Below, piece after piece: positions 1 through 64,000 of a DNA stretch of 64,000 bases. Every line of letters begins with the position of its first letter. The first letter of the stretch is position 1. This DNA is from Paenibacillus baekrokdamisoli (GTDB lineage: Bacteria; Bacillota; Bacilli; Paenibacillales; Paenibacillaceae). Position numbers and translations under genes: made by a program. The stretch lies in the NCBI RefSeq assembly GCF_003945345.1, contig NZ_AP019308.1, positions 1,054,001-1,118,000 on the forward strand, written 5' to 3'. The notes beneath the pieces are model-generated. The model saw only the letters and a list, made by a program, of their open reading frames with translations, had not been told where the DNA came from and made no database searches.

Positions 1-1
1 T

Positions 2-394
2 TTACTATCGGAATTTCCTGCACTTGATCTGAATGATCGTGACTGGCGAATTTATTCGGTTAATCCTAATCGGCCTGCTCAATATGTGGCGGCAAGTGCG
101 GAGATAACGAATTCTCTTATAACGGAAGGCTGTATGGTAGAAGGATATGTGAACCGTTCTGTGTTGTTCCATGGTGTACATTCGGGCGTGAATAGCCACA
201 TTCATGAATCGGTTATTATGCCTAACGTGAAGATCGGCAAAGGTGTCCATATCTATCGATCCATCATTGGCGAAGGTACGATTATCGCTGATGGTGTGAC
301 GATTGGAAACCCGAATAAAGGAACAGTAACGGTCATTGGGAATGATGAATATGTGGCTACGAATCAAGCATTACAGGAGGTTGAGCAGCCATGA
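2..394 (+). CDS. glgC: Glucose-1-phosphate adenylyltransferase, C-terminal part (truncated by window edge)
   Basis: This is the last 130 codons of ADP-glucose pyrophosphorylase, which makes ADP-glucose from glucose-1-phosphate and ATP for glycogen synthesis. Only the end of the catalytic domain ([14 protein letters not shown]) and the left-handed beta-helix domain with hexapeptide-like repeats ([44 protein letters not shown]) are present. The frame is open to the left edge, so the start lies outside the window. Its stop overlaps the start of glgD by four bases (ATGA), which suggests translational coupling and a heterotypic GlgC/GlgD enzyme as known in Bacillus and Geobacillus. Confidence 0.93.
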
Positions 395-1503
395 ATTCAA
401 ATGTACTCGGCGTCATTAACCTGATTCATGAATCCGATGAATTAGAGTCACTTACGGCAGGCCGCTGCTTAGCGACAGTTCCTTTCGGAGCTCGTTACCG
501 TCTTATTGATTTCGTGCTCTCCAGCATGGTCAACTCAGGAATCTCCAAGGTCGCCGTATTCGCTCATACCAAATACCGTTCCTTGATGGATCATCTAGGA
601 TCGGGCAAGCATTGGGATCTTCATCACCGTCAGGGCGGACTATTCATGCTTCCTCCAATAACGGATGATGTGAACGAGGTTAGGCGCGGTGATTTATTCC
701 ATTTCTATCAACACCGTGATTACTTTAATCGCAGCTCGATGGATTATGTTGTGATTACACGCAGCCATATGCTGTCTAATATCAATTTTGAACCCGTTAT
801 TAACGAGCATAAGGCAAGTGGTGCAGACATCACCGTTGTTTGTAAGAAACAATCCGACTTGATGGATGGCAGAGCGCGCAAGGTACAGGTGAATGAGAAG
901 GGACGCATCACTGCGATTCAGGATCATTACGGCGGGATGCAAAGTGATCTGGTATCGATGGAAATGTACATCATGCGCAAGGATCTGCTGCTTGATTTGG
1001 TAGAAACCTCGCTTGCACAGGGTCTAGATCATCTCGTTCGACATGCCATTATGTCTAGAGTGGATAAGCTTCATATTCAAAGCTATATGTTCCAGGGCTA
1101 TTTGGGTATCGTCAATACGGTTTCCAGCTATTATCAGAACAGTATGCAAATGCTGCGTCCTGATGTTTGGAAGAACTTATTCTTCGAACCAGGTCCGATC
1201 TACACGAAGGTCAAAGATGAGCCGCCAGCCCGTTATACAGATGGAGCGAAGACAAGCAACTCGCTAATTGCCAACGGCTGCATTATTGAAGGCACGGTTA
1301 TCAATAGTATCTTATTCCGCGGTGTTCATGTTCAAAAGGGTGCTGTCGTACGCAACAGCATTGTGATGCAGAATGGTCTAATCAGTGAAAATAGCGACAT
1401 TAATCATGTTATTCTGGACAAAGACGTAACGATTGAGCGTGGACGTGAGCTTAAAGGTGCAGAGGTATCCCCATTTCTTGCCATGAAGCGCAAGATTATT
1501 TAA
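391..1503 (+). CDS. glgD: Glycogen biosynthesis protein GlgD
   Basis: The 370-residue protein is a GlgC paralogue. It has a nucleotidyltransferase-like N-terminal domain ([19 protein letters not shown] at about residues 33-51) followed by a C-terminal beta-helix ([20 protein letters not shown]). In the family, GlgD is a regulatory or stimulatory partner of GlgC and is largely inactive alone. A ribosome-binding site (AGGAGG) sits inside the glgC end, 10 bases ahead of the ATG. Internal similarity to the glgC tail just upstream supports gene duplication. The length is normal for the family. Confidence 0.93.
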
Positions 1504-1565
1504 TGGTTCATGTCTAGAAATGATAGAGATCTAGAGACAAAAGGACAGAAGATAGAGGTGGAATC

Positions 1566-3008
1566 ATGAAACTGTTATTTGCTGCTTCGGAGGCTGTTCC
1601 GCTCGTGAAAACGGGCGGTTTAGCCGATGTTGTCGGATCCTTGCCAAAAGCACTTCAGGCGCGCGGCGCGGAAGTGTGTGTGATTCTTCCCAAATACGGA
1701 GTCATTCCAGAGACTTGGATTAGCCGATTCGAGACGGTCGCAACTTTCATGCTTCGAGTAGGTTGGCGAGATCAATATTGTGGTTTACTGAAGGCGGATA
1801 TTGATGGCGTTGTCTATTATTTGATCGATAACGAGTATTACTTTAAGCGTGGCGGCTTATACGGATATGGTGATGATGCGGAACGCTTTGTCTTCTTTAG
1901 TATTGCAGTTGCGGAAGCGTTGTACCATATGGATTTCAGACCGGATATTATCCATTGTCATGATTGGCAAACAGGTCTCATCCCGTTCCTACTGAAGACA
2001 CGATATGTACATGATCCTGCTGCTAGAGACATTGCTACGGTGTATACCATACATAATCTGAGGTATCAGGGTGTGTTCGGCAAAGAGCTCATGAAGGATC
2101 TGCTGAACGCTGGCGATGAGCTATTTGGTATGGAGGGTATCGAATTTTACGGTGCGGGAAGCTGTATGAAGGGTGGACTTCAGTACGCGGACAAGCTGAC
2201 AACCGTTAGTCCAACGTATGCCGAAGAAATTCAAACGGAAACCTATGGGGAGAAGCTGGAAGGATTGCTTCGTTCCCGTTCAAGTGATCTAGTTGGGATT
2301 GTAAATGGAATTGATATAGACTCCTTCGATCCGATGAATGATCCGGCGCTTGAAATACCCTATCGTGGTTCTTTGTCCCGTAAGCGTAAGAATAAATTAG
2401 CCCTGCAGCAAGAATTAGGACTTGAGCAATCCGAGCAGATCCCGTTAATGGGGATTGTTTCTCGTTTGGTTGATCAAAAGGGTTTTGATTTAGTGGAAGC
2501 TGTGCTGGAGCAGATCCTGCAAGAGGGCGTTCAACTTGTCGTCCTAGGCTCTGGGGACTGGCATTTTGAGCAGTTATTCCGCCGGGTGGCGGAGAAACGA
2601 CCTAATCAGGTTGTGGCATGGTTCGGATTTAATGATGCGCTAGCTCGAAGGATTTATGCTGGAAGCGATATGTATCTGATGCCTTCGCAGTTTGAACCCT
2701 GCGGGCTCAGCCAATTGATTGCGCTGCGCTATCGATCGGTTCCCATTGTAAGGGAAACTGGAGGGCTAAAGGATACTGTAATGGCATATAACGAGTCTAC
2801 AGGTGAAGGCAATGGCTTTAGCTTCACGAATTACAACGCTCATGACCTGCTCTTTACGGTTCAACGTGCGGTTTCCTTCTACCGCGATGAACCGACTTGG
2901 CAGAAAATTATTGCTAACGGCGCCAAAGATGATTGCAGCTGGAACAAATCTGCTAAATCATATATGGGCCTTTACAGCGAAATTCTGTCCAATCGAAAGG
3001 AGACATAA
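1566..3008 (+). CDS. glgA: Glycogen synthase (GT5)
   Basis: The 480-residue protein transfers glucose from ADP-glucose to the non-reducing end of alpha-1,4-glucan. The N-terminal ADP-glucose-binding KTGGLAD motif lies at about residues 15-21. The C-terminal GT-B half has MGIVSRLVDQKGFDL and the E-x7-E motif region (PSQFEPCGLSQLIALRY). Length and ends match the family. The gene is 62 bases after glgD, with RBS GAGGTGG before the ATG, and is followed two bases later by the GH15 gene, so the four genes form one operon. Glycogen made here probably serves as a sporulation or nutrient-limitation reserve, as in B. subtilis (inference). Confidence 0.95.
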   Translation: MKLLFAASEAVPLVKTGGLADVVGSLPKALQARGAEVCVILPKYGVIPETWISRFETVATFMLRVGWRDQYCGLLKADIDGVVYYLIDNEYYFKRGGLYGYGDDAERFVFFSIAVAEALYHMDFRPDIIHCHDWQTGLIPFLLKTRYVHDPAARDIATVYTIHNLRYQGVFGKELMKDLLNAGDELFGMEGIEFYGAGSCMKGGLQYADKLTTVSPTYAEEIQTETYGEKLEGLLRSRSSDLVGIVNGIDIDSFDPMNDPALEIPYRGSLSRKRKNKLALQQELGLEQSEQIPLMGIVSRLVDQKGFDLVEAVLEQILQEGVQLVVLGSGDWHFEQLFRRVAEKRPNQVVAWFGFNDALARRIYAGSDMYLMPSQFEPCGLSQLIALRYRSVPIVRETGGLKDTVMAYNESTGEGNGFSFTNYNAHDLLFTVQRAVSFYRDEPTWQKIIANGAKDDCSWNKSAKSYMGLYSEILSNRKET

Positions 3009-3010
3009 CT

Positions 3011-4984
3011 ATGGCCCGTCATTTAGTCATCGGCAACGGCAAAATCCTTCTCAATCTAGATCGTAATTGTTATATTCGAGATATTTATTATCCATTCGTT
3101 GGTCAGCTCAATCATGTAGGCGGACAATATTGTCGCTTCGGTATTTGGGTGGCAGGCCAATTCTCATGGCTTGATGAGCCAGAATGGAAGTTTGAGCTTG
3201 GCTATATTGAAGATTCACTCGTAACGAACATTATTGCGAAGCATGAAAGACTAGCCATTGAGCTTCATATCAATGATGGCATTCACCAGCGGGAAAGCAT
3301 TTATATTAAACGTGTCGTTATTCGCAATCTCGCGCAAGAGTCCCGTGAATGTCGGTTGTTCTTCCATCAGGATCTCATGATTGATGGTTCTGAGGTTGGT
3401 GATACAGCTGCTTATTATCCGGATAATCATACCTTGTACCATTACAAACGCTCCTCCTACTTCATGTTCAACGGCTTCTCTGATGAGGGGGGGATGATGC
3501 AGTATACAACAGGGATCAAACGCTTCCAGTCCGCTGAGGGAACCTGGCGTGATGCTGAAGATGGTAACCTAATGGGTAACTCGATTGCTCAAGGGTCTGT
3601 GGATAGTACGATCAGTTTTAGGACGATTGTGCCAGCAGGCGGCGAGAAAACAATCTATTATTGGATGTCTATCGGTAAAGACCTCGAGGAGGTTAAAGAC
3701 CTCAACCAATATGTCCAGGAGAGTCACCCAGAAAAGCTTCTGAGTCGAATCGTTATTTACTGGAAGCATTGGCTTCATCGTGCAGAGAGCAATCTGGGTG
3801 ATCTGTCTCCAGAGATTGCAAGAATGTTCAGGTTAAGTTTACTCATCGTTCGAACGCAGACGGATGAGCGAGGAGCAATCGTTGCTGCTAATGATACCGA
3901 TATTTTGCAATATAATCGTGATCATTACAGCTACATGTGGCCGCGAGATGGTGCGCTAATTGCGGATGCGATGTCTGCAGCGGGATTCCAAAGTGTAATT
4001 TCCCCGTTTTTTCAATTTTGTGCACAGTCGTTGTCACCGGATGGTTATCTCTTTCACAAATATAATCCAGACGGAACAGTGGGGTCCAGCTGGCATCCTT
4101 ATATTGTGCAAGGAAGCAGACGGCTGCCGATCCAAGAGGATGAGACCGCACTTGTCTTGTTCGCATTGTGGAAGGACTATACAAGGCATCAGGTCATCGA
4201 GCTTCCGCAATCACTCTATAATAATTTGATTCGTAAAGGCGCAGCCTTCTTGAGTCAATACATGGAGCATAGCTTATCGCTTCCTAAGCCGAGCTACGAT
4301 CTTTGGGAGGAGCGTTATGGCATCTGGACTTACACGGTTGCTTCCGTATATGGTGGCTTGATGGCCGGTGCCTTCTTCACCGAATTATTCGGTGATTACG
4401 AGCGAAGTGATCATTTAAAGAACACCGCTGCGTCGATTAAAGAAGGGATGCTGACGCATCTGTGGGATGAAGAAACGGGACGATTCGCCCGAGGATTGAT
4501 CCAGAAGGATAATCGCTGGGTGAAGGATATGACGCTTGAGAGCAGTATGTTCGGCATCTGGGAATTCGGCGTACTGCCTGTAGACGACAGCCGAGTTATA
4601 CGGACCATGAAGGCGATACAAGAAGGTTTAACTGTTCGGACTGGTGTAGGGGGAGTTGCTAGATACACCAATGACTATTACTTCCAGCAATCAGGGGATA
4701 TTGAGAATGTTCCAGGTAATCCGTGGATTATTTGTACGTTATGGATTGCTAACTTCCAAATCGAATCTGCTGCAAGTCTGGACGATCTTGCGGAGCCTAA
4801 ACAAACGCTGAAGTGGGTGGAAGAGCATGCGCTCTCAAGTGGTCTTCTGCCAGAACAATTGAATCCAGTAGATGGAACACCTTTATCGGTTGCGCCGCTC
4901 ACTTGGTCGCACGCGACATTCGTACAAACGGTCACGAATTATGCGGCCAAATATGCAGCGCTTGCTGCTGAAATGAAATCTTAG
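3011..4984 (+). CDS. Glycoside hydrolase family 15 (glucoamylase-like) protein
   Basis: The 657-residue protein has the GH15 architecture: an N-terminal beta-sandwich of about 250 residues, then an (alpha/alpha)6 barrel. Recognisable barrel motifs are YMWPRDGALIADAM near residue 310 and YDLWEERYGIWTYT near residue 425, which carry the usual acidic catalytic residues. No signal peptide is visible, so it probably acts in the cytoplasm. GH15 enzymes release glucose from alpha-1,4-glucan ends; related members cleave trehalose or isomaltose, so the substrate is not certain. Its start is two bases after the glgA stop. The position at the end of a glgCDA operon, where B. subtilis carries glgP, suggests a role in glycogen turnover (inference). 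Confidence 0.85.
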   Translation: MARHLVIGNGKILLNLDRNCYIRDIYYPFVGQLNHVGGQYCRFGIWVAGQFSWLDEPEWKFELGYIEDSLVTNIIAKHERLAIELHINDGIHQRESIYIKRVVIRNLAQESRECRLFFHQDLMIDGSEVGDTAAYYPDNHTLYHYKRSSYFMFNGFSDEGGMMQYTTGIKRFQSAEGTWRDAEDGNLMGNSIAQGSVDSTISFRTIVPAGGEKTIYYWMSIGKDLEEVKDLNQYVQESHPEKLLSRIVIYWKHWLHRAESNLGDLSPEIARMFRLSLLIVRTQTDERGAIVAANDTDILQYNRDHYSYMWPRDGALIADAMSAAGFQSVISPFFQFCAQSLSPDGYLFHKYNPDGTVGSSWHPYIVQGSRRLPIQEDETALVLFALWKDYTRHQVIELPQSLYNNLIRKGAAFLSQYMEHSLSLPKPSYDLWEERYGIWTYTVASVYGGLMAGAFFTELFGDYERSDHLKNTAASIKEGMLTHLWDEETGRFARGLIQKDNRWVKDMTLESSMFGIWEFGVLPVDDSRVIRTMKAIQEGLTVRTGVGGVARYTNDYYFQQSGDIENVPGNPWIICTLWIANFQIESAASLDDLAEPKQTLKWVEEHALSSGLLPEQLNPVDGTPLSVAPLTWSHATFVQTVTNYAAKYAALAAEMKS

Positions 4985-5000
4985 CCCTTTCATGAAAAGT

Positions 5001-5056
5001 AAGGCTGTTTCGCTCTTCATTGGGAATCCCGGTGAAATTGCGAAGCAGCCTTTTTT
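5001..5056 (+). terminator. Terminator of the glycogen operon
   Basis: Two arms AAGGCTGtTTCGC and GCGAAgCAGCCTT pair around a loop of about 26 bases and are followed by a run of T. It lies 17 bases after the GH15 stop. Confidence 0.75.
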
Positions 5057-5116
5057 GCGCTCGAATAGGCATTTTCATTGTAGGTACAAATGTACAGTCA
5101 GACTCCAGTAATCGCA

Positions 5117-5125
5117 CATACAATA
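5117..5125 (+). promoter_or_regulatory. Candidate sporulation sigma (E/K) -10 element
   Basis: CATACAATA fits both the sigma-E -10 (CATACAnT) and sigma-K -10 (CATAnnnTA) patterns. It lies 36 bases upstream of a YjcZ-type spore peptide. No convincing -35 element was found, so this is a candidate only. Confidence 0.4.
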
Positions 5126-5160
5126 CAAAGTAGTTTAAATGAGAAAGGAGTTTTGAATAA

Positions 5161-5280
5161 ATGTCCTCATGTGGTTCACCGATTGTTTCACCGATTAGTG
5201 GTGGATGTTTCACCAGTGCTGGCGTAATCTTGGTTCTCTTTATTTTATTGGTTATTATTACTCGTTCTTGCTTCTTCTAA
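5161..5280 (+). CDS. YjcZ-family small sporulation protein (39 aa)
   Basis: A 39-codon gene with RBS AAAGGAG and an ATG start. The peptide has a polar N-terminus with two Cys and two Pro-Ile repeats (SPIVSPISGG), then the family signature FTSAGVILVLFILLVII, a single membrane-spanning helix, and a short tail ending in RSCFF. YjcZ/SscA-type peptides are sporulation-specific and at least one (SscA) is needed for coat assembly. It is followed 39 bases later by a second, shorter paralogue. Confidence 0.88.
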   Translation: MSSCGSPIVSPISGGCFTSAGVILVLFILLVIITRSCFF

Positions 5281-5319
5281 TCTAACACACGAGATTTTGA
5301 ACTAAGGATGGTGAAAAAT

Positions 5320-5415
5320 ATGGGTGGTTTTGGTCATGGTGCTTTTACAAGCGCTGGTGTCATTCTGGTTCTTTTCATTTTGCTTGTCATTATCAGTCGT
5401 TCCGTTCTTTTGTAG
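5320..5415 (+). CDS. YjcZ-family small sporulation protein (31 aa)
   Basis: A 31-codon gene with an ATG start chosen because AAGGATGG lies eight bases upstream; an in-frame ATG at 5308 has no RBS. The peptide MGGFGHGAFTSAGVIL continues into the same hydrophobic helix as the gene before it and ends RSVLL. The two are tandem paralogues that probably share one transcript ending at the hairpin at 5453. Confidence 0.88.
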   Translation: MGGFGHGAFTSAGVILVLFILLVIISRSVLL

Positions 5416-5452
5416 TTCAAAGAGCAGGGGCTTCCAGTAGATATCCATTAAC

Positions 5453-5502
5453 GACGATCGCTTCCGGATTTGATCCGGCGGGCGGTCGTCTAGCTTTTTT
5501 TT
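5453..5502 (+). terminator. Terminator of the YjcZ pair
   Basis: A hairpin with arms GACGATCGC and GGCGGTCGTC plus an inner CCGGAT/ATCCGG stem is followed by eight T. Confidence 0.8.
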
Positions 5503-5519
5503 ATCCCTCTTTTTAGAAA

Positions 5520-5556
5520 TAACAAAGCCTTACACTCTCTTTGTTCAGTGTAAGGC
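5520..5556 (-). terminator. Terminator downstream of the small basic protein gene
   Basis: Perfect 10-base arms GCCTTACACT and AGTGTAAGGC are followed on the minus strand by a T-rich stretch. It lies about 40 bases past the stop of the minus-strand gene. Confidence 0.65.
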
Positions 5557-5594
5557 GTGGTTAATGAGAGCTGCTTTTTTCAATGAAACCATAA

Positions 5595-5960
5595 TTAACG
5601 GGTACCACTCTTCCGTGCCTGTTTCCGAATCGCTGCCTTATGAACCTTTGCACGTTGTGTGGAGGCTTCTTTTTTTATTCCAGACCCTTTATTAGGTATG
5701 CTCTTTATAGCTGCTTTGGGTCCCATGAAGGAACTAATCATATTGAAGGCAGGGCGCATTTGTTGGAACATGCCAAACATTCTTTGGATTTTCCCCATTA
5801 TGGACATAATTCCATCAATGCCACCTAATCGGTCTAATGCGGATAACGGAGATGTGAAAGCTGGTTGAATGGCTGATTCGACTGATGGATTGGGTGTAAT
5901 TGAAGGTTCACCACCTGGAGGCAGAAAACTAGTTACATTCGCTCTTGTTCTTATCGCCAC
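5595..5960 (-). CDS. Small basic protein of unknown function (possible YqfQ/VrrA-like spore protein)
   Basis: A 121-residue product that begins at GTG with GGAAGGTG upstream. The N-terminus is Pro/Ser-rich (SFLPPGGEPSITPNPS). The middle is hydrophobic and Gly/Met-rich (GGIDGIMSIMGKIQRMFG, FNMISSFMGPKAAIKSI). The C-terminus is strongly basic with Lys/Arg and Ala repeats. The layout is loosely like YqfQ/VrrA-type Bacillus proteins, but I cannot confirm this. The position among spore genes, with its own terminator, suggests a spore or coat component. Confidence 0.6.
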   Translation of the reverse strand: MAIRTRANVTSFLPPGGEPSITPNPSVESAIQPAFTSPLSALDRLGGIDGIMSIMGKIQRMFGMFQQMRPAFNMISSFMGPKAAIKSIPNKGSGIKKEASTQRAKVHKAAIRKQARKSGTR

Positions 5961-6020
5961 TTCGTAATCACCTTCCTTTCTTCAGCAATCGTGTGTAGCT
6001 TCAACCCTACATGTAATTAA

Positions 6021-6061
6021 AACGATGCTCCCAATAGCTCATCGCTAGTGGGAACATCGTT
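6021..6061 (-). terminator. Terminator of the minus-strand YjcZ gene
   Basis: Arms AACGATG and CATCGTT with inner TCCCA/TGGGA pairing form a hairpin. The minus-strand side ends in TTTTAATT. It lies about 30 bases past the YjcZ stop. Confidence 0.7.
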
Positions 6062-6088
6062 ACCTAGATGTGAATATGGTGCAAATAA

Positions 6089-6184
6089 CTATATCAGAAT
6101 AGAACGAGTCACGATGACAAGCAATATAAAGAGAACAAGGATAACTCCTGCGCTTGTAAAGCAGCCGCCAAATGCTTCTCCCAT
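6089..6184 (-). CDS. YjcZ-family small sporulation protein (31 aa)
   Basis: A 31-codon minus-strand gene with a strong RBS (AAAGGAGG) and an ATG start. The peptide MGEAFGGCFTSAGVILV continues into the same single transmembrane helix (LFILLVIVTRS) as the two plus-strand copies about 0.7 kb away. It is monocistronic, between its own terminator and a CATAGACTA box upstream. Confidence 0.88.
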   Translation of the reverse strand: MGEAFGGCFTSAGVILVLFILLVIVTRSILI

Positions 6185-6215
6185 GTTAAGTTCCTCCTTT
6201 CAAGTAAACATAGGG

Positions 6216-6224
6216 TAGTCTATG
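6216..6224 (-). promoter_or_regulatory. Candidate sporulation sigma-K type -10 element
   Basis: CATAGACTA on the minus strand fits CATAnnnTA and lies 32 bases before the YjcZ start. It is part of a small palindrome (CATAG/CTATG). The -35 region is not clear. Confidence 0.35.
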
Positions 6225-6332
6225 TATGGAGAGTGGCTTATGCTTGGACTATTACCCCTCCATGACATTTGCGGCCAAGTAAGTTGTGGATCTTATAGAG
6301 GGTGAATCAAGGGTAGCGGCAGTCTCCTCCCG

Positions 6333-6428
6333 TTTAAAATATAAGAAAGTATAAGTCTATACTTTGCTTATATTTCAGAGAGAAGAAACTTGCTTCGCCG
6401 CCAAGGACGGCGTTAGCCGTTTCTTCTT
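6333..6428. repeat. Intergenic palindromic repeat, copy A
   Basis: A 96-base element nearly identical to 35361-35461: four substitutions plus a five-base insertion in the other copy. It contains two inverted repeats: AAATATA..AAGTATA with TATACTTt..TATATTT, and GAAGAAAC with GTTTCTTC enclosing a CGCCG/CGGCG stem. It lies between a minus-strand YjcZ gene and a plus-strand Hsp20-like gene. No coding content is visible. A more diverged relative may lie at 30301-30398. Confidence 0.85.
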
Positions 6429-6502
6429 GGCCCTAAGTAAGCAGTATCAGTATGCCTAAGTGGAGCATAAAATACGGAAAAAGAATAAGTGGAGGACCTG
6501 GG

Positions 6503-6994
6503 ATGAATGGTAATCCGAATCAATTTTTTGACTTGAATAAGTTTATCCAGTCTTTTACTGGAGAAGAGACTTTCAGATTCTCAGACCGTGTCGATGACAA
6601 GTTTGATGATACGTACCCCGAGCATGTGGGTGAGTATATTCAGGACATGTTTTCAAAAGTAATGCCGAAAATGTTATCGAATATTTCAGCAAATATGTCA
6701 CCGATAAAGCAGAAGAAGGTCAAAACAACGATTTTCGAATCTCATAGATCTGTATTTGTCCGCTGGAAAGTCCCTACAAAAGTAGATCCCTACCAGATTA
6801 GGATACATGCCAACACTCACCATGTCCGACTATCAAACTTAACCCCTTATAAGGATGTGCGGATAAATTTGCCTGCCCAGGTCACGACAAGAGGATGCAG
6901 GGCGAATATGCAAAATGGCATTCTGGAGATTCGTTTTTCAAAATCACTAAAGCCCAGCAGAGAAAAAGAAATCTTTTTGAGCGAGCTGTTGTAG
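6503..6994 (+). CDS. Hsp20-like (alpha-crystallin fold) spore protein
   Basis: The ATG at 6503 was chosen over an in-frame upstream ATG (6452) because GGAGG lies seven bases before it; the product is 163 residues. The last 90 residues look like an alpha-crystallin/Hsp20-like beta-sandwich: VFVRWKVP, IRIHANTHHVRLSN, and an NGILEIRFSK strand with the family's G-x-L-x-I pattern. The N-terminal 70 residues are polar. In Bacilli, Hsp20-like CotM, CotP and GerT are spore-coat proteins. The surroundings fit such a role here, but the exact orthologue is not clear. Confidence 0.65.
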   Translation: MNGNPNQFFDLNKFIQSFTGEETFRFSDRVDDKFDDTYPEHVGEYIQDMFSKVMPKMLSNISANMSPIKQKKVKTTIFESHRSVFVRWKVPTKVDPYQIRIHANTHHVRLSNLTPYKDVRINLPAQVTTRGCRANMQNGILEIRFSKSLKPSREKEIFLSELL

Positions 6995-7066
6995 GCGTTG
7001 CTTTCCTATTGTGGCCGTTCAAAGATACATTTCTATTAACAACCCAATCTTCTGAATCTAGTCTTG

Positions 7067-7075
7067 CATAGCTTA
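7067..7075 (+). promoter_or_regulatory. Candidate sporulation sigma-K type -10 element
   Basis: CATAGCTTA fits CATAnnnTA, 83 bases ahead of the Sm-like spore gene. No clear -35 is visible. Its weight comes mainly from similar boxes before neighbouring spore genes. Confidence 0.3.
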
Positions 7076-7157
7076 TGTAATAGAGTTGGACAAAAAAGAC
7101 CGAATGGATTGCGGCTTCTTATCCTACTCTATTAATCGCTAGAAGGAGGAATCAGAA

Positions 7158-7442
7158 ATGGCTGTCAGTAACAATCAAGTTCAAAAGCTATTGGGCAAAC
7201 AGGTTTATGCCAAGAAAAAGGATGGAACAGTCGTCTCAGGAAGATTGGTTCAAATTCAAGGCAATCGCGTCGTTCTCGCACAGGATAAAGGAAAGAAAGT
7301 TCAAACAAAAGCATTCGTCCCTTTAGTGCTTTTTGATTTATTAGCCATTGGCACTTCACCATTTGGGTTTGGTGGCGGGTTTGGTAACGGATTTGGTAAC
7401 GGATTTGGTAACGGGTTTGGCGGGTACGATGGGTTTTTCTAA
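7158..7442 (+). CDS. Small Sm-like/DUF2642-like protein with GFGN repeats
   Basis: A 94-residue protein with RBS AGAAGGAGG. Residues 8-45 resemble a small beta-barrel of the Sm or DUF2642 type (LLGKQVYAKKKDGTVVSGRL, NRVVLAQ). A hydrophobic stretch (FVPLVLFDLLAIG) follows. The tail is built from GFGN/GFGG units encoded by near-identical 12-base tandem repeats. DUF2642-like proteins are common in spore coats of Bacilli, and the neighbours are spore genes. The function is unknown; nucleic-acid binding is possible but unsupported. Confidence 0.7.
   Translation: MAVSNNQVQKLLGKQVYAKKKDGTVVSGRLVQIQGNRVVLAQDKGKKVQTKAFVPLVLFDLLAIGTSPFGFGGGFGNGFGNGFGNGFGGYDGFF
7373..7430 (+). repeat. In-frame 12-base tandem repeats (GFGN units)
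   Basis: Units of the form GGNTTTGGTAAC/GGC are repeated about five times in tandem at the 3' end of the Sm-like gene. The near-identity at DNA level, not only protein level, points to recent slippage. Confidence 0.8.
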
Positions 7443-7511
7443 GTAACGTTAGTAAATGTTTGAATCACCGTCTCTTTCTTTGAACGCCTAAATTCATGAA
7501 GAAATGAAACG

Positions 7512-7585
7512 AGAAGTGCACCCAGATCGAAGACGTTGGCAAGCATCGTAAAACCAATGAAATAAGATAGGGGTGCACTTCTTTC
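7512..7585. terminator. Long-loop inverted repeat, probable terminator
   Basis: Arms AGAAGTGCACCC and GGGGTGCACTTCT are separated by about 46 bases that contain an inner TTGG/CCAA pair. A T-rich end follows on the plus strand. It could end the Sm-like gene transcript, but the loop is long for a simple terminator. Confidence 0.5.
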
Positions 7586-7646
7586 TATGTACATAAGAAT
7601 TAGACAAGTTGTTGAAAAAAGATGTAATTCCTCATCTGAGCAGCGT

Positions 7647-7675
7647 AAAAGCGGCCTCGCCTAAGGCAAGACCGC
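7647..7675 (-). terminator. Terminator of the minus-strand GGV-YjcZ gene
   Basis: Arms AAGCGG and CCGCTT with an inner GCCT/AGGC stem; the minus-strand side ends in TTTT. It lies about 30 bases past the stop. Confidence 0.65.
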
Positions 7676-7704
7676 TTCGCGCTATAGTATTGTTTTGTAT
7701 TAAT

Positions 7705-7863
7705 TTAGAAACAACCGGCACGTAGTATGATAACTAAGAGAATATAGAGAACAAGTATTACGCCAACACTAGTACAAAAGAAACCAGGACCGATGCCTAC
7801 TCCGCCGACTGGACCGCAACCTACTCCGCCGACTCCACCGACTCCACCTAAACCATATCCCAC
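7705..7863 (-). CDS. YjcZ-like small protein with Gly-Gly-Val repeats (52 aa)
   Basis: A 52-codon gene starting at GTG with AGGAGG seven bases upstream; a nearby ATG is out of frame. The N-terminal half is a run of GGV/GVG repeats with one Cys. The C-terminal half is the YjcZ-type segment FFCTSVGVILVLYILLVIIL ending in RAGCF. It is the longest of four such peptides in this region, and the added glycine-rich extension is unusual for the family. A CATACATTA box lies upstream. Confidence 0.8.
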   Translation of the reverse strand: MGYGLGGVGGVGGVGCGPVGGVGIGPGFFCTSVGVILVLYILLVIILRAGCF

Positions 7864-7911
7864 TTTGCATTCCTCCTGAGTGGTTATTTGTGATGTTTGA
7901 GATCACACTGT

Positions 7912-7920
7912 TAATGTATG
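7912..7920 (-). promoter_or_regulatory. Candidate sporulation sigma (E/K) -10 element
   Basis: CATACATTA on the minus strand is a full match to sigma-E CATACAnT and to sigma-K CATAnnnTA, 48 bases before the GTG start of the GGV-YjcZ gene. Confidence 0.4.
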
Positions 7921-8032
7921 TTGGGGAGCCCTTTTCGTTTGGACGTTTGTACCCGGTACATACATAATTGGGCATTCGCCTTTATTGGATGCCCTTCGAC
8001 GAAGATGCTCATAAGCCTTGTGGAACTGAAAC

Positions 8033-8473
8033 CTATTCTTGTAGGGCTGGATACGGCTTCGGACGTCTATACTGTCGGATATCCTTGATCCTGGATTGAG
8101 CAGTGGTTTTCATTCCGTTGCCGATTAGAACGGAAGCAGCGCCGCTTACAGCTATAACATAGATAGATCCAACGGAGATCCGTGGATCTTTATTGTGCGT
8201 CTTCATGATCAGTTGACCCTCTGAGTCGTCCAGAGTTTCAGGAATGGATGGGAGTGGCCTATTAAATATCGAGTAAGATTCAAAATAGACGTTCCCTGCA
8301 TCCTCATGACTGATCGCTCGTTGCACAGCTAGTCCTCGAATGGAGGACTGGAGTTCTGACCGATCCCCTAGCTGAACGATAGATGAGGTCGCTACACTAA
8401 TTAGCTCTAATCTACCGAGTTCAGAGATGCGAATCGGGTAGTCAGGTGCTGATTGAAGCCTCATACTATTCAC
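8033..8473 (-). CDS. gerPE: Spore germination protein GerPE
   Basis: A 146-residue protein, the last gene of a five-gene gerP operon. It has the family pattern: ISVATSSIVQLGDRS near the N-terminus, the middle segment YFESYSIFNRPLP, and a second VIAVSGAASVLIGNG unit. GerP proteins sit in the inner spore coat and help germinants pass the coat. Its start overlaps the gerPD end by eight bases. A weak hairpin at 7970-7994 (GGGCAT/GGATGCCC) may end the transcript. Identity rests on order and on the SSxxQxGD motif shared by the family. Confidence 0.85.
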   Translation of the reverse strand: MNSMRLQSAPDYPIRISELGRLELISVATSSIVQLGDRSELQSSIRGLAVQRAISHEDAGNVYFESYSIFNRPLPSIPETLDDSEGQLIMKTHNKDPRISVGSIYVIAVSGAASVLIGNGMKTTAQSRIKDIRQYRRPKPYPALQE

Positions 8474-8672
8474 CTTCTGCCTTATTGGCTCTTAGTGGCT
8501 CTCCTAGAGGCGCTAAAGGGCCAACGATGATCGATTCTGGTGGTGTATCGAACATGGAGTAGAGGGTCATTTGCTCGGTGTCGCCGACTTGTAACACAGA
8601 AGCACTTGCAACGGCAGTCATTTGTATACAACCGACAGAGAGGGAATGGTTAGTGACATTCAAATGCGTCAT
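8466..8672 (-). CDS. gerPD: Spore germination protein GerPD
   Basis: A 68-residue protein with the GerPD pattern: NVTNHSLSVGCIQMTAVASASVLQVGDTE, then MFDTPPESIIVGPLAPLGEP. Length and the DTPPES motif agree well with the Bacillus protein. It follows gerPC by 30 bases and overlaps gerPE, so the genes are co-translated from one transcript. Confidence 0.92.
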   Translation of the reverse strand: MTHLNVTNHSLSVGCIQMTAVASASVLQVGDTEQMTLYSMFDTPPESIIVGPLAPLGEPLRANKAEGE

Positions 8673-8702
8673 TTAGACTTGTCTCCTATCGTCTATTGGA
8701 GT

Positions 8703-9518
8703 CTAATTCGTATTCGATTGCAGTTTGGATAAGTAACTTTGAAGGGCGGCGTCAATATCACGAGTGGTCTTCGTTAGCACATCTGACTTGATGTGACCGG
8801 GATCTGTATGAAGCGGAGCGGGGGCTGCTTTTCCAGCAGCACCCGCTTCGCCTTGCTCAGCGACCTGAATATAATATTGAATTCGTGTGCTCATTTGTTT
8901 ACGAATATCTTCGATAACTAGTCTTCGGTGAAAAGGATCAAGAGCCACCCCGAATTCAGCCTCAAGCTGAGATAATTTAACGGGAGCGCTCGTGTTTAAA
9001 TAGGCATCTACTTCGCTTCTGATTTCAGGATAGGGTGGTCTCGGCTGCGTTGCATTAGGAGCGAATGGAGCATCTGAAGAAGGGAAAAAATTCGGGCCGC
9101 TTGTTTGCTGGTTACTGCCGTTATGACTTCCGTTGCTGACGAAAGGACTATTCTGCTGACAGGGTCCTCCAGCATTAGGGTATTGAATCGTTTGCGGTGA
9201 AGGTCCAGGCATGACCAATTGCCCGACTTCTTTGATTGTCTCTTCACTTGGAGGTGTCATGCCGATGTTGAGCGTCCCGTCCAGCTTCTCTACTTTCAAT
9301 TGGTCAAAATGGTAGGCCATGCTGTCAATATGATAGACTGGCCTTGATTCGGCAGCCTTCACTCGCTCATTTAAGCTGTCCACCTGCTTACTGAGCTGAT
9401 TGATGACGGTTTGCTGATTATTAAGTTGAGAACGAAGCTGATAGATGCTCTGGGACAGTGACATGCACATCTGCCATGGGGTTAAGTTGTTACTATTCGT
9501 AGGCTGCATGGCAGGCAC
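8703..9518 (-). CDS. gerPC: Spore germination protein GerPC
   Basis: A 271-residue protein. The N-terminal third is a coiled coil (SQSIYQLRSQLNNQQTVINQ to about residue 60). It is followed by the GerPC signature region YHIDSMAYHFDQLKVEKLDGTLNIG. A Pro/Ser/Asn/Gln-rich linker spans about residues 105-165, and a helical C-terminal part contains FHRRLVIEDIRKQM. It is longer than B. subtilis GerPC (about 205 residues), mostly because of the linker. It starts eight bases after gerPB. Confidence 0.9.
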   Translation of the reverse strand: MPAMQPTNSNNLTPWQMCMSLSQSIYQLRSQLNNQQTVINQLSKQVDSLNERVKAAESRPVYHIDSMAYHFDQLKVEKLDGTLNIGMTPPSEETIKEVGQLVMPGPSPQTIQYPNAGGPCQQNSPFVSNGSHNGSNQQTSGPNFFPSSDAPFAPNATQPRPPYPEIRSEVDAYLNTSAPVKLSQLEAEFGVALDPFHRRLVIEDIRKQMSTRIQYYIQVAEQGEAGAAGKAAPAPLHTDPGHIKSDVLTKTTRDIDAALQSYLSKLQSNTN

Positions 9519-9526
9519 CTCCGTTT

Positions 9527-9730
9527 TTAGGCTGGATTAGGCAAGGGTACGAATGAAAGCGGGTTTCCTGCTCCAAGCTGAGGGGCAGCCCCGGTGAAAC
9601 CGCCCGTATTATAAAGCTGGGAAAGGGAACGAATGGAGCCCGCCGTTCCTACTTGGAGCACGGAGGAATTAGAGACGCTATCCACGCGAAGCTGGTAAAT
9701 GGTAATTTGCTGATGAACGGTAAGATTCAT
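9527..9730 (-). CDS. gerPB: Spore germination protein GerPB
   Basis: A 67-residue protein with the GerPB signature: QQITIYQLRVDSVSNSSVLQ, VGTAGSIRSLSQLYNTGGF, and a Pro-rich end FVPLPNPA. Its ATG overlaps the gerPA stop by one base (TAATG), a sign of translational coupling. Confidence 0.93.
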   Translation of the reverse strand: MNLTVHQQITIYQLRVDSVSNSSVLQVGTAGSIRSLSQLYNTGGFTGAAPQLGAGNPLSFVPLPNPA

Positions 9731-9963
9731 TATACGACCCCGGAGTTTGCTGCAGTTGTGGAGCTATCCACTACATCGGGATCATTGGTGTTGGTTGAAC
9801 TGACCGCGTTATTGGCATTTGTTAAGCCACCAGTTAGAAAGGAACCGGATCCGGCGTATGTTTTGGAGCTGCTTGAGGGCGTCAATTGAACAGCGTCACC
9901 GAATTGAACAATAGAGGCTGAACCGACGCTAATGATTTTGACAAAACCTACGATTGAAGGCAT
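9730..9963 (-). CDS. gerPA: Spore germination protein GerPA (GerPA/GerPF family)
   Basis: A 77-residue protein. The ATG at 9963 is preferred because GGAAGGAG precedes it and the family N-terminus is MPxIVG. It shows SIVGFVKIISVGSASIVQFG, then SSSKTYAGSGSFLTGG and SSTNTNDPDVVDS. GerPA and GerPF are paralogues of this shape; the first position in the operon supports GerPA. No second member of the pair was found after gerPE. Confidence 0.88.
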   Translation of the reverse strand: MPSIVGFVKIISVGSASIVQFGDAVQLTPSSSSKTYAGSGSFLTGGLTNANNAVSSTNTNDPDVVDSSTTAANSGVV

Positions 9964-10134
9964 GGGGTGCATCTCCTTCCTGTTTATACGCAAAGCTGAT
10001 GTTACATCCTATGCGGCACTCGCCTAGAAGTTCCATCCTAGTTAGCTGCAAAGAAGATTGGTAATGGATGGGTGTCCGTCTCCTCCCTTTCTGCATATCG
10101 TGTCAACAGCGGGCTTTTAAGGAGGTAAAGGGCA

Positions 10135-10560
10135 ATGACGTCGGGTTTAGATGATCTGGAGAAATGGATGGAGCATAAACGGCTCCCCAAAGGAGCTGAT
10201 ATTTTTACCCAGCAGGATTGGATCGGGGATTATGTAAGGAAATTAGTGACCAAAGCACTGCCAGAAGCCGCATCGGTTCTAGGCTCCTTCCAAGCGGAGA
10301 TTAAGGAAACGAAACGGTATATACATGTTACTTATCCACTAGGGGAGGAGACAGATGTGAAACAGATTGGGCTTCTTGTAAGAGAAGATCGACTACTGAT
10401 CTCTGGGTTGAAGGGTGGGGAGAGCGAGACGATAAAGCTGCCCAAGCTTGTTGCTATTCGATCCTGTATGGCGGAGTTCGATGGCGCAACTTTACACATA
10501 AAGCTCCGAAAGCGGCTGCCAAGCAAAGCGGAACATGAGGCTGTAATTCGCTTGATTTAA
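10135..10560 (+). CDS. Hsp20-like spore protein (GerT/CotP-like)
   Basis: A 141-residue protein divergently transcribed from the gerP operon, with RBS AAGGAGG. The C-terminal two thirds fit an alpha-crystallin-like fold (RYIHVTYPL, LLVREDRLLISGL, ATLHIKLRKRLP). In B. subtilis the Hsp20-like coat protein GerT is needed for normal germination, and its shape and setting make it the best guess. It is distinct from the Hsp20-like protein at 6503. Function is inferred. Confidence 0.65.
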   Translation: MTSGLDDLEKWMEHKRLPKGADIFTQQDWIGDYVRKLVTKALPEAASVLGSFQAEIKETKRYIHVTYPLGEETDVKQIGLLVREDRLLISGLKGGESETIKLPKLVAIRSCMAEFDGATLHIKLRKRLPSKAEHEAVIRLI

Positions 10561-10700
10561 GAAATCATGAAAGAGTCATGAAAGAAAATAGACAAGTAAT
10601 TGTCACGAAATAGACGGAGTTTATATGTCTGTTATGGTGGATAAGAGCAGAGCTAATCGCTTATAATGCAGGTATAGACTTGCATAGGGGAGTGTTTAGT

Positions 10701-10901
10701 TTGACGCTTGTAGACGTTAGTACGATATCTGCCGGTTTGTTTATTACGGGAGCGATTTTCATATTACTGATTTTTTCACTTTTGAGCTTCGGTATTCTAA
10801 AGATGTTCCAGCTTCAAATTCGTGCTGGCTGGTACAGCTTTGCTGGAGCCGTTGTTAGCGGAGTGGCTTTTGGGCTCATTCTCAATCAATGGTTTGTGTG
10901 A
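10701..10901 (+). CDS. Small two-helix membrane protein, unknown function
   Basis: A 66-residue product from a TTG start at 10701, chosen for the GGGGAG eight bases upstream; a TTG at 10680 has no RBS. Two transmembrane helices are visible (ISAGLFITGAIFILLIFSLL and about WYSFAGAVVSGVAFGLIL) with a short polar loop (LQIRAG). No known family was recognised. A terminator follows. Confidence 0.6.
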   Translation: MTLVDVSTISAGLFITGAIFILLIFSLLSFGILKMFQLQIRAGWYSFAGAVVSGVAFGLILNQWFV

Positions 10902-10937
10902 CAACGTAAAGTAAAGATGATTTATAGTGGTTGAATC

Positions 10938-10986
10938 GAGGCTGTCTTGCCATCTTATTATGAGGTGGTAGGACAGTCTCTTTGCA
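10938..10986 (+). terminator. Terminator
   Basis: Arms GAGGCTGTC and GACAGTCTC (one G-T pair) with an inner TGCCA/TGGTA pairing, followed by TTTGCATTTT. Confidence 0.7.
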
Positions 10987-11156
10987 TTTTCTGTGAAAAC
11001 GGGTACATTTTTAGATTCTAATTATAAATTCTCGGGTACAAGGTTAAAAATAGACAATAAACCAAGTTGCCATTACATAAGATGGAGTATAAGATAGTGT
11101 TACAAGAGAATATTCAGAACATTTTGTTAATTTGCGAAGAGGGGGAGGGATTGCCG

Positions 11157-11753
11157 ATGAACAAGAGCCATGAAGTGGAATATTGCAACTTGGAACTGCG
11201 TTTTGACCGCCGGCAAATCCAAAATCTGATCCGGGATTTGATCCAGGAGGGTTATTCGCTTTATTGGAGCGAAACCGATATTTTTTTTCTGATTTCGGTA
11301 CGAAGCGGTCGCAAGCTTGTGAAGCTGAGATTTCAGCGGATACGCAACCGTTACAAAATGATTGGTGATTATATCATCAAGGATGAGAAGTTGTCGGAGT
11401 TATTGGAGAAGCTTATCAACGATACGCGTGGTCATGCAGTCGTCAAACGGTTTAAGGACCGACAAATTGTCATAGAAAGCATCATGTTTGGCGAAATCAT
11501 TCGACTTGTGGAGGTGTCCGGCATGGAGCATCGCATCATTTATCAAAAAAAACCGATTGTAACCGTAGAAGAAGTGATCCAGGCTTTCCAATCTAAACGG
11601 GCGGAAGAACGGGCTTTAGTACTGCGATATGAGCTTGATTATGAATTATCGGTTCTGCATGAAGCGACTATTGAAGGACGCGAAGAGGACTCTAAACTGT
11701 CTAAGGAGCGATTACAAACTTTAAGAATTGAGATGATCCAGCTTGAGCTCTAA
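11157..11753 (+). CDS. Conserved-looking protein of unknown function (198 aa)
   Basis: The ATG at 11157 is preferred because GGGGGAGG lies eight bases upstream; the open frame extends further left without an RBS. The product is soluble and rich in charged residues. The N-terminal half alternates beta-like strands (EYCNLELRFDRRQ, LIQEGYSLYWSE, IFFLISVRSGRKLVKL). The C-terminal half has longer helices, including ALVLRYELDYELSVLHEATI and a charged helix at the end. No catalytic motif was recognised. It is monocistronic, with its own terminator. Codon use is like its neighbours. Confidence 0.7.
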   Translation: MNKSHEVEYCNLELRFDRRQIQNLIRDLIQEGYSLYWSETDIFFLISVRSGRKLVKLRFQRIRNRYKMIGDYIIKDEKLSELLEKLINDTRGHAVVKRFKDRQIVIESIMFGEIIRLVEVSGMEHRIIYQKKPIVTVEEVIQAFQSKRAEERALVLRYELDYELSVLHEATIEGREEDSKLSKERLQTLRIEMIQLEL

Positions 11754-11778
11754 GTCCATGCAAGGCAAGGATAGGCAT

Positions 11779-11821
11779 AAATAAGCTTCCGGGGGAAATT
11801 TGCCGGAGGCTTATTTATTTT
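11779..11821. terminator. Strong terminator
   Basis: Arms AAATAAGCtTCCGG and CCGGAgGCTTATTT around a short loop, followed by TATTTT. The stem is symmetric and may work in both directions. Confidence 0.8.
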
Positions 11822-11893
11822 ACAAGCCATTGTTTCTTGTTTAAGATGAGCATAGCTGTTTCAAATGATGACAGGCGAGGGCGAGGGCAAATT

Positions 11894-13504
11894 ATGAATC
11901 ATATTTATCATAATTACAACAAAGGAAATCTGATTATTGCTGTTGATATTGGAACTACGAGTGTGAAAGTATTGGCTATTCATGCGGACAAGCTTCTGCT
12001 GCATAACAATGATGCCGATCTGGTGAGAGCTAAGACAGAAGAAGGATACCCGCTGAATGAACCGAAGCCAGGTTGGTTTGAACAGGATCCAGAGGTCGTT
12101 GTGCAAGCGGTAATGCGATCGGTTCGTCACTTGATCGAATACAATGGAATCGTTTCGGAAGACATCAAAGCCATTTCGTTCAGCTCTGCTATGCATGGAC
12201 TCATTGTTGTCGACGAAGAAGGGGCGCCTCTAACATCGTGTATGACGTGGGCGGATCTACGTGCAGCTTCTTATGCAAAGAAGCTGCGTGAGAATGGGCA
12301 AGCGGAGGAAATCGCAAGGCGGACAGGTGTGCCTATTCATGCAATGACTCCGCTATGTAAGCTGCTATGGCTGCGTGAACATGATCCCGTATTATTCTCC
12401 AAGGCGCATGCTTTCATAGGCATAAAAGAGTTTGTACTTCATCGATGGTTTGGCGCACCCTATGTGATGGATGAGTCTGTAGCTGGGGGAACCGGTCTTT
12501 ATCAATTAGAATCGCGTCAATGGGATGGGAAAGCGCTGGAGCTTGTCGGGGTTGAGCCCTCCCGGTTACCGCAGCTTGTGCCGAGTACGCATGTACTGCG
12601 AGGAATGCTTCCAGAAGCAGCGGCAGCCATGGGGCTAACTCTGGATGTGCCGGTTATTGTTGGCGCCGCAGATGGAGTACTTGCGAATCTCGGTGCGGGA
12701 GCGGTGGAGAGTGGGATTGGGGCTGTGACCGTGGGTACGAGCGGCGCGGTACGTATCGCGCAGGACCAACCGACTGGTGATGCGCAGGGAAGGCTGTTTT
12801 GTTATGCGCTCGCAGAGGGACTGTGGATCGCGGGGGGACCTGTGAATAGCGGCGGAGTCGTGCTGCGTTGGGTGCGTGATAAGCTGTTCCCTGTTGATGC
12901 AGGGGACGCTTCCAAGGGAAGTGAGGCTACGTATGAAAAACTTGTATCGCAAGCAATGGAAATACCTGCTGGTTCAGATGGGCTGCTTGCTTTGCCGCAT
13001 CTTGCAGGTGAGCGTGCGCCACATTGGGATGAGGATGCTCGCGGTGTATTCTTCGGTCTATCTTTGCATCATGACAGACGTCATATGATCCGCGCTAGCC
13101 TTGAAGGTATTATCTTTGGGCTGCGTTCTGTCGCAGAGGCCATCGCAGCTCGTTCTAGCCGCAGTGATGGGCTGGCACCCCTTCGCGAAATTCGCGCTTC
13201 AGGCGGCTTCTTCCGCTCTAGTGAGCTTCGGCAGCTCATGGCTGACATTTTCGGGTGTCCAGTTATGCTGATGGAAACTGAGGATGCTTCAGCAATCGGT
13301 GCTGCCATGCTTGCTGTACACGCGCTTGGTGAAGCGCCAAGCTTGAACCAATTGGCTGCGTCGATTCGGATCACCGACCGTCGCCAGCCTAATCCCGAGG
13401 CGGTTCGGGTTTACAACCGCCTCTATCCGATCTATAGCTCGCTATATACAGCACTCGCCCCAGCCTTTGCGGAGATCGCTGCCTTCCAGCGCGATGAAGC
13501 ATAA
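11894..13504 (+). CDS. gntK: Gluconokinase (FGGY carbohydrate kinase)
   Basis: The 536-residue FGGY kinase phosphorylates D-gluconate to 6-phosphogluconate (substrate inferred from context). The N-terminal phosphate-binding motif is IIAVDIGTTSVKVL. Other family landmarks are FSSAMHGLIVVD, the GTSGAVR phosphate-2 loop, and ASGGFFRSSELRQLMADIFG near the C-terminus. The start at 11894 gives an N-terminus close to the kinase fold; an in-frame ATG at 11837 would add 19 residues, and neither has a strong RBS. The next gene is 6-phosphogluconate dehydrogenase, which uses the product, so the pair forms a short gluconate-to-ribulose-5-phosphate route. Xylulokinase is an alternative. Confidence 0.82.
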   Translation: MNHIYHNYNKGNLIIAVDIGTTSVKVLAIHADKLLLHNNDADLVRAKTEEGYPLNEPKPGWFEQDPEVVVQAVMRSVRHLIEYNGIVSEDIKAISFSSAMHGLIVVDEEGAPLTSCMTWADLRAASYAKKLRENGQAEEIARRTGVPIHAMTPLCKLLWLREHDPVLFSKAHAFIGIKEFVLHRWFGAPYVMDESVAGGTGLYQLESRQWDGKALELVGVEPSRLPQLVPSTHVLRGMLPEAAAAMGLTLDVPVIVGAADGVLANLGAGAVESGIGAVTVGTSGAVRIAQDQPTGDAQGRLFCYALAEGLWIAGGPVNSGGVVLRWVRDKLFPVDAGDASKGSEATYEKLVSQAMEIPAGSDGLLALPHLAGERAPHWDEDARGVFFGLSLHHDRRHMIRASLEGIIFGLRSVAEAIAARSSRSDGLAPLREIRASGGFFRSSELRQLMADIFGCPVMLMETEDASAIGAAMLAVHALGEAPSLNQLAASIRITDRRQPNPEAVRVYNRLYPIYSSLYTALAPAFAEIAAFQRDEA

Positions 13505-13538
13505 TTTCGGGTTTCAAGTTCAGCTGAAAGAAGATAAA

Positions 13539-13566
13539 TAGAAGCGCTTTCGGTGCGAAGTTGACA
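13539..13566 (+). promoter_or_regulatory. Candidate cre-like site next to a -35 box upstream of gnd
   Basis: TAGAAGCGCTTTCG has the central core of a cre site (three mismatches to TGWAANCGNTNWCA) and is followed eight bases later by a consensus -35 TTGACA at 13561. A matching -10 at 17 bases is not convincing. It could be a CcpA site controlling gnd, but the match is weak. Confidence 0.3.
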
Positions 13567-13730
13567 TTTTTATTTTGGAACTGGTTTTCATTCCTGCTGA
13601 AAAAGAGTAAAATAGGAGTATTGTATGCGTGTCTGGCTTCGCTCCTTTGCTTGTTTGTTTCTTTAATGGAGAGCGAAGGTTCATGCATAGCTTCAAACTA
13701 AATCACATAGAAAAGGGATGGAAGAACCAG

Positions 13731-15143
13731 ATGTCTAAACAACAAATCGGTGTAATCGGTCTAGCCGTAATGGGCAAGAACCTTGCATTAAACATTGAAA
13801 GTAGAGGTTTTACTGTATCGGTATTTAACCGCTCCCGTGAGAAAACAGATGACCTTATTCAAGAAGCAACTGGCAAAAACCTAGTAGCTACATACACGAT
13901 TGAAGAGTTCGTTCAATCCCTTGAGTCCCCTCGTAAAATACTAATCATGGTTCAAGCAGGCGCTGGTACGGATGCAACCATTGATTCCTTAGTACCACTG
14001 CTGGACCAAGGCGACATCATCATCGATGGTGGTAATGCTTACTTCCCTGATACAGTACGCCGCAGCAAAGATCTTGAAGCACAAGGTATTCGTTTCATCG
14101 GTACAGGCGTTTCCGGCGGCGAAGAAGGCGCGCTTAAAGGACCATCCATTATGCCAGGTGGTCAAGAATCTGCCTATAAATTGGTTGAGCCGATCTTAAC
14201 TGCGATCTCTGCTAAAGTTAATGGCGACCCTTGCTGTACTTACATTGGTCCAGGCGGCGCAGGTCACTACGTGAAGATGGTTCACAACGGTATTGAGTAT
14301 GGTGATATGCAGCTTATTTGTGAAGCTTATGATCTGCTCAAACGCGTCCTTGGTGTGAGCACTGAAGAGCTGCAATCGATCTTCACGGAATGGAACAAAG
14401 GGGAGCTGGACAGCTACCTTATCGAAATTACTGCTGACATTTTCTCCAAATATGATCCAGAAACCAAACAACCTATGGTAGATGTCATTCTTGATTCTGC
14501 TGGTCAAAAGGGTACAGGAAAATGGACAAGCCAAAGTGCACTTGACCTAGGTGTACCGCTCTCCATCATTACGGAATCCGTATTCTCACGTTTCCTCTCT
14601 GCACTCAAAGAAGAACGTGTCCATGCAAGCAAGCTTCTAAAAGGACCGCAAGCGGCCCCTTACCAAGGAGACAAAGCAGCATTTATCGAAGCGGTTCGTA
14701 AAGCTTTGTTCGCCAGCAAAATCTGCTCATATGCGCAAGGATTCGCACAAATGCGTGCCGCTTCTGATGAATATGGCTGGAACCTTCGTTACGGCGATAT
14801 CGCGATGATTTTCCGTGGTGGCTGTATTATTCGTGCAGGCTTCCTCCAAAATATCAAGGATGCCTATGATCGCGATGCAGCATTGCCAAACCTTTTGTTG
14901 GATACCTACTTCCAAGAGATAGTGGAATCCTATCAAGGTGCATGGCGTGAAGTGGTTGCCACAGCAGTTACGCAAGGTATTCCGGTTCCTGCATTCTCCA
15001 GCGCTTTATCCTACTATGACAGCTACAGAACAGAACGTTTGCCTGCTAACCTGCTGCAAGCACAACGTGACTACTTCGGTGCACATACGTTCAAACGCCT
15101 AGACAAAGAAGGCTCATTCCATTTTCAATGGATGGAATCTTAA
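13731..15143 (+). CDS. gnd: 6-phosphogluconate dehydrogenase, decarboxylating
   Basis: The 470-residue enzyme oxidises and decarboxylates 6-phosphogluconate to ribulose-5-phosphate. The start at 13731 gives the family N-terminus [20 protein letters not shown] with the GxAxxG dinucleotide fold; NRSREKT follows strand 2 and is typical of NADP+ use. The substrate-binding segment [20 protein letters not shown] and the catalytic Lys region [15 protein letters not shown] are intact. The length equals the family norm. It is separated from gntK by 226 bases, so it may have its own promoter. Confidence 0.96.
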
Positions 15144-15448
15144 TACCTAATGGGTGATGGGGTATATAGGCCGAATAGCACCTCTTGTAAGCAGCTCCGA
15201 AGCCGATCTGCTTCTTGACCGCAGCCTTTGCGCTGCTTGATGAGAACCATGGATGCTTCTGCGAAGCATTGAAATTTTTTTAATAATTGTGGCTGGGGAA
15301 GGCTGAGTAATTCAGGCGCTTCGTCAGCCACTTTCTTTTTCATATATTCAAGAACCCATATCACATCATCACGACAAAGCGGGTAGTCGGGGTTGAAAAT
15401 ACGGCTAATGCGAACATTAGTCGATTGTGAAACTGGAATTGGCTCCAT
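15140..15448 (-). CDS. Hypothetical protein (102 aa) convergent with gnd
   Basis: The ATG at 15448 is chosen because GAGGAG lies upstream; the open frame continues but into the aroK region on the other strand. The product is mostly helical and basic ([38 protein letters not shown]) with a few Cys. Its stop overlaps the gnd stop by four bases. No family was recognised. Protein-like composition and an RBS support a real gene, but there is no homology evidence. Confidence 0.5.
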
Positions 15449-15599
15449 ACTGAGTTCTCTCCTCGGACAAGCCGTAATCAAGTGCAGTACTAACATCTGT
15501 ACGCGATAATCAACTTTTTTATACCCGATGCCAAATAATAATGGTATGATAATTGGGCATGTTTGATGAACTTTATAATAAGAAGGTGTGCTTTTACCA

Positions 15600-16118
15600 A
15601 TGGAAGACAAGCAGCAGGCACATATCGTGCTCATCGGATTCATGGGGACGGGCAAGTCTACAATTAGTCAGCTGCTCGCCAAACGTCTTGACTGCAAGGC
15701 AGTCGACCTGGATTTCGAGATTGAATGCCTCTCAGGTCAAACTATACCAGAGCTTTTTACAGCGAAGGGTGAGGTAGCTTTTCGGGCTTTAGAGACTGAG
15801 GTACTGTTGAATTCGCTTCACTCACGAGATCGCTTAATTATTGCGACTGGCGGCGGTGCGGTTCTAGCTCCGCAAAATTGCAAAGTTATGCAAGAACTTG
15901 GCTATGTGGTGGCTTTGAAGGCCGAGGCCGAGCAAATTATATCGAGGGTCAGTCAGGATTCCTCGCGACCGCTGCTTCAAGGCAATGTTCAGGAGCGGGT
16001 GTATAAGCTGCTCGAGGACCGGAAGCACGCATATGATTTTGCCCATTTAACGATAGATACGACGAACCTCACTACAAATGAAGTCGTCGATCAAATATGG
16101 AATCATTTCCACGCATAA
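15600..16118 (+). CDS. aroK: Shikimate kinase
   Basis: A 172-residue kinase of the NMP-kinase fold that makes shikimate-3-phosphate. The Walker A GFMGTGKST is at about residues 14-22; DLDFEIE follows (the shikimate-binding Asp); the glycine loop IATGGGAVL and the lid arginine SSRPLLQ are present. An ATG is chosen at 15600; a GTG at 15588 is also in frame. It is followed 18 bases later by aroA, the next enzyme of the pathway, so the two are co-transcribed. Confidence 0.93.
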   Translation: MEDKQQAHIVLIGFMGTGKSTISQLLAKRLDCKAVDLDFEIECLSGQTIPELFTAKGEVAFRALETEVLLNSLHSRDRLIIATGGGAVLAPQNCKVMQELGYVVALKAEAEQIISRVSQDSSRPLLQGNVQERVYKLLEDRKHAYDFAHLTIDTTNLTTNEVVDQIWNHFHA

Positions 16119-16136
16119 AGGAGAAACGAATCAATC

Positions 16137-17429
16137 ATGGATGTTCTCGTAACCCCTACACCTAACCTACAAGGTGAAATTCAAGCGCTCTCTTCCAAAA
16201 ATTACACTACACGTTACCTGCTTGTTGCCGCTTTGGCAGAAGGTACCAGCACGATCTATTATCCTGCCCACAGTGAAGATAGTGATGCGATGCGCCGCTG
16301 TATACGCGACCTCGGAGCTATAATTGAAGAAGATGAAGAGAAAATTACGATCACCGGTTTTGGACGTCATCCGAAGGATGTCAAAGAGCTTGATGTTGGC
16401 AATGCTGGAGCGGTATTGCGCTTTCTGATGGCTATTGCTGCCCTTTGTCCGGATGTAACCTTTATTAACCGCTACCCAGATTCCCTTGGAAAACGTCCGC
16501 ATGATGATTTGATTGATGCACTTGGACAAATAGGTGTCTCTGTTGAGCACAACCAAGGCAGACTTCCGATAACGATTCGTGGTGGGCAGCCTAAAGGTGG
16601 CATCATCAAGGTTTCGGGAAGTGTGAGTTCCCAATATCTAAGCGCTTTGTTATTCTTAACACCATTGCTTGAGGAAGATAGCGAGATTCAAGTCGTGAAT
16701 GACTTGAAATCTAAAGTTGTGGTTGGTCAAACCCTTGAAGTATTAGCTCAGGCGGGCATCCGTATTGAAGCTAGCGAGGATTTGATGCATTACCGTATTT
16801 CTGGCCGTCAGCAATATGCTGCTAAGAAATATATTGTGCAAGGTGACTATCCGGGATCTGCAGCCATACTAGCTGCAGCGGCTGTCACGAACTCCGATGT
16901 CACGCTGCACCGCTTGGAAGAGAACAGTAAGCAAGGTGAGAGAGCTATTATTGATGTTTTGCGGTTGATGGAAGTTCCTTTGACTCATCAAGATGGCGTT
17001 GTACGTGTCCAAGGAAATGGCCGTCTGAAAGCAGTTGAGTTTGACGGTGACAAAGCTACTGATGCTGTTCTAGCTATGGTTGCTGCTGCTGTCTTCGCTG
17101 AGGGAACATCACGTTTCTATGATGTGGAGAACTTGCGATATAAGGAATGCGACCGCATAACGGATTACTTAAATGAGCTTCGCAAGGCTGGAGCGAATGT
17201 GGAAGAGCGCCAAAGCGAAATTATCGTGCATGGTCGTCCTGAAGGCGTTGAAGGTGGCGTTGAGATTAATGCCCACTACGATCATCGTGTTATTATGGCA
17301 CTTACTGTTGTTGGCTTGCGTGCGAAGCAGCCGCTTCGGATTCGGGACGCGCACCATGTAGCTAAATCCTATCCCATCTTTTTCGATCATCTTCAAGCAT
17401 TAGGTGCTAATGTTGAGTGGGTAGAATAA
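16137..17429 (+). CDS. aroA: 3-phosphoshikimate 1-carboxyvinyltransferase (EPSP synthase), divergent type
   Basis: The 430-residue enzyme joins shikimate-3-phosphate and PEP. RBS AAAGGAG precedes the ATG. Many catalytic positions are kept: K21 in SSKNYTTR, SVSSQYLSALL, a DKATDAV aspartate, YKECDR, HYDHR and VAKSYP. Two usually invariant motifs differ. The N-terminal PGxKS is replaced by SSKN. The PEP-binding GNAGT-x-x-R-P is GNAGAVLRF, so the positions equal to E. coli Thr97 and Pro101 are Ala92 and Phe96. It probably still makes EPSP, because aroK sits directly upstream, but its PEP-site properties may be unusual. Annotation as EPSP synthase is firm at fold level. Confidence 0.88.
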   Translation: MDVLVTPTPNLQGEIQALSSKNYTTRYLLVAALAEGTSTIYYPAHSEDSDAMRRCIRDLGAIIEEDEEKITITGFGRHPKDVKELDVGNAGAVLRFLMAIAALCPDVTFINRYPDSLGKRPHDDLIDALGQIGVSVEHNQGRLPITIRGGQPKGGIIKVSGSVSSQYLSALLFLTPLLEEDSEIQVVNDLKSKVVVGQTLEVLAQAGIRIEASEDLMHYRISGRQQYAAKKYIVQGDYPGSAAILAAAAVTNSDVTLHRLEENSKQGERAIIDVLRLMEVPLTHQDGVVRVQGNGRLKAVEFDGDKATDAVLAMVAAAVFAEGTSRFYDVENLRYKECDRITDYLNELRKAGANVEERQSEIIVHGRPEGVEGGVEINAHYDHRVIMALTVVGLRAKQPLRIRDAHHVAKSYPIFFDHLQALGANVEWVE

Positions 17430-17461
17430 GAATATAAACACTGGAGAGGTGTGTGATTCGA

Positions 17462-17896
17462 ATGGCGTTTGAGAATCCTTCAAGGGATCAAATCAAAGTA
17501 TTATTGGAACATTCACATACGATTGCTGTTGTTGGCTTGTCCGACAACCCTGAACGAATTTCTTATATGGTATCTGAAGCCATGCAGAACAAAGGTTACC
17601 GAATTATACCGGTCAATCCGAATGCAGATACCATACTTGGTGAAAAAAGCTATGCTTCACTCAAAGATATTCCGGATCAGGTCGATCTTGTTAATGTTTT
17701 CCGGCGCAGCGAGCACACTCCACCTCTTGCCGAGGAAGCGATTGCCATTGGTGCAAAAGCGATTTGGCTGCAATTAGGTGTTTTTCTAGAGGAAACGGCC
17801 CAAATTGCCCAAAAAGGCGGACTGCAGGTCGTTATGGATCGCTGCATAAAGGTAGAAGATTCCATCCTGCTGCCTAATGGAAAACCCAAATCCTAA
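17462..17896 (+). CDS. CoA-binding (YccU-type, COG1832) protein
   Basis: A 144-residue single Rossmann-like CoA-binding domain: HTIAVVGLSDNPERISYMV at the N-terminus, YRIIPVNPNADTILGEKSY, and GAKAIWLQLGVF. The conserved MDRCIKVE motif is near the C-terminus. Members resemble the CoA-binding part of succinyl-CoA synthetase, but their role is unknown. The ATG at 17462 and a GTG at 17453 are both possible starts; GGAGAGG lies upstream. It follows aroA by 32 bases and may share its transcript. Confidence 0.88.
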   Translation: MAFENPSRDQIKVLLEHSHTIAVVGLSDNPERISYMVSEAMQNKGYRIIPVNPNADTILGEKSYASLKDIPDQVDLVNVFRRSEHTPPLAEEAIAIGAKAIWLQLGVFLEETAQIAQKGGLQVVMDRCIKVEDSILLPNGKPKS

Positions 17897-17999
17897 CGGT
17901 TATAAAAAAGTGATGTCTTCCCAACAATAAGAGAGGCTTCAAGGAGCGAAGAAAAGCTTGCTTGAAGTAAAATTCTCATATTCTCAAGGAGGACAACAC

Positions 18000-18755
18000 G
18001 TGAACTCATCGAACCAACAAGGGAATTTCCAAAACCAGGGGTTATTCAATGCTCAGCAGCAACAATCCAATAATCAATCCAATGCGTATCAACCTCTGGG
18101 ATATGTGCAGTCGCACTATCAAGGAATTCCAAGTCAACAATCTTCAGGTGGTCCGGTCATTTCACATGTAGGCTATGCCGCTGGAACTCAGCAAGGTTAC
18201 GGTATGTCCTCGAACCAAGGCAATATGCAGCAACAACAACAGCAACAACAACAGCAACAACAACAGCAACAACATTCGGGATATAGTAATTTTGCCGGCA
18301 GCAACATATCTGCTGGTCCTGTTATCTCGCATGTAGGTTATACAGCTGGGCAGGATTTCCGCCCGTCACAATCACAAGGCTATAGCAATAACTATTCTAA
18401 CCAACAAGGTACTGCGAATTATTCGCAGCAGCAACCAGTGATCTCCCATTTGGGTTATACAGCTGGACCGAATTTCGCCCAATCTAACCAAACCCAAGGC
18501 CAATATTCGCAACAACAAAGCGGATTTGGTAATATGGGTGGAAACAACAGCATGGGTATGATCAACCAAAACCAGTTTGCTTCTAACGCACATGCAGTAA
18601 CCCAAAATAACCCGGTATACCAAGCAACGAATTCATCATCCAATGCTGGACCCGTGCTTTCTAGAGTGGGCTATTCCTCTGGGAACCAACAAAACGTTGC
18701 AGGTACTTACCAGCAATCCGGACAAAGCAATTATGGGATGAACCAACGTTTTTAG
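18000..18755 (+). CDS. Q/N-rich repeat protein with four GPVISHVGYTAG motifs (possible spore-surface protein)
   Basis: The GTG at 18000 is chosen because AAGGAGGA lies five bases upstream; the product is 251 residues. It is dominated by Gln, Asn, Ser, Gly and Tyr, with an uninterrupted run of 15 Gln at residues 77-91. Four copies of a 12-residue motif, [GQ]PV[IL]S[HR][VL]GY-x-x-G, lie at about 51-62, 106-117, 145-156 and 216-227. A weaker match (YQPLGYVQSHYQG) lies near residue 30. There is no signal peptide and no Cys. The composition is like prion-like or coat-matrix proteins. The function is unknown. Confidence 0.75.
   Translation: MNSSNQQGNFQNQGLFNAQQQQSNNQSNAYQPLGYVQSHYQGIPSQQSSGGPVISHVGYAAGTQQGYGMSSNQGNMQQQQQQQQQQQQQQQHSGYSNFAGSNISAGPVISHVGYTAGQDFRPSQSQGYSNNYSNQQGTANYSQQQPVISHLGYTAGPNFAQSNQTQGQYSQQQSGFGNMGGNNSMGMINQNQFASNAHAVTQNNPVYQATNSSSNAGPVLSRVGYSSGNQQNVAGTYQQSGQSNYGMNQRF
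18228..18272 (+). repeat. CAG/CAA microsatellite coding for 15 Gln
   Basis: Fifteen Gln codons are arranged as a 12-base unit (CAG CAA CAA CAA) repeated nearly four times, in frame inside the Q/N-rich gene. The regular unit suggests slipped-strand length variation in 12-base steps, which keeps the frame. Confidence 0.85.
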
Positions 18756-18805
18756 TTATTTGGGCTAACGGTATGAAGCAGAATGAAGAATAACGGAACG
18801 GAACG

Positions 18806-18834
18806 GCGGACCGAAAGGTCCGCTGTTTTATTTT
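18806..18834 (+). terminator. Terminator of the Q/N-rich gene
   Basis: A perfect stem GCGGACC-GAAA-GGTCCGC with a stable tetraloop, followed by TGTTTTATTTT. Confidence 0.88.
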
Positions 18835-18861
18835 GACAAAGCTGGCTGGAAGGCTTACGAT
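18833..18861 (+). promoter_or_regulatory. Candidate promoter of the PTS operon
   Basis: A consensus -35 TTGACA at 18833-18838 and TACGAT at 18856-18861 are 17 bases apart. It starts where the upstream terminator ends. The predicted leader of about 90 bases holds the two dyads at 18885 and 18926. Confidence 0.5.
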
Positions 18862-18884
18862 TTATACACAGTAGAAACGAAGCC

Positions 18885-18944
18885 AGTTTTCCTATGGAAA
18901 ACTTTTAGAATACGCTTACGAAGCCAGTTTTCTTACAGAAAACT
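18885..18944 (+). promoter_or_regulatory. Tandem covarying dyads in the PTS gene leader
   Basis: Two 32-base direct repeats (18877-18908 and 18918-18949) each contain a perfect dyad: AGTTTTCC-TAT-GGAAAACT and AGTTTTCT-TAC-AGAAAACT. The base pair next to the loop differs between copies but stays paired. The second copy ends directly before the AGGAGG of the PTS gene. They could be RNA hairpins acting on translation or antitermination, or paired operator sites. Confidence 0.6.
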
Positions 18945-18959
18945 TTTAGGAGGAGCCGA

Positions 18960-20843
18960 ATGAACATCATGGGTCACTTGCAGCAGTTGGGACGGTCTTT
19001 AATGCTGCCGACCATCGTGCTGCCAGGCGCCGCCGTTTTTCTTAGCTTAAGTGCCTTGCCTTGGGCAAGTATGGGAATTCCAAGTATGCACAACTATTTG
19101 CAGACTGCAGGAGAAGCGATATTTTCGTTTCTGCCTTATTTGTTTGCCTTTGGTGTTGCCATGGGGATGACTAGCAATGCGGGTACCGCGGGACTTGCTG
19201 CATTAGCGGGCATGTTTATCTATACAGGTATTATCAATTCAAGCCATTATGAGCTTGAGCCCACGGTGTTTACTGGGGTTATTATCGGTATTGTCACCAG
19301 TATATTTAATGAACGATTCAAAACCATTAAGTTTCCTGAATATATCCAATTCTTTGGTGGACCTCGATTTGTGCCGCTTGCTATGAGTCTATTCTCAGCG
19401 GTTTGGGCGATTATTATGGTTCAGCTTGCACCTAGCTTACATCATGCATTAATAGGTTTAGGTGATATCGTCTCCTCCGGTGGAGGCTTTGGCGTTTTCT
19501 TATTCGGTTTTGTCCTCCGGATATTAGTCGTATTCGGTCTACACCATCTGGTTAGTCACGTATTCTGGTTCCAAGTCGGTGGATTCCAGTTGCCTGATGG
19601 GGTCATGGTCTTTGGTGATCTGCCTCGTTTTTTTGCCGGAGATCCATCTGCAGGTGCATTTATGGCTGGCTTGTATCCGACGATGATGTTCGCGCTGCCG
19701 GCGATCGCGTTTGCCATTATCCATGAAGCACGCGAGGATTTAAAACCGAAAATTCGCAAAACCTTTCTCACAGCTGCGCTTGCCTCATTCCTCACGGGAG
19801 TAACGGAGCCGATTGAATTTGCTTTCTTATTCGTTGCACCCTACTTATTCGTTATTCATGCGCTTTTATCTGGGTTAATGATGTGGATTACCTATGAACT
19901 TGGTATTCGTTCTGGATTTTCTTATTCGGCAGGCGCTATTGATTTTCTTATTAATGAGCATTTAGCGACGCGAGGTTGGCTGCTAATCCCGATTGGGCTC
20001 GTTTTCGGTGCTCTTTATTATGGATTTTTCCGTTGGGCGATTCGCCGGTTTCGTATACCGACGCCAGGAAGGGAAGAGGGTTCACAGCTTGATGAGTGGG
20101 CAGGGGACATTCCTTACCGCGCACCACTTATTTTACAGGCAATCGGGGGCAAAGATAATATCGTACAGATGGAAGCTTGTATCACGAGACTCCGTCTGAA
20201 GGTATCCAGTGATAAGCTGATCGATATTAATGCGCTAAAACATTTGGGTGCTGCAGGTGTCATAAGACTTGGCGGTGGCAATGTTCAGATCGTATTCGGC
20301 ACTTATTCAGAGCTTATTCGCGAGGAAATGGACAAAGCCATCCGCCGTGATATATCGAGGGTCTTATTCTGTTCACCCGTGCAAGGAAGAATGCTCCCGC
20401 TTAGCGAGGTGCCTGACCCCATATTTGCAGGTAAGTTGGTCGGGGATGGGGTAGCGTTCATTCCTGATAAAGGGGAATTGGTTTCTCCGGTGCTTGGAAA
20501 AGTCATTCACGTCTATCCTTCCATGCATGCAATCGGAATTCGTACACCAGAGGGGCTTGATGTCCTGCTTCACATTGGTATTGATACTTCGCAATTAAAG
20601 GGTACGGGCTTTAAGTCTGTCGTCAACGAGGGCGATCAGGTTAAGCCAGGTCAATTACTCATCAAATTTGATTTGCCTTATATCCGTAAAGCCAGCAAAT
20701 CACTCGCCACTCCGATGGTGATAACGAATTCGGATCGAGTAAGCTCTTGGAGCTTTGCTCCGTTTAAAGGGGTCAAACGGGGTCAAGCATCTGTGATGTC
20801 TGTCGTTTTAAAAGAGAGAAGCGGTGGAGGGGAAACGGTATGA
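18960..20843 (+). CDS. PTS EIICBA component, glucose / N-acetylglucosamine family
   Basis: A 627-residue membrane transporter with three fused domains. EIIC (about 1-375) has the N-terminus MNIMGHLQQLGRSLMLP, many membrane helices, the GVTEPIEF signature and SAGAIDF. EIIB (about 390-470) has the phospho-Cys in MEACITRLRL. EIIA (about 485-625) has the two active-site His in SMHAIGI and LLHIGIDT. The EIIC sequence is closer in feel to NagE (GlcNAc) than to PtsG, so the sugar is not settled. It imports and phosphorylates the sugar using phosphate from HPr. Its stop overlaps ptsI by four bases, but no ptsH lies nearby. Confidence 0.88.
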   Translation: MNIMGHLQQLGRSLMLPTIVLPGAAVFLSLSALPWASMGIPSMHNYLQTAGEAIFSFLPYLFAFGVAMGMTSNAGTAGLAALAGMFIYTGIINSSHYELEPTVFTGVIIGIVTSIFNERFKTIKFPEYIQFFGGPRFVPLAMSLFSAVWAIIMVQLAPSLHHALIGLGDIVSSGGGFGVFLFGFVLRILVVFGLHHLVSHVFWFQVGGFQLPDGVMVFGDLPRFFAGDPSAGAFMAGLYPTMMFALPAIAFAIIHEAREDLKPKIRKTFLTAALASFLTGVTEPIEFAFLFVAPYLFVIHALLSGLMMWITYELGIRSGFSYSAGAIDFLINEHLATRGWLLIPIGLVFGALYYGFFRWAIRRFRIPTPGREEGSQLDEWAGDIPYRAPLILQAIGGKDNIVQMEACITRLRLKVSSDKLIDINALKHLGAAGVIRLGGGNVQIVFGTYSELIREEMDKAIRRDISRVLFCSPVQGRMLPLSEVPDPIFAGKLVGDGVAFIPDKGELVSPVLGKVIHVYPSMHAIGIRTPEGLDVLLHIGIDTSQLKGTGFKSVVNEGDQVKPGQLLIKFDLPYIRKASKSLATPMVITNSDRVSSWSFAPFKGVKRGQASVMSVVLKERSGGGETV

Positions 20844-22594
20844 TTCAAGGAATTGGAGCTTCTTCGGGAATAGCAATCGGCAAAGCATTCGTACTGCCTA
20901 ACTGGGAATGGGACTTGCCAGAGCAGAAAATCGATGTTGGCGATTTAGCCCGTGAGTTTGAACGTCTGTATGAAGGCATCCGTACATCCAAGGTTGAAAT
21001 TGAACAAATGAAGGATGAGCTGCGCGAAGTTGTTGGCACGGAGGAAAGCTATATTTTCGATGCGCATCTGGCGATTTTAGACGATCCGGTATTTATGAAT
21101 GAAATACAAGGCATTATTCAACGGCAATACAAAGCAGCAGAAGTAGCAGTTAAAGAGGTCATTGATCATTTTGTGACCATGTTTGATCTGCTGGATGACG
21201 AATATATGAAGGAACGAGCAATTGACATTAAGGATGTTGGCAACCGTCTTCTCAAACATTTGTTAGGTGCTCCTGAGATTACGTTGCCTTCTGATACACA
21301 GCCGTTTATTCTGGTTGCCAAGGAGCTTTCTCCCTCGCAGTTGGTTCATCTGAATACGAATCATGTTCTCGGTATTGCGACTTTGGTTGGAAGTACGACT
21401 TCACATTCCTCCATCATGGCTCGTGCATTAGGCATACCGCTTGTTGTAGGGATCGAAACAAAGATGATGGAGGATGTCATACAGACCGGGGATTCTATCA
21501 TCATTGATGGCGACAAAGGTGTCGTACATTTGGATCCTGAGGATCATCTAATAAGAGAATATACAGAGCTGCAGCATCTTAATAATGAAGCGACTGTTCG
21601 GTTAAAAGGTATCGTGAGCGTTCGTCCGGTTACTAAAGACGGAAAAGAAATGGAGCTTGGGGCTAATATAAGCTCTTTGAAGGAGCTGGATGTTGCTTTA
21701 GCGAGCGGTACTAACGGAGTTGGATTGTTCCGAACGGAATTCTTATATATGGATCGTAACCGGCTTCCGCTGGAAGATGAGCAATATGAGGTTTACCGTA
21801 CAGTTGCCGAGAAGCTTGAGGGTCGACCTCTAATCATTCGTACGCTTGATATCGGAGGGGATAAAAACTTAGATTATTTCGAGCTTCCTGAGGAAGAGAA
21901 TCCATTTCTAGGCTACCGCGCGATTCGAATTTGTTTGGATAAAACCGATTTGTTTAAAACGCAGCTAAAAGCAATTCTTAGGGCAAGCAGCCATGGGAAG
22001 GTCAAAATTATGTATCCGCTCATTTCCTCGGTCGAAGAAGTTGTTGCGGCTAATAAACTGCTTGAGGAATCCAAGCAAGAATTACAAGCGGAAGGGCTCT
22101 CCTACGATGCTGACATTGAAGTGGGGATTATGATTGAACTGCCTGCTGCGGTTATGATAGCAGATATGCTGGCGGAGGAAGTTGATTTTTTCAGTATTGG
22201 TACCAATGATCTCGTACAGTTCACATTGGCGGTTGATCGAATGAACGAGCAAATCTCACACTTGTATGAGCCTTATCATCCTGCTGTGCTCCGTATGCTG
22301 AAATTAACGATTGAAGCGGCCAAACGAGCCGGTATACATATTGGCGTGTGCGGAGAGCTGGCTGGGGATATTGATGCACTACCGATCTGGCTCGCCCTTG
22401 ATGTTGACGAGCTCAGTATGTCGGCACATGCCATTCTGCCGATAAAAGAACGGCTAATCCGCCTCAATCAGCAGGATAGCCGTTCGTTATTTGAACAATT
22501 ATTGCAATGTCGGACGAGCGAGCAGATTCATAAAGAACTATCTGTATTTCAAAGCAAGCTTGATATCCTTGACAAGGCATCATCCTTACATTAG
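20840..22594 (+). CDS. ptsI: PTS enzyme I (PEP-protein phosphotransferase)
   Basis: The 584-residue enzyme takes phosphate from PEP and passes it to HPr. The N-terminal part is the HPr-binding helical domain. The active His lies in the swivelling domain, GSTTSHSSIMARALGIP (about residues 185-201). The C-terminal PEP-binding barrel carries LFRTEFLYMDR, LDIGGDKNLDY, MIELPAA and the cysteine motif GVCGELAGD. The length is normal. It is translationally coupled to the EIICBA gene by ATGA. Unlike the usual ptsH-ptsI pair, no true HPr gene is adjacent. Confidence 0.95.
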   Translation: MIQGIGASSGIAIGKAFVLPNWEWDLPEQKIDVGDLAREFERLYEGIRTSKVEIEQMKDELREVVGTEESYIFDAHLAILDDPVFMNEIQGIIQRQYKAAEVAVKEVIDHFVTMFDLLDDEYMKERAIDIKDVGNRLLKHLLGAPEITLPSDTQPFILVAKELSPSQLVHLNTNHVLGIATLVGSTTSHSSIMARALGIPLVVGIETKMMEDVIQTGDSIIIDGDKGVVHLDPEDHLIREYTELQHLNNEATVRLKGIVSVRPVTKDGKEMELGANISSLKELDVALASGTNGVGLFRTEFLYMDRNRLPLEDEQYEVYRTVAEKLEGRPLIIRTLDIGGDKNLDYFELPEEENPFLGYRAIRICLDKTDLFKTQLKAILRASSHGKVKIMYPLISSVEEVVAANKLLEESKQELQAEGLSYDADIEVGIMIELPAAVMIADMLAEEVDFFSIGTNDLVQFTLAVDRMNEQISHLYEPYHPAVLRMLKLTIEAAKRAGIHIGVCGELAGDIDALPIWLALDVDELSMSAHAILPIKERLIRLNQQDSRSLFEQLLQCRTSEQIHKELSVFQSKLDILDKASSLH

Positions 22595-22633
22595 TAAGAG
22601 GATACCCTTATGAGACTTGCGATTGGTGTTTCT

Positions 22634-23158
22634 CTATTGTCCGCGAAGTGCATCAACAAATGCTTTACCGTAGGGTGGCAGGTCTGGCGGACGACGTGAG
22701 GAGATCAGATGTCCATCAACGACTACAGCTTCATCGATCCAAGTAGCGCCTGCGTTTTCCATATCGTCCCGAATGCCTGGAGTAGAAGTGACATTGCGAC
22801 CTTGCAGAATTTTGGCAGAGATCAGTACCCAGCCGGCATGACAGATTTGACCGATCGGCTTGCGAGCAGCGTCCATCTCTTTAACTAATTCGAGGACCTT
22901 TGGATAGCGACGGAGCTTGTCTGGCGCCCATCCACCAGGAACAAGTAAGCCGTCTATTGCTGCACTGTCCACCTCGTCGAAGGACAAATCTGCCTTGGCG
23001 GGAACGCCGTATTTACCAATATGAGTTCGACCTTTCTCAGGTCCTGCGAATAATACGGTAGCACCTTCCTCGCGAACGCGATAAACCGGATACCATAGCT
23101 CCAAATCTTCAAATTCGTCATCAAGCAAACAAATGACATTTTTTCCTTGTAAGGTCAT
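22634..23158 (-). CDS. DJ-1/PfpI family protein
   Basis: A 174-residue single-domain protein of the class I glutamine amidotransferase-like fold. The nucleophile elbow is GQICHAGW (Cys about residue 104), and the upstream acid is in DDEFEDLELW. These match the YfkM/PfpI general stress (GSP18-like) group, reported as proteases or deglycases. RBS TAGGAGG lies before the ATG. It is convergent with ptsI, with 39 bases between them. No operon partner is visible. Confidence 0.9.
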   Translation of the reverse strand: MTLQGKNVICLLDDEFEDLELWYPVYRVREEGATVLFAGPEKGRTHIGKYGVPAKADLSFDEVDSAAIDGLLVPGGWAPDKLRRYPKVLELVKEMDAARKPIGQICHAGWVLISAKILQGRNVTSTPGIRDDMENAGATWIDEAVVVDGHLISSRRPPDLPPYGKAFVDALRGQ

Positions 23159-23225
23159 TTCTATTTCCTCCTAAAAGTTTTTGCGAGGGTACATCTATCT
23201 CATTTATTGTATCGAAGGTGAACGA

Positions 23226-23672
23226 ATGAAGCAAACTTACAGTACGAACGGTTCCTATGCTCAGCGCAGGAAGCGCAGCCTACTCTACTTTCTACCATCG
23301 TTAGGGATCATGATTGCAATTTTCATATTATCATCCCGAACGAGCAGCGATATGAACGTACTATTACCTTTCTTTCAATCCATTTTCCCGAATATGAAAA
23401 GCTTCGATTGGGGCCATTTTGTTGCTTATTTCGCCTTAGCTTTTTCGCTGGACTATGGCTTTGGAAGAAGGGCAGATCGCTTGCATTTCAAGCTTTTGAT
23501 TGTTCTATTATGTGGAGCTTATGGGTTAACGGATGAGTATCATCAGACCTTCGTGGGAGGTCGAACACCGGATATTTATGACATTCGCAACGATTGTATC
23601 GGAGCTGCGATTGCAATGATTGTGGTTGCAATACCGCCTATTCACAGAGTATGGCGGAGAGGAGCAAATTAA
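23226..23672 (+). CDS. VanZ family membrane protein
   Basis: A 148-residue protein with four probable transmembrane helices. Family motifs are FDWGHFVAYFALAFSL and DEYHQTFVGGRTPDIYDIRNDCIGA. The VanZ group is named after a teicoplanin-resistance gene, but most members have no proven role. The ATG at 23226 was chosen; an upstream TTG at 23181 lacks an RBS. No resistance genes are nearby, so a housekeeping envelope role is more likely. Confidence 0.85.
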   Translation: MKQTYSTNGSYAQRRKRSLLYFLPSLGIMIAIFILSSRTSSDMNVLLPFFQSIFPNMKSFDWGHFVAYFALAFSLDYGFGRRADRLHFKLLIVLLCGAYGLTDEYHQTFVGGRTPDIYDIRNDCIGAAIAMIVVAIPPIHRVWRRGAN

Positions 23673-23808
23673 CCAGAAAGATACAAAAATTACTATTTAG
23701 TCTGAAGAAGGACTTTATACAAAATGAGTCGAATACCTAATCGTCGAGCACCCTCCTGTAACGCATACGTAGACAGGCTGCAGGTGACAGGAGAAGGAGT
23801 GGACCATT

Positions 23809-24222
23809 TTGCAAAAGCGTTGTCCTTGCGGTGATATAATGCCGATGAAGCTGCGCACAGTCATCTATTCAGGAAAAGTGGAAATCGACAATGTACCGAT
23901 TTTCTCTTGTCCTTCATGCAGTCGCAGCGAAGTTTTTCCTGAGGTAAAACCAGACTTAACCGGGTTGATCGGAACACTAGGGGCTTTCCCTGTCAAACAA
24001 ACGTATTTGTTCAATGAATGGAACGAGTGGGCCAATGTATTAGTTGATGCTTACAGTGAACGTAAACCTTCCGATGCAGCCATTATGAAACGACTTACGG
24101 AAGAACGAATCAACACGCTCCTTGATTTATTGAATTTTGCACAGTCCACTCAAGATGAAGCCTGGATTGCTGACATACATAAACGGCTTAATCAATTAAG
24201 CCGCAGCCTGATGCAATTCTAA
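23809..24222 (+). CDS. YgiT/YokU-type zinc-finger protein
   Basis: A 137-residue protein starting at TTG, supported by AGAAGGAG eight bases upstream. The N-terminus has CPCG and, 26 residues on, CPSCSR, a CxC/CxxC pair expected to bind zinc, as in YgiT-type and MqsA-like fingers. The rest is helical and charged. No partner toxin or DNA-binding domain follows, so an antitoxin role is not supported. It precedes ytxJ by 23 bases and is probably co-transcribed. Confidence 0.75.
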   Translation: MQKRCPCGDIMPMKLRTVIYSGKVEIDNVPIFSCPSCSRSEVFPEVKPDLTGLIGTLGAFPVKQTYLFNEWNEWANVLVDAYSERKPSDAAIMKRLTEERINTLLDLLNFAQSTQDEAWIADIHKRLNQLSRSLMQF

Positions 24223-24245
24223 AGGTAAAGGCGGGAGAATGGCTC

Positions 24246-24602
24246 ATGGAACGGATCGTTCCAATGACAAGCGTCCAGCAGTGGGAAGAAGCGTATGCCG
24301 CATCTCTTCATAGACCACTTTTCATTTTCAAACATAGCACAAGCTGTTCTATAAGCAGTGGTGCGCTTGATGAATTACTGAATTGGATCGAGGATGCTGG
24401 TGGCATATTTCTCGATGTTGTGCTTGTAAACGTGATTGAGAATAGAGTAGTTTCAGACTTGATTTCAGAGCAGCTTGCTATTAAGCATGAATCGCCTCAA
24501 GTGATTCTTTTGGAGAATCGCACGGTAATATGGCATGCATCACATTGGAGTATAACTTACTCGACATTAGATGACCATCTCCGTACACATTGCGAAAAGT
24601 AG
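24246..24602 (+). CDS. ytxJ: Bacillithiol system redox-active protein YtxJ
   Basis: A 118-residue thioredoxin-fold protein with the YtxJ motif FKHSTSCSIS (about residues 28-37), in which Cys is the redox residue, and SPQVILLENRTVIWHASHW. YtxJ is a putative monothiol bacilliredoxin that would remove bacillithiol from proteins. In B. subtilis it lies just upstream of the aroA(DAHP)-ccpA region, so its place before ccpA is conserved synteny. Confidence 0.92.
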   Translation: MERIVPMTSVQQWEEAYAASLHRPLFIFKHSTSCSISSGALDELLNWIEDAGGIFLDVVLVNVIENRVVSDLISEQLAIKHESPQVILLENRTVIWHASHWSITYSTLDDHLRTHCEK

Positions 24603-24673
24603 TATTTTGTCGTATCATTACGATAAAGTAATACGGCGCGAGATAAAAATTTGAACTAATGGAGAGAAGGACC

Positions 24674-25681
24674 GTGACGGTAACCATTTATGATGTAGCA
24701 AGAGAAGCAGGCGTTTCGATGGCGACGGTTTCGCGGGTTGTTAATAATAACCCGAACGTGAAACCTCAGACGCGGAAGAAAGTATTTGAAGCAATCGAAC
24801 GACTCGGCTATCGTCCGAATGCGGTTGCACGCGGCTTAGCAAGCAAAAAAACGACGACTGTCGGAGTAGTCATTCCTGACATATCCAATGCAATCTTTGC
24901 AGAAGTTGCACGAGGCATTGAAGATATTGCCAATATGTATCACTACAATATTATTTTGTGTAATGCGGATAAGAAGAAAGACAAAGAGATCCGTGTTATT
25001 AACACACTGCTTGAGAAACAAGTGGATGGTCTTTTATTTATGGGCGGAGCAGTTACGGACGAGCATTTGCAAGCTTTCAAAACAGCCAATGTTCCGATTG
25101 TTTTATGTGCGACGACTGACGAGAACGGTTCGATTCCATCTGTGGATATCGATCATGAAAGTGCTGCATTTGACGCTGTTCAGACACTCATTAAGCAAGG
25201 GCACCGTTCGATTGCGATGATTGGCGGTACACTTCAGGATCCAGCTAACGGTTATTCGCGTTTTCAAGGCTACAAGCGGGCGCTTGAAACGGCTGGGATT
25301 ACGTATGATGAGAACATGGTGCGAATCGGGAATTATCGTTATGAGTCCGGTGTTGAAGCCATGAAATATTTCCTTGAGCTGGCAGAGAAACCTTCTGCTG
25401 TATTCTCAGCTACAGATGAAATGGCGATCGGTGCGATTCATGCCATTCAAGATGCTGGTCTGAAGGTACCAGAAGATATTTCCGTTATTAGCGTGGATAA
25501 CAGCCGTATGGCTTCTATGGTTAGACCACAGCTAACTACTGTTGCACAGCCGATGTACGATATTGGTGCCGTATCTATGCGACTCTTAACTAAACTTATG
25601 AAGAAAGAGTCTGTTGAGAATCCGAGGGTTGTTCTTCCACATGAAGTTATCACTCGACAGTCTGTTGGCAATAAAGAATGA
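24674..25681 (+). CDS. ccpA: Catabolite control protein A
   Basis: A 335-residue LacI/GalR-family regulator. The GTG at 24674 is preferred because GGAGAG lies seven bases upstream and the family begins [20 protein letters not shown]. The N-terminal helix-turn-helix is followed by the hinge helix [17 protein letters not shown]. The core domain holds the HPr-Ser-P contact surface. CcpA with seryl-phosphorylated HPr binds cre sites to repress or activate carbon genes. Nearby candidate targets are acsA and gnd. Its stop overlaps the mtnN start by four bases. Confidence 0.95.
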
Positions 25682-26382
25682 CAAGTGCTTATTCAAAGAT
25701 CGGCATTATTGGCGCGATGGTTGAAGAGATCGAGCTGCTGCATAAGCATGTAGAGACAACAGGAACTTTTGTAAAAGCGGGCATTACCTATGTTCAGGGA
25801 ACACTTCACGGCCGCGAGGTTGTGTTTTGTAAATCTGGCGTAGGCAAGGTGAATGCTGCCGTTTGTACGCAATTACTGATAGATGCTGGTGTTGATTGTG
25901 TGCTATTTACGGGCGTGGCTGGAGCTGTTGACCCAAGCTTGAATATTGGTGATATTGTCGTTTCGACGACTTGTCTGCAGCATGATATGGATTGTACACC
26001 GCTTGGTTTTGCGCAGGGCCAGATTCCTTTTCAAGAGGTTTCTGAATTCATTGCCGACCCTCAACTCGTTGAGGTCGCTACTAACGCCTGTGAACGGCTT
26101 TTCCCGGGCCGTAGTAAGAAAGGGAAGGTATTATCTGGCGATCAGTTTATCGCGTCTAGAGAGGCCGTCCATAAGCTCTATGAAGATCTTGGAGGGGCAT
26201 GTACCGAGATGGAAGGTGCGGCTCTTGCGCAAGTATGCGTTATGAACGGGATACCTTTCGTCGTTATTCGCGCCATGTCAGATAATGCGGATGGATCAGC
26301 TCATGTGAATTTTGCTGAATTTACTGTGGAGGCCGCTATCCATTCCCACCAAATCATCGAAGATATGATTCAACAGCTTTAA
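25678..26382 (+). CDS. mtnN: 5'-methylthioadenosine/S-adenosylhomocysteine nucleosidase
   Basis: The 234-residue enzyme cleaves adenine from MTA and SAH, feeding methionine salvage and removing inhibitors. Family motifs: [15 protein letters not shown] at the N-terminus, [18 protein letters not shown], the catalytic pair in [11 protein letters not shown], and the catalytic Asp in AMSDNADG. It overlaps ccpA by four bases and ends at a strong terminator, so it is read from the ccpA transcript. This coupling to ccpA is not the B. subtilis arrangement. Confidence 0.95.
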
Positions 26383-26393
26383 TCTATTAATTG

Positions 26394-26449
26394 AAAAAGG
26401 CTATTGCCGTTTACCTCCCATGCGGATGGTATATGGCAATAGCCTTTTT
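26394..26449. terminator. Bidirectional terminator between mtnN and acuC
   Basis: Fifteen-base arms AAAAAGGCTATTGCC and GGCAATAGCCTTTTT plus inner TACC/GGTA pairing. A-rich and T-rich flanks suit both strands and both convergent genes. Confidence 0.9.
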
Positions 26450-26473
26450 GGTATGTAGCTAGTTTCTAGAGAA

Positions 26474-27652
26474 TTATATATCCTGTACAGCTACAGTTGT
26501 TGTATGGCGATTCTTTGCCTCAATCTCGGTGCGGCGGGGTATGGCTGTCCAGCTAGAGGTATCATCCAACCATTGTTTAGGGAGTTCTTCTGGACTTTGT
26601 GCTTGCCACCTTGCAAGCCATTTGTCAGGCAAAGATTCATTTTCATCTTTATTACGTAATTTATGAGCGATTGGATGGTCGGTCATCTCTAGCCAGACTA
26701 GCGCCCATGCCCGTGGTACTACTCGCCAGATATCATAACCGCCACCACCAATAGCGACCCAGCGACCCTCGGTATATTCATGAGCGAGCCGATGAATGAT
26801 TGCAGGCATTTCTTGATAGATGCGCATGCTGCAATGTGTATGTGAGAGTGGATCAAACGCATGTGCATCACATCCATGCTGACTGATGATGACATCAGGC
26901 TTGAATGCAGCTGTGACTTTTTCTAAGGAGCTCCTGAAGCTCTCCAGCCACGAATCATCCTCGGTATAGGGCTCTACGGGAACATTAAAGCTGCTTCCAA
27001 ATCCATGTTCAGTTCCTCTTTCATGAACGAAGCCGGTGCCCGGAAACAAGAATTTGCCTGTTTCATGTATCGAGTAAGTGCAGATATTGGGATCATCGTA
27101 AAAGGTCCATTGAACACCGTCGCCATGGTGGACATCTGTATCGATATAGAGCACACGTGCTCCGAATTGCTGGCGTATTCTAGTTATTGCGATAGCTGCA
27201 TCGTTATAGATACAGAAACCCGAAGCATGATCGGGAAAAGCATGGTGGAGCCCTCCAGCCATGTGATAGGCATGTTTGGCCTGTCCTGTCATCACTAAGT
27301 CGGCTGCTAGCAATGAACCGCCAACAATGGATGCAGCAGCATCATGCATCCCAACGAAAAAGGGCGTATCTTCTGTTTGCAAACCATACCGGTGAGCTTG
27401 TGAGGTCCACTCAGACGACGGAGACGGCTCACTAAGCTGCTTAATAGCATTGATGTAATCTTGGCGATGGACAAGTGAAAGCATCGCCTCGTCGGCATGT
27501 GGAGCCGTTAGAAGCTGTTCCTCACTTAGTGCATTAGATTCTTCTAACAAATCCATGGCAAGCTTCAATCGTTGAGGATGAAAGGGATGATCTTCATTAA
27601 ATTTATACCTGGCTGCCTCAGGTTGGTGGATAAATACGGCATTGGCCGTCAT
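26474..27652 (-). CDS. acuC: Acetoin utilization protein AcuC (class I histone-deacetylase-like)
   Basis: A 392-residue metal-dependent deacetylase. Zinc and catalytic motifs are visible: YHMAGGLHHAF (the two active His), YIDTDVHHGDGV (metal Asp and His), ISQHGCDAH (metal Asp) and GGGGYDI (catalytic Tyr). In B. subtilis AcuC removes the acetyl group that AcuA adds to acetyl-CoA synthetase. It lies 62 bases after acuA on the same strand. AcuB, which sits between them in B. subtilis, is absent. Confidence 0.94.
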   Translation of the reverse strand: MTANAVFIHQPEAARYKFNEDHPFHPQRLKLAMDLLEESNALSEEQLLTAPHADEAMLSLVHRQDYINAIKQLSEPSPSSEWTSQAHRYGLQTEDTPFFVGMHDAAASIVGGSLLAADLVMTGQAKHAYHMAGGLHHAFPDHASGFCIYNDAAIAITRIRQQFGARVLYIDTDVHHGDGVQWTFYDDPNICTYSIHETGKFLFPGTGFVHERGTEHGFGSSFNVPVEPYTEDDSWLESFRSSLEKVTAAFKPDVIISQHGCDAHAFDPLSHTHCSMRIYQEMPAIIHRLAHEYTEGRWVAIGGGGYDIWRVVPRAWALVWLEMTDHPIAHKLRNKDENESLPDKWLARWQAQSPEELPKQWLDDTSSWTAIPRRTEIEAKNRHTTTVAVQDI

Positions 27653-27714
27653 CGCTTGTCATCCTCCATTCTAAAGTTTTACAAAGTAAAACGGCATTGG
27701 AAGCTTTCACTAAT

Positions 27715-28347
27715 CTAATACATAAAGCGTTGTCTGAAACGAACGCGGTCAAATCGTTCCACAGATGAGAGAGGCACTTCGTTGCCAATGCGGACCATTA
27801 AGCAGTTCGCTGGATGTGCACATATTTCGGGATCATCCGTTGCAAACCAGATCATTCCAACTGACTTCATAAGCTTTTCCATCATTTTACGATAATCCCA
27901 TACGTTGAGCTTGGTTCCCTCAAGATCCCAATGCCAATAATATTCGGTCGTGAAAATGATTGCGTTCTCTAATTGCCCATCTGTAAAAGCAGTATTAATC
28001 ATTCGTTTTCCAAGGCCTAACGAGCGATAATCATCGGCGACTTCTATAGCGCCAAGCTCGATTAAATCCTCCATGCCACCTTCTGACCAACGCTCAAGTT
28101 CATCCGGATAATGAAAGGTAACGTAACCCACGATTGTTTCACCATCTCGGGTCGCGATAATACGACCTTCCTCGAGCTCAGCAATCTCGATCAACGCTTT
28201 GAATTGATCACTTGGCCTTCGAAAAGCATCCAAATCGGGATGTAGGGATAAGCGAGATAATGCATCTGCGGGTAGGGGTCCTTCAACAATTAATTCTCGA
28301 TCTTGGAAGACTACAATTTCCGAATTTATTATTTTACGATGTTCCAA
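27715..28347 (-). CDS. acuA: Acetyltransferase AcuA (GNAT)
   Basis: A 210-residue GNAT acetyltransferase. It starts at TTG with GGAG upstream. The acetyl-CoA loop is seen as VADDYRSLGLGKRMI (R/Q-x-x-G-x-G/A), followed by FTTEYYWHWDLEGT, a feature of the AcuA group. AcuA acetylates the active-site Lys of AcsA and turns it off when acetyl-CoA is plentiful. It is divergent from acsA, so enzyme and modifier share a control region. Confidence 0.92.
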   Translation of the reverse strand: MEHRKIINSEIVVFQDRELIVEGPLPADALSRLSLHPDLDAFRRPSDQFKALIEIAELEEGRIIATRDGETIVGYVTFHYPDELERWSEGGMEDLIELGAIEVADDYRSLGLGKRMINTAFTDGQLENAIIFTTEYYWHWDLEGTKLNVWDYRKMMEKLMKSVGMIWFATDDPEICAHPANCLMVRIGNEVPLSSVERFDRVRFRQRFMY

Positions 28348-28432
28348 AGATCTCGACTCCTTTCGAGTTCTAATCTACTTATAACAAAAAAACTTATAAT
28401 TGAAAAGAATGGTTGAGTAATCAGTGGTGTGG

Positions 28433-28453
28433 TATAATGTGAAAGCGTATTCT
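28433..28453 (+). promoter_or_regulatory. acsA -10 box and overlapping candidate cre site
   Basis: A consensus TATAAT lies at 28433-28438, and TGAAAGCGTATTCT at 28440-28453 matches the cre consensus at all but two positions. The -35 is weak. In B. subtilis the divergent acsA/acuABC genes are repressed by CcpA, so a cre site just after the -10 is expected. Confidence 0.55.
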
Positions 28454-28520
28454 AGTAAAAACTGTCTTTTGGAGACAGAAACCACGGGAAAGTTTTAAAT
28501 TGTTTAGGAGGATGATGAAG

Positions 28521-30245
28521 ATGGTAGACATGCATCAAGAACGGATACCGGCAACGGCAACCGGCTCCAACATGACAAACTATGATGAAACTTATGGTAC
28601 ATTTGATTTTGAACAGATTGAATCTCGGTTTACTTGGCATGAAACAGGAAAGGTTAATATGGCTCATGAAGCGATCGATCGTCATGTCCAAGAAGGACTA
28701 GGCGATAAAATAGCGCTATATTACAGCGATAATATTCGTGATGAATCGTATACTTTCGAACAAATGTCAAAGCAGTCGAACCGTTTTGCCAATGTCCTTC
28801 GCAGCCTTGGAATTAGTAAAGGGGAACGGATTTTTATTTTTATGCCCCGTACACCTGAACTTTATTTCAGTCTGCTTGGTTCGTTAAAGGTTGGAGCTGT
28901 CGTAGGTCCATTGTTTGAAGCCTTTATGGAAACTGCTGTAAGAGATCGACTTCAGGATAGTGATGCAGTTGCCATCGTAACAACACCTTCATTACTTTCA
29001 CGTATTCCCAAACAAGACTTACCCGGACTTAAGCATATTATTGTATATGGTGATGATGTTGAAGCAGGAGAAGGCATTGTAGATTTCAAAGCAGAAATGG
29101 CGAAAGCCTCGGATGAGGCAGAAGTGGAATGGCTTGGACGTGAAGACGGATTATTGATTCACTATACGTCAGGCTCTACAGGAAAGCCTAAGGGCGTATT
29201 CCATGTGCAAAATGCGATGCTGCAGCATTACTATACAGGTCAGGTTGTACTCGATTTGAAACCAGACGATATCTACTGGTGTACGGCTGATCCAGGCTGG
29301 GTAACAGGAACGTCATATGGTATTTTTGCACCATGGCTGAATGGTGCGACTAACGTTATTCGAGGCGGACGGTTTAGTCCACAGGATTGGTATAGTACTA
29401 TTCAGAAATATGGAGTTACCGTTTGGTATAGTGCACCAACAGCATTCCGGATGCTGATGGGTGCTGGAGACGATGTCGTCAATCAATTTGATTTGTCGAG
29501 TCTGCGGCATGTGCTCAGCGTTGGTGAGCCCTTAAATCCAGAGGTTGTTCGATGGGGACTTAAAGTCTATAATCAACGCATTCACGATACCTGGTGGATG
29601 ACAGAAACTGGGGCTCAGCTCATATGCAACTATCCAAGCATGGATATCAAGCCTGGCTCGATGGGGAAACCACTTCCTGGTGTTCAAGCTTCCATCATTG
29701 ATGACAATGGTGCTGAACTTCCACCATACAGAATGGGAAATCTAGCCATTAAGACACCTTGGCCATCTATGATGCGCAAGATATGGAATAACCCAGCGAA
29801 GTATGAAGAATATTTACGGATTCCAGGCTGGTATATTTCAGGGGATTCGGCTTATAAGGATGAAGATGGATATTTCTGGTTCCAAGGACGTATCGATGAT
29901 GTCATTAATACGGCAGGAGAACGGGTTGGACCATTTGAAGTTGAGAGTAAGCTCGTTGAGCATCCTGCTGTTGCAGAAGCGGGTGTTATTGGTAAACCTG
30001 ATCCAGTACGTGGGGAGATTATTAAAGCATTTATATCCTTGCGTGAAGGTTTCACACCATCAGAGGAACTCAAGAAGGACATTATGAAGTTTGTTAAAGA
30101 AGGTCTCTCCGCGCATGCAGCACCACGTGAAATCGAATTTAAGGATAAGCTGCCTAAGACACGCAGCGGAAAAATTATGCGTCGTGTCTTGAAAGCATGG
30201 GAGCTGAATCTGCCAACGGGAGATTTATCAACGATTGAGGATTAA
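28521..30245 (+). CDS. acsA: Acetyl-CoA synthetase
   Basis: The 574-residue AMP-forming ligase converts acetate, ATP and CoA to acetyl-CoA. The start at 28521 is nine bases after TAGGAGG; in-frame ATGs at 28512 and 28515 are too close to it. The adenylate loop is IHYTSGSTGKPKGV; later motifs are DTWWMTETG, YISGDSAYKDEDGYFWFQGR and the C-terminal KTRSGKIMRR, whose Lys is the AcuA acetylation site in homologues. Presence of acuA and acuC next door shows that the enzyme is under acetylation control. Confidence 0.95.
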   Translation: MVDMHQERIPATATGSNMTNYDETYGTFDFEQIESRFTWHETGKVNMAHEAIDRHVQEGLGDKIALYYSDNIRDESYTFEQMSKQSNRFANVLRSLGISKGERIFIFMPRTPELYFSLLGSLKVGAVVGPLFEAFMETAVRDRLQDSDAVAIVTTPSLLSRIPKQDLPGLKHIIVYGDDVEAGEGIVDFKAEMAKASDEAEVEWLGREDGLLIHYTSGSTGKPKGVFHVQNAMLQHYYTGQVVLDLKPDDIYWCTADPGWVTGTSYGIFAPWLNGATNVIRGGRFSPQDWYSTIQKYGVTVWYSAPTAFRMLMGAGDDVVNQFDLSSLRHVLSVGEPLNPEVVRWGLKVYNQRIHDTWWMTETGAQLICNYPSMDIKPGSMGKPLPGVQASIIDDNGAELPPYRMGNLAIKTPWPSMMRKIWNNPAKYEEYLRIPGWYISGDSAYKDEDGYFWFQGRIDDVINTAGERVGPFEVESKLVEHPAVAEAGVIGKPDPVRGEIIKAFISLREGFTPSEELKKDIMKFVKEGLSAHAAPREIEFKDKLPKTRSGKIMRRVLKAWELNLPTGDLSTIED

Positions 30246-30256
30246 TGATTAGCTGA

Positions 30257-30305
30257 AAAATAAGCCACCCTGTTGCATCGATGAATGCGAGGGTGGCTTA
30301 TTTAT
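30257..30305. terminator. Terminator of acsA
   Basis: Arms AATAAGCCACCCT and AGGGTGGCTTATT, with an inner TGCAT/ATGAA partial stem and TTT after. Confidence 0.88.
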
Positions 30306-30398
30306 TACCTACAAGAAAGTAGGGGCTAACTCTATATTTTGTTGTTTAGAGAAAGAAGAACTCACTTATCCGCATAGACGGCGAAGTGAGTTCTTCTT
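30301..30398. repeat. Possible diverged copy C of the intergenic repeat; its 3' half is the PBP terminator
   Basis: The string order TACAAGAAAGTA..CTATATTTTG..AGAGAAAGAAGAAC..GACGGCGA..GTTCTTCTT parallels repeats A and B (TATAAGAAAGTATA..CTATACTTTG..AGAGAGAAGAAAC..GACGGCGT..GTTTCTTCTT). The inverted repeat at 30353-30398 (AAGAAGAACTCACTT / AAGTGAGTTCTTCTT) overlaps the last bases of the minus-strand PBP gene and works as its terminator. The relation to A and B is suggestive only. Confidence 0.45.
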
Positions 30399-33300
30399 AT
30401 TTGACTTCAACGGTTTCGGAAGATACGGATTCACCGGCTTCATTAACGGCTGTGACTCGAAAGAATCCGGTTGAAAGAGCAGATACATAGTTGAATTCTG
30501 ATACGGCAGTAGAGCCTAATTTTTTGAAGGAACCGCTGCCGGTCTCACTATAGTAAACCTTATACTCGGTAACTTGTTCGGAAGCTGCATTGTCCGTCCA
30601 AGCTAAGCTTATCCCGATATTGGTCGCTTGGGCTTTGACATTAGATGGACTGGAAGGTGGGGTAAGCTTCGCCTCTGTTGTTCCACCTGTTGGTGGATTA
30701 GTGACTTTCCCTGGATCAGGGATTACCTTATCACCACCGCTTCCAGTGCTTCCTGTTGAGCCCGGTGGTTTGGCGGATGAAGAACTGCCATTTGAGACAA
30801 CAACTAAACTAGGCACCGATTCGTGTCCACCTACATCTACGGCTGTGACATAGTAACTGAATGTATTCGAACCAGATACATAATTAACGAATTTGAGTTC
30901 CTCCCCAGCAAGAACAGGGGAGCCGATCCCGATATATGCCGCATCGTTAATCGAACGATACAGGCGATAACCAACAACGTCTGCTTCAGGGGAAGCGGTA
31001 AAGGTCACACGGAATGCACCAGATAGACCCTCTAAACGAATATTCGCAGGACTGCTAGGCGCTCTCCCATCTTCCACTCGAGGATCTACCTTGGAAGGAG
31101 CATCGAGATTGGCATCAGCCGGCAAATATTGACTCATCGAACGTCGACTAGAAGCTGGCAGCTTAGCCTGAGCCGCTTCGATTTCTTGCATTAAGACATC
31201 AAGCGGTTTCTCCCTTTTCACTACAATCTGTTCACGGATCATGTCAGATGGAGTGGTGGACTGCGGAATGTAATTGACACCGTTATAAGCGATAAAAGCC
31301 ATCTTAACGAGTGCATCGTCACGTTCTTTAGGGATAAACTTCTTGTTAAACCAGTCTGTCTCCAATTTTCCCATTTGACGTGTCAAATCAGTGGGCAGCT
31401 TACCACTAACACTAGAAACTGTTGCTTTCACTATTCCGGATGGCATAGTAAATTGCTTGGTAGGGAATAGCTCTGGACGCTCGCTAGTCACTGTATTCAT
31501 AATTTTGGTCCATATTGAGCGAGCCCGAGTACGCCCGTCTTTAGTTAGCGTATGTATTTGTTTCTCATAACCTGACCATACCCCGAGTGTAATATCTGGT
31601 GTAAAGCCCATAAACCAAACGTCTCCATAGCTTTGTGTGGAGCCGGTTTTACCTGCAACAGGAATTTTCCCATAGTTTTTAAATTTGGAGGCAATGGAGT
31701 GTGCCGTACCGCTAGAATCTGAAATGACGGTTCTCAGCATATCTGTCATAAGAAAAGCAGTCTGCTCTGAGAAGACGCGCAACGGCTTATTTTCATGTTT
31801 GAAAATGACTTCGCCATTTGCATCGGTAATTCGACTGATCATGTAGGCATCATTGAAAATGCCATCGTTTGCAATCGATCCATAAGCGTTCGTTAATTCC
31901 TCAACGGAAACGCCAACGCTCAGACCACCGATAACTCCGGTTTGTGCATAATCATCCTCCGGTTTAATCGTGGTAATGCCGAGTTTACGGGCAAATTTCC
32001 AAGCTTCAGGAATAGTCACCTTCTGGTTAAAAATTTTGAGTGCAGGCAGATTCAAGGATCTGTTCAATGCTTCACGTGCCGTAACTAATCCATAGAACTT
32101 CTTATTGGAGTTCATAGGGATGTGGAAGCCTTTCTGGCCGTCCTTGAAAACCATTGGAGCATCGTCGATAATGCTGCCCGGTTGAACGAGTCCTTTTTCA
32201 ATCGCAGGTAGATACGCCGCAATTGGCTTCATTGTAGAGCCTGGCTGCCTAGTCATTTGAGTGGCATGATTCATCTGTTCAGTGTAGAAGTCTCGGCCTT
32301 CCAGCATACTGATGATAGCGCCTGTTTTTTGATTGAGCATAATGGCTGCTATTTGCTCGACGCCTTTTTCTTTGCTGTCTGGCGTGAAATTTGTTTGATC
32401 AGCAGCGATTTGATGCATCGAGTTGTACACTTGTTTGTCGATAGTCGTAAAGATGTGGTAACCACCGCGAAGCAATTGCTCACGGGCTTCCTCGATTAGA
32501 GGAGCATTCTCTTTCTTGCGTACATCTGCAATCGTCAGCTTCGGATTGCGCTGCATAAGCAGGATCTCAGCAGCTTGGCGTTCTGCTTCCAGCATTAAAT
32601 ATGGAAACGTTGAGTATGCTTTCTGGGATGGCTTAGCCAAAGACTTCTCAATGTCGAATTGCTTAGCTTCATCATATTGTGCTTTAGTAATTCTTCCGGT
32701 TTCAAGCATCCGAGTTAGAACGGTTTGTTGTCGAACGAGAGCGAGTGTAAAGCCAGCTTTATTAAATTTGCCCTTACTATTAAAAGCGGTATAAGCCGAA
32801 GGACGCTGCGGCAATCCGGCTAAGTAAGCGGATTGTGCAATGTTAAGCTTATTCAAATCCGTAACATTAAAAATTCCTTTAGCTGCCGCTTTAATCCCAT
32901 AGAGGTTATAGCCGCTGCTTCCCGTTCCAAAAGGTACTTTATTCAGATAGGCAGTAAGTATTTCGTCTTTGGTGAGGAACCGTTCCAGCCTAAGCGATAG
33001 GAATATCTCTTTTGCTTTGCGGCTATCGGTCTTGTCCAAGCTCAAGAAGACCCTTCTAGCCAACTGCTGGGTTAATGTACTTCCCCCAGTTTGGGTATCT
33101 TCATTCAAGAGCTTTTGTTTGATTGCCCGGCCCAGACCATTAATATCAACACCGTAGTGATGTTCGAAATTGTTATCCTCTATCGCAAGTACTGCATTGA
33201 CGACTTGAGGAGGAATATCTTTGCGTTTAATAATCCGCCGATCCTCTTCTGTACGCAATTGACCGACTGGTGTAGCATTATCATTAAAATAAACAAATCC

Positions 33301-33519
33301 AGTGATGGAGTTTTCATTAATCTTTGCTTCTATATCAGTTCTTGCACGGACTGGCTCGTCTTTAACAAAGGATGCAATATACCCAGCTGCAAGTCCGCCG
33401 GCAAATAATCCAATTAATAAACCGAATATAAATAGCCATTTGATTGTGACGAGTGTCACAATTCTGAATGTCCGCCATTTGCTGTATCCTTCGACCTTCT
33501 GTTGACGGTCTTGACTCAT
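30397..33519 (-). CDS. Class A penicillin-binding protein (PBP1A type) with two C-terminal FN3 domains
   Basis: A 1040-residue bifunctional peptidoglycan synthase. One N-terminal membrane helix (about 25-52) is followed by a GT51 glycosyltransferase with IEDNNFEHHYGVD and GGSTLTQQLARR. The transpeptidase has SxxK in GSTMKP (about 427), SIANDG after EELTNAY, and KTGS near 623. A Ser/Gly/Pro/Thr linker separates two fibronectin type III domains (about 820-905 and 955-1040). B. subtilis PBP1 also carries C-terminal FN3-like sequence. RBS GGAGGAG precedes the ATG. It polymerises and cross-links cell wall outside the membrane. Confidence 0.93.
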   Translation of the reverse strand: MSQDRQQKVEGYSKWRTFRIVTLVTIKWLFIFGLLIGLFAGGLAAGYIASFVKDEPVRARTDIEAKINENSITGFVYFNDNATPVGQLRTEEDRRIIKRKDIPPQVVNAVLAIEDNNFEHHYGVDINGLGRAIKQKLLNEDTQTGGSTLTQQLARRVFLSLDKTDSRKAKEIFLSLRLERFLTKDEILTAYLNKVPFGTGSSGYNLYGIKAAAKGIFNVTDLNKLNIAQSAYLAGLPQRPSAYTAFNSKGKFNKAGFTLALVRQQTVLTRMLETGRITKAQYDEAKQFDIEKSLAKPSQKAYSTFPYLMLEAERQAAEILLMQRNPKLTIADVRKKENAPLIEEAREQLLRGGYHIFTTIDKQVYNSMHQIAADQTNFTPDSKEKGVEQIAAIMLNQKTGAIISMLEGRDFYTEQMNHATQMTRQPGSTMKPIAAYLPAIEKGLVQPGSIIDDAPMVFKDGQKGFHIPMNSNKKFYGLVTAREALNRSLNLPALKIFNQKVTIPEAWKFARKLGITTIKPEDDYAQTGVIGGLSVGVSVEELTNAYGSIANDGIFNDAYMISRITDANGEVIFKHENKPLRVFSEQTAFLMTDMLRTVISDSSGTAHSIASKFKNYGKIPVAGKTGSTQSYGDVWFMGFTPDITLGVWSGYEKQIHTLTKDGRTRARSIWTKIMNTVTSERPELFPTKQFTMPSGIVKATVSSVSGKLPTDLTRQMGKLETDWFNKKFIPKERDDALVKMAFIAYNGVNYIPQSTTPSDMIREQIVVKREKPLDVLMQEIEAAQAKLPASSRRSMSQYLPADANLDAPSKVDPRVEDGRAPSSPANIRLEGLSGAFRVTFTASPEADVVGYRLYRSINDAAYIGIGSPVLAGEELKFVNYVSGSNTFSYYVTAVDVGGHESVPSLVVVSNGSSSSAKPPGSTGSTGSGGDKVIPDPGKVTNPPTGGTTEAKLTPPSSPSNVKAQATNIGISLAWTDNAASEQVTEYKVYYSETGSGSFKKLGSTAVSEFNYVSALSTGFFRVTAVNEAGESVSSETVEVK

Positions 33520-33551
33520 AAAATAAAACTCCTCCTCCGATTAACAGAAAT

Positions 33552-33560
33552 ATTATAGCA
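33552..33560 (-). promoter_or_regulatory. Candidate extended -10 promoter of the PBP gene
   Basis: On the minus strand TGCTATAAT is an extended -10 box, 33 bases before the ATG. The -35 is weak. Confidence 0.4.
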
Positions 33561-33655
33561 TATATCTCAAGCAGAAGGCATGCATTATGTGCTCGTTTGT
33601 GTCTAAACTTTTGACATTTGGGTTGTTTTACCATATATTTAGGGCAGTTTATTCG

Positions 33656-33685
33656 TTGACTTTGGTATCTCCTTTATGGTATAAC
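33656..33685 (+). promoter_or_regulatory. Promoter of the T-box tyrosyl-tRNA synthetase transcript
   Basis: TTGACT and TATAAC are separated by 18 bases, about 55 bases ahead of the T-box leader core. Confidence 0.6.
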
Positions 33686-33739
33686 GAGTAGCAAGAAAAC
33701 TGCATATAACGAACAGTGTTGACAGGCAAAAGTAAAATC

Positions 33740-34002
33740 GCAGACTGTGATTATCAGAGAGCCGGTGGTTGGTGTGAACCGGTACACGCTGTCATTTGAA
33801 TTACCGCCTCGAGCTGATCGGATGAACGACGTTCACCTATGAACGTGCCAGTAGTCTGTTTCCGGATCAGACAGATCCGTTACTATAATGAAGTGAGAGC
33901 CGCTTATTGGGTGCATTGTTATTACAAATGTGCGGGCAGCTCTAACGAGGGTGGTACCGCGAGCAAAACCTTCTCGTCCCTTGCGACGAGAAGGTTTTTT
34001 TT
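33740..34002 (+). promoter_or_regulatory. T-box leader riboswitch (tyrosine)
   Basis: A classic T-box leader fills most of the 517-base gap before the synthetase. The AGAGAG of Stem I is near 33757. The AAGTGAGAGCC segment is near 33893. The 18-base T-box AACGAGGGTGGTACCGCG lies at 33944-33961. A terminator stem with arms AAAACCTTCTCGTC and GACGAGAAGGTTTT ends in eight T at about 34002. A UAC tyrosine codon at 33802-33804, in a GAAUUACC context, is the likely specifier; another UAC lies at 33783. Uncharged tRNA-Tyr should stabilise the antiterminator and let tyrS be read. Confidence 0.93.
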
Positions 34003-34037
34003 GTGTTCTCAGACAGAGAAATTCGGAAGAGGAGCGA

Positions 34038-35300
34038 ATGAAAATGGTGAAATGGGAAGCGTTGAGCGCAAGCCAACAACGAGAAGTAGAACGACAGATG
34101 GAGCTTATCAGACGCGGGGTTGTGGAAATTGTCCCGGAGGAAGAATTGAAAGCAAAGGTAATTAACTCCATTGCGACAGGTATTCCTTTAAAAGTGAAGC
34201 TGGGTCTAGACCCATCGGCACCAGATATTCATATCGGACACACGGTTGTACTGCATAAATTACGTCAATTTCAACAGCTCGGTCATAACGTACAACTCAT
34301 CATTGGTGATTTCACGGGACGGATTGGCGATCCAACTGGAAAGTCGGAAACACGTAAACAGCTAAGCGAAGAAGATGTACAGCGGAACGCTCAAACCTAT
34401 CAGAAGCAAATTTTTAAACTTTTAGATCCTGCGCAAACAACTGTATACTACAATTCAGAATGGCTGGGGCCACTTCATTTCACTGACGTAGTGACGCTTT
34501 CTGCTAAAGTTACGGTGGCGCGCATGCTAGAGCGTGACGATTTCACAAAGCGGTATCAGAATGGTCTGCCTATCAGCATTCATGAGTTCTTCTACCCGCT
34601 TATGCAGGGCTATGATTCTGTAGCACTTGAGAGTGATGTGGAGCTAGGCGGCACCGATCAGAAGTTCAACCTTCTTATGGGACGTACGCTGCAGAAAGAA
34701 TACGGCAAGGCAACTCAAGCTGCTATTACGATGCCTTTGATCGAGGGCCTTGATGGTGTGCAAAAGATGAGTAAGAGTTTGGGGAATTATATTGGAATCG
34801 ATGAAGAGGCTAATCAAATTTACGGCAAATCAATGTCGATTCCGGATGAATTGATGCTCAAGTACTTCCAGCTTGCTACGGATATCAGTGATCAGGAGAT
34901 TCAAGCCATGCAGCAGGGAATCGAAAGCGGGAGTATGCACCCGCGTGACGCCAAGATGCAGCTTGCTCATACTTTTGTCCGTATGTATCATGGAGTGGAA
35001 GCAGCTGAAGCAGCGCAACAGCATTTTGTGACCGTATTCCAGCAGCGTGCGCTGCCTGATGATATTGAGGAAGCCGTGCTTCCGGCTTCAGAGCTTCAGG
35101 ACGGCCAAATCCGTATTGTGAAGCTCCTCGTTACACTTGGCTTGCAAGCTTCGGGAAGTGAAGCAAAACGGAGTGTCCAGCAAGGTGCAGTTCGGATCAA
35201 TGAGAATAAAATGGATGATCCATCTGCCGATATTACACCGCAAAATGGTGATGTCATTCAAGTGGGTAAACGCAAGTACGTCAAACTGATCCTTCAGTAA
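34038..35300 (+). CDS. tyrS: Tyrosyl-tRNA synthetase (TyrZ type)
   Basis: The 420-residue class I synthetase starts at ATG 34038, after AGAGGAG; the longer open frame runs into the T-box leader and is not coding. HIGH is at about residues 64-67 ([10 protein letters not shown]), KMSKS is near 242 (QKMSKSLGN), and an S4 RNA-binding domain covers the last 65 residues ([18 protein letters not shown]). The KMSKS and HIGHTVV forms resemble TyrZ rather than the Bacillus TyrS subclass (KFGKT). It is regulated by the T-box upstream. Confidence 0.95.
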
Positions 35301-35321
35301 GTCTTTTTATAGGTCACCTTC

Positions 35322-35359
35322 AAAGCTCGTTTTACGGTCTAACCGTGAAACGGGCTTTT
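35322..35359 (+). terminator. Terminator of tyrS
   Basis: Arms AAAGCTCGTTTtACGGT and ACCGTgAAACGGGCTTT with a three-base loop; TTTTC follows. Repeat copy B begins two bases later. Confidence 0.85.
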
Positions 35360-35360
35360 C

Positions 35361-35461
35361 TTTAAAATATATGAAAGTATAAGTTTCCTCTATACTTTGC
35401 TTATATTTCAGAGGGAAGAAACTCGCTTCGCCGCCAAGGATGGCGTTAGCCGTTTCTTCTT
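35361..35461. repeat. Intergenic palindromic repeat, copy B
   Basis: A 101-base element matching copy A (6333-6428) at all but four aligned positions plus a five-base insertion in the loop of the first inverted repeat. Both copies keep the two nested stems. It lies directly after the tyrS terminator and ahead of another long hairpin element. The 406-base gap between tyrS and rpsD is therefore mostly repeat sequence. Confidence 0.85.
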
Positions 35462-35501
35462 GTTAAGAATAAATTAGGCCTCGTGTTATTGGGAATACCA
35501 T

Positions 35502-35632
35502 AGCGGAGTGGAGGGAATCGTTCTGTAGAAGCGTCAGCGTTCGCCTTTGTCTCCGGATTTCTACCCCTAAGGGGATAGAATCAAAGAAATCGGGAGACAA
35601 CAGCGATCGTAAGAATGATCCCTCCGCGCAGC
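35502..35632. repeat. Long imperfect inverted repeat (about 130 bases)
   Basis: The left half GGAGGGAatcgTTCT..GCG..TTGTCTCCgGATTTCTaCCCC pairs with the right half GGGGatAG..AGAAATCgGGAGACAA..GCGATCG..AGAATgaTCCCTCC around TAA. It would fold as one long hairpin. A short open frame on the minus strand across it looks like a by-product. It resembles palindromic elements I associate with Paenibacillus intergenic DNA, but I cannot confirm this. Confidence 0.75.
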
Positions 35633-35707
35633 GGGCGTTTATGCACAGGGCTTTATAACAAATAAAAAAAGAGCCGTCCAAAGATAACTTTGGATGGCTC
35701 TAGTTGA

Positions 35708-36307
35708 TTAACGGCTGTAAAACTCAACGATTTGTTTCTCGTCGATTTCTTGAGGAAGCTCGCCACGATCTGGGTAACGAACATATTTGCCTTCAAGAGC
35801 AGCATCGTTGTATTCAAGGTAGTTAGGAAGGTAGTTGCGACCTTCAACAGCTTCTTTGATTGATTTCATAGTACGGCTGCGTTCACGCAAACCGATAACG
35901 TCACCAAGCGAAACTGTGTAGGAAGCGATATCCACTTTTTTACCGTTAACGGTAACATGACCGTGAGATACCAATTGACGGGAGCCTGCACGGGAATTAG
36001 CAAAGCCAAGACGGTAAACGAGGTTGTCTAGACGGCTTTCCAAAAGGACCATGAAGTTTTCACCGGCAATACCTTTTTGTTTCGACGCTTTGTCGAAGAG
36101 GTTGCGGAATTGTTTTTCGTTCATACCGTACATATGACGAAGTTTTTGTTTTTCTTGCAATTGAATACCATAACCGCTCATTTTTTTGCGTTGACCTGGA
36201 CCATGTTGGCCTGGCGGGAATGCGCGTTTCAATTCTTTACCTGTACCGCTTAGGGAAATTCCAAGACGACGACTTAATTTAAACTTAGGGCCTGTATATC
36301 TTGACAT
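35708..36307 (-). CDS. rpsD: 30S ribosomal protein S4
   Basis: A 199-residue protein. The N-terminus [21 protein letters not shown] is typical of the zinc-free S4 form. [17 protein letters not shown] and the S4 RNA-binding motif [27 protein letters not shown] (about 92-118) follow. It nucleates 30S assembly on 16S rRNA and is expected to repress its own synthesis through its leader RNA. It is monocistronic, as in B. subtilis. Confidence 0.97.
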
Positions 36308-36480
36308 GTGTCGTAAAACTCCTTCTTCAAATGGGATGTTTGAAAATGGGTGTTTCGCCGAGTGTTGTCTGTGCTTGATCCACTAACTACCAAGCCATGA
36401 CAGGAATGTTCAGCCGCAGTCCTGTCAGCGACATCCTCCATAGAGGGTGACACAAAACCGATCCCATGTATTCAACTATA
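36308..36480 (-). ncRNA. Probable ribosomal protein S4 autoregulatory leader
   Basis: The 170-base untranslated leader of rpsD contains a stable stem GACAGGA/TCCTGTC (36399-36426), short GGAGG-containing segments and further pairing potential. A long structured leader is known for rpsD in Bacilli, where S4 binds and blocks translation. Assigned by position and structure only. Confidence 0.5.
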
Positions 36481-36483
36481 CAT

Positions 36484-36511
36484 ATTATATAAACTCAACA
36501 AGCAATGTCAA
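36484..36511 (-). promoter_or_regulatory. Promoter of rpsD
   Basis: Consensus TTGACA and TATAAT boxes with a 16-base spacer on the minus strand. Confidence 0.8.
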
Positions 36512-36686
36512 GTAAATATTGAAATGACTTGCTAATAATTGGGTGAATAATGCAAATTGAACCAAAAGTCCTATTCGATCATGCCATTAGTAGTGCATAT
36601 TTTTTATAATTGAAGTATGATAGTAAAGAGTATAATTTCAAACAAATCTTGCATTTTTCGCATAGGAATTGAGGTGGTGCTGCCTG

Positions 36687-38618
36687 ATGAACAATTCGAT
36701 CCGTACAGATTATTCGACGATATCTGACAAGTTATCTGACAATCAGCAGACAACGCAGCAATCCCCCATTTGGTTTACATATGAAGATATCAATGAACTG
36801 AATGACCCTCAATTAAACAGCTTGCTTATTAGAAGCTTTGAACAATGGCTGAGAGATACAATGAGCTCTCCTTTCAAAGATGGAAGCTTCGCATTTTGCA
36901 ATCCAGAAGGGCGTATAGTCGCAGTTAAAGGACAGCTAGAATCTATGGACAGTGAAAGTGTAGAACTGGTTGAACTAGAAAAGCTCGCTAAAGATGCTAG
37001 TATGTCTGACAAGCTGCTTAAAGATAATCATATAATTGCTATACCCATCATGAAACGGTCTGACAGCCAGTCACTGGCGGTCTTGATTTGGATATCAAGA
37101 AACGAAGTGGTCGAAGGAGCTTCAGTGCTCTTGGAAGCAGGTTCTCTTCATTTGCGCAGCATCTTTTATCACTTATTCGAAATGATTTACGTAAATAATT
37201 TGATTGCCCAACAGCAGTTAAGCGATAAAGAAGCACTTCGTCGTGATACGCTTATCCAGGTTGCTAAACGGCTGCATGACCAGAATGATGTTTCTTCGGT
37301 TCTTAATGTATTGCTAATGGATTTGGAGCATTTATACCCGCATGCGACTGTTGAATTATATCTTTCTCAGGATCATGTTAATGGGGATCCTAGAGTAAAG
37401 CCACTGCTTATAAGGCATTCAGCTACTGATACGTATGCTAAGGCTTTTCTGGATGCGAAGCCGATTGTTGAACAGGTAAGTCAAGGTCTTATAGAATTAG
37501 CTATCCCCATGAGTGGCAAGCAAGCCGTCTATGGGGTTCTAAGCATTACAATGAGTACCGCACGTTGGGATGATTCAGATATGAGAGCGCTCATTATGCT
37601 ATCTGATACCGCTGGATCAGCATTTGAGAATGCGAAGCTATTCGAGCAATCCAATCTGCTCATTGGGGAGCTTCAGCTTATTAATGAGCTGACGAAGCGC
37701 TTGAACCAATCTCTGCGTTTGAATGAAATATTTCAGTTTGCTATGACGGAGCTGCTTAATATTTTTAAAGCTGATTTCTGTATACTGCTCCAGTTGAATA
37801 AGGAAGCTACCGGTTTGCAAGTGATGTCAAGCAACGTACCCAGTGCTGTGAACGAAAGTTATTCAACACAATACGGGTTTTGTGGAATCGTTTATGAGAC
37901 AAAAGAACCACTGATTATTTCTGATTATTGGGGGACACGAGTTGTTGACTCTCAGTTAATGGACGAAACCAAATCACGTTCCTTAATTGCGACTCCGATT
38001 ATGGCGAATACCGAGGTTGTAGGGGTTATTATGGTCTTGCATCAAAACCCGAATTATTTCTCCTATGATAATTACAAGCTGCTTCAGGTATTATCTACGC
38101 ATATTGGACTTGCAATCACGAATGCTTCGCTCCATGCTGAGGTTCGGCGGATGGTAATTACGGATAATTTGACGGGTCTGCACGCACGACATTATTTGAA
38201 TGAGCAAATTTCCTCGCGTCAGCGTAAGGATCCCTGTGGCTCTCTTGTGCTTGTAGATATCGACCATTTCAAAAAGGTTAATGATACGTATGGTCATCAA
38301 ATCGGTGATCGTATTCTGATAAGTGTTAGTGATGTAATCCGAAGCTGTATTCGTGATAGTGATATTGCAGCAAGGTGGGGTGGGGAAGAGCTGGCTGTCT
38401 ATTTACCTCAAATTCGGGCCGAGCAAGCCTATCGTATTGCTGAACGAATCCGTAGTCAGGTCGAGAAAAACACGGACCCCACTGTGACGGTTTCCTGCGG
38501 TATCTCCGAATGGATGTTTGAGGATGAGAAGGTTAGTGTCGAATCGTTATTCTATCGAGCTGACATGGCGTTATACGAAGCCAAGAACAATGGACGTAAT
38601 CGTATTTTTCTCGGTTAG
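36687..38618 (+). CDS. GAF-GAF-GGDEF diguanylate cyclase
   Basis: A 643-residue cytoplasmic signalling protein; the ATG at 36687 follows GAGGTGG by seven bases. About 180 N-terminal residues are of unclear type. A degenerate GAF (about 190-330) and a second, clearer GAF (about 350-480; GFCGIVYETKEPLIISDYWG, SLIATPIM) follow. The C-terminal GGDEF domain has an intact GGEEL active motif near residue 564 and, five residues before it, an RDSD inhibitory-site motif. It should make c-di-GMP, with feedback control. There are no transmembrane helices. A terminator follows at 38654. Confidence 0.9.
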   Translation: MNNSIRTDYSTISDKLSDNQQTTQQSPIWFTYEDINELNDPQLNSLLIRSFEQWLRDTMSSPFKDGSFAFCNPEGRIVAVKGQLESMDSESVELVELEKLAKDASMSDKLLKDNHIIAIPIMKRSDSQSLAVLIWISRNEVVEGASVLLEAGSLHLRSIFYHLFEMIYVNNLIAQQQLSDKEALRRDTLIQVAKRLHDQNDVSSVLNVLLMDLEHLYPHATVELYLSQDHVNGDPRVKPLLIRHSATDTYAKAFLDAKPIVEQVSQGLIELAIPMSGKQAVYGVLSITMSTARWDDSDMRALIMLSDTAGSAFENAKLFEQSNLLIGELQLINELTKRLNQSLRLNEIFQFAMTELLNIFKADFCILLQLNKEATGLQVMSSNVPSAVNESYSTQYGFCGIVYETKEPLIISDYWGTRVVDSQLMDETKSRSLIATPIMANTEVVGVIMVLHQNPNYFSYDNYKLLQVLSTHIGLAITNASLHAEVRRMVITDNLTGLHARHYLNEQISSRQRKDPCGSLVLVDIDHFKKVNDTYGHQIGDRILISVSDVIRSCIRDSDIAARWGGEELAVYLPQIRAEQAYRIAERIRSQVEKNTDPTVTVSCGISEWMFEDEKVSVESLFYRADMALYEAKNNGRNRIFLG

Positions 38619-38653
38619 AACTTCTGGTTTTAGCAGATACAAGAGACATTCTG

Positions 38654-38685
38654 AGCAGGTAGCTTATAGGCGGCCTGCTTTTTTT
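38654..38685 (+). terminator. Terminator of the GGDEF gene
   Basis: Stem AGCAGG/CCTGCT (loop about 14 bases) followed by seven T. Confidence 0.75.
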
Positions 38686-38775
38686 GTGCGGAAGAAAGTA
38701 GGTTGGTTGGATAAAGTCAAGGAAGTAGGCAGACGCTACATAGAAATGAAAATCGCTATGTGGGAGGTAGTCGGT

Positions 38776-39522
38776 ATGGCTACAAATATTCGAAAGCTGC
38801 TTATTCTTATATTTTGGGGTGTGATAGTTCTGGAAACAGGGTGCGCTTCACCTGTTAATCATAAATCACCTGAAGAGTTATTGTCTTTAACCGTGGCAGG
38901 TTTGTCTGGCATTGACCACTACAGTTTTTCTGGTAAAACAGATATCACGCTTGGTGACCGAGTGAAATTGAATTCAGCCTCCTTCCACGGTACCGTTAGA
39001 GAGCATGGGCAAGTTAAAGTGAAATCTAACGAGCAGAGTAATTCGGCTGCTATAGGAAGCCCTCTTAAGCTTCTCAAGCAAGTCCAAGAAACTGCCCACA
39101 AGACCGAGCTTCTAAAGGATCAATCGGGACAATGGACCTCTGTTCTCTCTATTACTTCAAACGAAAAGTCATCCACCCGTATTTGGGCTAATAACTTAAG
39201 AAGCGAGTTTGCTGAAATAGCGAAGAGAGTTCCGACTGCTTCCAAAGGGCATGCCATGAAAGCGAGAAGTTTACAATCGCAGGCAGCTCTTGAACAAGAA
39301 TGGAAGACAGAGCTATTGCATTCGCAAGCTGAGTTTGATCGGATGGTGTCAACACTCCACGTACAGACCACATACAAGCTAACTTTAGACCGTAGACATT
39401 TGACTCCTCTACGCCTGAAGGAGCTGTCAATTCTGCACTATAAGACAGCTGATGGTGAGCAGCAAAAAGAGACGAAAACAACGGATATGACCTTTCTTTT
39501 GACTGGTAAAAGCGGTAGTTAG
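38776..39522 (+). CDS. Predicted lipoprotein, unknown function
   Basis: The 248-residue product starts at ATG 38776, seven bases after GGGAGGT; the open frame upstream overlaps the GGDEF gene and terminator and is not coding. An N-terminal hydrophobic signal (LLILIFWGVIVL) ends in ETGC, a lipobox-like cleavage site, so the protein should be anchored outside the membrane through Cys. The mature part alternates beta-like strands (HYSFSGKTDITLGDRVKL) and a charged helical middle. It resembles LolA/DUF-type Firmicute lipoproteins in outline only. It precedes the aminopeptidase by 70 bases. Confidence 0.7.
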   Translation: MATNIRKLLILIFWGVIVLETGCASPVNHKSPEELLSLTVAGLSGIDHYSFSGKTDITLGDRVKLNSASFHGTVREHGQVKVKSNEQSNSAAIGSPLKLLKQVQETAHKTELLKDQSGQWTSVLSITSNEKSSTRIWANNLRSEFAEIAKRVPTASKGHAMKARSLQSQAALEQEWKTELLHSQAEFDRMVSTLHVQTTYKLTLDRRHLTPLRLKELSILHYKTADGEQQKETKTTDMTFLLTGKSGS

Positions 39523-39592
39523 GTGACGTGCAACCGTGGTGAAAAAGTGTTAGGATTAAAAGGAAGCCATGAATTCAGGAGGAAATAATAAG

Positions 39593-40708
39593 ATGCGTGA
39601 TCAACGTTTACAAATTTTAGCGAGCAATTTGGTTCGTTATTCCATTGATGTTCAACCTGGAGAAAACGTTCTAATCGATATGACTGGTTCGGAACGCGAA
39701 TTAGTAAAATGTTTAATTGAAGAAGTTGCCAAACGCGGAGGTCGTCCCTTTGTTGAGACAAGCGACCGTTCCGTACTTCGTAAAATGCTGCAGCATGCAA
39801 CCAAGGAACAAATGGAGCTATGGGCTTCCTTTGATCTGAAACGAATGGAAGCCATGGACGGCTATATTGCTATCCGTGCTGGAGAGAATGTAAATGAGCT
39901 TGCAGACGTACCGAGCGAAAATATGCGTTTATATGAGCAACTGTACCGTCATCCAATACATTCCGAAGAGCGCGTGAAACGTACCAAATGGGTCGTACTA
40001 CGTTATCCGAATGCCTCGATGGCCCAAGCTGCCAATATGAGTACAGAAGCGTTTGAAGACTTCTACTTTAATGTTTGCAATTTGGATTATGCCAAGATGG
40101 ATAAAGCAATGGATCCTTTGGAGCAGCTGATGTCGAAGACAGATCGGGTTCGAATTGTAGCTCCAGGAACAGATTTAACATTCTCCATTAAAAATATTGG
40201 AGCTAAAAAATGCTCCGGTCATCGCAACATCCCGGATGGTGAAGTATTTAGCGCACCTGTCCGTGACTCCGTCCAAGGAACGATTACGTATAATACGCCT
40301 TCCGTCTATTCGGGCGTTACGTTCGAGAACATTTCATTCACCTTCATGGATGGTAAGATCGTTGAAGCAACTAGCAATGATACGAAGAAGTTGAACGAAA
40401 TTCTCGATATGGATGAGGGCTCACGATATGTTGGTGAATTCGCAATCGGTTTTAATCCATATATATTGAATCCATTGAAAGATATCTTATTTGATGAGAA
40501 GATCGCAGGCAGTCTGCATTTCACACCGGGTCAGGCTTATGAAGAGACGGATAACGGCAATCGTTCAGCTGTCCACTGGGATCTTGTCCTTATACAGCGT
40601 CCTGAACATGGCGGTGGAGAGATCTATTTTGATGATCGTTTGATCCGTAAAGACGGAATATTCGTCATTCCGGAGCTAGAAGCGCTAAATCCGGAAAATT
40701 TGCTGTAA
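39593..40708 (+). CDS. M29 family aminopeptidase (AmpS/PepS type)
   Basis: A 371-residue metallo-aminopeptidase. ATG 39593 is preferred because AGGAGGA lies nine bases upstream; an ATG at 39569 lacks an RBS. Family sections: YSIDVQPGENVLIDMTG at the N-terminus, GTDLTFSIK, the metal-site region NIPDGEVFSAPV, EFAIGFNPYI and SAVHWDLVL near the C-terminus. The conserved Glu, His, Tyr and Asp residues appear present. It removes N-terminal amino acids from peptides in the cytoplasm. Confidence 0.92.
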   Translation: MRDQRLQILASNLVRYSIDVQPGENVLIDMTGSERELVKCLIEEVAKRGGRPFVETSDRSVLRKMLQHATKEQMELWASFDLKRMEAMDGYIAIRAGENVNELADVPSENMRLYEQLYRHPIHSEERVKRTKWVVLRYPNASMAQAANMSTEAFEDFYFNVCNLDYAKMDKAMDPLEQLMSKTDRVRIVAPGTDLTFSIKNIGAKKCSGHRNIPDGEVFSAPVRDSVQGTITYNTPSVYSGVTFENISFTFMDGKIVEATSNDTKKLNEILDMDEGSRYVGEFAIGFNPYILNPLKDILFDEKIAGSLHFTPGQAYEETDNGNRSAVHWDLVLIQRPEHGGGEIYFDDRLIRKDGIFVIPELEALNPENLL

Positions 40709-40783
40709 ATAGCCTCTTGAATAGCGGTGAGAATCGGGTTATGATGTAGGCAGTTAGTCAAAGTAATTACTGGAGGGATTCCC

Positions 40784-41026
40784 ATGTCTAATAACACGGC
40801 AATTATTGATATTTCCCAAACGGCCAACAAATTTCGGTCGTCAATCGTTCTTCAAGCCGAGAATAAATATATCGACGTCAAAAGTATTCTCGGATTATTT
40901 ACAACTTTAGTCGGCGGACTTTCCTACGAGCTGCATGTTCATGGACCTGATGCTGATGAGGCTAAAGTAGCAATGGCAGAAGTGTTCGAGAAACATAATC
41001 TCGATATCAAAGTAGTAGCTGAATAA
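40784..41026 (+). CDS. HPr-like protein lacking the phospho-histidine
   Basis: An 80-residue protein with RBS GGAGG. From ISQTANKF to the end it follows HPr: SSIVLQAENKYIDVKSILGL matches the strand-helix region around HPr Ser46, and GPDADEAKVAMAEVFEK matches the last helix. The N-terminal loop of HPr (GxHARPA, with His15) is missing, so the first residues run straight into the helix. The serine (Ser34 here) in DVKSILGL is kept. It therefore cannot carry PTS phosphate in the normal way but might be an HPr kinase target, like Crh. A terminator follows. The role is unknown. Confidence 0.8.
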   Translation: MSNNTAIIDISQTANKFRSSIVLQAENKYIDVKSILGLFTTLVGGLSYELHVHGPDADEAKVAMAEVFEKHNLDIKVVAE

Positions 41027-41043
41027 TTCAATGGTTTAGAGTC

Positions 41044-41086
41044 AAAGCGCTTCGCTGTGTAAATCAGCGGAGCGCTTTGTTGTTTT
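41044..41086 (+). terminator. Terminator of the HPr-like gene
   Basis: Stem AAAGCGCTtCGCTG / CAGCGgAGCGCTTT followed by GTTGTTTT. Confidence 0.82.
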
Positions 41087-41164
41087 GACCTTGTACAATC
41101 CGTTGTTTTCGTCTAATATAAAGGATATAGAAGACGAATAGCTAAGCGCACAAGGGGGAGTACG

Positions 41165-41458
41165 ATGTCTTCATCCGATGTTCTCATTCATCTGCATCAA
41201 AAAGCGCTTAATCTCCTTCAAGAAGATGCCTTCAAAATCGAAAAGCTGATCGAAGTACAAATGGAAAATTTGGCGACGAGAAAATGTCCACTCTATGAAG
41301 AAGTGTTGGACACGCAAATATACGGTTTTTCCAGAGAAATCGATTTTGCAATTCGGGCAGGACTTGTGGCAGAGGCGACCGGCAAAGATATAATTAATAA
41401 GCTGGAACGAAATTTAGCTACGCTGTATGAAGCTCTAGAAATGAACAATGGCATGTAA
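41165..41458 (+). CDS. ylaN: YlaN family protein (UPF0358)
   Basis: A 97-residue all-helical protein with the YlaN pattern: ALNLLQEDAFKIEKLIEVQMENLATRKCPLYEEVLDTQIYGFSREIDFAIR. In B. subtilis and S. aureus YlaN is linked to iron homeostasis and Fur. In B. subtilis it lies next to ftsW, and here ftsW is two genes away on the opposite strand, which is partly conserved synteny. RBS GGGGGAG precedes the ATG. Confidence 0.93.
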   Translation: MSSSDVLIHLHQKALNLLQEDAFKIEKLIEVQMENLATRKCPLYEEVLDTQIYGFSREIDFAIRAGLVAEATGKDIINKLERNLATLYEALEMNNGM

Positions 41459-41484
41459 GAACTAACTTCACGTAATATTCGGGT

Positions 41485-41535
41485 AAAAAAGAACCTTCAG
41501 ATCCACTTTCATAGTGGCTTTGAAGGTTCTTTTGC
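41485..41535. terminator. Terminator after ylaN
   Basis: Arms AAAAGAACCTTCA and TGAAGGTTCTTTT with an inner CCACT/AGTGG stem. A looser hairpin at 41544-41584 (TGGGATTGTC / GGACAGCCCCA) may end the convergent antiporter gene. Confidence 0.85.
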
Positions 41536-41609
41536 ACATATTATGGGATTGTCTCACTCTGGTTTCCCTTTTGGGACAGCCCCATTTTGCTGATAGATAA
41601 AGTTGAAAT

Positions 41610-42671
41610 TTAGATAAGGTAAAAGGAGAAGCCAAGTATGATGTAGACAATAATAAGTAATGCACCTTCGTACCAGTTCGTTCTACCATCTGAGGAGATG
41701 GACTTGGCTATAAAGACGGATACAGCAATGGCTGTGAGCTCAATGGGACTGAAGACGATGTCCATAGTCGGACCGAAAAAAGTGCTCACAATAATCAGTA
41801 CTGGTGCAACGAACAAGGCAATTTGCAGGCTGCTTCCGATCGCTATTTCTACAGCTGCACCGATCTTATTCTTCATGGCTAGCATTACGGCAGCACTATG
41901 TTCAGCCGCGTTGCCGACGATAGCAATTAGGAATGCCCCTACAAACACCTCAGAGAGGCCAAATTCGGCTGTGAAGCTGTGTAGGGTACCAACAAGCCAT
42001 TCACTTACGAACGCTGTCATAATCGTTGCTAGGAGCAGGAACAACACAGATATTCCTTTGGACCAGGCAGGTTCTTCACCATGGTCAGGCGTCGTTTCCT
42101 CGACTTCAGATAGAACATCCTTATGGGTTACCATGGAGAAAATAAGCCAAAGTATGTAAGCGATGATTAAGATTATAGCTATCGTTATACTGAGCATCTT
42201 GCTTTGGGCCACTGAAAAATGCTGGGTGGAAATAAAGATTGCTGGAATAGCGAGTGCAATGACAGATAAGATCATCAAGGAAGAGTTGTGGCTAGCGAGC
42301 TGTACGTTGAATCGCTGTTCCTTGAATTTCAACCCGCCAAGAAATACGCTAAAACCCAGAACTAGAAGCAAGTTTCCGATAATGGAGCCTGTGATACTCG
42401 CTTTAACCATATCGAATAGGCCTGCCCGAACGAGGAAGATCGCAATAATCAATTCAGCCGCATTACCAAATGTCGCATTCAGAAAGCCGCCAAGACGCTG
42501 CCCGGCGTAATGAGCAACACTTTCAGTTGCTTTACCTAGAAATCCAGCGACAAAAAGTATGGCTATCGCTGAGATGACGAATTCAGCTATTGTACCAAAA
42601 TGAGCGTAGTGACTAATTCCACTCAGCACGAAAAGTAAGATTAACGCAGTGAAGAATATTTTTTGGTTCAA
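41610..42671 (-). CDS. Calcium/proton exchanger (CaCA family)
   Basis: A 353-residue antiporter with about 11 transmembrane helices. It starts at TTG after AAAGGAG. The two CaCA alpha-repeats are clear: ATFGNAAELIIAIFLVRAG in the first half and AIVGNAAEHSAAVMLAMKN in the second, each with the Glu needed for Ca2+ exchange. A short acidic loop (EVEETTPDHGEEP) separates the halves. It is related to ChaA/YfkE-type exchangers, which export Ca2+ in exchange for protons. A Ca2+ P-type ATPase lies at 55 kb. Confidence 0.93.
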   Translation of the reverse strand: MNQKIFFTALILLFVLSGISHYAHFGTIAEFVISAIAILFVAGFLGKATESVAHYAGQRLGGFLNATFGNAAELIIAIFLVRAGLFDMVKASITGSIIGNLLLVLGFSVFLGGLKFKEQRFNVQLASHNSSLMILSVIALAIPAIFISTQHFSVAQSKMLSITIAIILIIAYILWLIFSMVTHKDVLSEVEETTPDHGEEPAWSKGISVLFLLLATIMTAFVSEWLVGTLHSFTAEFGLSEVFVGAFLIAIVGNAAEHSAAVMLAMKNKIGAAVEIAIGSSLQIALFVAPVLIIVSTFFGPTMDIVFSPIELTAIAVSVFIAKSISSDGRTNWYEGALLIIVYIILGFSFYLI

Positions 42672-42848
42672 ACTCAGGACACTCCTTTTTTGTAGGGTTA
42701 GTTTATAATTAATCCATTATATAAATCAGTAATCACTATAGCGGAAAAAAATGCCGAAGTAAACGAATGAATCGGATCAAGCACAGTCTTGATTCGGGAG
42801 TGCGCTTCTATTACAATGGAAACATAAGGTGAACGGGGAGTGAGTGGC

Positions 42849-43232
42849 ATGACAGAAGAGCTTCAAACCGGAATAATTCGTATCTCAGACGACGTAGTTG
42901 CAACAATAGCAGGACTAGCTGCCCTTGAAACTCCTGGAATAGCAGCTATGTCGGGTGGTATATCAGAAGGACTTGCTAAACGGCTAAGCGGAAAGAATGC
43001 GCAAAAGGGCGTTTCTGTCGAAGTCGGACAGCTAGAAGCAGCTGTTGATTTGCGTATTATTGTGCAGTATGGCATTCCAATACAAGAAGTATGCCGTCAA
43101 CTCCAAGAAAATGTTCGTGAAGCTTTGGAAAATATGACGGGTCTTCATGTAGTAGAAGTCAATGTGAAGGTAGAAGGTGTTGCCTTCAAGGAAGAAGAGA
43201 CCTCATCAGAAGAGATAGCAAGGTTGAAGTAA
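42849..43232 (+). CDS. Asp23/Gls24 family protein
   Basis: A 127-residue protein from ATG 42849 (GGGGAG eight bases upstream). It has the Asp23 pattern: GIIRISDDVVATIAGLAALETPGI, GVSVEVGQLEAAVDLRIIVQYG, and VVEVNVKVEGVAF. Members act in envelope stress responses or in lipid regulation (YloU, YqhY groups); which one this is cannot be told. It is a single gene between convergent neighbours. Confidence 0.9.
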   Translation: MTEELQTGIIRISDDVVATIAGLAALETPGIAAMSGGISEGLAKRLSGKNAQKGVSVEVGQLEAAVDLRIIVQYGIPIQEVCRQLQENVREALENMTGLHVVEVNVKVEGVAFKEEETSSEEIARLK

Positions 43233-43305
43233 CAATTCGAGCTGCCTGATCATTCGTTGGGTGGCTTTATTTTTAATCGTTTCTTATGTAAGTTTGGTTA
43301 GACAT

Positions 43306-43343
43306 AACAAAGAAGGGGGCTCTTATGAGCTCCCTTCTTTGTT
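43306..43343. terminator. Terminator of the ftsW gene
   Basis: Arms AACAAAGAAGGGgGCTC and GAGCtCCCTTCTTTGTT with a short loop. It lies just past the ftsW stop on the minus strand and may also serve asp23. Confidence 0.85.
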
Positions 43344-43351
43344 GGATAATT

Positions 43352-44509
43352 TTATTTGCGGGGCTTTTCCGTCCGGTTGGATTCACGAGAAATACTGAGA
43401 AGGATGCCGATGCTGGCGAGTGATACAATTAAGGATGACCCGCCATGACTTATGAAGGGGAGTGTAACCCCCGTTAGCGGCATCGCACCAACTACCCCGC
43501 CAATATTAACGATCGTTTGTATTGCAAGAAGACCAACAATTCCGACACCAACGACTGTACCATAGCTGTCAGGACAACGAAGCGCGATGATGAGTCCTCT
43601 CAAAAGAAAGCAAAGAAAGAACAACAGAAACAGGATACTGCCAATAAAACCAAACTCTTCGGCGATAATGGCGAAGATGAAGTCGCTATAAGCGTAAGGT
43701 AAATACTTAAGCTTCTGTACGCTGTGACCGAAGCCAGCGCCTAGTAAGCCGCCATGACCCAATGCTTGCAGGGAACGGGATAACTGGTAGGTCGTTCCTT
43801 GTACATCCCCTAGAGGATCCATGAAGGCGGTAAAACGGTTAATGCGGTATGCCCAAGACTCACGGTCTCTCATGATCGCTATACTTGCCATGGAAGCAAC
43901 AGTCGCAGCAATAATGATGCCGGAGAGAAATAATTGCTTCAAATTCGCGCCGCCGGCAACAATAATAATCAACGAGAATCCCGCTATAACAATACAAGCA
44001 CCAAGATCGGGCTGAAGCATAATTAGACCGCAGATAAATGCGATGATAATAAAGACGGGAACAAGTCCTTTTTTAAAATCTCTAAACTTCTCGCCTTTCT
44101 TGGAAATAAGCGAGCCTAAGTAAAGAATAAGACCAAGCTTCGCAAATTCCGTCGGCTGTATACCGAAAGAACCGATTCCAAACCAGCTTCGAGCGTTATT
44201 TCGAACCTCACCGACAAAAGGAACAAGCATAAGCATGAGAAGCACCGGGATAAAGTAAATGATGAATCCTTTTTTGAAGGCGGTATAAGGAATATTCATT
44301 ATCGTAAACATAGCGACTACTCCTACGACCGCAAACATCAGCTGACGCTTTGTAAAGTAAAGTGGATCGAAGTTGAACTCTTTAGAGATGGCGGCCATAT
44401 TGGAGCTTGCACTGAAAACCATGACAAGACCGAAGCCAACGAGCAGAAGAGTAAGGACGAGAAGTAAAAAATCCGGCCTGCCGCGCAGGCCGTTCGTCTT
44501 TGTTTTCAT
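43352..44509 (-). CDS. ftsW: SEDS-family peptidoglycan polymerase FtsW
   Basis: A 385-residue, ten-helix membrane protein. SEDS landmarks: GLVMVFSASS near the N-terminus, NARSWFGIGSFGIQPTEFAKL, MLQPDLGA (the catalytic Asp loop) and TGVTLPFISHGGSSL. SEDS proteins polymerise lipid II together with a class B PBP. The nearness of ylaN, next to ftsW in B. subtilis, favours FtsW over RodA or SpoVE. The RBS is weak. It follows yugN by 18 bases and is co-transcribed. Confidence 0.88.
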   Translation of the reverse strand: MKTKTNGLRGRPDFLLLVLTLLLVGFGLVMVFSASSNMAAISKEFNFDPLYFTKRQLMFAVVGVVAMFTIMNIPYTAFKKGFIIYFIPVLLMLMLVPFVGEVRNNARSWFGIGSFGIQPTEFAKLGLILYLGSLISKKGEKFRDFKKGLVPVFIIIAFICGLIMLQPDLGACIVIAGFSLIIIVAGGANLKQLFLSGIIIAATVASMASIAIMRDRESWAYRINRFTAFMDPLGDVQGTTYQLSRSLQALGHGGLLGAGFGHSVQKLKYLPYAYSDFIFAIIAEEFGFIGSILFLLFFLCFLLRGLIIALRCPDSYGTVVGVGIVGLLAIQTIVNIGGVVGAMPLTGVTLPFISHGGSSLIVSLASIGILLSISRESNRTEKPRK

Positions 44510-44527
44510 CTAAGGCGTATCGCTGCT

Positions 44528-44872
44528 TTAAGCGAGTAGTTTCTTCAATTCTTGTAAACGCAGCGTCGCCGCATTCAAGATCGGCTGAGGAACCGGGGAC
44601 TCATAATCAAGTCCGTGCGGAAATGTAGCTCGTCCGATATATACGGATTCGACTTGCAGTACGGCGTGAGACGACTCTAACTTGCCTTCAATTGCGCGGA
44701 CATTAAAACGCAAGTAGTAGTCTTCAAGGTTGATGCGGTCTTCCAGTTTCAAATCGTATGTAGCACGGAAGTATTCCCACTGCCAACGTACGAAACCAAG
44801 CTTCTCTGAGGACTCATCTAGCTGTGCCAAATCGCTTGTCATGCCGTTTAGGCCTGTATTCTCAATAATCAT
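44528..44872 (-). CDS. YugN-like family protein
   Basis: A 114-residue protein with the YugN pattern: FVRWQWEYFRATYDLKLED, YYLRFNVRAIEGKLE, IGRATFPHGLDYESPVP. The function of the family is unknown. The RBS AAGGAGG is preceded by a small dyad TTTTCCGTGAAAA, similar to that in front of the PTS gene. It leads the ftsW transcript. Confidence 0.85.
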   Translation of the reverse strand: MIIENTGLNGMTSDLAQLDESSEKLGFVRWQWEYFRATYDLKLEDRINLEDYYLRFNVRAIEGKLESSHAVLQVESVYIGRATFPHGLDYESPVPQPILNAATLRLQELKKLLA

Positions 44873-45119
44873 CGATAATCCTCCTTAAATTTTCACGGAA
44901 AACATTCATCGTAAGCGTAACCATAGCCCCACGGGCAGTTTCTTCTTATTCATGATAGTATTTTTCCATTGACAGCGCAAGCCTTACTCAATCGGTTTGA
45001 CTGAGGCAAAAGTGACATTTTTACGAAAATCTTTCTGCTTTTTAGGAAACAACTTTCAGGATCTTCAATCATTCTGATACAATGGATGCAGGCAATCATC
45101 CTTTAGGAGGTTTGTAAAC

Positions 45120-46313
45120 ATGAATACGAAGACCGAGATCGATACGATGTTGCAAACTATCTTCCCGGATATGGTACAGTGGCGTAGATATATGCATATG
45201 CACCCAGAAGTGTCGTTTCAGGAGAAAGAAACCTCTAACTGGATCACCCAAAGGCTTCAGGAAATGGGCTGTAAAGTGGAGACCGACGATAGTGGCTACG
45301 GACTAATAGTGAGAATTCAAGGTGAGAAGCCAGGTCCGACTATTGCTTTACGCGCTGACTTTGACGCTTTGCCTATACAGGATGAGAAGGAATGCGAATA
45401 TGCCTCCACGGTTACGGGTGCTATGCATGCATGTGGACATGATGCACATACGGCAACGATGCTGGGAATTGCTTCTTATTACAGCTCGATTAAAGAAGAG
45501 CTTCATGGTGAGAGAAGACTTATTTTCCAGCCTGCAGAAGAGATTACGCCAGGCGGAGCGGTAGGCATGATTGCAAATGGTGTGCTTAACGATGTGGATG
45601 CAATCTATGGCGTTCATTTATGGACGCCGCTACCCTATGGAATGGTGGCATCCAAAGGTGGTCCATTCATGGCGGCGCCAGATGAGATTTATATAGATAT
45701 TAAAGGAAAGGGAGGACATGGCGGTCTTCCTCATGAGACTGTTGACTCCATTATTGTTGGTTCGGCAATGGTACAAGCGCTGCAAACGATCATTAGCCGT
45801 AATCTCAACCCTTTAGAACCAGCAGTCATATCTATCGGCTCGTTTCACGCAGGTTCGACTGCGAATGTTATTGCGGAGCGCTGTAAGCTAGTTGGGACGG
45901 TCCGAACATTTTCTGAAGAGGCTAGAATACGCATAAAGGAACGTCTTCATGCCATTGTAAAACAAACTGCCGAATTATATGGAGCTGTGGCTGCACTTGA
46001 TTACCGTTATGGATATCCAACGGTTGTTAATGATCCTATCGAAGCAGAGCGCTTTTTCAAAGTGGCACCTGATCAGTTTGGTCATGCTGCTGTTCAGCAA
46101 TCCCCGTTAATCATGGCGGGAGAAGATTTCTCTTATTATTTACAAAAGGTGCCTGGCTGCTTCATGTTTGTTGGAGCCGGTAACGAAGCATGTCATGCAG
46201 TCTATCCGCATCACCACCCTAAGTTTGATCTAGATGAGCGTTCGATGCTGATCTCGGCGAAGCTCATGATTACAATGGCTGAGGATTTTGCCTCGGAGAA
46301 CAAACGATCGTAG
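45120..46313 (+). CDS. M20 family amidohydrolase (N-acyl amino acid / hippurate hydrolase-like)
   Basis: A 397-residue metal-dependent amidohydrolase with RBS TTAGGAGG. Motifs: HPEVSFQEKET, LRADFDALPI, the metal-binding MHACGHDAH, IFQPAEE (catalytic Glu), and HHHPKFDLDE near the C-terminus. Such enzymes (YxeP, HipO, AmaA types) cleave N-acyl groups from amino acids or thio-conjugates. The substrate cannot be told from sequence. It ends at a strong hairpin (46343). Confidence 0.92.
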   Translation: MNTKTEIDTMLQTIFPDMVQWRRYMHMHPEVSFQEKETSNWITQRLQEMGCKVETDDSGYGLIVRIQGEKPGPTIALRADFDALPIQDEKECEYASTVTGAMHACGHDAHTATMLGIASYYSSIKEELHGERRLIFQPAEEITPGGAVGMIANGVLNDVDAIYGVHLWTPLPYGMVASKGGPFMAAPDEIYIDIKGKGGHGGLPHETVDSIIVGSAMVQALQTIISRNLNPLEPAVISIGSFHAGSTANVIAERCKLVGTVRTFSEEARIRIKERLHAIVKQTAELYGAVAALDYRYGYPTVVNDPIEAERFFKVAPDQFGHAAVQQSPLIMAGEDFSYYLQKVPGCFMFVGAGNEACHAVYPHHHPKFDLDERSMLISAKLMITMAEDFASENKRS

Positions 46314-46342
46314 GCCGCTTTCAACCCTGTTTTAAAGTTTAC

Positions 46343-46374
46343 AAGCGCGAACCGGATTTACGGTTCGCGCTTAT
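46343..46374 (+). terminator. Terminator of the amidohydrolase gene
   Basis: Stem AAGCGCGAACCG / CGGTTCGCGCTT with a six-base loop, then TATTTG. Confidence 0.8.
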
Positions 46375-46452
46375 TTGTGTACATAAGTAGTAAAAGAGCA
46401 TAAAAGGAAGGTCAAATTCTCATACTATTAAAAAAGAATAGGAGAGGATTAC

Positions 46453-48201
46453 ATGCTCAAACACGAGAAACGCCCGCTCCGTGTGCAAGCGGATCGTACC
46501 GTACTGCTTGATGCTCGTCATCCGGATGCAGAACAAGCTAGAGAAGTGCTCATGCGATTTGCAGAACTACTGAAGAGACCCGGAGATCTTCATACGTACC
46601 GGATGTCATCCATGTCGCTGTGGCATGCAGCATCAATGGGGCTAAAGGCAAGTGACATTATTGATAGTCTTCATGCGTTCAGCTGCAATGAGCTTCCTCT
46701 ACAAGTCATTCATACGATTCAAAGACTAACAGACCGTTATGGCAAACTAACCCTTGAGCGCTCAGGTGATGATGAACTGCTGCTGAATGGTGAAGAAGGT
46801 TTATTGAGGGAGTTAACTGAGCATTTGGAAATAAGCAGCTTGTTGCTTGGCGATTGCACGGAGGGTTACCGACGTGTAAAGGGCGAGTGTCGTGGCTTTT
46901 TAAAGCAGGAGCTGATAAAGCTTGGCTATCCCGTGGTTGATCTAGCAGGCTATCGACATGGGGAAGCGCTAGCTGTTTCACTACTTGGGCAGGCTCGCAG
47001 CGGAAGGGAGTTCGCCCTGAGGGACTATCAGGAGCGCGCTGTCGATTTATTTTATCGGGAGGGCAGAGAGGATGGAGGAAGCGGTGTACTAGTGCTGCCT
47101 TGCGGAGCAGGTAAAACAGTAGTCGGCCTTGCAGCTATTGCAAGGTTAAAGTGCGATACGCTTATTCTCACCTCCAATGTAACGTCTGTGAAGCAATGGA
47201 AAGCAGAGCTGCTGGACAAAACAACCTTAGCTGAGGATGAAATCGGGGAATATGCGGCCAGCTTCAAGCAAGTGTGTCCGATTACGATAGCTACTTATCA
47301 ACTGCTTACCAACCGTCGTCAAAAAGTGGATGAATACGCCAATATGAAGCTTTTCCAGCAGCGGAACTGGGGGCTTATTATTTATGATGAGGTTCATCTG
47401 CTGCCAGCGCCTGTCTTCCGGATGACTGCAGACTTACAGGCTACAAGGAGACTAGGTCTTACTGCCACTCTTATCAGGGAAGATGGAAGGGAAGAGGATG
47501 TGTTCTCTCTAATTGGTCCTAAACGGTTCGACCTGCCGTGGAAAGTGCTTGAAGCCCGCAATTGGATCGCTTCTGTCTCATGCGCCGAGATACGGATTCC
47601 TCTTCCACAGGAGGAACTCCAATATTATGAAGCCGCGGAAGAGAAGGATAAAGCACGAATTTCGGGAGAGAATCCTGCCAAAATCTTAGCGGTTAAGCAG
47701 CTGCTGCATAAGCATAAAGGAAAATCGATCCTAATTATCGGTCAGTATTTGAAGCAGCTGCATGAGTTAGCGGCTGCGCTTCATGCGCCATTGCTTACTG
47801 GAGAACTGCCTCACACACAACGTGAGAGTCTGTATCAATCCTTTAAAGCGGGTGAAATTCCAGTGCTGGTTGTCTCCAAGGTGGCTAATTTCGCAGTTGA
47901 TCTGCCTGATGCTGCGGTTGCCATACAAATATCGGGCAGCTTCGGTTCTAGGCAGGAAGAGGCTCAACGTATCGGACGAATAATGAGACCCAAAGCGGGG
48001 GATAATCAGGCCTGGTTCTACACGGTCGTTACGAAGGGCACGAAGGAGATTAAATTCGCACAAAAACGCCAGTTATTTCTACTGGAACAGGGCTATCGAT
48101 ATGATATCGTCGAGTGGCCACTGGATTGGAACAGCAGCTTGAATATTCCAACGGTTGAGGATGAAGCCGTGACGAGGATGAACTGGGAGAGCGCACAATG
48201 A
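46453..48201 (+). CDS. XPB/Ssl2-like DNA helicase
   Basis: A 582-residue superfamily 2 helicase. The N-terminal 170 residues look like the XPB damage-recognition type domain. Walker A LPCGAGKT is near 216, and Walker B is DEVH near 310. The XPB-specific RED motif (IREDGREEDVF) is near 341. The second RecA domain has QRIGRIMRPK. XPB unwinds DNA in eukaryotic and archaeal repair and transcription; bacterial members are scattered and their role is poorly known. Its stop overlaps the next gene by four bases, which points to a two-protein complex. Confidence 0.9.
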   Translation: MLKHEKRPLRVQADRTVLLDARHPDAEQAREVLMRFAELLKRPGDLHTYRMSSMSLWHAASMGLKASDIIDSLHAFSCNELPLQVIHTIQRLTDRYGKLTLERSGDDELLLNGEEGLLRELTEHLEISSLLLGDCTEGYRRVKGECRGFLKQELIKLGYPVVDLAGYRHGEALAVSLLGQARSGREFALRDYQERAVDLFYREGREDGGSGVLVLPCGAGKTVVGLAAIARLKCDTLILTSNVTSVKQWKAELLDKTTLAEDEIGEYAASFKQVCPITIATYQLLTNRRQKVDEYANMKLFQQRNWGLIIYDEVHLLPAPVFRMTADLQATRRLGLTATLIREDGREEDVFSLIGPKRFDLPWKVLEARNWIASVSCAEIRIPLPQEELQYYEAAEEKDKARISGENPAKILAVKQLLHKHKGKSILIIGQYLKQLHELAAALHAPLLTGELPHTQRESLYQSFKAGEIPVLVVSKVANFAVDLPDAAVAIQISGSFGSRQEEAQRIGRIMRPKAGDNQAWFYTVVTKGTKEIKFAQKRQLFLLEQGYRYDIVEWPLDWNSSLNIPTVEDEAVTRMNWESAQ

Positions 48202-49991
48202 ATATTGGCGATATTACGGATAGACTTACTCAAGCGGATGTGCATAAATTTGCTGCATCACCGATATGGGGTCATTCGACTGATGGGCTTGATCATGTTC
48301 AATGGCCAGACTGTTTATTATCCACTTTATGTATACATAGAGCCTGGCCTAGGCTACCAGAGGTCGCTGCATTAACGTTGATTACGATCATTCGTGAATT
48401 TGGTGCAATGCCCTTTAAGGAGGAGCAGCTTTTAGTGGTAATACCTCCTGGCAGTATTGGTGTCAATTATCGTGTAGGGCTGTTGAAGCTCTTAGAAGCG
48501 GGTATTGTGTTTGCGGTTCGCAAGGCATGGGGAGAAAAGCTGTATTTTATCCCTCAGGATTCATTTGTGAATTGGTATCGTATTATTTTCCTAGATGATA
48601 TCCTTCCGCCAATTGAAGAGTTGAATGTGAGTCATATTATGTTTTCCCCAGACGAGGAAGAGGTCTATAAACCGATGCTTGGCTTGCAACTGATTCACAC
48701 TCTTGCGGAGATGCAGCGCACAGGTATGAAACTAACGAGTAAAGGTTATCTAACGAAACGGACGGTTGAGAAAGCCAGTAAGCATATTCACCTGCGAGCA
48801 GCAGAGATGGATAGGCTCCATTTATCTAGGTTATCTAGAGATGGAAAATATACGGGTTATCCGATTCCTTTTGCTTTTTTCCTCGAATTATTCTTTATTC
48901 ATGGATGGATAACGCAATCACAAGAGAGTGTAGAGATTCGCCTTGCATGCTGGGAAAATTGGCTATCTTTACCGAGTTTGTCGCGTGAATCGAAGCTGCT
49001 TCATACCCTTATCCAACACTTTGCCTTCCAAAATACGCAAACAGCGCATACCGCTGTAGTCATGTGCCAGCTCTTGCCAATGAAATGGTACCGGATTGCT
49101 GATATACTGCTTTCACTCCATAAAATTCTAGGTGATAGCAATAGTGCGATTACGGATGATAACTTGATTAAAGATTGGTGCAATTTATTGTCTGCCTTCG
49201 GATGGTTAGAAATGGCTCGGCTCATAAGCGGGGAACCCATTGTCAGATGGCTTATTAACCCACAGCTGCTTGAAGATTCCAGCATTCTACCTCTAATAGA
49301 GGGGGAATCTATTCGTATAACACCGGATGGAGAGATCTTCGTCTACCCAGATAGCTCGGGTCAGATACGTTGGTTATTAGAAAACATTGCATTACGTAAA
49401 TTAACGGATAGGGTTACTGTTTATAAGCTTGATTCAGCGCTCTTATTAAGAATGGATAAGCTTGGATTGTCGTGTGAAAGCATAATTAATCGGCTGGAAG
49501 AGGCTTCAGGAGAAGAGCTGCCACATACGGTGCGAATTGCCATTGCGTCGTTGAAGACTACCGAATTCTGTCAAGAAGAAGAAGGCCCTATTCAATTAAG
49601 TGTGCAGCTTGCTTCTGAGGGGAAGTCCATGACGAATATGTCCCCTTTTCCCGAACCCCCTTCCTTGTATGCATATGATCTGCTCTTAGAGTGGCCTTCG
49701 TATAAATCATTGTTTGTGGGTCTAGATGAAGTGCCGACGATGTGGATCAAGCAGCTTCGTTCCTATCATCACTCGACGAAGAGGGAGCTCTTGGAAAGAG
49801 CTTTAAGCTGGCGGACTGCGGTTAAATTAAACTATAGAGGCAGCGTTCAGTCATTCGTACCGGAGCGGATAGAAGGAGATGGAGTGGACTGGGCAGTCGT
49901 GGGTCAGTTCTATGAAGAGAATGGGACAGAGCAACTTCGATTAAAGCCCACCATGTGGCAGGAAATGATGCTTGTTATTCCCATAGAGTAG
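48198..49991 (+). CDS. XPB-associated protein (Helicase_C_3-like region, possible WYL-like C-terminus)
   Basis: A 597-residue protein coupled to the XPB gene by ATGA. Bacterial XPB genes often pair with proteins carrying a Helicase_C_3 domain. Residues about 372-460 fit that pattern: ITPDGEIFVYPDSSG, KLTDRVTVYKLDSALLLRM, IINRLEEASGEELPHTVRIAI. The last 65 residues (LLERALSWRTAVKLNYRG, FVPERIEGDGVDWAVVGQFY, LRLKPTMW) recall a WYL domain in order of features, though the WYL residues are not all present. The N-terminal half is helical and unassigned. No nuclease motif was recognised. Confidence 0.65.
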   Translation: MNIGDITDRLTQADVHKFAASPIWGHSTDGLDHVQWPDCLLSTLCIHRAWPRLPEVAALTLITIIREFGAMPFKEEQLLVVIPPGSIGVNYRVGLLKLLEAGIVFAVRKAWGEKLYFIPQDSFVNWYRIIFLDDILPPIEELNVSHIMFSPDEEEVYKPMLGLQLIHTLAEMQRTGMKLTSKGYLTKRTVEKASKHIHLRAAEMDRLHLSRLSRDGKYTGYPIPFAFFLELFFIHGWITQSQESVEIRLACWENWLSLPSLSRESKLLHTLIQHFAFQNTQTAHTAVVMCQLLPMKWYRIADILLSLHKILGDSNSAITDDNLIKDWCNLLSAFGWLEMARLISGEPIVRWLINPQLLEDSSILPLIEGESIRITPDGEIFVYPDSSGQIRWLLENIALRKLTDRVTVYKLDSALLLRMDKLGLSCESIINRLEEASGEELPHTVRIAIASLKTTEFCQEEEGPIQLSVQLASEGKSMTNMSPFPEPPSLYAYDLLLEWPSYKSLFVGLDEVPTMWIKQLRSYHHSTKRELLERALSWRTAVKLNYRGSVQSFVPERIEGDGVDWAVVGQFYEENGTEQLRLKPTMWQEMMLVIPIE

Positions 49992-50099
49992 GTGAATCGC
50001 GAGGTCAGGTTTAGCGAAGCCTACTCTACCTTTTTCTACACTTCTTATGTTATGATAACGTATAGGGCGAAGCCTAATGTCAATGAAGGGGTGGGTAAA

Positions 50100-50609
50100 G
50101 TGCAAACGATACCAATATCAGACCCTAGTGAGCTTGTATGGATCCCGTCTTATGAAGGCGGAAGCGATTCATCGCTTGATATGGGGCAGCTAATACTGAA
50201 TGCCTATGAAATAGGAGATATGGTTAACCAATCGGTGGAAGTTGCCGAGTATGCATATTGGAAAATGGTCGTCGATCAGGATCCGGAAGTTCATCAGTTG
50301 ATGAAAAAGTTTGCTAAGGCGAAGGACATTTTCGTTGATTGTGAGCGATTCGGACGCTTTCATCCGGACTTCAATGAAGCAAAAGCTAATGTCCAAGCGA
50401 TTGAGCAGCAATTAAGTGAGCTTGATTGTGTCAGCCGATTCAAGGTGGCTGAACAAGCTGTTGATGAAATGCTGCATGATATTGCGAAGCAAATTGCGGG
50501 ATCGGTATCGGAGTCCATAAAAGTACCAGGTAATGATCCTCTGCCTAAAGGCGGAGGCAGCTGTGGAAGCGGCGGTTCATGCAGCTGCAGCAGCGGTGGT
50601 TGCGGATAA
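50100..50609 (+). CDS. ylbF: YlbF family regulator with Cys/Gly-rich tail
   Basis: The 169-residue product starts at GTG 50100; a second GTG at 50091 is possible. The helical YlbF/YmcA core is clear (YEIGDMVNQSVEVAEYAYWK, QLMKKFAKAKDIFVDCERFG, EAKANVQAIEQQL). In B. subtilis YlbF, YmcA and YaaT form a complex that stimulates RNase Y processing and affects competence, biofilm and sporulation; the complex carries iron-sulfur clusters. Here the last 20 residues contain five Cys spaced by Ser and Gly (CGSGGSCSCSSGGCG), a possible metal or cluster ligand set. It is followed by ylbG. Confidence 0.88.
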   Translation: MQTIPISDPSELVWIPSYEGGSDSSLDMGQLILNAYEIGDMVNQSVEVAEYAYWKMVVDQDPEVHQLMKKFAKAKDIFVDCERFGRFHPDFNEAKANVQAIEQQLSELDCVSRFKVAEQAVDEMLHDIAKQIAGSVSESIKVPGNDPLPKGGGSCGSGGSCSCSSGGCG

Positions 50610-50632
50610 GGTTGAGAAGGATGGGGGCAACT

Positions 50633-50896
50633 ATGTTTTCGGAGCGTATGGGTTATATTGTGTGGGTCAGCGATCTTAAAGCGGCCCGGACATTAGAAAA
50701 GTATGGAACGGTACATTACATGTCCCGCAAAATGCATTATGTCGTAATGTATATGAATGCTGACCGTGCTGAAGAAATGGTACGTAACATTGGACGCCTT
50801 CCTTTCGTCAAGAAGATAGAGCGTTCGTACCGCAATGAAATTAAAACCGAGTATACACAGGGTGTTCCCGACAAAACACGGTTTTATAGTTTATGA
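50633..50896 (+). CDS. ylbG: YlbG family protein (DUF2129)
   Basis: An 87-residue protein from ATG 50633 (AAGGATGGGGG upstream). Family pattern: GYIVWVSDLKAARTLEKYG, RKMHYVVMYMN, VKKIERSYRNEIKTEY. The function is unknown. It lies directly behind ylbF, as in B. subtilis, and is followed by a terminator. Confidence 0.9.
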   Translation: MFSERMGYIVWVSDLKAARTLEKYGTVHYMSRKMHYVVMYMNADRAEEMVRNIGRLPFVKKIERSYRNEIKTEYTQGVPDKTRFYSL

Positions 50897-50900
50897 GCTG

Positions 50901-50943
50901 AAGGCTTCCGTATCGGTAAATCCGAACGGGAGCTTATTTTTTT
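50901..50943 (+). terminator. Terminator of the ylbFG transcript
   Basis: Stem GCTtCCGT / ACGGgAGC with inner CGG/CCG pairing, followed by TTATTTTTTT. Confidence 0.75.
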
Positions 50944-51076
50944 ACCAACAAATCCCATAAAGTACCAATAATGGTGTGACTTTATTTTTTTGTTGTAATA
51001 TTGGACAGGCATGCTACAATGAAAATAAATGTACATATAGATAATAAGGCCTACATCCTGGGAGGGGTGGATCGCG

Positions 51077-51514
51077 ATGAAAGACAAGATGACTGAGAGA
51101 TGGAGCACTTATGAGTCGTTCCATGTCGTACTAGGCGACAAAAAGGTTGCGGATATCGTCATCACGAACCACGCCAAAGTAAGATGGGCTGATCGAGTCG
51201 AGAGCGAGAAAACCGGGTTTGATGACATTGCGGATTTCCTTTGGCAATGCTTGAAACAAGGGCGTATCGAGCCTTATTACCGAAACGAGCAGGATGTATA
51301 TCTGATCGATGATGATCTTGTTTTTGTTGCTGAGTTTGCAACGCTCGACAAAGAAACAGATTTAATGGGCAATCCGCTTCACAAAATGATCGTCGTTACG
51401 TTCTTAGGACGGATGTCTGAGACAATTGAACTACGTGACTTAAAGTCGTATTATTCATGGTTAAGACATTCTAGAAGGATGACATTAATTAAAAATAGCA
51501 GAAAACGAAAATAA
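51077..51514 (+). CDS. Conserved-looking protein of unknown function (145 aa)
   Basis: RBS GGAGGGG precedes the ATG. The soluble, mixed alpha/beta product opens with a DNA-neutral segment, then VVLGDKKVADIVITNHAKVRWADRV and a beta-rich middle (QDVYLIDDDLVFVAEFATLD, KMIVVTFLGRMSETIELRDL), and ends in a basic tail (RRMTLIKNSRKRK). The NHAKVRWADR segment with His and Arg stands out but does not match a motif I know. It is monocistronic, with a terminator at 51536. Confidence 0.75.
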   Translation: MKDKMTERWSTYESFHVVLGDKKVADIVITNHAKVRWADRVESEKTGFDDIADFLWQCLKQGRIEPYYRNEQDVYLIDDDLVFVAEFATLDKETDLMGNPLHKMIVVTFLGRMSETIELRDLKSYYSWLRHSRRMTLIKNSRKRK

Positions 51515-51535
51515 TGTTTGTTGATATGCAACTTT

Positions 51536-51566
51536 AGCACAGGCTGCCACGATGCCTGTGCTTTTT
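51536..51566 (+). terminator. Terminator
   Basis: Arms AGCACAGGC and GCCTGTGCT followed by TTTTG. Confidence 0.85.
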
Positions 51567-51636
51567 GTGCACTATGGGAGATACCTTGTACAAGGATTTA
51601 TTGTATAATAAACAAAGAGAAAGGATGGATGCTCCT

Positions 51637-52548
51637 ATGGCCCTTAATTTTCATCAACTTCATATATTTTATACTGTCGCAGAGAGAGGAAGCTTCTCAG
51701 CTGCTGCTCAAGCACTCCACATGACACAGCCCGCAGTTACGATGCAGGTTCAGTCACTGGAGGATTATTTTGGCACGAAGCTGCTTCAGAGATCGACGAA
51801 ACGAATTGAATTGACTGAGGCGGGAAGCGCCTTAATGCCTTTCGCGCAGCGAAGCATCGACCTTATTCGCGATACCGATTCTCAAATGTCTAAATTCACC
51901 AAGCAGCTGAAGGGACGGCTTCAGCTTGGTGCGAGTCTAACAATCGGCGAATATATCTTACCGCGTTTGCTGGGGCCTTTTGGTCAAGAATACCCTCATA
52001 TTACGATTAGCATGAAGGTAATGAATACCGCGCAGATTATGGAAGAAATTTTGAATCATCAATTGAATTTTGGACTGATCGAGGCACCTGTGAATCACCC
52101 GGATATGCATATGGAAGCTGTTATGAGCGATGAGCTGCGACTAATTGTGAGCCAATCGCATCCATTAGCAGGTTTAAAGGAAGTTGAGCTAGAGGATATC
52201 CTAGCGTATCCTTTTGTATTGCGAGAGCAAGGCTCAGGAACACGACTAGTGATGGAAGAGCAGTTAAAGAAAAAACATATTAATCCAGCTGATCTCAAGA
52301 TCGTGATGGAGCTTGGAAGCACCGGGGCAGTCAAATCAGCAGTAGAAGCGGGTATTGGTATTTCCTTCGTATCGGAATCTTCTGTTAAACATGAAGTCGC
52401 CCTAGGACTTATTCAGACAATTCCTATTCGTGATGTCCAATTCAAACGTCAGTTTTATTCGATGTACTTGAAATCTGCGCTGCTGCCGATTTCCGCGGTG
52501 ACCTTCCTTACCTTTCTTAGAGAGAGAGACCTACAGCAGTGGATGTGA
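51637..52548 (+). CDS. LysR-family transcriptional regulator (CysL-like)
   Basis: A 303-residue regulator. ATG 51637 is preferred over 51625 for spacing to GAGAAAGG. The N-terminal winged helix-turn-helix is FHQLHIFYTVAERGSFSAAAQALHMTQPAVTMQVQSLE. The substrate-binding domain follows (LQLGASLTIGEYILPRLL, GFGLIEAPV-like segment, SAVEAGIGISFVSE). It resembles CysL/CbbR-type members. The end overlaps the PHP gene by 10 bases, so the two are co-translated. A -10 TATAAT box lies at 51604. Confidence 0.88.
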   Translation: MALNFHQLHIFYTVAERGSFSAAAQALHMTQPAVTMQVQSLEDYFGTKLLQRSTKRIELTEAGSALMPFAQRSIDLIRDTDSQMSKFTKQLKGRLQLGASLTIGEYILPRLLGPFGQEYPHITISMKVMNTAQIMEEILNHQLNFGLIEAPVNHPDMHMEAVMSDELRLIVSQSHPLAGLKEVELEDILAYPFVLREQGSGTRLVMEEQLKKKHINPADLKIVMELGSTGAVKSAVEAGIGISFVSESSVKHEVALGLIQTIPIRDVQFKRQFYSMYLKSALLPISAVTFLTFLRERDLQQWM

Positions 52549-53393
52549 ATCGTGTTGATCTTCATACCCATACAACAGCTTCAGACGGGGTGCAGCAGCC
52601 CTGGGAGAATGTCCGGATGGCAAAGGAAGCCGGCCTAGCCGCTATCGCAATTACCGATCATGACACGATCGACGGCATTGCAGAGGCAATGGAAGCTGGA
52701 GCTCAATTCGGTATCATCGTTGTACCGGGTGTCGAAATAAGTACGGTAGCAAATGGACAGGACATCCATATTTTGGGTTATTATACCGATTGGAAGAATG
52801 AGCAGTGGCGCAAGAAACTTCAGAGCTTGCTTGATACACGAGAACGCCGTAATGAAATGATAATCGAGAAACTTCAACAGCTTGGTATTCCCATTACGAT
52901 GGAAGAAGTGTTAGAAGAAGCTAGGCGGCAAGGGAAGGATGGCGGAACAATCGGGCGCCCTCATATTGCTTCGGTACTTATTGCCAAAACAATCGTAGCG
53001 AGTATGCAGGAAGCCTTTGATCAGTTTCTAAGTACAGAGGGTGCTGCTTATGCGAATCCTCCTCGGCTGCATCCATTTGAAGCGATTGATTGGATTCGTG
53101 AGGCGGGTGGGACAAGTGTAATCGCTCATCCAGGTCTATATAAGGATGATGCGCTGGTTGAAGCCATTATTCAGAACGGTGTAGATGGCATTGAGGTCTA
53201 TCATTCGGATCACACGAGGGAAGATGAAGCCAAGTATGAGCGATTGGCACAGCAGCATGGCCTTATTGTAACAGGCGGTTCAGATTTCCATGGAGAACGG
53301 CAGGGGGCAGTCTTCCATGGGCCTATTGGGAATCGAACGGTTGATGTCGGTGTCTTGCAGCAGCTGAACCCTGTTTGGAGGGAGAACGCTTGA
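52539..53393 (+). CDS. PHP-domain phosphoesterase (TrpH/YciV type)
   Basis: A 284-residue metallophosphoesterase starting at GTG inside the LysR gene end. PHP motifs: VDLHTHTTASDG, AITDHDTIDG, GVEISTV, VIAHPGLY, and TGGSDFHGE with the last metal His. YciV/TrpH enzymes hydrolyse 3',5'-nucleoside bisphosphates such as pAp, a by-product of sulfate assimilation, and some also degrade RNA 5' ends. Overlap with a CysL-like regulator fits a sulfur link (inference). Confidence 0.88.
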   Translation: MDVNRVDLHTHTTASDGVQQPWENVRMAKEAGLAAIAITDHDTIDGIAEAMEAGAQFGIIVVPGVEISTVANGQDIHILGYYTDWKNEQWRKKLQSLLDTRERRNEMIIEKLQQLGIPITMEEVLEEARRQGKDGGTIGRPHIASVLIAKTIVASMQEAFDQFLSTEGAAYANPPRLHPFEAIDWIREAGGTSVIAHPGLYKDDALVEAIIQNGVDGIEVYHSDHTREDEAKYERLAQQHGLIVTGGSDFHGERQGAVFHGPIGNRTVDVGVLQQLNPVWRENA

Positions 53394-53423
53394 CATGACA
53401 AGTCGGCTTGCAGTAAATAAAAT

Positions 53424-53455
53424 CGGGTCACAGCTCTCAAGCAAGCTGTGACCCG
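53424..53455. terminator. Bidirectional terminator between the PHP gene and rqcH
   Basis: Perfect 12-base arms CGGGTCACAGCT and AGCTGTGACCCG with an eight-base loop; both flanks are A/T-rich. It lies five bases from the rqcH stop. Confidence 0.88.
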
Positions 53456-53460
53456 AATAA

Positions 53461-55293
53461 TTATTGTTTGATTTGAGAAGGAAGCTGCTTGAGACGCTGT
53501 TCATCTGTCGTGATGAACAGCGTTTTTTGATGGTCATAAATGACATAACCTGGCTTAGCGCCGCTTGGTTTCTTAACATGACGAATGAGCGTATAGTCAA
53601 CTGGCACGAGGCTGGATGAACGAGCTTGGCTGAAATGAGCAGCAAGCATAGCGGCCTCCTCCAACGTCTGATCGTTAAAGGCTGTGGCCCGAATAACAAC
53701 GTGGGAGCCAGGAATATCCTTTGTATGCAGCCAAGTTTCATTTGGCCCAGCCGTATTATTCGTTAAGAAATCATTTTGAGTATTGTTCTTTCCAACGTAG
53801 ATTGGTATGCCCTCTGAAGAGGTATAGCATAGAAGTGCAGGTCGTTTGGACTTGCGTTTCTTGCTGCCGCGTTTTGTTCGATCACGCAGATAGCCCTGCT
53901 CCACAAGCTCCTCGCGAATTTCATCAATATCCGATAGTGAAGCACTTTCAAGCTGCTGCAGCAGTGATTCCAAATAACTTATCTCGGCACTTGATTTTTC
54001 CATCTGCTCAGTAACAATTGTAAGGCTGTTCTTATGCTTCGTGTAACGTTTAAAATATCGCTGTGCATTCTGAGGAGGTGTCAGCTGCGGATCCAGTGTA
54101 ATGCGGATAAGCTGCTGTTCATCATCGTAATAATTAATAACTTCTGCGACCTCGTCACCACGAGATATCTGGTGCATGTAGGTCGTCAATAATTCACCTT
54201 GAATACGGAATTTATCAGCATCCTTGGCCTCGTGAAGCGTTTCTCGAAGCTTCTCGAGCTTTTTCTCATTCTTGTTGCGCTCATTTTGAAGAAAACGTAT
54301 GAGATCCGAAACCCGCTGCTTGACGGTATCTCGATCCGCTTTATCGCCATAGAAGGCCTCCAGACAAAGACTGATGCTCTCATAGCGCTCGCTCTTGCCC
54401 TGCAGATGAGTTAATGCTGTAACGGAGAATGATGCTTTACCGGTCTTCTCGGCGGTATTGATTTGTGGATGATAGTGATGATTAGTGAAGCCAGTCATCA
54501 TGTCTTGATAAGCAGGCCACAGCCATACTGCTGGATCGTCTAGAGGCTCCGTTCCTTCACAGCGATATACAATTTCCCTAGCCAATAAGGGGCTGATGCC
54601 GCTGAATGCTGCGACAAGCAGCTTGTCCGCTGGAAGCTTGGCTGGAACGAGTGGCAGCTGCTCCTTTGGTTCTTCCAAGCTGTAAAGGCCGTCCTTATTG
54701 GACTCGAGTACAGGCGGTACATACTCATAAGGAGCTTGAAGAGCTCTCGCGAAATCCTCTAGGCTGGGTACCTGTAATGGATCCGTTTTATGCTGTTCAG
54801 GTGGCGCAACATAAAGTGTTCCAGGCATAACAACACGGTAGCTGCTAATGCTGGGGGTGACATGATGAATACCATCATGGATCGTTTTGGTTGCAGCATC
54901 CATCAGAATGATATTGCTATGTCGGCCCATAATTTCGATGATTATAGTCTTGAAGGACATGTCCCCAAGCTCATCTCGTTGCCTAACATCCATATGAATG
55001 ATGCGCTCATTGCCAATTTGACGAACAGCCTCAATGGCTCCACTTTCGCAATATTTGCGCAGCAGCATGCAGAACATAGGAGCTTCAAGCGGATTAATAA
55101 AAGACTGATCCGTAAAATGAACGCGCGGATAGGTCGGGTTAGCTGATAGTAAGAGCTTCCCTTGAGCGCCGTTACCGCGGATTTGCAGCACCAAATCATG
55201 CGGGTTTGGTTGATGTATTTTATGAATGCGCGCGCCTACGCACTTTTGAAGCTCATGCACGATAGCACGTGTTACGATTCCATCTAAAGCCAT
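53461..55293 (-). CDS. rqcH: Rqc2 homologue RqcH (NFACT protein, fibronectin-binding-like)
   Basis: A 610-residue NFACT protein with RBS GGAGATA. NFACT-N starts at MALDGIVTRAIVHELQKC; helical coiled-coil regions fill about 280-450 (RNKNEKKLEKLRETLHEAKD, EQMEKSSAEISYLESLLQQL); a basic linker (KRGSKKRKSKRP) precedes NFACT-R (SEGIPIYVGKNNTQND, ETWLHTKDIPGSHVVIR). In B. subtilis RqcH adds C-terminal alanine tails to stalled nascent chains on 50S subunits. The older name is FbpA/YloA. It is divergent from the Ca2+ ATPase, as expected from yloA-yloB synteny, though in B. subtilis the two run the same way. Confidence 0.93.
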   Translation of the reverse strand: MALDGIVTRAIVHELQKCVGARIHKIHQPNPHDLVLQIRGNGAQGKLLLSANPTYPRVHFTDQSFINPLEAPMFCMLLRKYCESGAIEAVRQIGNERIIHMDVRQRDELGDMSFKTIIIEIMGRHSNIILMDAATKTIHDGIHHVTPSISSYRVVMPGTLYVAPPEQHKTDPLQVPSLEDFARALQAPYEYVPPVLESNKDGLYSLEEPKEQLPLVPAKLPADKLLVAAFSGISPLLAREIVYRCEGTEPLDDPAVWLWPAYQDMMTGFTNHHYHPQINTAEKTGKASFSVTALTHLQGKSERYESISLCLEAFYGDKADRDTVKQRVSDLIRFLQNERNKNEKKLEKLRETLHEAKDADKFRIQGELLTTYMHQISRGDEVAEVINYYDDEQQLIRITLDPQLTPPQNAQRYFKRYTKHKNSLTIVTEQMEKSSAEISYLESLLQQLESASLSDIDEIREELVEQGYLRDRTKRGSKKRKSKRPALLCYTSSEGIPIYVGKNNTQNDFLTNNTAGPNETWLHTKDIPGSHVVIRATAFNDQTLEEAAMLAAHFSQARSSSLVPVDYTLIRHVKKPSGAKPGYVIYDHQKTLFITTDEQRLKQLPSQIKQ

Positions 55294-55458
55294 GTTGTTC
55301 GATATCTCCTTTTCAGTAAATCCGTCGTTCTTTTTCTATCATGCCATAGTTGGGACAAAAACTTAAGTCCTTTAGTGGGATATTTTGCAGTTTGTCCGAA
55401 TACATTTAGGCAATAAAGGCTGTCCTTCAGGCGGCACGTAACGGGAGGGAGACGGAGC

Positions 55459-58251
55459 ATGGAACATAGTAAGTGGCATCAAATGGGGGAAACCGATCTA
55501 GCGGAGGCGCTTCAAGCTTCTTTGAATACCGGACTTTCGTCAGATGCAGCGACGGAAAGACAGATGCAGGTTGGGCGAAATGAGCTGTCAGAAGGAAAAA
55601 AAGCGTCACCTTGGTTATTGTTTTTGGGACAGTTTAAAGATTTCATGGTGCTTGTACTAATTGGCGCGACATTAATATCGGGCTTGCTAGGTGAATATCT
55701 AGATGCGATCACCATCGTGGCCATCATCGTTATTAATGCTGTACTTGGATTCATGCAGGAGTTCAGAGCGGAGCGTTCACTTCGGGCCTTGAAAGAATTA
55801 TCAGCCCCCTCAGCAAAGGTACTGCGTGATGGAGAGTCTATTGTTGTTCCGGCAAGCGAGCTTGTGCCTGGTGATATTGTAGCACTAGAGAGCGGTGATC
55901 GCATTCCAGCTGATATTCGTTTCCTCGAAGCGAACAGCTGCTATGCGGAGGAGTCGGCGCTTACTGGTGAATCCGTGCCCGTTAGCAAGCATTGTTCGGT
56001 TATAGCTGCAGATGAATTACCGCTTGGTGATCTTCGAAATATTGGTTTTATGGGTACGATGATTACTAGAGGTACAGCCAAAGGCATCGTCATTCGAACC
56101 GGGATGGATACAGAAATGGGCAAGATAGCAGAGCTTATCCAGCAAACAGAAACGATGGAGACACCTTTACAGCATCGTTTGGAGCAGCTTGGTAAAATTC
56201 TGATTGTCGTTGCGCTTGGTTTGACTGTGATGGTTGTCGTTGCCGGGATTCTGCATGGACAACCCGTTTACGAAATGTTCTTATCTGGCGTCAGCTTGGC
56301 TGTTGCAGCCATTCCGGAAGGGCTCCCAGCGATCGTTACGATCGCATTGGCGCTTGGCGTTCAGAGAATGATTAAGCGGCGCGCAATCGTACGTAAGCTG
56401 CCATCTGTCGAAACGCTCGGGTGTGCCTCTGTTATTTGTTCGGATAAAACAGGTACCTTAACACAGAACAAAATGACCGTCACGAAGCTTTGGCTCGGTG
56501 GCCGTTCCATGGATATTACAGGTGAGGGCTATGAGCCGGTTGGTTCGATCTATGAAGCGGGCAAGCCGCTGGACGTCAAACATGATTTGCCGCTTCGTCG
56601 ACTGCTGCAGGTTGCTGCTCTATGCAACAATGCATCCATCTCCAAGGTGGAAGAGAATTCGGAGACGAGAAAGAGGAAAGCGAAGGATATCGTCATTCAA
56701 GATGAGTGGCTGTTAAAAGGAGACCCGACGGAAGGTGCGCTAACGGTTCTAGCAGCTAAGCTTGGCGTTTCATCCAAATCACTAGAAGGCCTATACGAGA
56801 GAGTGAAGGAATATCCATTCGACGCCGAGCGCAAACGTATGTCCGTGCTTGTGAAGCATCAAGGCGGCAAGCTGATTTGCACCAAGGGTGCTCCAGATAT
56901 GCTTATGGATCAATGTAATTATGTATTATGGGATGGCAAAGTCGTTCCTTTCACAGCTACGCTGAAGCAGAAGGTTATTGATGCCGGCGAAACGATGGCT
57001 CAATCTGCACTTCGAGTGCTAGGCTTTGCTTACCGTGATTTACGCTCCTACGATGCGACAGAAGTGGAGTCGGATGTGGAGTGTCAGCTTATTTTCGTAG
57101 GGCTTACGGGTATGATTGATCCACCTCGCCGAGAGGTCAAGGAGGCAATTGCTTCCTGCCGGCGTGCAGGTATTAAGACGGTCATGATTACAGGTGATCA
57201 TCAGCTAACAGCGGAAGCTATTGCAGGGCAGCTTGGCATCATGCCTCGTGGAGGGTTATCTGTCAGCGGGCAGCAGTTAGCAGCGATGGATGATGAGCAG
57301 CTTGAACGATCGATCGATAATATATATGTATATGCACGCGTATCACCTGAGCATAAGCTTAGAATAGTAAAAGCACTTCAGCGCAAAGGTCACGTCGTGG
57401 CGATGACAGGTGACGGAGTGAATGATGCTCCAGCCATCAAAGCCGCTGATATTGGAATTGCAATGGGGATTACGGGTACAGATGTAGCTAAGGAAGCCTC
57501 TTCACTCGTATTGAACGATGATAATTTCTCAAGCATTGTCGCTGCGATTGAAGAAGGAAGGGGGATTTACGAGAATATTCGTAAATTTATCCGCTATCTG
57601 CTCGCTTCCAATGTTGGTGAAATCTTGACCATGTTCTTGGCTATGATGGCGGGATTGCCGCTGCCGCTTGTGCCAATTCAGATTCTATGGGTGAATCTAG
57701 TCACAGATGGTTTGCCGGCCATGGCGCTAGGTGTGGATCAGGCTGAGAAGGATCTGATGCAGCAAAAACCGCGCTCGGCGAAGGAAAATATCTTTGCCCG
57801 CAGATTAGGTTGGAAGATTATCAGCCGGGGAATTCTTATCGGTGTCTGCACGCTGGCCGCATTCTGGATCACTTTAAAGCAAAATCAAGGAAGTCCAACG
57901 AATCTAGTGGAAGCACAAACCGTTGCATTCGCGACACTCGTCATGGCACAGCTCATCCATGTATTTGATTGCCGCAGCTCCCGCTCCATCTTTCACCGAA
58001 ATTTCCTGCAAAATAAATATTTGTTGTTTGCTGTACTTTCATCCGTGCTGCTTATGCTCGCCGTCCTCTATATTACTCCACTGCAGCCGATTTTCAAGAC
58101 CGTTCCGATTGGTTTCCGCGAGTGGTGTCTGGTTCTCGTTGCCGCTGGCATTCCGACCTTCTTGATGGGGATCGGCAGTGTCCTTGGCACAACCGAGAAA
58201 AAGAAAAAGTCCAATTGGCCGCTTAGTGGATCAAAATCGATTACAAGATAA
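55459..58251 (+). CDS. Cation-transporting P-type ATPase, Ca2+ (SERCA-like) type
   Basis: A 930-residue P2A ATPase. The N-terminal cation ATPase domain is followed by M1-M4, the A-domain loop [10 protein letters not shown], and phospho-Asp in [14 protein letters not shown] (about 329). The hinge [12 protein letters not shown] is intact. Ca2+-site residues of SERCA have matches: PEGLPA in M4, SNVGEILT in M5 and NLVTDGLPA in M6. It is close to B. subtilis YloB, a spore-associated Ca2+ ATPase. Start ATG 55459 follows GGGAGGGAG-type sequence. Calcium export or uptake into spores is possible. Confidence 0.93.
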
Positions 58252-58265
58252 TGAAGTTCAATAGG

Positions 58266-58313
58266 GGACTGTTCTCGAAGCAGCAAGCAGCTGCTCAGAG
58301 ACAGTCCTTTTTT
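58266..58313 (+). terminator. Terminator of the Ca2+ ATPase gene
   Basis: Arms GGACTGTtCTC and GAGaCAGTCC with an inner AGCAGC/GCTGCT stem, followed by six T. Confidence 0.85.
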
Positions 58314-58401
58314 AAATGAGCTATGTTAAGGATATGCAACATGATTTGGCAAGGTTTCGATATTTAGACAACAAAGGAATATCAGAATACTACGGCTGTG
58401 A

Positions 58402-58980
58402 TTATTCGACTCGGTTGTTATCGATCCGTAATTTAGGCCAGATGGCTAGCCAGTTTTTCTTAGCTAGACGAGACTCATAAATGGCAGTAAGCGATTTATT
58501 GTCGATAAAGGTTGGTGTCGGCCGTATGATCATGTTTAGGACATCTTCAATCCCATGACGAGCAGTCAGAATAAGGTTATTATGTTTATCCAAATGCACG
58601 CCTAAGGCAGTTGCGGTTTCTGGGAATTTGGAAATGGCATCCTCAGATGAAGTATAGGGAGGCAAGTCGTTGACCAGATGCATTCTAGCTTGATTCTTGA
58701 CTGACCAAGGGACGTTGGGGTGCAAACGGTTTAACTTCGCTTCCAATCTCTTTTCTTCGGTTTCAGAGAGATCGTTTGGATCGAAATAGATGACATCTAT
58801 ATCAGGAGTAGCTGTTCGTGATACGAAATCATGTAGGACATCCCATATTTTCCCTCTCACAAAGCCGGCACAAATCCACCAATCTGGCAGTCCCAACGTT
58901 CTCACAGTCGATAAAATATCCATCATCCACCGATCCTCATGAATGAAGTGAAGAATGTCATTCTCGTTCCTTATGGGCAT
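58402..58980 (-). CDS. Nucleotidyltransferase-like protein (COG3575 type)
   Basis: A 192-residue protein. CAGFVRGKIWD and TPDIDVIYFDP give the G-x-R and D-x-D elements of a nucleotidyltransferase fold. WSVKNQARMH and ALGVHLDKHNNL are typical of this uncharacterised group (DUF925). It is a lone minus-strand gene between the ATPase and dapF. The role is unknown; a transferred or inserted gene within the yloB-remA interval is possible. Confidence 0.8.
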   Translation of the reverse strand: MPIRNENDILHFIHEDRWMMDILSTVRTLGLPDWWICAGFVRGKIWDVLHDFVSRTATPDIDVIYFDPNDLSETEEKRLEAKLNRLHPNVPWSVKNQARMHLVNDLPPYTSSEDAISKFPETATALGVHLDKHNNLILTARHGIEDVLNMIIRPTPTFIDNKSLTAIYESRLAKKNWLAIWPKLRIDNNRVE

Positions 58981-59139
58981 GACAATTGTCCTTTCACAAT
59001 AGATTATTTGAACGTACGATGGTCATTTCGTGCAAATTTTAAGCCAAATTATCAATAGCATAAACGCAATCTTTGCGGTATGCTAGTAGAAAATTAAGAA
59101 CGCTATCCATCTTCGTTCGAGCAGAAGGAGTTAAGATTA

Positions 59140-59970
59140 ATGAATTTTACGAAAATGCATGGACTCGGCAATGATTTTATCGTCGTTGAGGGAGAAAGTA
59201 AATTACCAGCGAATGCAGCTGAGCTTGCCGAGCAATTGTGCAATCGTTTCTTCGGTATAGGCGCAGATGGTCTGGTATATATTTTACCTTCCGAGAAGGC
59301 TGATTTTCGCATGAGAATTATGAATTCCGATGGTTCGGAAGCCGAGCAATGCGGGAATGCGATTCGCTGTGTCTCCAAATATGTGTATGATAATGGTTTA
59401 ACCGATAAAGAAAACATTACAATTGAAACATTGGGTGCCGGCGTGCAGCAGGTTCAACTTAAGGTCGTTGATGGCAAAGTGGAGTCCGTGCGAGTAGATA
59501 TGGGACAGCCCATTCTGAATGGTCTCCAGGTGCCAACTACAGTCGATGCGAACCCGGTCATTAACCACTCTATTGAAGTGGATGGACGTGAGTTTCATTT
59601 TACAGCGGTATCTATGGGCAATCCGCATTGTGTCATCTATGTGGATGATGCAGTGAATTTTGATCTCAACACATGGGGACCTAAACTTGAAGTTCATCCC
59701 CTGTTTCCGCGTAAAATCAATGTGGAATTCGTGACCGTTCGTTCGCGTGATTTCACCGATATGCGTGTGTGGGAACGCGGTGCTGGCCCAACGCTGGCTT
59801 GCGGCACTGGCGCTTGTGCGACAGTCGTTTCTTCTGTGCTAAATGGATTCACGGACCGCACAGCAACCGTATCGCTTAAAGGTGGCGATCTGCTAATTGA
59901 ATGGAATGAGGCGGATAATCACGTCTATATGACTGGACCAGCTTCAGAAGTGTACCGCGGTACACTATAA
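59140..59970 (+). CDS. dapF: Diaminopimelate epimerase
   Basis: The 276-residue enzyme interconverts LL- and meso-diaminopimelate for lysine and cell-wall synthesis. RBS AGAAGGAG precedes the ATG. The two catalytic cysteines are in EAEQCGNAIRC (about 74) and LACGTGACATV (about 226). The N-terminus MNFTKMHGLGNDFIVV is canonical. It is followed 25 bases later by the YitJ-type gene, probably in one transcript. Confidence 0.96.
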   Translation: MNFTKMHGLGNDFIVVEGESKLPANAAELAEQLCNRFFGIGADGLVYILPSEKADFRMRIMNSDGSEAEQCGNAIRCVSKYVYDNGLTDKENITIETLGAGVQQVQLKVVDGKVESVRVDMGQPILNGLQVPTTVDANPVINHSIEVDGREFHFTAVSMGNPHCVIYVDDAVNFDLNTWGPKLEVHPLFPRKINVEFVTVRSRDFTDMRVWERGAGPTLACGTGACATVVSSVLNGFTDRTATVSLKGGDLLIEWNEADNHVYMTGPASEVYRGTL

Positions 59971-59994
59971 GGATAACATGAGGGAGTTTTGACA

Positions 59995-61863
59995 ATGAAA
60001 CCGGATTTACGGGAAGCGTTAAAGACGCGCATCTTGACCGGCGACGGAGCGATGGGAACCTATCTGTATCAGATGGGGTTCCCTGTCGGCGTTTCATATG
60101 AAGAGTTTAATTTGCTTCGTCCGAATGTAATCGAGGACCTGCATCGTCGTTACTATGAAGCAGGTGCCAGAATTATTGAAACGAATACGTTCTCTGCCAA
60201 CTATGAAAGCTTATCTCGCTACGGACTTGATACGGATGTAGAAGCCATTAACCGAGCTGGTGTAGAAATCGCTCGTTCAGCTGTAGGCAGCGATGCATAT
60301 GTAGTCGGCGCCATCGGCTCAATTCGTGCAGGTAAACGCAAAAACATACGTTCCAACCAATTAACCCAATCTTTTCACCAACAAATTGACGCACTGCTGA
60401 GCGCGGGTGCAGACGGTCTCCTGCTTGAGACTTTTTATGATTTAGAAGAAGTATTACTGGCGCTTCGACTTATTCGCAAGGTGTCTAACATTCCAGTCAT
60501 CTGCCAATTTGCAGTTGAGAAGGAAGCGGTAACACAGGATGGTCATACGCTTGCAGTTGCCTTTGAAACGCTGCGTCTTGAAGGAGCAGATGTCGTTGGA
60601 TTTAATTGTCGCAGCGGTCCTAATGGGATTATGCGGGCGATTGACTCGATTCACGCAGAGGTGAAGCTTCCTTTATCCGTATTTCCGAACGCGGGTATTC
60701 CCGATTATGTCGATGGCAAATATATGTATACCGCTTCACCTGAATATTTTGCTGAATCAGCACGTAAATTTGCTGATCGCGGCGCTCGTATTATAGGCGG
60801 CTGTTGTGGAACAACGCCAGAGCATATTGCTGCAATTGCCGCAGCACTTGACGGTTACCAGCCTCAGCCAGTTGCGATCGATCTTCAACCTCCTGATGAA
60901 AAGCAGCGTCCTGTAATTACGATTACCGCACCTTCTACACAAGAGGTTACCCCAGCGGATACTAAACAGGAGCCGTCGATTGTCGATTTGGTTAAGCAGC
61001 GGCATACAGTAATCGTTGAGCTTGATCCGCCTCGCGATCTGGATATCCGCAAATTTATGGATGGCGCGAAGGCCTTGAAAGCTATTAAAGCCGACGCTGT
61101 AACGTTAGCGGATAACTCACTTGCCGTAACTCGAATGAGCAATCTCGCGCTTGCTTCGCTTATTCAGCAGCAGGTTGGCATTAAACCGCTCGTTCATATT
61201 GCTTGCCGTGATCGCAACCTAGTGGGTACGCAGTCGCATCTGATGGGTCTAGATGCACTTGATATTGACCATGTGCTTGCGGTTACAGGAGATCCTGCCA
61301 GGTTTGGTGACTTGCCTGATTCGAGCTCTGTTTACGATTTAACATCCTTCGAGATGATTCGTATGATCAAACAGCTTAACGAGGGTGTCTCGTTCTCTGG
61401 GAAACCGCTTAAACAAAAGGCGAAGTTTATAACTGGCGCTGCTTTTAATCCGAATGTCAAATACTTGGACAAAGCAGTCACTCGTCTGGAGAGAAAGATC
61501 GCTTCCGGAGCCGATTATATTATGACGCAGCCGGTGTATGACAAAGAATTAATCATTCGTATGGCGGAAGCAGTCAAGCACTTATCTATTCCTGTATTTA
61601 TCGGCATCATGCCGCTCGCAAGCGGTAGAAATGCGGAATATTTGCATAATGAAGTTCCGGGAATTCAGCTCTCGGACGAGGTTCGCCAGCGTATGGCTGG
61701 TCTTGAAGGTGAAGCAGGTCGCGCGGAAGGCGTTCGAATAGCGGAGGAACTGCTAGATACTGCTATGCAGCATTTTAATGGGATATACTTGATTACTCCA
61801 TTTATGTTCTATGAAATGACCGTCCAGCTGACAGATTATGTGTGGAGGAAAACGGGTATTTAA
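59995..61863 (+). CDS. yitJ: Bifunctional homocysteine S-methyltransferase / 5,10-methylenetetrahydrofolate reductase
   Basis: A 622-residue fusion; ATG 59995 follows ATGAGGGAG. The N-terminal homocysteine methyltransferase (about 1-290) has GDGAMGTYLYQMG and zinc cysteines in GFNCRSG and IGGCCGTTPEHI. After a 40-residue linker, the MTHFR barrel (about 335-620) has ELDPPRDLD, GDPARFGDLPD, YIMTQPVYD and IGIMPLAS. It reduces methylene-THF and passes the methyl group to homocysteine to make methionine. No S-box riboswitch precedes it here, unlike B. subtilis yitJ. Confidence 0.94.
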   Translation: MKPDLREALKTRILTGDGAMGTYLYQMGFPVGVSYEEFNLLRPNVIEDLHRRYYEAGARIIETNTFSANYESLSRYGLDTDVEAINRAGVEIARSAVGSDAYVVGAIGSIRAGKRKNIRSNQLTQSFHQQIDALLSAGADGLLLETFYDLEEVLLALRLIRKVSNIPVICQFAVEKEAVTQDGHTLAVAFETLRLEGADVVGFNCRSGPNGIMRAIDSIHAEVKLPLSVFPNAGIPDYVDGKYMYTASPEYFAESARKFADRGARIIGGCCGTTPEHIAAIAAALDGYQPQPVAIDLQPPDEKQRPVITITAPSTQEVTPADTKQEPSIVDLVKQRHTVIVELDPPRDLDIRKFMDGAKALKAIKADAVTLADNSLAVTRMSNLALASLIQQQVGIKPLVHIACRDRNLVGTQSHLMGLDALDIDHVLAVTGDPARFGDLPDSSSVYDLTSFEMIRMIKQLNEGVSFSGKPLKQKAKFITGAAFNPNVKYLDKAVTRLERKIASGADYIMTQPVYDKELIIRMAEAVKHLSIPVFIGIMPLASGRNAEYLHNEVPGIQLSDEVRQRMAGLEGEAGRAEGVRIAEELLDTAMQHFNGIYLITPFMFYEMTVQLTDYVWRKTGI

Positions 61864-62099
61864 GGAATGAATCTCGGTTTTACTCCCGTTTACGCTTTGA
61901 CACTTGTTCATCATTCAAAAATGAATTAGAATAAGATAATGGATCTACCTGCCATGCTGGTAAATGGACAATCGAGGACAGGCTAGAGACTAGTTTGCAC
62001 GGATTGATCCTCTACTGAGTTGGCCGAACGTATGCTCCGGACTTATTTCGTCAAGAATAATGCAAGATGTCTGTCATGTTCATTATTCGGGCAGAATGG

Positions 62100-62152
62100 T
62101 TGACTCCATCATTCTTGCATTTATTTATACATCGTGTGCAGTGTAGCACTGC
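62100..62152 (+). promoter_or_regulatory. Candidate promoter and hairpin upstream of remA
   Basis: The 320-base gap before remA holds TTGACT and TTTATA boxes 18 bases apart (62100-62129). A perfect small dyad GCAGTG-TAG-CACTGC lies at 62138-62152. Another TTGACA lies at 61897, without a convincing -10. Nothing coding is seen in the gap. Confidence 0.45.
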
Positions 62153-62183
62153 TTGCACGAGAGAGACCGGAGGGGAACCTGGC

Positions 62184-62444
62184 GTGGCTATTAAATTAAT
62201 TAATATCGGTTTCGGGAACATTGTTTCGGCAAACCGCATTATTTCCATCGTAAGTCCAGAATCGGCACCAATTAAACGAATTATTCAAGAAGCACGCGAT
62301 CGTCATATGCTGATTGATGCAACATATGGCAGGCGTACACGCGCTGTTATTATTACGGACAGCGATCACGTTATTCTATCAGCTGTACAACCAGAGACGG
62401 TTGCACACCGATTATCAACTAAGGATGACGATCACGACGAATAG
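62184..62444 (+). CDS. remA: Extracellular matrix regulator RemA (DUF370)
   Basis: An 86-residue DNA-binding regulator from GTG 62184, eight bases after GGAGGGG; the longer open frame has no family match. The family sequence is clear: [20 protein letters not shown], then [13 protein letters not shown] and [13 protein letters not shown]. In B. subtilis RemA activates biofilm matrix operons and osmoprotection genes. The stop (TAG) overlaps the GTG-frame extension of gmk, and gmk starts 15 bases later. The remA-gmk-rpoZ-coaBC order is conserved in Bacilli. Confidence 0.94.
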
Positions 62445-62458
62445 TGACGGGGAGTATT

Positions 62459-63076
62459 ATGAACAAAGGATTGTTAATTGTATTATCCGGCCCATCGGGC
62501 GTAGGTAAAGGTACTGTCTGTTCTGAGCTAAGAAACAAACAAAATGATCTCGTTTATTCCGTTTCGGCAACAACACGTGTTCCACGCCAAGGTGAGATCG
62601 ATGGCGTTAACTATTTTTTCAAATCCAGAGAGCAGTTTCAAGATATGATTGCTAGGGACGCATTGCTCGAGCATGCAGAGTACGTGGGTAACTACTATGG
62701 TACACCGCGTGACTTTGTGGAACGGACACTTGCATCGGGCAAAGATATCATTCTTGAAATTGAAGTGCAGGGTGCACTTAAAGTAAAAGAAAAATTCCCA
62801 CAAGGAGTTTTTGTTTTTCTTGTGCCGCCATCCTTGGATGAACTGAAACATCGGATAACGGGTCGTGGCACGGAGAATTCCGATGTTATTGATTCTCGCA
62901 TGTCCGTAGCCGTTCAAGAAATGAGTTTAATCCGCTATTATGATTACGCGGTAGTCAATGATCAAATTGATTCCGCTTGTCATCGTATACAGAGCATTAT
63001 TACAGCAGAGCATTGTCGTAAAGACCGGTTTATATCTGAACTTGAATCGGTGAAAGAAGCTTCAGAAAAAGCTTGA
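62459..63076 (+). CDS. gmk: Guanylate kinase
   Basis: The 205-residue enzyme phosphorylates GMP and dGMP. ATG 62459 follows GGGGAG. The P-loop [10 protein letters not shown] and the GMP-binding region [16 protein letters not shown] are intact, as are [13 protein letters not shown] and the lid. It is part of a compact housekeeping operon after remA. Confidence 0.96.
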
Positions 63077-63091
63077 ACGGGGTGAGAAATC

Positions 63092-63301
63092 GTGTTATAT
63101 CCATCAATTGATGAAATGATGAAAAAAGTAGACAGCAAATATTCACTTGTTGTCGCAGCATCAAGACGGGCAAGATTGCTCAGAGATGGCGGTAAGACGG
63201 ACCTACGCGCTCCTAAGTCTCACAAATTCGTCGGCGTTGCACTTGAAGAAATTTACAATGACATTTTACTTGTTGAGAGCTCAGGCAATCCGCAGGAATA
63301 G
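63092..63301 (+). CDS. rpoZ: RNA polymerase omega subunit
   Basis: A 69-residue protein starting at GTG with GGGGTGAG upstream, 16 bases after gmk. The family pattern is present: YPSIDEMMKKVDSKYSLVVAASRRARLL, KSHKFVGVALEEIYNDIL. Omega helps assemble RNA polymerase by holding the beta' subunit. Confidence 0.94.
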   Translation: MLYPSIDEMMKKVDSKYSLVVAASRRARLLRDGGKTDLRAPKSHKFVGVALEEIYNDILLVESSGNPQE

Positions 63302-63324
63302 GGATGAATGAGTCAAGCGTAACC

Positions 63325-63354
63325 AATAACAACCTTAGGGTTGTTATTTTTTTA
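63325..63354 (+). terminator. Terminator after rpoZ
   Basis: Stem AATAACAACC-TTAG-GGTTGTTATT followed by five further T. It would end the remA-gmk-rpoZ transcript before coaBC, or be leaky. Confidence 0.88.
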
Positions 63355-63427
63355 CGATTTGACCCTATGCACGAAAGAAGAACGCTTGATTTTAAAGCTT
63401 CGGAATATGTGGAGGGGGCTGTACATA

Positions 63428-64000
63428 GTGCTGAAAGGGAAAACGATTGTACTTGGAGTCTCTGGTGGAATCGCAGCTTATAAAGCGGCGTCACTGTGCA
63501 GTAAACTCGTGCAGGCCGGTGCCAATGTTCATGTCATTATGACGGAATCGGCAACCAAATTCATTACACCGCTTACGCTGCAGACGCTTTCGCGTAATCC
63601 CGTTTACTTAGATACATTCGATGAATTTAATCCTTCTGTAGTTTCTCATATCGATTTGGCAGATCGTGCAGACCTAGTTGTTATCGCACCCGCCACGGCC
63701 AATATTTTAGCGAAAATGGCACATGGACTAGCTGACGATATGCTCAGTACGACTTTGCTTGCTGCGACCGCGCAAGTACTAGTGGCACCTGCAATGAATG
63801 TTCACATGTATGCTCACCCGGCTGTAGAGCATAACATGGAGCTACTTGCTCAGCGCGGGGTTCGATTCATTGAGCCTGGTACAGGTCAGCTTGCTTGCGG
63901 CTATGTCGGTAAAGGAAGACTCGCAGAACCTGAAGATATCGTTCATGCTGTCGAGCAATGGTTTGCTTCTAGTAATGAATTAGCGGGCAAACGTATTCTT
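63428..64000 (+). CDS. coaBC: Phosphopantothenoylcysteine decarboxylase/synthase, N-terminal part (cut by window edge)
   Basis: The first 191 codons of CoaBC; the gene runs past the right edge. It starts at GTG with GGAGGGGG upstream. The CoaC flavoprotein domain shows VLGVSGGIAAYKAA, the active-site His in VVSHIDLADRADLVVIAPATAN, APAMNVHMY, and the substrate-recognition TGQLACGYVGKGRLAEP with its catalytic Cys. The bifunctional enzyme makes 4'-phosphopantetheine in CoA synthesis. Confidence 0.95.
   Translation, partial: MLKGKTIVLGVSGGIAAYKAASLCSKLVQAGANVHVIMTESATKFITPLTLQTLSRNPVYLDTFDEFNPSVVSHIDLADRADLVVIAPATANILAKMAHGLADDMLSTTLLAATAQVLVAPAMNVHMYAHPAVEHNMELLAQRGVRFIEPGTGQLACGYVGKGRLAEPEDIVHAVEQWFASSNELAGKRIL

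Follow-up and report, generated by a model that had tools for sequence, protein, structure and literature searches.

Can a protein of the HPr family that has no phosphocarrier histidine still take part in carbon regulation? The question is raised by a short gene of Paenibacillus baekrokdamisoli located on the forward strand at 40784..41026 of the window, by which we mean the whole 64,000-nucleotide stretch of DNA that was analyzed. The gene encodes an 80-residue, His-less and β1-less HPr-fold protein, here called HPrL (MSNNTAIIDISQTANKFRSSIVLQAENKYIDVKSILGLFTTLVGGLSYELHVHGPDADEAKVAMAEVFEKHNLDIKVVAE), and the codon for Ser34, the equivalent of Ser46 of HPr, lies at 40883-40885 on the same strand. 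Automatic annotation, as seen in two plasmid annotations, labels this type of protein 'HPr family phosphocarrier protein'. We consider, with a probability of about one half, that HPrL, instead of carrying phosphate, regulates carbon metabolism in a Crh-like way through its serine alone; its phosphorylation and its partners are what we infer in this reading. Searches of the open-access literature for this family and for Paenibacillus HPr listed no paper describing HPrL.

The initial annotation had aligned the protein with HPr by eye and matched its DVKSILGL segment to the Ser46 region, and both assignments are borne out. HPrL scores 30.7 bits against PF00381 (PTS-HPr; cut-off 23), with residues 10-69 covering profile positions 21-80, and DVKSILGL falls on the Ser46 segment of HPr without gaps at an offset of 12. 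Four NCBIfam HPr models are also touched by HPrL, none of them at its curated cut-off: TIGR01003 (HPr family) gives 30.5 bits under a cut-off of 47.9, and NF010354 (PRK13782, 'HPr family phosphocarrier protein'), which we take to be the model linked to Crh, gives 31.1 bits under a cut-off of 123. A phmmer search of the PDB found HPr (E 5e-6) and Crh (E 2.5e-4), with alignments that begin at HPr residue 22-23. Gapless and structural alignments place HPrL residues 3-5 (Asn-Asn-Thr) opposite His15-Ala16-Arg17 of HPr; the protein starts at about HPr residue 13, and HPr residues 1-12, which form strand β1, are missing. GxHARPA is thus absent, as first noted, but the loss is larger than the loop to which it had been ascribed: HPrL has no internal loop deletion, the whole N-terminus (β1 plus active-centre loop) is missing, and a C-terminal strand is predicted in addition. 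The initial annotation had also seen no upstream start that would restore the HARPA loop, and this holds for the family. No H[ATS]RP peptide was found upstream in frame, or within 150 nt upstream in the three same-strand frames, for any of 138 distinct orthologue CDS, and no H[ATS]R within the first 14 residues of the 138 orthologues.

The predicted fold agrees with this picture. An AlphaFold2 model of HPrL built with 35 related sequences (pLDDT 89) contains the elements α3-14, β20-25, β28-31, α35-41, β47-53, α57-70, and β74-77. HPr itself follows the order β1-loop-αA-β2-β3-αB-β4-αC, relative to which the model has no β1 and no active-centre loop, keeps helix A, and gains a C-terminal strand. 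Foldseek comparison of the model with the PDB returned HPr (1ptf) as the best match (E 2.6e-5, TMq 0.75) and Crh (1mo1) as a close second (E 8.8e-5), so that the comparison with these two structures, suggested at the outset, speaks for an HPr-like fold of the predicted model. VIA-align superimposed 74 residues on HPr 1pch with a Z of 12.2 and an rmsd of 1.8, pairing model residues 1-74 with HPr 11-87. Further VIA-align matches that spanned residues 1-80, to a mini-binder, a ZnT C-terminal domain, and a NifU-like protein (Z 4-6), were taken as common arrangements. The C-terminal strand, itself predicted, probably fills the edge position of β1 beside β4, a placement we infer from the model.

We examined conservation in an orthologue set of 138 distinct genes encoding 120 distinct proteins. 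Ser34, whose conservation had been proposed as a check, is Ser in all 138 orthologue CDS and in 11 of 11 divergent paralogues. Its codon in the 138 genes is AGC or AGT only and never TCN, so the identity of the serine has not been kept across a two-step codon change, which counts against a regulatory serine. Among the 120 proteins, A14, S19, S20, V22, L23, K28, I30, D31, V32, K33, S34, L36, G37, L38, L42, Y48, L50, H51, H53, G54, D56, A60, and F68 are invariant, and Y29 (96%) and E49 (93%) are nearly so. The hydrophobic patch is kept in HPrL as I35, L36, and F39 in place of I47, M48, and M51 of HPr. The residue facing His15 is distributed as N104 K6 D3 G3 T2 H1 A1, and that facing Arg17 as A97 T12 E5 S2 Q2 N1 D1, with Arg in none of the 120. 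A His occurs within residues 1-12 of two proteins; in L158 it occupies the His15 position, with no Ala-Arg-Pro after it, and no equivalent of a His-x-Arg pair occurs in the 120 HPrL orthologues. Compared with the window gene, 59 equal-length genes gave a median dN/dS of 0.042, a value that suggests purifying selection on HPrL, although only 8 pairs were unsaturated.

HPrL appears to be expressed from its own transcription unit. A promoter-like TTGAAT-17-TATGAT sequence, found by promoter scan, lies at 40717..40745 (+), a site that is weak alone (1 found at HPrL vs. 1.5 in shuffles). Across the orthologues, 50% of 120 upstream regions have a promoter-like site scoring at least 9, vs. 13% of mononucleotide shuffles. 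The ribosome-binding site GGAGGG (40772..40777, +) ends 6 nt before the ATG, and GGAGG-type sites are found upstream of orthologues too. An intrinsic terminator with a 15-pair stem and a T-rich tail (41043..41079, +) lies between HPrL and the downstream gene; a terminator-like structure is present after 114 of 120 orthologues vs. 65 of 360 shuffles. Given these promoter-like sites and terminators, HPrL looks monocistronic. A cre-like element matching 12 of 13 letters occurs upstream of 14 of 120 orthologues, many from related lineages, vs. 0.5% of mononucleotide shuffles; in two of them (L076 and L080) it sits just before the -10 hexamer. Upstream of the window HPrL, no cre-like match was found when one mismatch was allowed.

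The flanking gene order is largely kept. Upstream lies an aminopeptidase gene (39569..40708, +), which we read as M29-type and whose counterpart is annotated 'aminopeptidase' elsewhere; among 138 distinct loci, it shares the strand of HPrL in 125 and is inverted in 6. Downstream lies the gene for YlaN (DUF1507; 41165..41458, +; PF07408, 125.9 bits), found on the same strand within 1.5 kb in all 138 distinct loci, including those where the aminopeptidase is inverted. Genes for Asp23 and FtsW further along are also widely kept near HPrL.

HPrL is nearly universal in its order, which the NCBI taxonomy line gives as Bacillales and which we take to be Paenibacillales in GTDB terms. Orthologues of 64-100% identity occur in 56 of 59 relatives, the window genome included, and in 387 of 392 genomes order-wide at E <= 1e-18; the five order genomes without one are G037, G045, G051, G736 (1.4 Mb), and G846. 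In G037, G045, and G051, sequence and profile searches found matches at the level of ordinary HPr only, and the aminopeptidase gene adjoins ylaN with no HPrL between. Since G051 and the HPrL-bearing G044 belong to one family, at least one of these three absences is probably a loss. In a class search, 27 of 299 genomes were of the same family and all had HPrL; among the other 272, only G225 and G206 exceeded 40 bits, both at about 45% identity, and the many matches below 38 bits were taken as ordinary HPr. In a phylum search at E <= 1e-10, 7 of 398 genomes exceeded 130 bits, every one a member of the same family; six further genomes gave 7 matches at 42-48 bits, which were likewise taken as ordinary HPr. 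The named matches (80 of 323) come from species of Paenibacillus and Cohnella and from one further bacterium of the Paenibacillaceae.

We next consider the phosphotransferase and catabolite-control genes among which HPrL would act. As the initial annotation had observed, the window encodes a PTS enzyme I (EI) without an adjacent HPr (20840..22594, +) as well as CcpA (24659..25681, +), the latter keeping the R-L-L-T-K segment of B. subtilis CcpA. A poly-glutamine-rich repetitive ORF (17958-18755) was also noted in the window just before the PTS glucose transporter. A search for a separate canonical HPr, also proposed initially, recovered three other HPr genes in the genome, at 5.03, 6.23, and 7.03 Mb, all with His15, so HPrL is not needed as a carrier. 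By our reading of the neighbors, one (L002) lies beside fructose/mannitol-type PTS genes and another (L003) beside a glucose/NAG-type PTS gene, and the genome's two other EI genes adjoin these two. The third (L001, 1477-1746) adjoins what we read as a yvcL-like gene, a neighbor that marks the position of crh in Bacillus, and yet keeps His15. HPr of the L001 type occurs in all 59 relatives, and 21 of the 22 genomes belonging to the genus share an identical sequence, which makes it more conserved overall than HPrL; these bacteria probably use it as their principal HPr.

HprK, EI, and CcpA are each likewise present in 59 of 59 relatives, including the three that lack HPrL (G037, G045, and G051), so HPrL is not required by the HPr/HprK/EI/CcpA machinery, and co-occurrence with any of these proteins is uninformative as a clue. 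The control for the HprK search was recovered in only 3 of 14 genomes and missed B. subtilis, which should have HprK, and we therefore relied on positives only. A second HprK-like gene (198-214 bits) was observed in 17 of 59 genomes; its overlap with the nine genomes that bear a second HPrL-like copy is 3, approximately that expected by chance.

This second copy, HPrL2, is 51-59% identical to HPrL and occurs in 9 of 59 relatives (HPrL2 loci: L144-L154, L208, L210-L230, L232, and L233). Several dozen genomes of the order have at least two family matches, and the context of HPrL2 was read from a 24-genome and an 11-locus set. In the first, divergent set of 11 loci (L144-L154; nine in the order and two outside), HPrL2 lies in TctCBA, malic enzyme, or permease clusters at five (L145, L146, L148, L151, and L152) and beside a sensor kinase, a response regulator, and GlpX at L144, making 6 of 11 in all; at L147, L149, L150, L153, and L154, none of the malate/tricarboxylate or kinase/regulator genes sought was found beside it. 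The second set was collected with one cluster-type HPrL2 query, which hit 24 of 392 order genomes at E <= 1e-23; one hit (L231) was the primary HPrL and was dropped. At 20 of the 23 remaining loci, malic enzyme, TctA/TctC, an AEC permease, or a kinase/regulator pair lies within about 1.5 kb, a proportion to be read knowing that the query came from such a cluster and favors close relatives and that some genomes are common to both sets; within the same distance, L215, L219, and L220 have no malic enzyme, Tct, AEC permease, or kinase/regulator genes. TctA, TctB, malic enzyme, permease, GlpX, sCache kinase, and DpiA-like regulator were identified by Pfam in one example each, and TctC is our reading. 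On a plasmid of Priestia megaterium, a copy with 48.6% identity lies near genes for a citrate:proton symporter and an isocitrate/isopropylmalate-dehydrogenase-family protein. Judged from sequence and gene order, these neighborhoods are the strongest clue to function, namely that the family may serve carbon, and particularly organic-acid, metabolism; the malate/tricarboxylate context of many HPrL2 copies speaks for a place in carbon metabolism and against a protein outside carbon regulation altogether.

The AlphaFold model of HPrL2 (20 sequences, some common to the HPrL alignment; pLDDT 92) has the same order of elements as that of HPrL and aligns with 1pch over 73 residues (Z 11.6, rmsd 1.6); in both models the first predicted element is helix A, from residue 3. 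Asp31 is kept in the 11 HPrL2 copies, which vary at position 39 (S9 Y1 T1), position 51 (E8 D2 H1), and position 53 (H9 Y1 N1). YlaN was found beside none of the 11 HPrL2 loci L144-L154. Two LacI-type queries detected a LacI-type regulator beside HPrL2 only on the Priestia plasmid among 12 loci, and that protein is unaligned to CcpA past query residue 299, which leaves the R-L-L-T-K region without an evident counterpart.

How might such a protein work? HPrL would descend from an HPr that lost its N-terminal strand and active-centre loop, with the C-terminal strand filling the gap. HprK phosphorylates Ser46 of HPr and Crh, and the nearly invariant β2-β3 hairpin and Ser34 helix of HPrL would correspond to this HprK target site. 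Depending on the glycolytic state, HprK/P would then phosphorylate or dephosphorylate Ser34, and a partner protein of carbon metabolism would be bound by one form and released by the other, on the pattern of methylglyoxal synthase, which is inhibited by Crh in its unphosphorylated form. HPrL2 would serve malate/tricarboxylate utilization likewise, a role proposed because its gene often sits in those clusters, and its candidate partners are the products of neighboring genes, namely malic enzyme or the proteins for malate/tricarboxylate uptake and sensing. Several points weigh against this proposal: HPr also docks on HprK through its loop, which is missing in HPrL; a purely structural need could explain the retention of Ser34, a helix N-capping residue; HPrL itself has no metabolic operon partner; and the cre-like element seen upstream of some orthologues does not precede the window copy. 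In favor, serine-only action on an enzyme has a reported precedent in Crh-MgsA: Crh can act both on CcpA and on the enzyme MgsA, and the unphosphorylated form inhibits methylglyoxal synthase until phosphorylation releases the inhibition (PMC9631020).

Several other explanations must be weighed against a serine-only regulator. One, which we regard as doubtful, is that HPrL is the functional Crh of the order, with P-Ser34-HPrL serving as a CcpA corepressor parallel to P-Ser-HPr. Ser34 and the hydrophobic patch are kept, CcpA is present throughout the relatives with R-L-L-T-K retained in the window protein, and the HPr beside the yvcL-like gene keeps His15, so that the His-less role is vacant. 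Arg17 of HPr is a CcpA contact, however, and its equivalent is replaced in 120 of 120 proteins; with Arg17 and the loop gone, simple CcpA corepression by HPrL becomes less likely, and the lack of β1 and the existence of three genomes with CcpA, HPr, and HprK and without HPrL tell against it as well. The likeness to Crh raised by the initial annotation therefore survives in the lost histidine, the invariant serine, and the HPr/Crh-like fold and is weaker on the CcpA side. Binding of P-Ser-HPr or P-Ser-Crh by CcpA, with Arg304 of CcpA contacting Ser46-P, is described in PMC4591507. The window R-L-L-T-K corresponds to residues 303-307 of the aligned 3oqm chain, and Arg304 most likely falls within this segment if our numbering is right.

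A role outside phospho-regulation, which we also judge unlikely, would make Ser34 a structural helix cap and HPrL a scaffold with a new open-sheet surface. Y29, D31, E49, H51, and H53 are near-fixed in the 120 proteins and, judging from strand alternation in the model rather than from coordinates, would lie on one side of the sheet; E49, H51, and H53 on β4 together with Y29 and D31 on β3 may form a binding surface specific to HPrL, and loss of the loop and Arg17 removes the known partner surfaces of HPr. Partners of P-Ser-HPr, on the other hand, read the KS-I-L-G-L patch, which in HPrL is also nearly invariant, beyond what a helix cap needs, and the variation of HPrL2 at positions 51 and 53 indicates that the surface is not family-wide. 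Far less probable is joint action with the neighboring YlaN (Fpa), which would link carbon state to iron regulation. It draws on the unbroken adjacency of the two genes, kept even where the aminopeptidase is inverted; in S. aureus, YlaN/Fpa is reported to bind Fe(II) and to relieve repression by Fur (PMC11559061). A terminator separates the two genes, Asp23 and FtsW are also widely kept nearby, so that adjacency can be plain synteny, and YlaN occurs in three genomes without HPrL and is missing from the 11 HPrL2 loci. Finally, the automatic label would fit if HPrL were an ordinary HPr whose start had been misread or whose gene was decaying, a reading to which we give almost no weight. The absence of an upstream HARP peptide in 138 genes led us to reject a misread start, and the near-invariant core, the low dN/dS, and the presence in 387 of 392 genomes a chance ORF or decaying copy.

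Beyond the single protein, a more ambitious proposal can be put forward only tentatively, and we rate it below the regulator role of HPrL itself: a separate branch of the HPr fold, working by serine phosphorylation only, may inform central-carbon enzymes or transporters of the glycolytic state, with one copy near-universal in the order and one for malate/tricarboxylate. Its defining features would be the missing β1 and phospho-histidine loop, the added C-terminal strand, and an invariant D-x-K-S-x-L-G-L. If the serine-only reading is true, a protein that nearly every member of the Paenibacillus order has, and that carries the phosphocarrier label, would be a pure serine-phosphorylation signal, the two jobs of HPr would be separated more sharply than by Crh, and the nearly fixed sequence of HPrL would offer a minimal HprK substrate with which to define the requirements of the kinase outside the Ser46 patch. 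For HPrL2, the malate clusters provide a testable target set.

Compared with known systems, HPrL shares with HPr (PtsH) the fold from helix A to helix C and the K-S-I-x-G patch but has neither β1 nor the His15/Arg17 loop, and by its sequence it cannot be a PTS phosphocarrier. With Crh it shares the HPr fold, the missing catalytic histidine, and a serine at the regulatory position. Bacillus Crh, however, keeps β1 and the loop, with residue 15 substituted, whereas both are missing from HPrL, which is predicted to end in an extra strand; the Arg17 contact of Crh with CcpA is likewise absent (0 of 120). HPrL probably works in the manner of Crh, but since it fails these features of Crh, it should not be classed as Crh. 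In Parageobacillus, position 15 of Crh is Gln (PMC9631020). About 60 columns are aligned among the HPr paralogues, and they carry little phylogenetic signal, as PMC2405797 reports for HPr. A further counterpart is HPrL2, which is equally β1-less and His-less, with D-[VA]-K-S-x-L-G-L and a predicted C-terminal strand, and which differs from HPrL in its sporadic occurrence, its frequent location in malic enzyme, TctABC, or two-component clusters, and its residues at positions 39 and 51.
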